Source of the DNA: Phycisphaerales bacterium
GTDB lineage: Bacteria > Planctomycetota > Phycisphaerae > Sedimentisphaerales > Anaerohalosphaeraceae
Assembly (NCBI GenBank): GCA_003152975.1
Contig: PMBP01000227.1
Coordinates: 1-11,025, forward strand
Reading direction: 5' to 3'
DNA: 11,025 nt
Shown here: piece by piece, positions 1 to 11,025 of the stretch
Layout of the letters: the number at the start of each line of letters is the position of its first letter
Numbering within the stretch: position 1 is the stretch's first letter
Program-made: the position numbers and the translations under genes
The notes under the pieces: model-generated
Seen by the model: only the letters and a program-made list of their open reading frames with translations
The model's database searches: none
What the model was told of the DNA's origin: nothing

Positions 1-1
1 G

Positions 2-1096
2 CCGATGGGCATGCACCTCTTCGAGCTGCGGGATGACGGCGAATTGGTCCTCATCGACGCCAACCCCGCCGCCGACCGCCACACCGGAATCCACACCGCC
101 GACCGGATCGGCAAGACCATCGAGCAGGCATTTCCCGGCCTGGTGGGCACGGAGGTTTCCGCGCGATACAAGCAGATCGCCGCTGGCGGACAGGCCTGGC
201 AGACGACCAATCTGTTCTACCAGGACAACGCGATTCACGGGGCGTTCGATATTGTGGCGTTCCAGACCGTTCCGGGGCGAATGGCCACGATGTTCCTGGA
301 AGTCTCGGACCGGATTCGCGCCGAACAGCAGCGCGAACAACTGCTCAAGGCCCTGCAGGCCAAGACCGAGGAACTCGAAAGCATCATTTATGTCAGCTCC
401 CATGACCTTCGCTCGCCTCTGGTGAACATCCAGGGCTTCAGCGGCGAACTGGGTGAGTCCTGCCGCCAGATCCGTGAGCTCCTCTCCGGCGATGCGGTGC
501 CCGAGTCCGACCATCAGCAACTCGAAGAGCTGCTCGGCCGGGACATCCCCTCGGCCCTCGAGTACATCACCACCAGTGTCAGCAAGCTGGACGCTCTGCA
601 GAAGGGCCTGTTGAAGATCTGTCGCATCGGCCGCGAATCGCTGGAGATCGTCCCCGTCGCCATGAACGAGCTGCTCGACGGCGTCATCAAAAGCACCCGG
701 TACCAGCTCGACAACTGCCGGGCCCAGGTAATCGTCGAGCCCTTGCCCATCTGTCTGGCAGATGCCGGACAACTGACCCAGGTCTTTACGAATCTGATCG
801 ACAATGCCATAAAATACCGCAGTCCCGACCGGTCCCTCGTGATCCGCATCCACGGCCGTGCCGAGGGCGCTCACGCGGTCTATACCGTCGCCGACAATGG
901 CGTCGGCATCGCCCCCGAACACCAGCCGAAGGTCTTCGAGATGTTCCACCAGCTCGATCCCCTCAACGGGCCCGGCGGCGAAGGCCTCGGCCTGACCATC
1001 GTCAAACGCATTCTCGGCCGCATGGATGGCCAGGTCCGCCTTGAATCCGCCTTCGGCGTCGGATCGGCCTTCTTCGTTCTCCTGCCGAAGGCCTGA
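2..1096 (+). CDS. PAS-domain sensor histidine kinase (5' end outside window)
   Basis: Two-component sensor kinase that autophosphorylates on histidine and passes the phosphate to a response regulator not present here. The frame is open to the window edge. The first ATG (base 5) falls inside the PAS fold, which resumes at once with DANPAADRHTG, so the true start is probably upstream. Counting from base 5: PAS about 1-100; short coiled-coil linker 101-128; HisKA with H-box SSHDLRSPL, phospho-acceptor His133; ATPase domain with N-box NLIDNAIKY (263-271), G1 box ADNGVGIAP (296-304), F-box near 311 and G2 box GGEGLGL (324-330). The gap of about 130 residues between H-box and N-box is somewhat long and includes a charged insertion around 160-185. 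No transmembrane segment is visible in this part, so it may be soluble or anchored by missing N-terminal domains. It ends without a receiver domain and converges on the lipoprotein gene, with stop codons 32 bases apart. Confidence 0.93.
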   Translation, partial: PMGMHLFELRDDGELVLIDANPAADRHTGIHTADRIGKTIEQAFPGLVGTEVSARYKQIAAGGQAWQTTNLFYQDNAIHGAFDIVAFQTVPGRMATMFLEVSDRIRAEQQREQLLKALQAKTEELESIIYVSSHDLRSPLVNIQGFSGELGESCRQIRELLSGDAVPESDHQQLEELLGRDIPSALEYITTSVSKLDALQKGLLKICRIGRESLEIVPVAMNELLDGVIKSTRYQLDNCRAQVIVEPLPICLADAGQLTQVFTNLIDNAIKYRSPDRSLVIRIHGRAEGAHAVYTVADNGVGIAPEHQPKVFEMFHQLDPLNGPGGEGLGLTIVKRILGRMDGQVRLESAFGVGSAFFVLLPKA

Positions 1097-1133
1097 TCCG
1101 CCGTCCAACTGTCGAGCGATTCACCCGGTCAGG
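1092..1133. terminator. Possible weak bidirectional terminator hairpin
   Basis: Arms CCTGATCCG (1092-1100) and CGGTCAGG (1126-1133) can pair over eight bases with one bulged T and a 25-base loop. The structure spans the stop codons of two convergent genes. It has no T-tract on either strand, so this is only a candidate for ending transcription of the kinase and of the head operon. Confidence 0.22.
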
Positions 1134-1716
1134 ATTCGGCCTTGACCTCGGCGACGATCTTTCGGGTCAGGGCAGATTGCCCTTGCTGGGCCTGCTTGAA
1201 GGCCGCGGCCGCATCCGAATTGTTTCGCTTAAAGACCTCATTTCCCTTGATAATTTCTTGCACCGCCCGGTTGGTGTCGCGGGCTTTTTGCACAGTTCGC
1301 GCAATCCGCGCCCCGGATACGCCCCCGAGTACGCCCGCCACCGCCAGCCCCGCCTGCAACAGCACATCCGCCGCCTGCCACGGATCGGGCCGCTGCGAGG
1401 CCTCCTTCGTCGCCGCAGTCGCCAACCGCTGGTTCGTTTCGCTCAGCGCTTGCTGCGGCGTCTCGACGGCGGGCGGTTCCTTCGGCATTCCATAGTCGCC
1501 CACGAACGCCGCGCTCTGCCGTGCCGACAGTTCCGTCAAGCCGCACAGTTCCTGCGACGCGCTCTGCTCCCTGGCCGCATTCGCCGCCAGCTGCGTCGTG
1601 CGGTAATGCGCCCAGGCGTTGGCTTTCATCGCCTCGCCCGGCGCAAACCGCAGTTGATCACACCCCGCCGTCGCCACGCAAGCCATCATCACTGTTATCC
1701 CTGTCAACCGATTCAT
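1129..1716 (-). CDS. Predicted lipoprotein, last gene of the phage-head operon
   Basis: 195-residue protein of unrecognised family. The N-terminus has a basic start, a hydrophobic core and a lipobox-like TAGC with Cys19 as the probable lipidated residue; Thr at -3 is less usual than Leu. After an Ala/Gln-rich helical stretch (30-70) and a Pro-containing linker (75-90) comes a Gly/Ala-rich hydrophobic segment at about 117-138, then a charged amphipathic helix to the C-terminus. The start is fixed by a GGAGGAC Shine-Dalgarno (1723-1729) and overlaps the preceding stop as ATGA, implying translational coupling. It could be a virion-associated, lysis-related (outer spanin-like) or membrane-tethering protein. 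At about 177 mature residues it is large for an outer spanin and lacks the usual Pro-rich stretch, so function stays open. Confidence 0.75.
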   Translation of the reverse strand: MNRLTGITVMMACVATAGCDQLRFAPGEAMKANAWAHYRTTQLAANAAREQSASQELCGLTELSARQSAAFVGDYGMPKEPPAVETPQQALSETNQRLATAATKEASQRPDPWQAADVLLQAGLAVAGVLGGVSGARIARTVQKARDTNRAVQEIIKGNEVFKRNNSDAAAAFKQAQQGQSALTRKIVAEVKAES

Positions 1717-2003
1717 GGTTTGTCCTCCGACTTGAAAGCTCCTCGTTGTCCGGCCCCATTGGTTTCCAATGTGCTCAGCCGAACTTCATGCCAAATCGTT
1801 TTCTCGCTGACGCCCTCTAACCGTTCGCCGAACCGGCTCAATCGTTCGCTCAGCTTGGCCACATCGTAGCTCACTCGATCCAGCCGCCTTTGTGTATCCA
1901 TCCATTGCCCCAGGATCAACGACGCCAGTAGAACAAGTTGCACCAGCATCGTCAGATTCAATTGCCGATCGAACCGCCACCGATTCTCCTTCGTGACCGC
2001 CAT
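1713..2003 (-). CDS. Small one-pass membrane protein with coiled coil
   Basis: 96-residue protein. A basic N-terminus (residues 1-14) is followed by one hydrophobic segment (about 16-34) and then a heptad-like charged helix (about 36-80) rich in Leu, Arg and Glu. By the positive-inside rule the coiled coil should lie outside the cytoplasm. The start has a clear GGGAGG Shine-Dalgarno (2008-2013). The stop overlaps the start of the downstream lipoprotein by four bases, so the two are probably made together. The topology resembles small phage membrane proteins such as inner-membrane spanins and DUF2730-like proteins, but no family is recognised with certainty. A longer frame in another register, starting at base 2064, covers the same DNA and was rejected because it lacks a ribosome site and has a composition unlike a real protein. 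Confidence 0.75.
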   Translation of the reverse strand: MAVTKENRWRFDRQLNLTMLVQLVLLASLILGQWMDTQRRLDRVSYDVAKLSERLSRFGERLEGVSEKTIWHEVRLSTLETNGAGQRGAFKSEDKP

Positions 2004-2109
2004 CGTTGCCTCCCATAATTACACCATTCAAATTGCCGATTTCGGTTTCGATTTCATCCTGCATCGTTGTTCCACTTTGCGCTTCGGCGAGAAGTTACCG
2101 TTTCATCCC

Positions 2110-2144
2110 AAATTGAAAATCGAAAATCAGAAATTGAAAATTTA
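2110..2144. repeat. AT-rich degenerate repeat patch (AAATTGAAAAT words)
   Basis: Two exact 11-base copies of AAATTGAAAAT (2110-2120 and 2131-2141) flank the related word CGAAAATCAG. The patch touches the stop codon of the connector gene and fills part of the gap before the membrane-protein gene. It is far more AT-rich than the flanking genes and shares CAATTT/TTGAAA words with two other gaps of the same operon (4131-4150 and 4686-4733). Confidence 0.6.
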
Positions 2145-2792
2145 TTCTCTCCTCAGCCGCATCGTTCCGCCGTCGATCACCGTGTCGCCCTGCCCGTCGT
2201 CGTCGCTGTCGAGCCACAGCCGGCAGCGCTCCCGTGCCCGCTCGTACATTCGACGGAAATACTCCGCTTTATCCCAATCGGCCGGCGAACCGCTAATGGC
2301 CCGGCAACCATAGACATCCGCCAGAATCGCATACACCTCGGCCGGCCGCAGCGGGTCGTCTGTGATGATCTGCTCTTGGCCGCAATCGGCAACCGCAAAT
2401 CCCGGCCGGATCCCGAAGTACTGCGTCAGAAAGTACGCCGCATCCTCGCCCCTGGCCTCCAGGGTCACCGCGCGGTAGCTCACGGCCGTTGCGTCGCCCG
2501 GCCCGACGGCGGCCGCCGCGTCGTTTCCGCGAATCACCGAGACCGTCAACTCTGTCGCCGAGACCCGGGCCGTAATCTCGTAAGCCCCATCGACCTTGCC
2601 GTCCCCGCTCCGCAGCCAGATCACCTGTCCCGCCGCCACGCCCGCCGCGGTGAAGTTGGCGCCGCTGGCGATGAACCGCGTGCCCGCAATCACGCCGCCG
2701 TCGCCCTTGCACAACACCGGCAACCCCATCGCCTCCGCAAACACCGCCGAATCCACCCGCAACACATCCGCATCCTTTGAAAATCGTTCCAT
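2142..2792 (-). CDS. Probable phage head-completion / connector protein
   Basis: 216-residue protein encoded directly after the major capsid gene, the usual place for head-tail connector or head-completion proteins. Residues about 25-105 look like a beta-rich small domain with many Gly, Val and Thr; residues about 110-216 are helical with a conserved-looking end (EYFRRMYERARERCRLWLDS, then an acidic DDDGQGD turn). The C-terminal half resembles the short helical connector proteins (gp6/gp15-like class) that dock under the portal; the N-terminal beta domain is an extra part. This role is inferred from position and general shape, not from a diagnostic motif. The start at 2792 is supported by a GGGAGGAAA Shine-Dalgarno (2797-2805). 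A structured 167-base gap separates it from the capsid stop codon. Confidence 0.75.
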   Translation of the reverse strand: MERFSKDADVLRVDSAVFAEAMGLPVLCKGDGGVIAGTRFIASGANFTAAGVAAGQVIWLRSGDGKVDGAYEITARVSATELTVSVIRGNDAAAAVGPGDATAVSYRAVTLEARGEDAAYFLTQYFGIRPGFAVADCGQEQIITDDPLRPAEVYAILADVYGCRAISGSPADWDKAEYFRRMYERARERCRLWLDSDDDGQGDTVIDGGTMRLRRE

Positions 2793-2832
2793 GGTTTTCC
2801 TCCCGTCGTTGTATGTAATCCTTCATAGTTCC

Positions 2833-2902
2833 GTGCAACCCGCGGCGGCAGTCCTCCACCCCTGCCGCGGCGGTTTGCACGATCCAACCGACTCGTGCAA
2901 AC
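2833..2902 (-). promoter_or_regulatory. Two mutually exclusive intercistronic hairpins after the capsid gene
   Basis: On the transcript, GTTTGCACGA (2902-2893) pairs perfectly with TCGTGCAAAC (2882-2873) around a 10-base loop. Bases 2880-2862 can instead pair with 2851-2833, giving a 19-position stem with 17 matches and a 10-base loop. The segment GTGCAAAC (2880-2873) belongs to both stems, so they cannot form together. The structure begins 57 bases after the capsid stop codon and ends 40 bases before the connector start. No U-tract follows, so a classical terminator is unlikely; a processing, stabilising or attenuation element is the better reading. Confidence 0.6.
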
Positions 2903-2959
2903 CCCCAACCCTCCTCGTCCCCCTCCGTTACCGCGTTTTACCGATACGAATTGATCGGA

Positions 2960-4114
2960 TTAGGCGACGCTGAGCCCGCGGATCAGGCCGTGCGCGGCCT
3001 CGTTGCGGAGCTCCAGCGTGTATTCGCCGATCAGCTCGCCGCATTCGTAGTCGCCCGAACTGGCCAGCGCCTTGTACTGGAAGCTGCGACCCGCCAGCGG
3101 CAGCACCGAAATCCGCGACGAATCCAGCAGCAGCGCCATGTCCAGCGGCATCCACCGTGTCGTCACAATCCGGCAAACGCCGAAGTCGCTCTGGTAAACA
3201 TTGACGCTGTCGCCGAAGGTCGTCTCCGACGACGCGTACAGCCGCATCCCCGTCAGGAACTGATTGATCCGCCGTTTCTGGTTGCCGCCAACCACGATTA
3301 AGTCCACATTGCCGCTGCTGTTTTCCCAGATCTTGCGCAGAGTGTAGTTGATCTTCGCCTCGTCGAGGTCGCTGCCCGCCGGAAATCCCGAATCTCCCAC
3401 GGCGAACAGATTGCTGGCCAGATGACGCAAAATGCCCTTCATCGTCCGCCGCACGGTGACGCTGCCCTGCGGATCGACGCTCGGCAGGCCGCCGTTGATA
3501 AGGGTGTTCTCCAGGTCGCGCACAAGCTCGCGGAGCCGCTGTTGCTTCTGGAAGTCCATCTCGTCGGCCAGGCCCAGGTGGCCCGCCGCCAGGTCGCTGC
3601 CGCTGACTTCCACCGACGCGGTGAAAATCTGCGTGTAGTTGGCCTTGCGGCTGCGGTTGGTAAACCGCGTCGCGGGCCGGTCCGACCCTTCCAGCGCCGC
3701 GTTGCCCAGGATGCGGATCGTCTGTCCGTTGGCGATCGCCTCGGCCGCCGTGCCCGCATACGCCCGCGTCACCGTCAGCGTGTTGCCGGCGATATTGGTC
3801 ACCAGGATCAACTCGCGCGAACCGAGGACCTGGATCTGGTCGCCGATGCGAAACCGATTGCCGTTGGCCACATCAAAGGCCGCCTCCGTCAGCGGGTTGC
3901 TGATCGTCGTATCGCTGATGGTGTCCTTGTTCGGCAGCAGATCGTCCTCGAGCCACTCGTGCCGTGTGCTGGCCGCCTCGCGCATCGGGTCGCCCAGCGC
4001 GCTGAGCAGCGGCGTCTCGTACGGCGACAAAATCGCGATCAGATCGCTGACATCTTCCGTCAGTTCCGGCAGGGTGGTTCCCGCCGAGTAGGTTGCTTTT
4101 CCGGTAAATGGCAT
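2960..4114 (-). CDS. Phage major capsid protein, SU10/DUF5309 type
   Basis: 384-residue HK97-fold-type shell protein. The N-terminus (TYSAGTTLPELTEDVSDLIA, then SPYETPLLSALG and HEWLEDDLL at about 53-61) is the hallmark of the SU10/DUF5309 capsid family. A beta-rich insertion (about 80-138, with DVANGNRFRIGDQIQVL and NTLTVTRAY) fits the extra surface domain of these proteins. The spine-helix region follows (about 183-208, DEMDFQKQQRLRELVRDLEN), then MKGIL (225-229) and a C-terminal axial-domain-like region (about 255-330). The length is usual for the family and no frameshift or stop interrupts it, so it looks functional. The chosen start has AAAGGAGG six bases upstream; an upstream TTG start seven codons earlier lacks one. 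No protease gene is beside it. Confidence 0.92.
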   Translation of the reverse strand: MPFTGKATYSAGTTLPELTEDVSDLIAILSPYETPLLSALGDPMREAASTRHEWLEDDLLPNKDTISDTTISNPLTEAAFDVANGNRFRIGDQIQVLGSRELILVTNIAGNTLTVTRAYAGTAAEAIANGQTIRILGNAALEGSDRPATRFTNRSRKANYTQIFTASVEVSGSDLAAGHLGLADEMDFQKQQRLRELVRDLENTLINGGLPSVDPQGSVTVRRTMKGILRHLASNLFAVGDSGFPAGSDLDEAKINYTLRKIWENSSGNVDLIVVGGNQKRRINQFLTGMRLYASSETTFGDSVNVYQSDFGVCRIVTTRWMPLDMALLLDSSRISVLPLAGRSFQYKALASSGDYECGELIGEYTLELRNEAAHGLIRGLSVA

Positions 4115-4120
4115 GATTGC

Positions 4121-4128
4121 CCTCCTTT
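4121..4128 (-). promoter_or_regulatory. Shine-Dalgarno of the capsid gene
   Basis: AAAGGAGG on the minus strand, six bases before the ATG at 4114. It fixes the start there rather than at the TTG at 4135. It is among the strongest ribosome sites in the operon, fitting a protein needed in hundreds of copies. Confidence 0.8.
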
Positions 4129-4130
4129 CG

Positions 4131-4150
4131 TTCAATGGTTTTCAATTTCG
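4131..4150. repeat. Short AT-rich patch with CAATTT words
   Basis: TTCAATGGTTTTCAATTT repeats TTCAAT within a few bases, just upstream of the capsid ribosome site. It uses the same words as the patches at 2110-2144 and 4686-4733. It is the shortest and weakest of the three and could be chance on its own. Confidence 0.35.
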
Positions 4151-4156
4151 GCCGAC

Positions 4157-4178
4157 CGTCGAAGGCCACCCTTCGTCG
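4157..4178 (-). promoter_or_regulatory. Hairpin directly after the scaffold stop codon
   Basis: Arms CG-T-CGAAGG (4157-4165) and CCTTCG-T-CG (4170-4178) form a six-base perfect stem plus two outer pairs across one mismatch, with a four-base loop. On the transcript it begins at the base following the scaffold gene's TAA and lies 42 bases ahead of the capsid ATG. With no U-tract it is more likely a processing or stability element than a full terminator. Confidence 0.45.
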
Positions 4179-4685
4179 TTACATCGACCGAACCCGCGTT
4201 CGCCGGACGCGCATGTATTCGTGCACATCCGACCGGCGGCCGCTCGCCGCCGCCTGTTGCGCTGCCTGCGCCATCGTCGGGCTCGTGCCCGGCCGTTCCT
4301 TGGCCCCGGCGGTTTTCTTCGGGGCCGAATTCGCTTCCCGCTGGTGTGACGGGAACAGGTGGGGCTTGTCCTGCCGCAGCCGCTCGATGGCGGCGTCAAG
4401 GTCACCGCCGTCGCCCATCCGTTTCTGCGTCAGCAGCACACCCGCCTCGACATCCGTCACGCCCGCGGCCGTCAGCCGCTTGGACAATTCCTCGTCGTGC
4501 CGTTGCGACTGAAGCTGCTCGGTCAACTGACCGTGTTCCCGACGGAGCTGCTCGACCTGCCGCGTCAGTTCCTCGGCCTGCTGCTCGGCGGCCTGGGCCC
4601 GCTTGCGATACCGAATCGCCTCGCTGACCGGAACAACTTTTTCGTCCACTTGCTGTTCATCCAAATTGCTCTGTTCTTCGCTCAT
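4179..4685 (-). CDS. Phage scaffold-like protein
   Basis: 168-residue protein encoded between the portal and capsid genes, where tailed-phage scaffolding proteins sit. Scaffolds guide capsid assembly inside the prohead and leave or are cleaved afterwards. Residues 1-20 are acidic and disordered-looking; about 25-65 form a strong coiled coil with heptads of Leu, Gln and Glu; about 70-110 is a small helical region ending in KPHLF, a motif common at this place in phage scaffold proteins; the tail (115-150) is Ala/Gln/Pro-rich and the extreme C-terminus strongly basic (RVRRTRVRSM), as expected for a part that binds the inner capsid wall. The start at 4685 has GGAGGAA just upstream; a longer frame beginning at 4724 would start inside AT-rich repeat sequence. 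No protease motif is present. Confidence 0.85.
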   Translation of the reverse strand: MSEEQSNLDEQQVDEKVVPVSEAIRYRKRAQAAEQQAEELTRQVEQLRREHGQLTEQLQSQRHDEELSKRLTAAGVTDVEAGVLLTQKRMGDGGDLDAAIERLRQDKPHLFPSHQREANSAPKKTAGAKERPGTSPTMAQAAQQAAASGRRSDVHEYMRVRRTRVRSM

Positions 4686-4733
4686 GGCTTCCTCCGAATA
4701 AATTTGAAATTGGATATTGAACATTGTAAATTG
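4686..4733. repeat. AT-rich degenerate patch between portal and scaffold genes
   Basis: The 48-base gap is mostly A and T and is built from imperfect words such as AAATTTGAAATTGG, ATTGAACATTG and TAAATTG. It resembles the patch at 2110-2144 in word use, though not in exact order. It carries the scaffold ribosome site at its downstream end. No promoter was identified. Confidence 0.5.
4689..4695 (-). promoter_or_regulatory. Shine-Dalgarno of the scaffold gene
   Basis: GGAGGAA on the minus strand, three bases before the ATG at 4685. It selects this start over the in-frame ATG 13 codons upstream, whose extra residues would be translated from the AT-rich patch. Confidence 0.7.
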
Positions 4734-6245
4734 TCAGTATCCCAGTTCCGTTAACACCGTCTCCGGGGCCACGCCCAGCTCCAGCTTGGCCTTGGCCTCC
4801 TGGAGTCGCTCCGCCGTGTCTTCCGGCAGCGGGCTGGGGAACACGACCTCGACTTGCCGTTCTTCGGGCGTCGTCGGGAAAATCCCGTAGCGGTCCAGCA
4901 GCTCCAGGGCCGTCCGCAGGATTGCACGAATCCCCTCGCCGTAGGATCGCTGCTTGCGAAGCGTTTTGGCGAGCATACCCATGTAGGTCATCTTCAGCGC
5001 CACGCCGCTGGTGAGGTTGCCGATCTTGTTTTTCAGCAATCCCGCGACGACGGGCGTTACGCCGCTGATCTTGTCCATCGCCTCGCGGATCTGCTCGATG
5101 TGCTGCTCTTCGCTGGGCGAGCCGTCGTCCCCGCCAAAGGCCTCGATCTTGGCCTCGGCATTGTCCGTGCACCACATCCGACCCGGCGCGACGGGCCGGT
5201 CGTACGCCCCGTCGAGGCCCTTGACCAGATACATCTTGAAGGATTGAAAGGTGATCCGGCTGGCCCGATCGCTCAGCCGCGTGTTGAGTTCGTCCTGCAG
5301 CCCGATCAGCGGCTCGACATCGCTGAGCCCTTCATAGCGATACGGCTGCGCGAGATTCTGGATGTGCACCACCGGCACCGCGCCCAGCAAGTTTTCGCCT
5401 TCGGCGCTCAGCTCGCCGTCTTCGTATCGCTGCCATGCCGTCGGCCCCAGGATTTCGGTGATCACGGCCGCCTGCCGCCGATCACCCGCCGCGCCGCCCA
5501 CCAGCCGCGACAACCAGCCGCCGCCGGGCGCGACGGCGTTCTTCGCCTGGCGGAAGTGCTGCACGAAGTACCGCATCCGCCGGTAATCATTTTCGTCCAG
5601 GACCGGCAGCGCCCGAGGCGCCTCGATCAACTCCAGAGCGATCTGCGAGGCCTTCTGCACCGCGGCCTCGATCGCCTCGGCGTTCTCCTCGCCCTGATAA
5701 GCGATCAAAGGACGGCTCTGCATCACCCACTCCTCCCCCGGCCGGATGATGCAATCGACGAATCCGTACACGCTCCCGAGCACCGCCAGTTCCTGGAAAA
5801 AGCCAACGCCGCCGTTGCCCGAAATCACAGCCGTCAGTATTCGCTCAAGGGTTCTGCGTTTCGACGGCTCCGGCGACGGGCTGACCAACCTCACGCCCTT
5901 GCCAAACAGAAAATCCACCATGGCGTTGATCCGCCATGCGATAGCGTTCTCGATGACCACCTCTTTGCGCTGGATCTGCGGGGCGCGGCGAAGCCCGACT
6001 TGCTCGAAATTGCCGCAGGGAATCGCCCCGGTGATCCGCGCGGGAAGCCCCATCTCCTGCGCCTGACGATAGCCCCGGGCACTGTCGCATTCGCCCTCCA
6101 CGGCCGTCTCGGTCGTCGGGTTGCTGTAATACTCCCACAGCCGGCCATAGCGGCGAATATTTTCGCCCGCCTGATGATCCACCAGCCATTCAATAAATAT
6201 TTCGTTCAATTCCCCGTCCCCAAATATCCGTAAATCCAATCCCAT
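4734..6245 (-). CDS. Phage portal protein, SPP1 gp6-like
   Basis: 503-residue portal subunit. Such proteins form the dodecameric ring at one capsid vertex through which DNA is packaged and ejected. Family features in order: helical N-terminal wing (1-95); NAIAWRINAMVDFLFGKGV (100-118), matching the conserved helix of gp6-like portals; beta wing and core (150-300); GLSDVEPLIGLQDELNTRL (306-324), the stretch leading into the stem and clip; SGVTPVVAG (394-402) and NLTSGVALKM (410-419), the crown-side helix with the family's LSGxAL-like motif; and a C-terminal helical tail. Length is normal and the frame intact. The start at 6245 is chosen because AAAGGAGA lies five bases upstream; the 22 extra codons of the longest frame read as untranslated leader. 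It is the first gene of the operon. A terminase would normally precede it, but only an intergenic region does. Confidence 0.93.
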   Translation of the reverse strand: MGLDLRIFGDGELNEIFIEWLVDHQAGENIRRYGRLWEYYSNPTTETAVEGECDSARGYRQAQEMGLPARITGAIPCGNFEQVGLRRAPQIQRKEVVIENAIAWRINAMVDFLFGKGVRLVSPSPEPSKRRTLERILTAVISGNGGVGFFQELAVLGSVYGFVDCIIRPGEEWVMQSRPLIAYQGEENAEAIEAAVQKASQIALELIEAPRALPVLDENDYRRMRYFVQHFRQAKNAVAPGGGWLSRLVGGAAGDRRQAAVITEILGPTAWQRYEDGELSAEGENLLGAVPVVHIQNLAQPYRYEGLSDVEPLIGLQDELNTRLSDRASRITFQSFKMYLVKGLDGAYDRPVAPGRMWCTDNAEAKIEAFGGDDGSPSEEQHIEQIREAMDKISGVTPVVAGLLKNKIGNLTSGVALKMTYMGMLAKTLRKQRSYGEGIRAILRTALELLDRYGIFPTTPEERQVEVVFPSPLPEDTAERLQEAKAKLELGVAPETVLTELGY

Positions 6246-6250
6246 CGTTA

Positions 6251-6258
6251 TCTCCTTT
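6251..6258 (-). promoter_or_regulatory. Shine-Dalgarno of the portal gene
   Basis: AAAGGAGA on the minus strand, five bases before the ATG at 6245. It decides the start in favour of MGLDLRIFGDGE over the upstream in-frame codon at 6311. Confidence 0.75.
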
Positions 6259-6314
6259 CGTCTGGTCATTTTTGCCTTTTGTCTTTCCACCCTTCCTGAA
6301 AATGTGCGCAAACG

Positions 6315-6346
6315 GTACGAAATTGTCAGACCGTCAAATTCGTAAC
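6315..6346. promoter_or_regulatory. Operator-like inverted repeat upstream of the head operon
   Basis: TACGAA (6316-6321) and TTCGTA (6339-6344) are inverted around a 17-base spacer that itself contains GAC/GTC words. The site lies 70-100 bases before the portal start, where a repressor of the operon could bind. The arms are short and no matching repressor gene is in the window, so this is tentative. Confidence 0.22.
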
Positions 6347-6571
6347 TCTTTGCGGAAAAACGGTTTACCGATTTTGAAATGCCCTAAAAATAGCAAGATA
6401 GTGATAGCGCGTTTTGTTCGATCCGACCCCCTAAAAGATAAAGTAAATTTGATGTGCACCCAAACCAACCGCCTGATCCTCCCCCTCCCTCATGCCCCCA
6501 TTCCGGCCCATCATGTCCAATATCGGTAAAAATCCGGATGTTGGTTTTTGCGGAATTATGACACTATGCTC

Positions 6572-6601
6572 TTGTATCGGAACTGACAAAAAAGTTATAA
6601 T
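6572..6601 (+). promoter_or_regulatory. Predicted promoter for the secreted-protein gene
   Basis: A perfect TATAAT (6596-6601) follows a poor -35 candidate TTGTAT (6572-6577) at 18 bases. It points toward the large secreted-protein gene, whose ATG lies 331 bases further on, so the transcript would have a long leader. The -10 match in GC-rich DNA makes chance less likely, but the weak -35 limits confidence. Confidence 0.45.
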
Positions 6602-6931
6602 ACAGTGTAACCTATGCCTTTGGAAAGAGAGACGGAGAGAAGTTCGTGGAGGAAGTTTGTAACGATGAGTATGCAATCCTCGCTTGTTCCCCCGCGCGAT
6701 GCTTTCCCCGCGCTTGACCGTGGCATGATTCGCACCCGCAGGATTCGGCATCGCTGATTTTGACCCGCGCACGGTAACAACCAAACAATATGAAACAGCA
6801 GGACGAAGTCAACCGGGCATAGTCTCCGCGCAGATTGACGCGATTTTGGCCGTTGTCGCTTCACGACACGGATTCGATAATCGATCGTCTTTGGAACGAG
6901 GTAAGAGAGAACGAGTTGAGGAGACAAGAAC

Positions 6932-9900
6932 ATGAATGCAAAAACTGTATTGTGTTTGTCCATGATTGTGATGGTGTCGCCGGCGGCGCTGGCGATTATC
7001 GCCGGTTTCAACGCCGACATCCACATGGACATTCCGGGAGCCGTCGCCAACGATTTCCATATCGAAGGCACCCTCAAATCCGGCGCGATCGGGGGCAACT
7101 GGAATCGTCCGCCGATCTTAGTCGGTCACATCGACGGGGCGTTTCCGACCTTTACTTACATCATCACCCCAGACCCGACAAACCCAGACCAGAATGCGTA
7201 CAAATTCAGGGCCGATTGGAACGGATTCGCTTACAGGTATTGCGAGATCCTGCATGTGGGGTTGTTCTTCGACCTGGAGTGCCATAATCTCGTGTACGAT
7301 CTGGTCGGCTGGTGGACCTTCAACGGCCAGCGTCTGGGCGGTTTCAACGGAGGGGCGATTCCCATTTCGGGATTTATCGTCCAGGACCTGCCCGATCAGG
7401 GCCCCCAGCAGATGCGAATCCGGAATGACTCGCAGCTTGGCGGCGGAGGCGGCGGTGGCGGAATTGGATCCGGCATCCCGCTGGAGATTCAGCAGCTACA
7501 GCTTGTAGTCATGCCCCGTGAGATGGCCCTGGAGATGTTCGGCGGATCGCTCGAAAACATCTTCCCCGAATTGCGTCTCGGCGGAATGCAGGAACAATTG
7601 CCGTGGATTCCGGTGGCCAATGCCCGCGGTCCGATCAACACGGACAATCCGCTGAAGTTTATGCCCGACAGCTTCTTCGATATCTTCCTGGAAGTCGGTA
7701 TTCCGGGTTCGGGCAACGGCTTGTTCCCGGTCGAGCCGATGCACATCGAGCCCGGGGGCGTCCTGTTATCGCGGATGCTGATGGCTTTCACGGACAATAC
7801 CGGCCAGGTTCAGGATCACCGATGGGTCTGGCACATGCACGAAGGGCACCCGCTCGGGGATCTGGGCGACGCGCCCGACAGCACCAACCATACGGGCGTT
7901 GCGATGACGGCCTATCCTCCGGGAGGACCGATGGGCGTGCAGGCGAATTACCCGACCGTCTTTATGGGCCCGGCGCCGTTCGGCCCGATGCACATGAATC
8001 CGCAGGCGATCTTTCTGGGGGCGAATGTCTCACCGGAAATGGATGCCGATCTGCCGCCGGATCTGGACGGCCCGACGAACATCAACCCGCCGGCCAACCT
8101 GGCTAATCAGGACGGTTTTGATGACGGCGTGTTGCCGTTCCAGCTCAAGCCGTGTCAGATGAACCGCTTCCAGTATATCGTCACCGTCAATCAACCGGTG
8201 GTTCAGCAGATGTTCGTCAATGTCTGGTTCGACTGGAACCGCGACGGCGACTGGGACGACACACTGCAGTGTGCCGCCGGCGTGGCGCCGTCGCCCGAAT
8301 GGGCCGTACAGAATCAGGTTGTTCCCACAGGAGCCGTCGGTCAATTCGTGATGATCACGCCCCCCTTCATGGCGTGGTTCCCGGCCGGGGCTCCCGTGTC
8401 CGATACCTGGATGCGGATCACAATTGCCGAACAGCCGTGGATTCCGCCGATGCCGCCGGTTCTATTGGGCTATGGCGGTTCCGGCCCGCAGGGCGGGTAC
8501 AAGTTCGGCGAAACCGAAGATTACTACCTGAGGTTCGAGTTCCCGCCGGATCAGGATTTCGGCGATGCACCCGATGGGTTCGTGCCCGGATATCCGACGC
8601 TGCTGGCCAATAACGGCGCCCGGCATACGGTTGTACCGGGAATGTTTCTGGGGAACCTGATCGACGCCGAGTTTGACGGTCAGCCGAACGCAAACGCCAC
8701 CGGTGACGATCTCAATAATCTGGCGGATGAAGACGGCGTGGCGTTTGTCACGCCCCTGGTCGCCGGCCAGCCCGCGAAAATTGTCGTTACCGCTTCGGCC
8801 AACGGATTGCTCCAGGCGTGGTTCGATTACAATCAGAACAAGAGCTGGGGCGACGCCGGTGAGCAGATCGCTACGGATTTGGCGCTGAATGCCGGTCCCA
8901 ATTCGATCGGCTTCACCGTTCCGGCCACGGCCGTCCCCGGCCAGACCTTCGCGCGGTTCCGTTTCAGCAGCGTCAAGGGATTACCGTTCTATGGCCCGGC
9001 GCCCGACGGCGAAGTGGAAGACTACATGGTCAAGATCGAAAAACCCGCAATCGAGATTGACAGCTACGACGATGTCAGCGCGGAAATCGAATTGACCAGT
9101 CCCGACGGGACTGCGCAATCGATCCCGGCCAACGGATCGGCCAAGATGAATGTCTATTTTGAAGGACCTGCCGAAGGCGATGCCAACGACAGCGACGGCG
9201 ACGGCCTCGATGATGTCAAGACCGAGATGGTCGCACTGAATCTGGCCGGCACCGCCCCGCTGGGTCCCTTTACCATTAAGTTGAGAGCCGCACCGGCCTC
9301 GACAGGCGAGATGGAAGAAACGGTCAACAACACCCCCGGCACGCTGGATGTGCCGCCCTTTACCGCGGTGGGAACCATCGACAGCTTCTTCGATATCTAT
9401 GTCGAAGTGACTCTGGGGACCAACACCTTTACGACGGCCAATCCGTTGCGCGTTCGCGGCAACCTGACGCACAAACCCGCCAATCCATGCGATGTATTGA
9501 TCGGCCAGAACAGCGAGCCGCTGATTGATGTGACGGGTCAGCCGATAGGATACCGCGTCAAGCTGTCCGAGTTGGTCCTGGTTCGCTGCAAGCTGGACTG
9601 GGGGGATGCGCCCGACGGCGATTTTGCCCCAGGATATCCCACGCTGGCGATCCATAACGGCGCCCGGCACGAGATCGATCCGAAGATTTTCCTGGGCAAC
9701 CTGATCGATCCGGAGCGCGACGGCCAGCCGAATGCGACGGCCACCGGCGACGACATCAACAACCTGGCCGACGAAGACGGCGTCAAGTTCCTCACTTGGC
9801 CGCTGGTCCCGGGCAAGTGGGCCAAGATCCAGGTGACGGCCTCGGTCAACGGCCTGTTGTACGGCTGGATTGATTACGGCGCGGATAACTCCTGGGCCGA

Positions 9901-10849
9901 GACCGGCGATCAGGTCTTCAATGCCAAGCCGCTGGTCGCGGGCACTCAGACGCTGCCGTTCTATGTGCCGATCACGGCCAAGGCCAACAGCACCACCTTT
10001 GCGCGATTCCGATTCACGCGGAGCACGGTGGCGATCAGCTATGACGGGTATTGCCCCAACGGCGAGGTGGAAGATTACCAGGTCAAGATCGGCGAAAATT
10101 GCGGCATCAAGTGGGTCCAGTTGCCCGACACGACGCCCAACGGCATCGATATCGCCGTCGATCAGCAATGGACGCTGGCCGACGACTTCTTGTGCACCAG
10201 CGTCGATAAGATCACCGATGTTCACCTGTGGGGGTCGTGGCTCAGGGACCAGAAGGGTGCGATCAAGAAGATCCACCTGAGCATCCACAGCGACGATCCG
10301 GTCGGTCCGGAAGGCACCGATCCTCAGAATGAATGGTCCAAACCCGACAAGCTGCTCTGGCAAGGCGATTTCTTCCCCGGCGATTTCACGGAGAAGCTAT
10401 ACGCCAAACTGCCCGAGGGCGAATACTGGTGGGATCCGATGATGGATGTCGGTCCCATCCCGGGCGGCGACCACGAGATCTGGCAGGTCGATATCAAGAT
10501 CGATCCGGAAAAGGCCTTCCTGCAGGATGGGAGCCGGGAAAAGCCGATCGTGTATTGGCTGGATGTCCATGTGGAAGCGTCGGATGGTCGTTTTGGCTGG
10601 AAGACGCGGAGATGGCCGGATCACTTCAATGATGATGCGGTGGCGACGCTGGCCAATCAGCCGGCGCTGCTCTGGAACGAACTGCATTATCCGCCGCAAC
10701 ATCCGTACTACCAGAACAGCATCGACATGGCCTTCGCGATCACGGCCCGCGAATTCTGTTGCGGCTCGGCGGACCTCAACTGCGACGGGCTGGTGGATCT
10801 GGCGGACTTTGCGATCTTCGCATCGCAGTGGCTGCAGTTGGTTCCGTAA
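6932..10849 (+). CDS. Large secreted GEVED-module protein with dockerin-like C-terminus
   Basis: 1305-residue exported surface or extracellular protein; the start has a GAGGAG ribosome site. A signal peptide ends at ALA (about residue 21). Order: N-terminal domain to about 169; eight-glycine linker (170-177); domain with PDSFFDIF (245-252); GEVED module 1 (311-531, with WFDWNRDGDWDD at 432-443 and GETEDY at 526); module 2 (542-702, GEVEDY at 693); a second DSFFDI domain (about 715-888) carrying an acidic NDSDGDGLDD calcium-type motif (752-761); module 3 (889-1053, GEVEDY at 1044); a domain beginning CGIKWVQLPDTTPN (about 1057-1277) like the DUF7901-type region of planctomycete surface proteins; and a single dockerin-like loop with ligands Asp1281, Asn1283, Asp1285 and Asp1292. 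No catalytic motif is visible. A structural, adhesive or ligand-binding role is likely, but none is proven. It has no clear tie to the divergent head operon. Confidence 0.9.
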   Translation: MNAKTVLCLSMIVMVSPAALAIIAGFNADIHMDIPGAVANDFHIEGTLKSGAIGGNWNRPPILVGHIDGAFPTFTYIITPDPTNPDQNAYKFRADWNGFAYRYCEILHVGLFFDLECHNLVYDLVGWWTFNGQRLGGFNGGAIPISGFIVQDLPDQGPQQMRIRNDSQLGGGGGGGGIGSGIPLEIQQLQLVVMPREMALEMFGGSLENIFPELRLGGMQEQLPWIPVANARGPINTDNPLKFMPDSFFDIFLEVGIPGSGNGLFPVEPMHIEPGGVLLSRMLMAFTDNTGQVQDHRWVWHMHEGHPLGDLGDAPDSTNHTGVAMTAYPPGGPMGVQANYPTVFMGPAPFGPMHMNPQAIFLGANVSPEMDADLPPDLDGPTNINPPANLANQDGFDDGVLPFQLKPCQMNRFQYIVTVNQPVVQQMFVNVWFDWNRDGDWDDTLQCAAGVAPSPEWAVQNQVVPTGAVGQFVMITPPFMAWFPAGAPVSDTWMRITIAEQPWIPPMPPVLLGYGGSGPQGGYKFGETEDYYLRFEFPPDQDFGDAPDGFVPGYPTLLANNGARHTVVPGMFLGNLIDAEFDGQPNANATGDDLNNLADEDGVAFVTPLVAGQPAKIVVTASANGLLQAWFDYNQNKSWGDAGEQIATDLALNAGPNSIGFTVPATAVPGQTFARFRFSSVKGLPFYGPAPDGEVEDYMVKIEKPAIEIDSYDDVSAEIELTSPDGTAQSIPANGSAKMNVYFEGPAEGDANDSDGDGLDDVKTEMVALNLAGTAPLGPFTIKLRAAPASTGEMEETVNNTPGTLDVPPFTAVGTIDSFFDIYVEVTLGTNTFTTANPLRVRGNLTHKPANPCDVLIGQNSEPLIDVTGQPIGYRVKLSELVLVRCKLDWGDAPDGDFAPGYPTLAIHNGARHEIDPKIFLGNLIDPERDGQPNATATGDDINNLADEDGVKFLTWPLVPGKWAKIQVTASVNGLLYGWIDYGADNSWAETGDQVFNAKPLVAGTQTLPFYVPITAKANSTTFARFRFTRSTVAISYDGYCPNGEVEDYQVKIGENCGIKWVQLPDTTPNGIDIAVDQQWTLADDFLCTSVDKITDVHLWGSWLRDQKGAIKKIHLSIHSDDPVGPEGTDPQNEWSKPDKLLWQGDFFPGDFTEKLYAKLPEGEYWWDPMMDVGPIPGGDHEIWQVDIKIDPEKAFLQDGSREKPIVYWLDVHVEASDGRFGWKTRRWPDHFNDDAVATLANQPALLWNELHYPPQHPYYQNSIDMAFAITAREFCCGSADLNCDGLVDLADFAIFASQWLQLVP
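8555..9037 (+). repeat. GEVED module copy (second of three)
   Basis: Encodes residues 542-702, running from DFGDAPDG to GEVEDYMVKI. Its first half is nearly superimposable on the copy at 9596-10090: both share GDAPDG, PGYPTL, NGARH, FLGNLID, DGQPNA, ATGDD, NNLADEDGV and later FARFRF. This is an internal duplication within the gene. The first module (7862-8524) is more diverged and longer. Confidence 0.8.
9596..10090 (+). repeat. GEVED module copy (third of three)
   Basis: Encodes residues 889-1053, running from DWGDAPDG to GEVEDYQVKI. It pairs with the copy at 8555-9037. Its aspartate-rich turn is altered (GWIDYGADNSWAETGDQ in place of the AWFDYNQNKSWGDAGEQ of module 2), so calcium binding may differ between copies. 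Confidence 0.8.
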
Positions 10850-10899
10850 GGGTTGCGGATCCCGTCGCCCGCTGAAGGGCGCGATGATTCATAGACCGT

Positions 10900-10926
10900 G
10901 GCCGGGCGTCGATTCGGCGCCCGGCC
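10900..10926 (+). terminator. Probable terminator of the secreted-protein gene
   Basis: GGCCGGGCGTC (10900-10910) pairs with GGCGCCCGGCC (10916-10926): eleven pairs including one G-U, with a five-base loop. It lies 50 bases after the TAA stop at 10849. The following GCATTGTATT is only mildly T-rich, so it may be a weak or factor-assisted terminator. Confidence 0.65.
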
Positions 10927-10947
10927 GCATTGTATTCCGGCCCGATA

Positions 10948-11000
10948 ATTTTCTCATTTGAGAGAAAATGACGACCATCATATCGAATGGGTAATATAAT
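10948..11000. promoter_or_regulatory. AT-rich palindrome and TATAAT box near the window end
   Basis: ATTTTCTC (10948-10955) and GAGAAAAT (10962-10969) form a perfect eight-base inverted repeat with a six-base loop. A perfect TATAAT follows at 10995-11000. Together they could be an operator and promoter for a gene beyond the window. No good -35 at the usual distance was found, so the promoter call is tentative. Confidence 0.3.
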
Positions 11001-11025
11001 CCTCTTGACGAACGGCGTCCGTTGC

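What the first reader, a model, noticed from the sequence alone, without database searches (positions are those of the whole stretch)
1129..6245. Stand-alone capsid operon without terminase, tail or integration genes
Portal, scaffold, SU10-type capsid and connector genes are intact and in canonical order with strong ribosome sites. Yet no terminase precedes the portal and no tail gene follows. Host-type genes on the opposite strand close both ends. Intact frames and GC-rich coding like the neighbours argue against recent arrival or fast decay. Options: a satellite that borrows a helper's terminase and tail, a gene-transfer-agent-like split cluster, a domesticated protein container, or an early-stage prophage remnant. 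The terminal membrane protein plus lipoprotein pair makes a plain remnant slightly less obvious, because these small genes are kept open and coupled.
Basis: partly seen in the sequence, partly recalled or inferred. Interest (0 to 1): 0.72.

Follow-up and report, generated by a model that had tools for sequence, protein, structure and literature searches.

The report
Inherited phage-head genes kept without tail
A set of genes for building and filling a virus head has been handed down inside a large group of planctomycete bacteria much like ordinary genes; this genome keeps the head and the DNA-packing motor at separate places but has no recognisable matching tail genes, so it may make DNA-filled shells for the cell's own use.

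Summary
In detail: intact portal, scaffold, SU10-type capsid, head-tail adaptor, membrane protein and lipoprotein genes lie between host genes. It is not a local remnant. The capsid gene occurs in 172 of 397 sampled genomes of the class (153 with a single match), and in 27 genomes its tree shares 18 of 24 splits with RpoB (label shuffles: at most 2). The "missing" terminase exists: a stand-alone TerL gene on another contig of this genome (C210). Its family is found in 166 of the 172 capsid-bearing genomes (odds ratio 102). Many relatives also have a TerS gene and carry about 5-8 kb of tail-like genes between adaptor and membrane protein. In 26 of 66 capsid-bearing genomes of the order, this one included, the tail marker has no strong match, yet 26 of 26 keep TerL. 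dN/dS is 0.12-0.24. Best reading: the head locus of an old, dispersed, largely vertically inherited GTA-like packaging system, in a tail-reduced form that arose several times. DNA packaging and transfer are inferred, not shown. My searches of the held papers found no such system described in Planctomycetota.

The parts
4734..6245 (-). portal protein, 503 aa
   Evidence: PF05133 3.2e-20, phrog_64 1.3e-25; dN/dS 0.12 against genus-mate
4179..4685 (-). head scaffolding protein, 168 aa
   Evidence: PF06810 1.3e-8, phrog_2303 2.4e-5; dN/dS 0.24
2960..4114 (-). major capsid protein, SU10 type, 384 aa
   Evidence: PF17236 6.2e-84, phrog_1328 5.9e-78; in 172 of 397 class genomes; dN/dS 0.12
2142..2792 (-). 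head-tail adaptor (connector), 216 aa, with a beta-barrel stretch
1713..2003 (-). small protein with one N-terminal hydrophobic helix and a following heptad-like stretch, 96 aa; inner-spanin-like by layout only
   Evidence: conserved in 20 loci of the order; dN/dS 0.16; the spanin analogy is recalled, not tested
1129..1716 (-). lipoprotein-like protein, 195 aa, helical, conserved motif around LRFAP..QKQNAW; outer-spanin-like by layout only
   Evidence: aligned in 25 loci, lipobox Cys invariant; dN/dS 0.18; relatives in the protein database are unnamed or 'hypothetical'
6246..6931 (.). divergent intergenic region holding the likely promoter of the cluster; about 39 bp near 6510-6548 nearly identical in the genus-mate
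   Evidence: alignment with L033, read by eye; no Rfam match up to E 0.5
2..1096 (+). flanking host gene: histidine kinase, cut by the contig end, convergent with the cluster
   Evidence: PF02518 2.7e-24; relative at the same place in L033
6932..10849 (+). flanking host gene: GEVED/DUF7901 protein, divergent from the cluster
   Evidence: PF25470 5.9e-47, PF20009 1.6e-34; relative at the same place in L033

Best explanation
The window holds the head locus of a phage-derived DNA-packaging system that became a resident of these bacteria long ago and has since been inherited mostly vertically, with its genes dispersed: head genes here, TerL on contig C210, and in relatives a TerS beside ParB-like, ABC-ATPase-like and acetyltransferase-like genes. 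Likely working order: scaffold and capsid protein form a procapsid around the portal; the TerS/TerL motor, made from another locus, docks on the portal and fills the head, presumably with host DNA because no replication or integration gene is linked; the adaptor seals the portal; the membrane protein/lipoprotein pair acts at the envelope, perhaps for release. The ancestor probably also had a short tail; in this genus, and at least three more times in the order, that module was lost while head and motor stayed. Shown by computation: gene identities, dispersal, co-occurrence of capsid and TerL, tree congruence, purifying selection, absence of strong matches to the tail markers. Inferred: that particles form, that they hold host DNA, what the membrane pair does, and whether DNA reaches another cell.
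For: Capsid in 172 of 397 class genomes, 135 of 283 of good quality, 153 of 172 with a single match. Own-genome TerL at C210:59-1480, 512-aa frame, phrog_2 2.6e-15, Walker and nuclease motifs seen by eye. Capsid and TerL: both 166, capsid only 6, TerL only 48, neither 177; with weak TerL hits dropped 162, 10, 33, 192. RpoB, capsid and TerL trees of 27 genomes: 18 of 24 and 16 of 24 splits shared with RpoB; distance correlations 0.68, 0.71 and 0.84, 0 of 999 permutations reaching them. dN/dS 0.12-0.24 for six window genes and 0.20 for TerL against G292; 0.07-0.23 and 0.07-0.13 in two further tail-less pairs. Tail marker F7: strong in 40 of 66 capsid-bearing genomes of the order, not in 26; TerL in 39 of 40 and 26 of 26. 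Adaptor-to-membrane-gene gap is bimodal: 5-294 bases in 23 loci, 4861-8244 in 22 (some loci are the same genome fetched twice). In outgroup G009 TerL sits 1.5 kb upstream of the portal in ordinary phage order, and in tail-less G241 TerS and TerL follow the lipoprotein on the same strand. TerS: 10 of 13 members match phrog_2538; in 48 of 66 capsid-bearing and 1 of 12 capsid-less genomes of the order. No integrase match within 40 kb in 10 genomes.
Against: No particle, packaged DNA or transfer is shown. 225 of 397 class genomes have no capsid match (148 of 283 of good quality), and 48 have TerL without it, so the system is often lost or lies in assembly gaps. TerS was not found in the window's own genome or in G292. 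Six supported splits disagree with RpoB, two in the capsid tree and four in the TerL tree, so some transfer or reconstruction error is possible. The own genome is not in that test, having no RpoB match; G292 stands for it. Known GTAs have tails (recalled); this locus has none. The own genome also holds other prophages, one with a distant F7 relative and one contig with a partial F4.
Confidence: 0.72

Rival explanations
1. An ordinary prophage remnant in slow decay: the head genes happen to have survived and mean nothing.
For: No tail, integrase or terminase at the locus; the tail module is gone in many relatives.
Against: Six open genes with dN/dS 0.12-0.24; unlinked TerL also under purifying selection (0.20) and present in 26 of 26 capsid-bearing order genomes without the tail marker; congruence with RpoB; among the rows listed only three capsid matches (G359, G273, G156) carry an in-frame stop.
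Confidence: 0.07
2. A phage satellite (PICI-like) that borrows a helper's terminase and tail.
For: Head genes without tail; the own genome holds other prophages, including one with its own terminase and an HK97-type portal (C329) and a Mu-like one (C531).
Against: No tyrosine integrase within 40 kb in 10 genomes (serine recombinases not tested), shared flanks in the genus-mate, near single copy, and its own co-inherited TerL.
Confidence: 0.04
3. A domesticated protein container that no longer packages DNA (encapsulin-like use of a capsid).
For: The tail is gone; the shell protein is among the best conserved parts (dN/dS 0.07-0.12 in three tail-less pairs).
Against: Portal, scaffold, adaptor and TerL, all of use for DNA packaging, are kept and selected.
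Confidence: 0.1
4. A full GTA whose tail genes in this genus are unrelated to those of the sister clades and lie elsewhere in the genome.
For: GTAs are often split over several loci (PMC11841831, passages); TerL already is; families outside the order use other genes after the adaptor (F20-F22). Only two tail markers were searched genome-wide.
Against: F7 is absent from G292 and other tail-less genomes, and F4 from 15 of 16 tail-less genomes searched, including complete chromosomes. Tail genes of other kinds were not searched for.
Confidence: 0.35

Closest known systems
Gene transfer agents (RcGTA and other known GTAs)
   Same: Remnant-like sets of structural and packaging genes, spread over several loci, co-evolving with hosts (features as given in PMC11841831, passages); purifying selection measured here.
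   Different: Unrelated-looking parts: SU10-type capsid, SPP1-type portal and N4/SU10/GP4-like adaptor; host phylum Planctomycetota; TerL detached from the head genes; tail module lost in many lineages; DNA content and transfer unknown.
Short-tailed phages with SU10-type capsid (SU10, GP4)
   Same: SU10_MCP family capsid, adaptor fold, and in full-length relatives a GP4 fibre I homologue (PF23140, 1.7e-43).
   Different: Nearest phage capsid in the phage collection is 31% identical (Sporosarcina phage Lietuvens). No integrase near, TerL often elsewhere, no tail here.
Encapsulins (recalled as the standard domesticated HK97-fold shells)
   Same: A phage-capsid-like shell kept by the cell.
   Different: Here portal, scaffold, adaptor and TerL are kept too, which points to DNA packaging.

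Membership tests
gene transfer agent | phage-derived structural and packaging genes resident in the genome | tested here: met
   Portal, scaffold, capsid, adaptor in the window; TerL at C210
gene transfer agent | vertical inheritance with the host over long times | tested here: met
   18 of 24 (capsid) and 16 of 24 (TerL) splits shared with RpoB in 27 genomes; 2 and 4 supported conflicts
gene transfer agent | purifying selection on the genes | tested here: met
   dN/dS 0.12-0.24 window versus G292; 0.07-0.23 and 0.07-0.13 in two other tail-less pairs
gene transfer agent | genes split over several loci (common in GTAs, not universal) | tested here: met
   Of 57 genomes compiled, 24 have capsid and TerL on one contig: 10 within 20 kb, 4 at 20-60 kb, 10 beyond 60 kb
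gene transfer agent | no linked integration genes | tested here: met
   No PF00589 match within 40 kb of the capsid gene in 10 complete or near-complete genomes, and none on the capsid contig in 5 others. Serine recombinases not tested
gene transfer agent | tail for delivery | tested here: not met
   Tail markers F7 and F4 of sister clades absent from the locus and from G292 genome-wide; other tail types not searched. Met in full-length relatives, so the window form is called GTA-like, not a GTA
gene transfer agent | particles carrying random host DNA, transfer to recipients | not testable with these tools
   Needs particles
gene transfer agent | TerS without a detectable DNA-binding domain (said of known GTAs in PMC11841831, passage) | tested here: inconclusive
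   The TerS family of relatives matches phrog_2538 and has an N-terminal stretch that looks like a helix-turn-helix by eye; not found in the own genome
complete prophage | linked terminase, head, tail and integrase | tested here: not met
   for the window; for relatives
phage satellite (PICI-like) | integrase and own replication genes at the element | tested here: not met
   No integrase match within 40 kb in 10 genomes; replication genes not searched as such
encapsulin | shell protein with cargo and without portal or packaging motor | tested here: not met
   Portal and TerL present and selected

The most novel reading that the evidence does not exclude
An old, class-wide, host-owned DNA-packaging machine that in several lineages has shed its tail and works as a maker of tail-less, DNA-filled capsids, released by or docked at the envelope through the membrane protein/lipoprotein pair. 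DNA would be protected outside the cell and taken up by another route, or stored inside it. The roughly 30-nm hexagonal particles already photographed from the cultured relative Poriferisphaera heterotrophicis ZRK32 may be its product.
Probability: 0.3. Interest if true: 0.92.

Novelty: new variant of a known kind. Interest (0 to 1): 0.75.

Why it matters
If right, a phage-derived head-and-motor system is part of the inherited equipment of a large planctomycete class, a phylum for which my searches found no such description. Repeated loss of the tail while the motor is kept would make a long-standing question testable: what is selected in GTA-like systems, DNA delivery or something else. Cultured, sequenced strains carry it (G362 and G243 match the genome lengths of Poriferisphaera ZRK32 and KS4), so particles can be looked for now.

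Tried and rejected

Errors mended on the way: one search aligned a scaffold protein with tail proteins (A1, not used); one search used antisense frames for RpoB of G009 and G055 (mended); one search took a wrong frame for the own TerL (mended). Dropped before the tree test: of 30 genomes, G000 and G396 had no RpoB match and G369 a partial one, leaving 27.
Full report

HOW WIDE AND HOW OLD. The capsid protein was searched in 397 genomes drawn from the class: 172 match (135 of 283 of good quality); 153 of the 172 have one match, and in the order 64 of 66 do (my count). Identity falls with kinship: 89% in the genus, mostly 64-74% in the order, lower elsewhere. Trees of RpoB, capsid and TerL for 27 genomes agree: 18 of 24 splits (capsid/RpoB), 16 (TerL/RpoB), 16 (capsid/TerL), against at most 2 for 999 label shuffles of the capsid tree; distance correlations 0.68, 0.71 and 0.84 with 0 of 999 permutations reaching them. 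Against this stand two supported capsid splits and four supported TerL splits that RpoB lacks. The own genome is not in the test because no RpoB was found in it. 225 of 397 genomes lack a capsid match, so the system is far from universal.

THE MISSING TERMINASE. PF03237 misses most of this TerL family (6 of 22 genomes). One of its hits, a lone 490-aa gene, used as query, found relatives in 214 of 397 class genomes, including the own genome at C210:59-1480 and G292 at C248. The own protein matches phrog_2 terminase large subunit (2.6e-15). Capsid and TerL occur together in 166 genomes, capsid alone 6, TerL alone 48, neither 177 (odds ratio 102, p 3e-58; dropping weak TerL hits gives 162, 10, 33, 192). 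These tests treat related genomes as independent, so the p value is too small, but the pattern is plain. In 57 genomes whose positions I compiled, 24 have both genes on one contig: 10 within 20 kb, 4 at 20-60 kb, 10 beyond 60 kb, up to 3.15 Mb. In G009, outside the order, TerL lies 1.5 kb upstream of the portal in ordinary phage order; in G241 TerS and TerL follow the lipoprotein gene on the same strand. Upstream of TerL some relatives have an operon of an ABC-ATPase-like, an acetyltransferase-like, a ParB_N protein and a 160-aa protein. The last is TerS by PHROGs (10 of 13 members match phrog_2538, best 1.8e-8). TerS was found in 48 of 66 capsid-bearing and 1 of 12 capsid-less genomes of the order, but not in the own genome or G292.

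THE TAIL. In full-length relatives about 5-8 kb lie between adaptor and membrane protein, with a GP4 fibre I homologue (PF23140, 1.7e-43) and a 610-aa protein (F7) with only a sub-threshold Dit-like match. The gap is bimodal: 5-294 bases in 23 loci and 4861-8244 in 22; by my count these are 15 and 21 distinct genomes or records. Genome-wide, F7 matches strongly in 40 of 66 capsid-bearing genomes of the order and not in 26: f1 17 of 21, f3 3 of 3, f2 2 of 5, f4 2 of 26, f5 1 of 10, f7 1 of 1. F4 is absent from 15 of 16 tail-less genomes searched; the exception is the own genome, with a partial 144-aa match at a contig end. The own genome's weak F7 match lies on a contig with Mu transposase domains. 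On the RpoB tree tail-less G158 is sister to full G315, tail-less G259 to full G152, full G056 to tail-less f1 genomes, and f3 is tail-less, while outgroups G009, G043, G050 and G117 match F7. By eye this needs at least four losses. TerL is present in 39 of 40 genomes with F7 and 26 of 26 without. I did not search for tail genes of other kinds.

SELECTION. Window against G292: dN/dS portal 0.12, scaffold 0.24, capsid 0.12, adaptor 0.17, membrane protein 0.16, lipoprotein 0.18, TerL 0.20. dS is high for the membrane protein (1.7) and lipoprotein (1.1), so those two are rough. Two other tail-less pairs give 0.07-0.23 and 0.07-0.13. A decaying head would not keep an unlinked motor under selection.

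MEMBRANE PROTEIN AND LIPOPROTEIN. Both are conserved across families of the order. A membrane protein followed by an overlapping lipoprotein gene is the layout of spanins (recalled). In relatives they follow the tail genes, where lysis genes often lie (recalled). No fold or family supports this, so it stays a guess. A trans-envelope conduit is an alternative.

NOT A KNOWN PHAGE. Best capsid match among 50,697 phage records is 31% identical; portal 24-26% and TerL 32% over 42% of its length in the best rows. The IMG/VR scan found one capsid contig (L032). In 10 complete or near-complete genomes no tyrosine-integrase match lies within 40 kb of the capsid gene (nearest about 42 kb, G032).

MECHANISM. 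Proposed: procapsid assembly on the portal; TerL (with TerS where present) fills the head; the adaptor closes it; the membrane pair serves release or docking. DNA is probably host DNA because nothing linked would replicate or excise the locus. Confidence 0.72 for a resident, inherited DNA-packaging head system. Whether this form is truly tail-less or has an unrecognised tail is about even.

A POSSIBLE SIGHTING. The cultured class member Poriferisphaera heterotrophicis ZRK32 released hexagonal particles of about 30 nm with nitrate or ammonium, without killing the cells; the authors assigned them a 21.9-kb genome absent from the chromosome (PMC10945688; section 10 and passages read). That record (OP650935) is 84.8% identical over 80% to Pseudomonas phage SCYZ1, whose genome is 47.5 kb. 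It has no match to our capsid, portal or TerL profiles, and 51.5% GC against 46.28% reported for ZRK32. A 30-nm head is too small for 21.9 kb by ordinary packing density (inference). Genome G362 has exactly the ZRK32 length (5,234,020) and matches both capsid (2.6e-121) and TerL (7.2e-57). So those particles could come from this system. This is a lead, not a result.

MEMBERSHIP AND NOVELTY. It meets the genomic marks of gene transfer agents given in a review (remnant-like, multi-locus, vertically inherited; PMC11841831, passages) but the window form fails on the tail and nothing is known of its DNA. I file it as GTA-like: a new variant of a known kind.

Noticed in passing
L309 (OP650935.1, 1-21911): The record 'Poriferisphaera phage ZRK32' is 84.8% identical over 80% to Pseudomonas phage SCYZ1 and has none of our capsid, portal or TerL families; it may be a fragment of a Pseudomonas phage rather than the source of the planctomycete's particles.
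   Followed up: partly
L134:2192-4683, L135:11991-14510, L136:11249-14530: Upstream of TerL in several genomes lies an operon of an ABC-ATPase-like protein, an acetyltransferase-like protein, a ParB_N protein and TerS. The first two are also next to TerL in other families (L083, L084, L137, L142). Their role is unknown.
   Followed up: partly
L237-L242, L246-L248: Families outside the class (f48 and others) carry a related capsid at 45-51% identity, mostly one match per genome, in clusters whose other genes do not match our profiles: possibly a second, parallel resident capsid system.
   Followed up: partly
L031 (G000:C329) and L167 (G000:C531): The own genome also holds an HK97-type prophage fragment (Terminase_6 plus Phage_portal) and a Mu-like element with a distant relative of tail protein F7.
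   Followed up: partly
window 6510-6548: About 39 bp in the divergent region upstream of the portal are nearly identical in the genus-mate while the surroundings vary; a possible operator or promoter element (by eye).
   Followed up: no
L032:19666-20862, L045, L051 and others: In 8 loci a minus-strand spore-photoproduct-lyase-like radical SAM gene lies between or near the membrane protein and lipoprotein genes.
   Followed up: no
L034:15672-17330: In some full-length clusters F5 carries a Laminin_G_3 (lectin-like) domain (PF13385 1.1e-18), possibly a fibre or attachment function.
   Followed up: no
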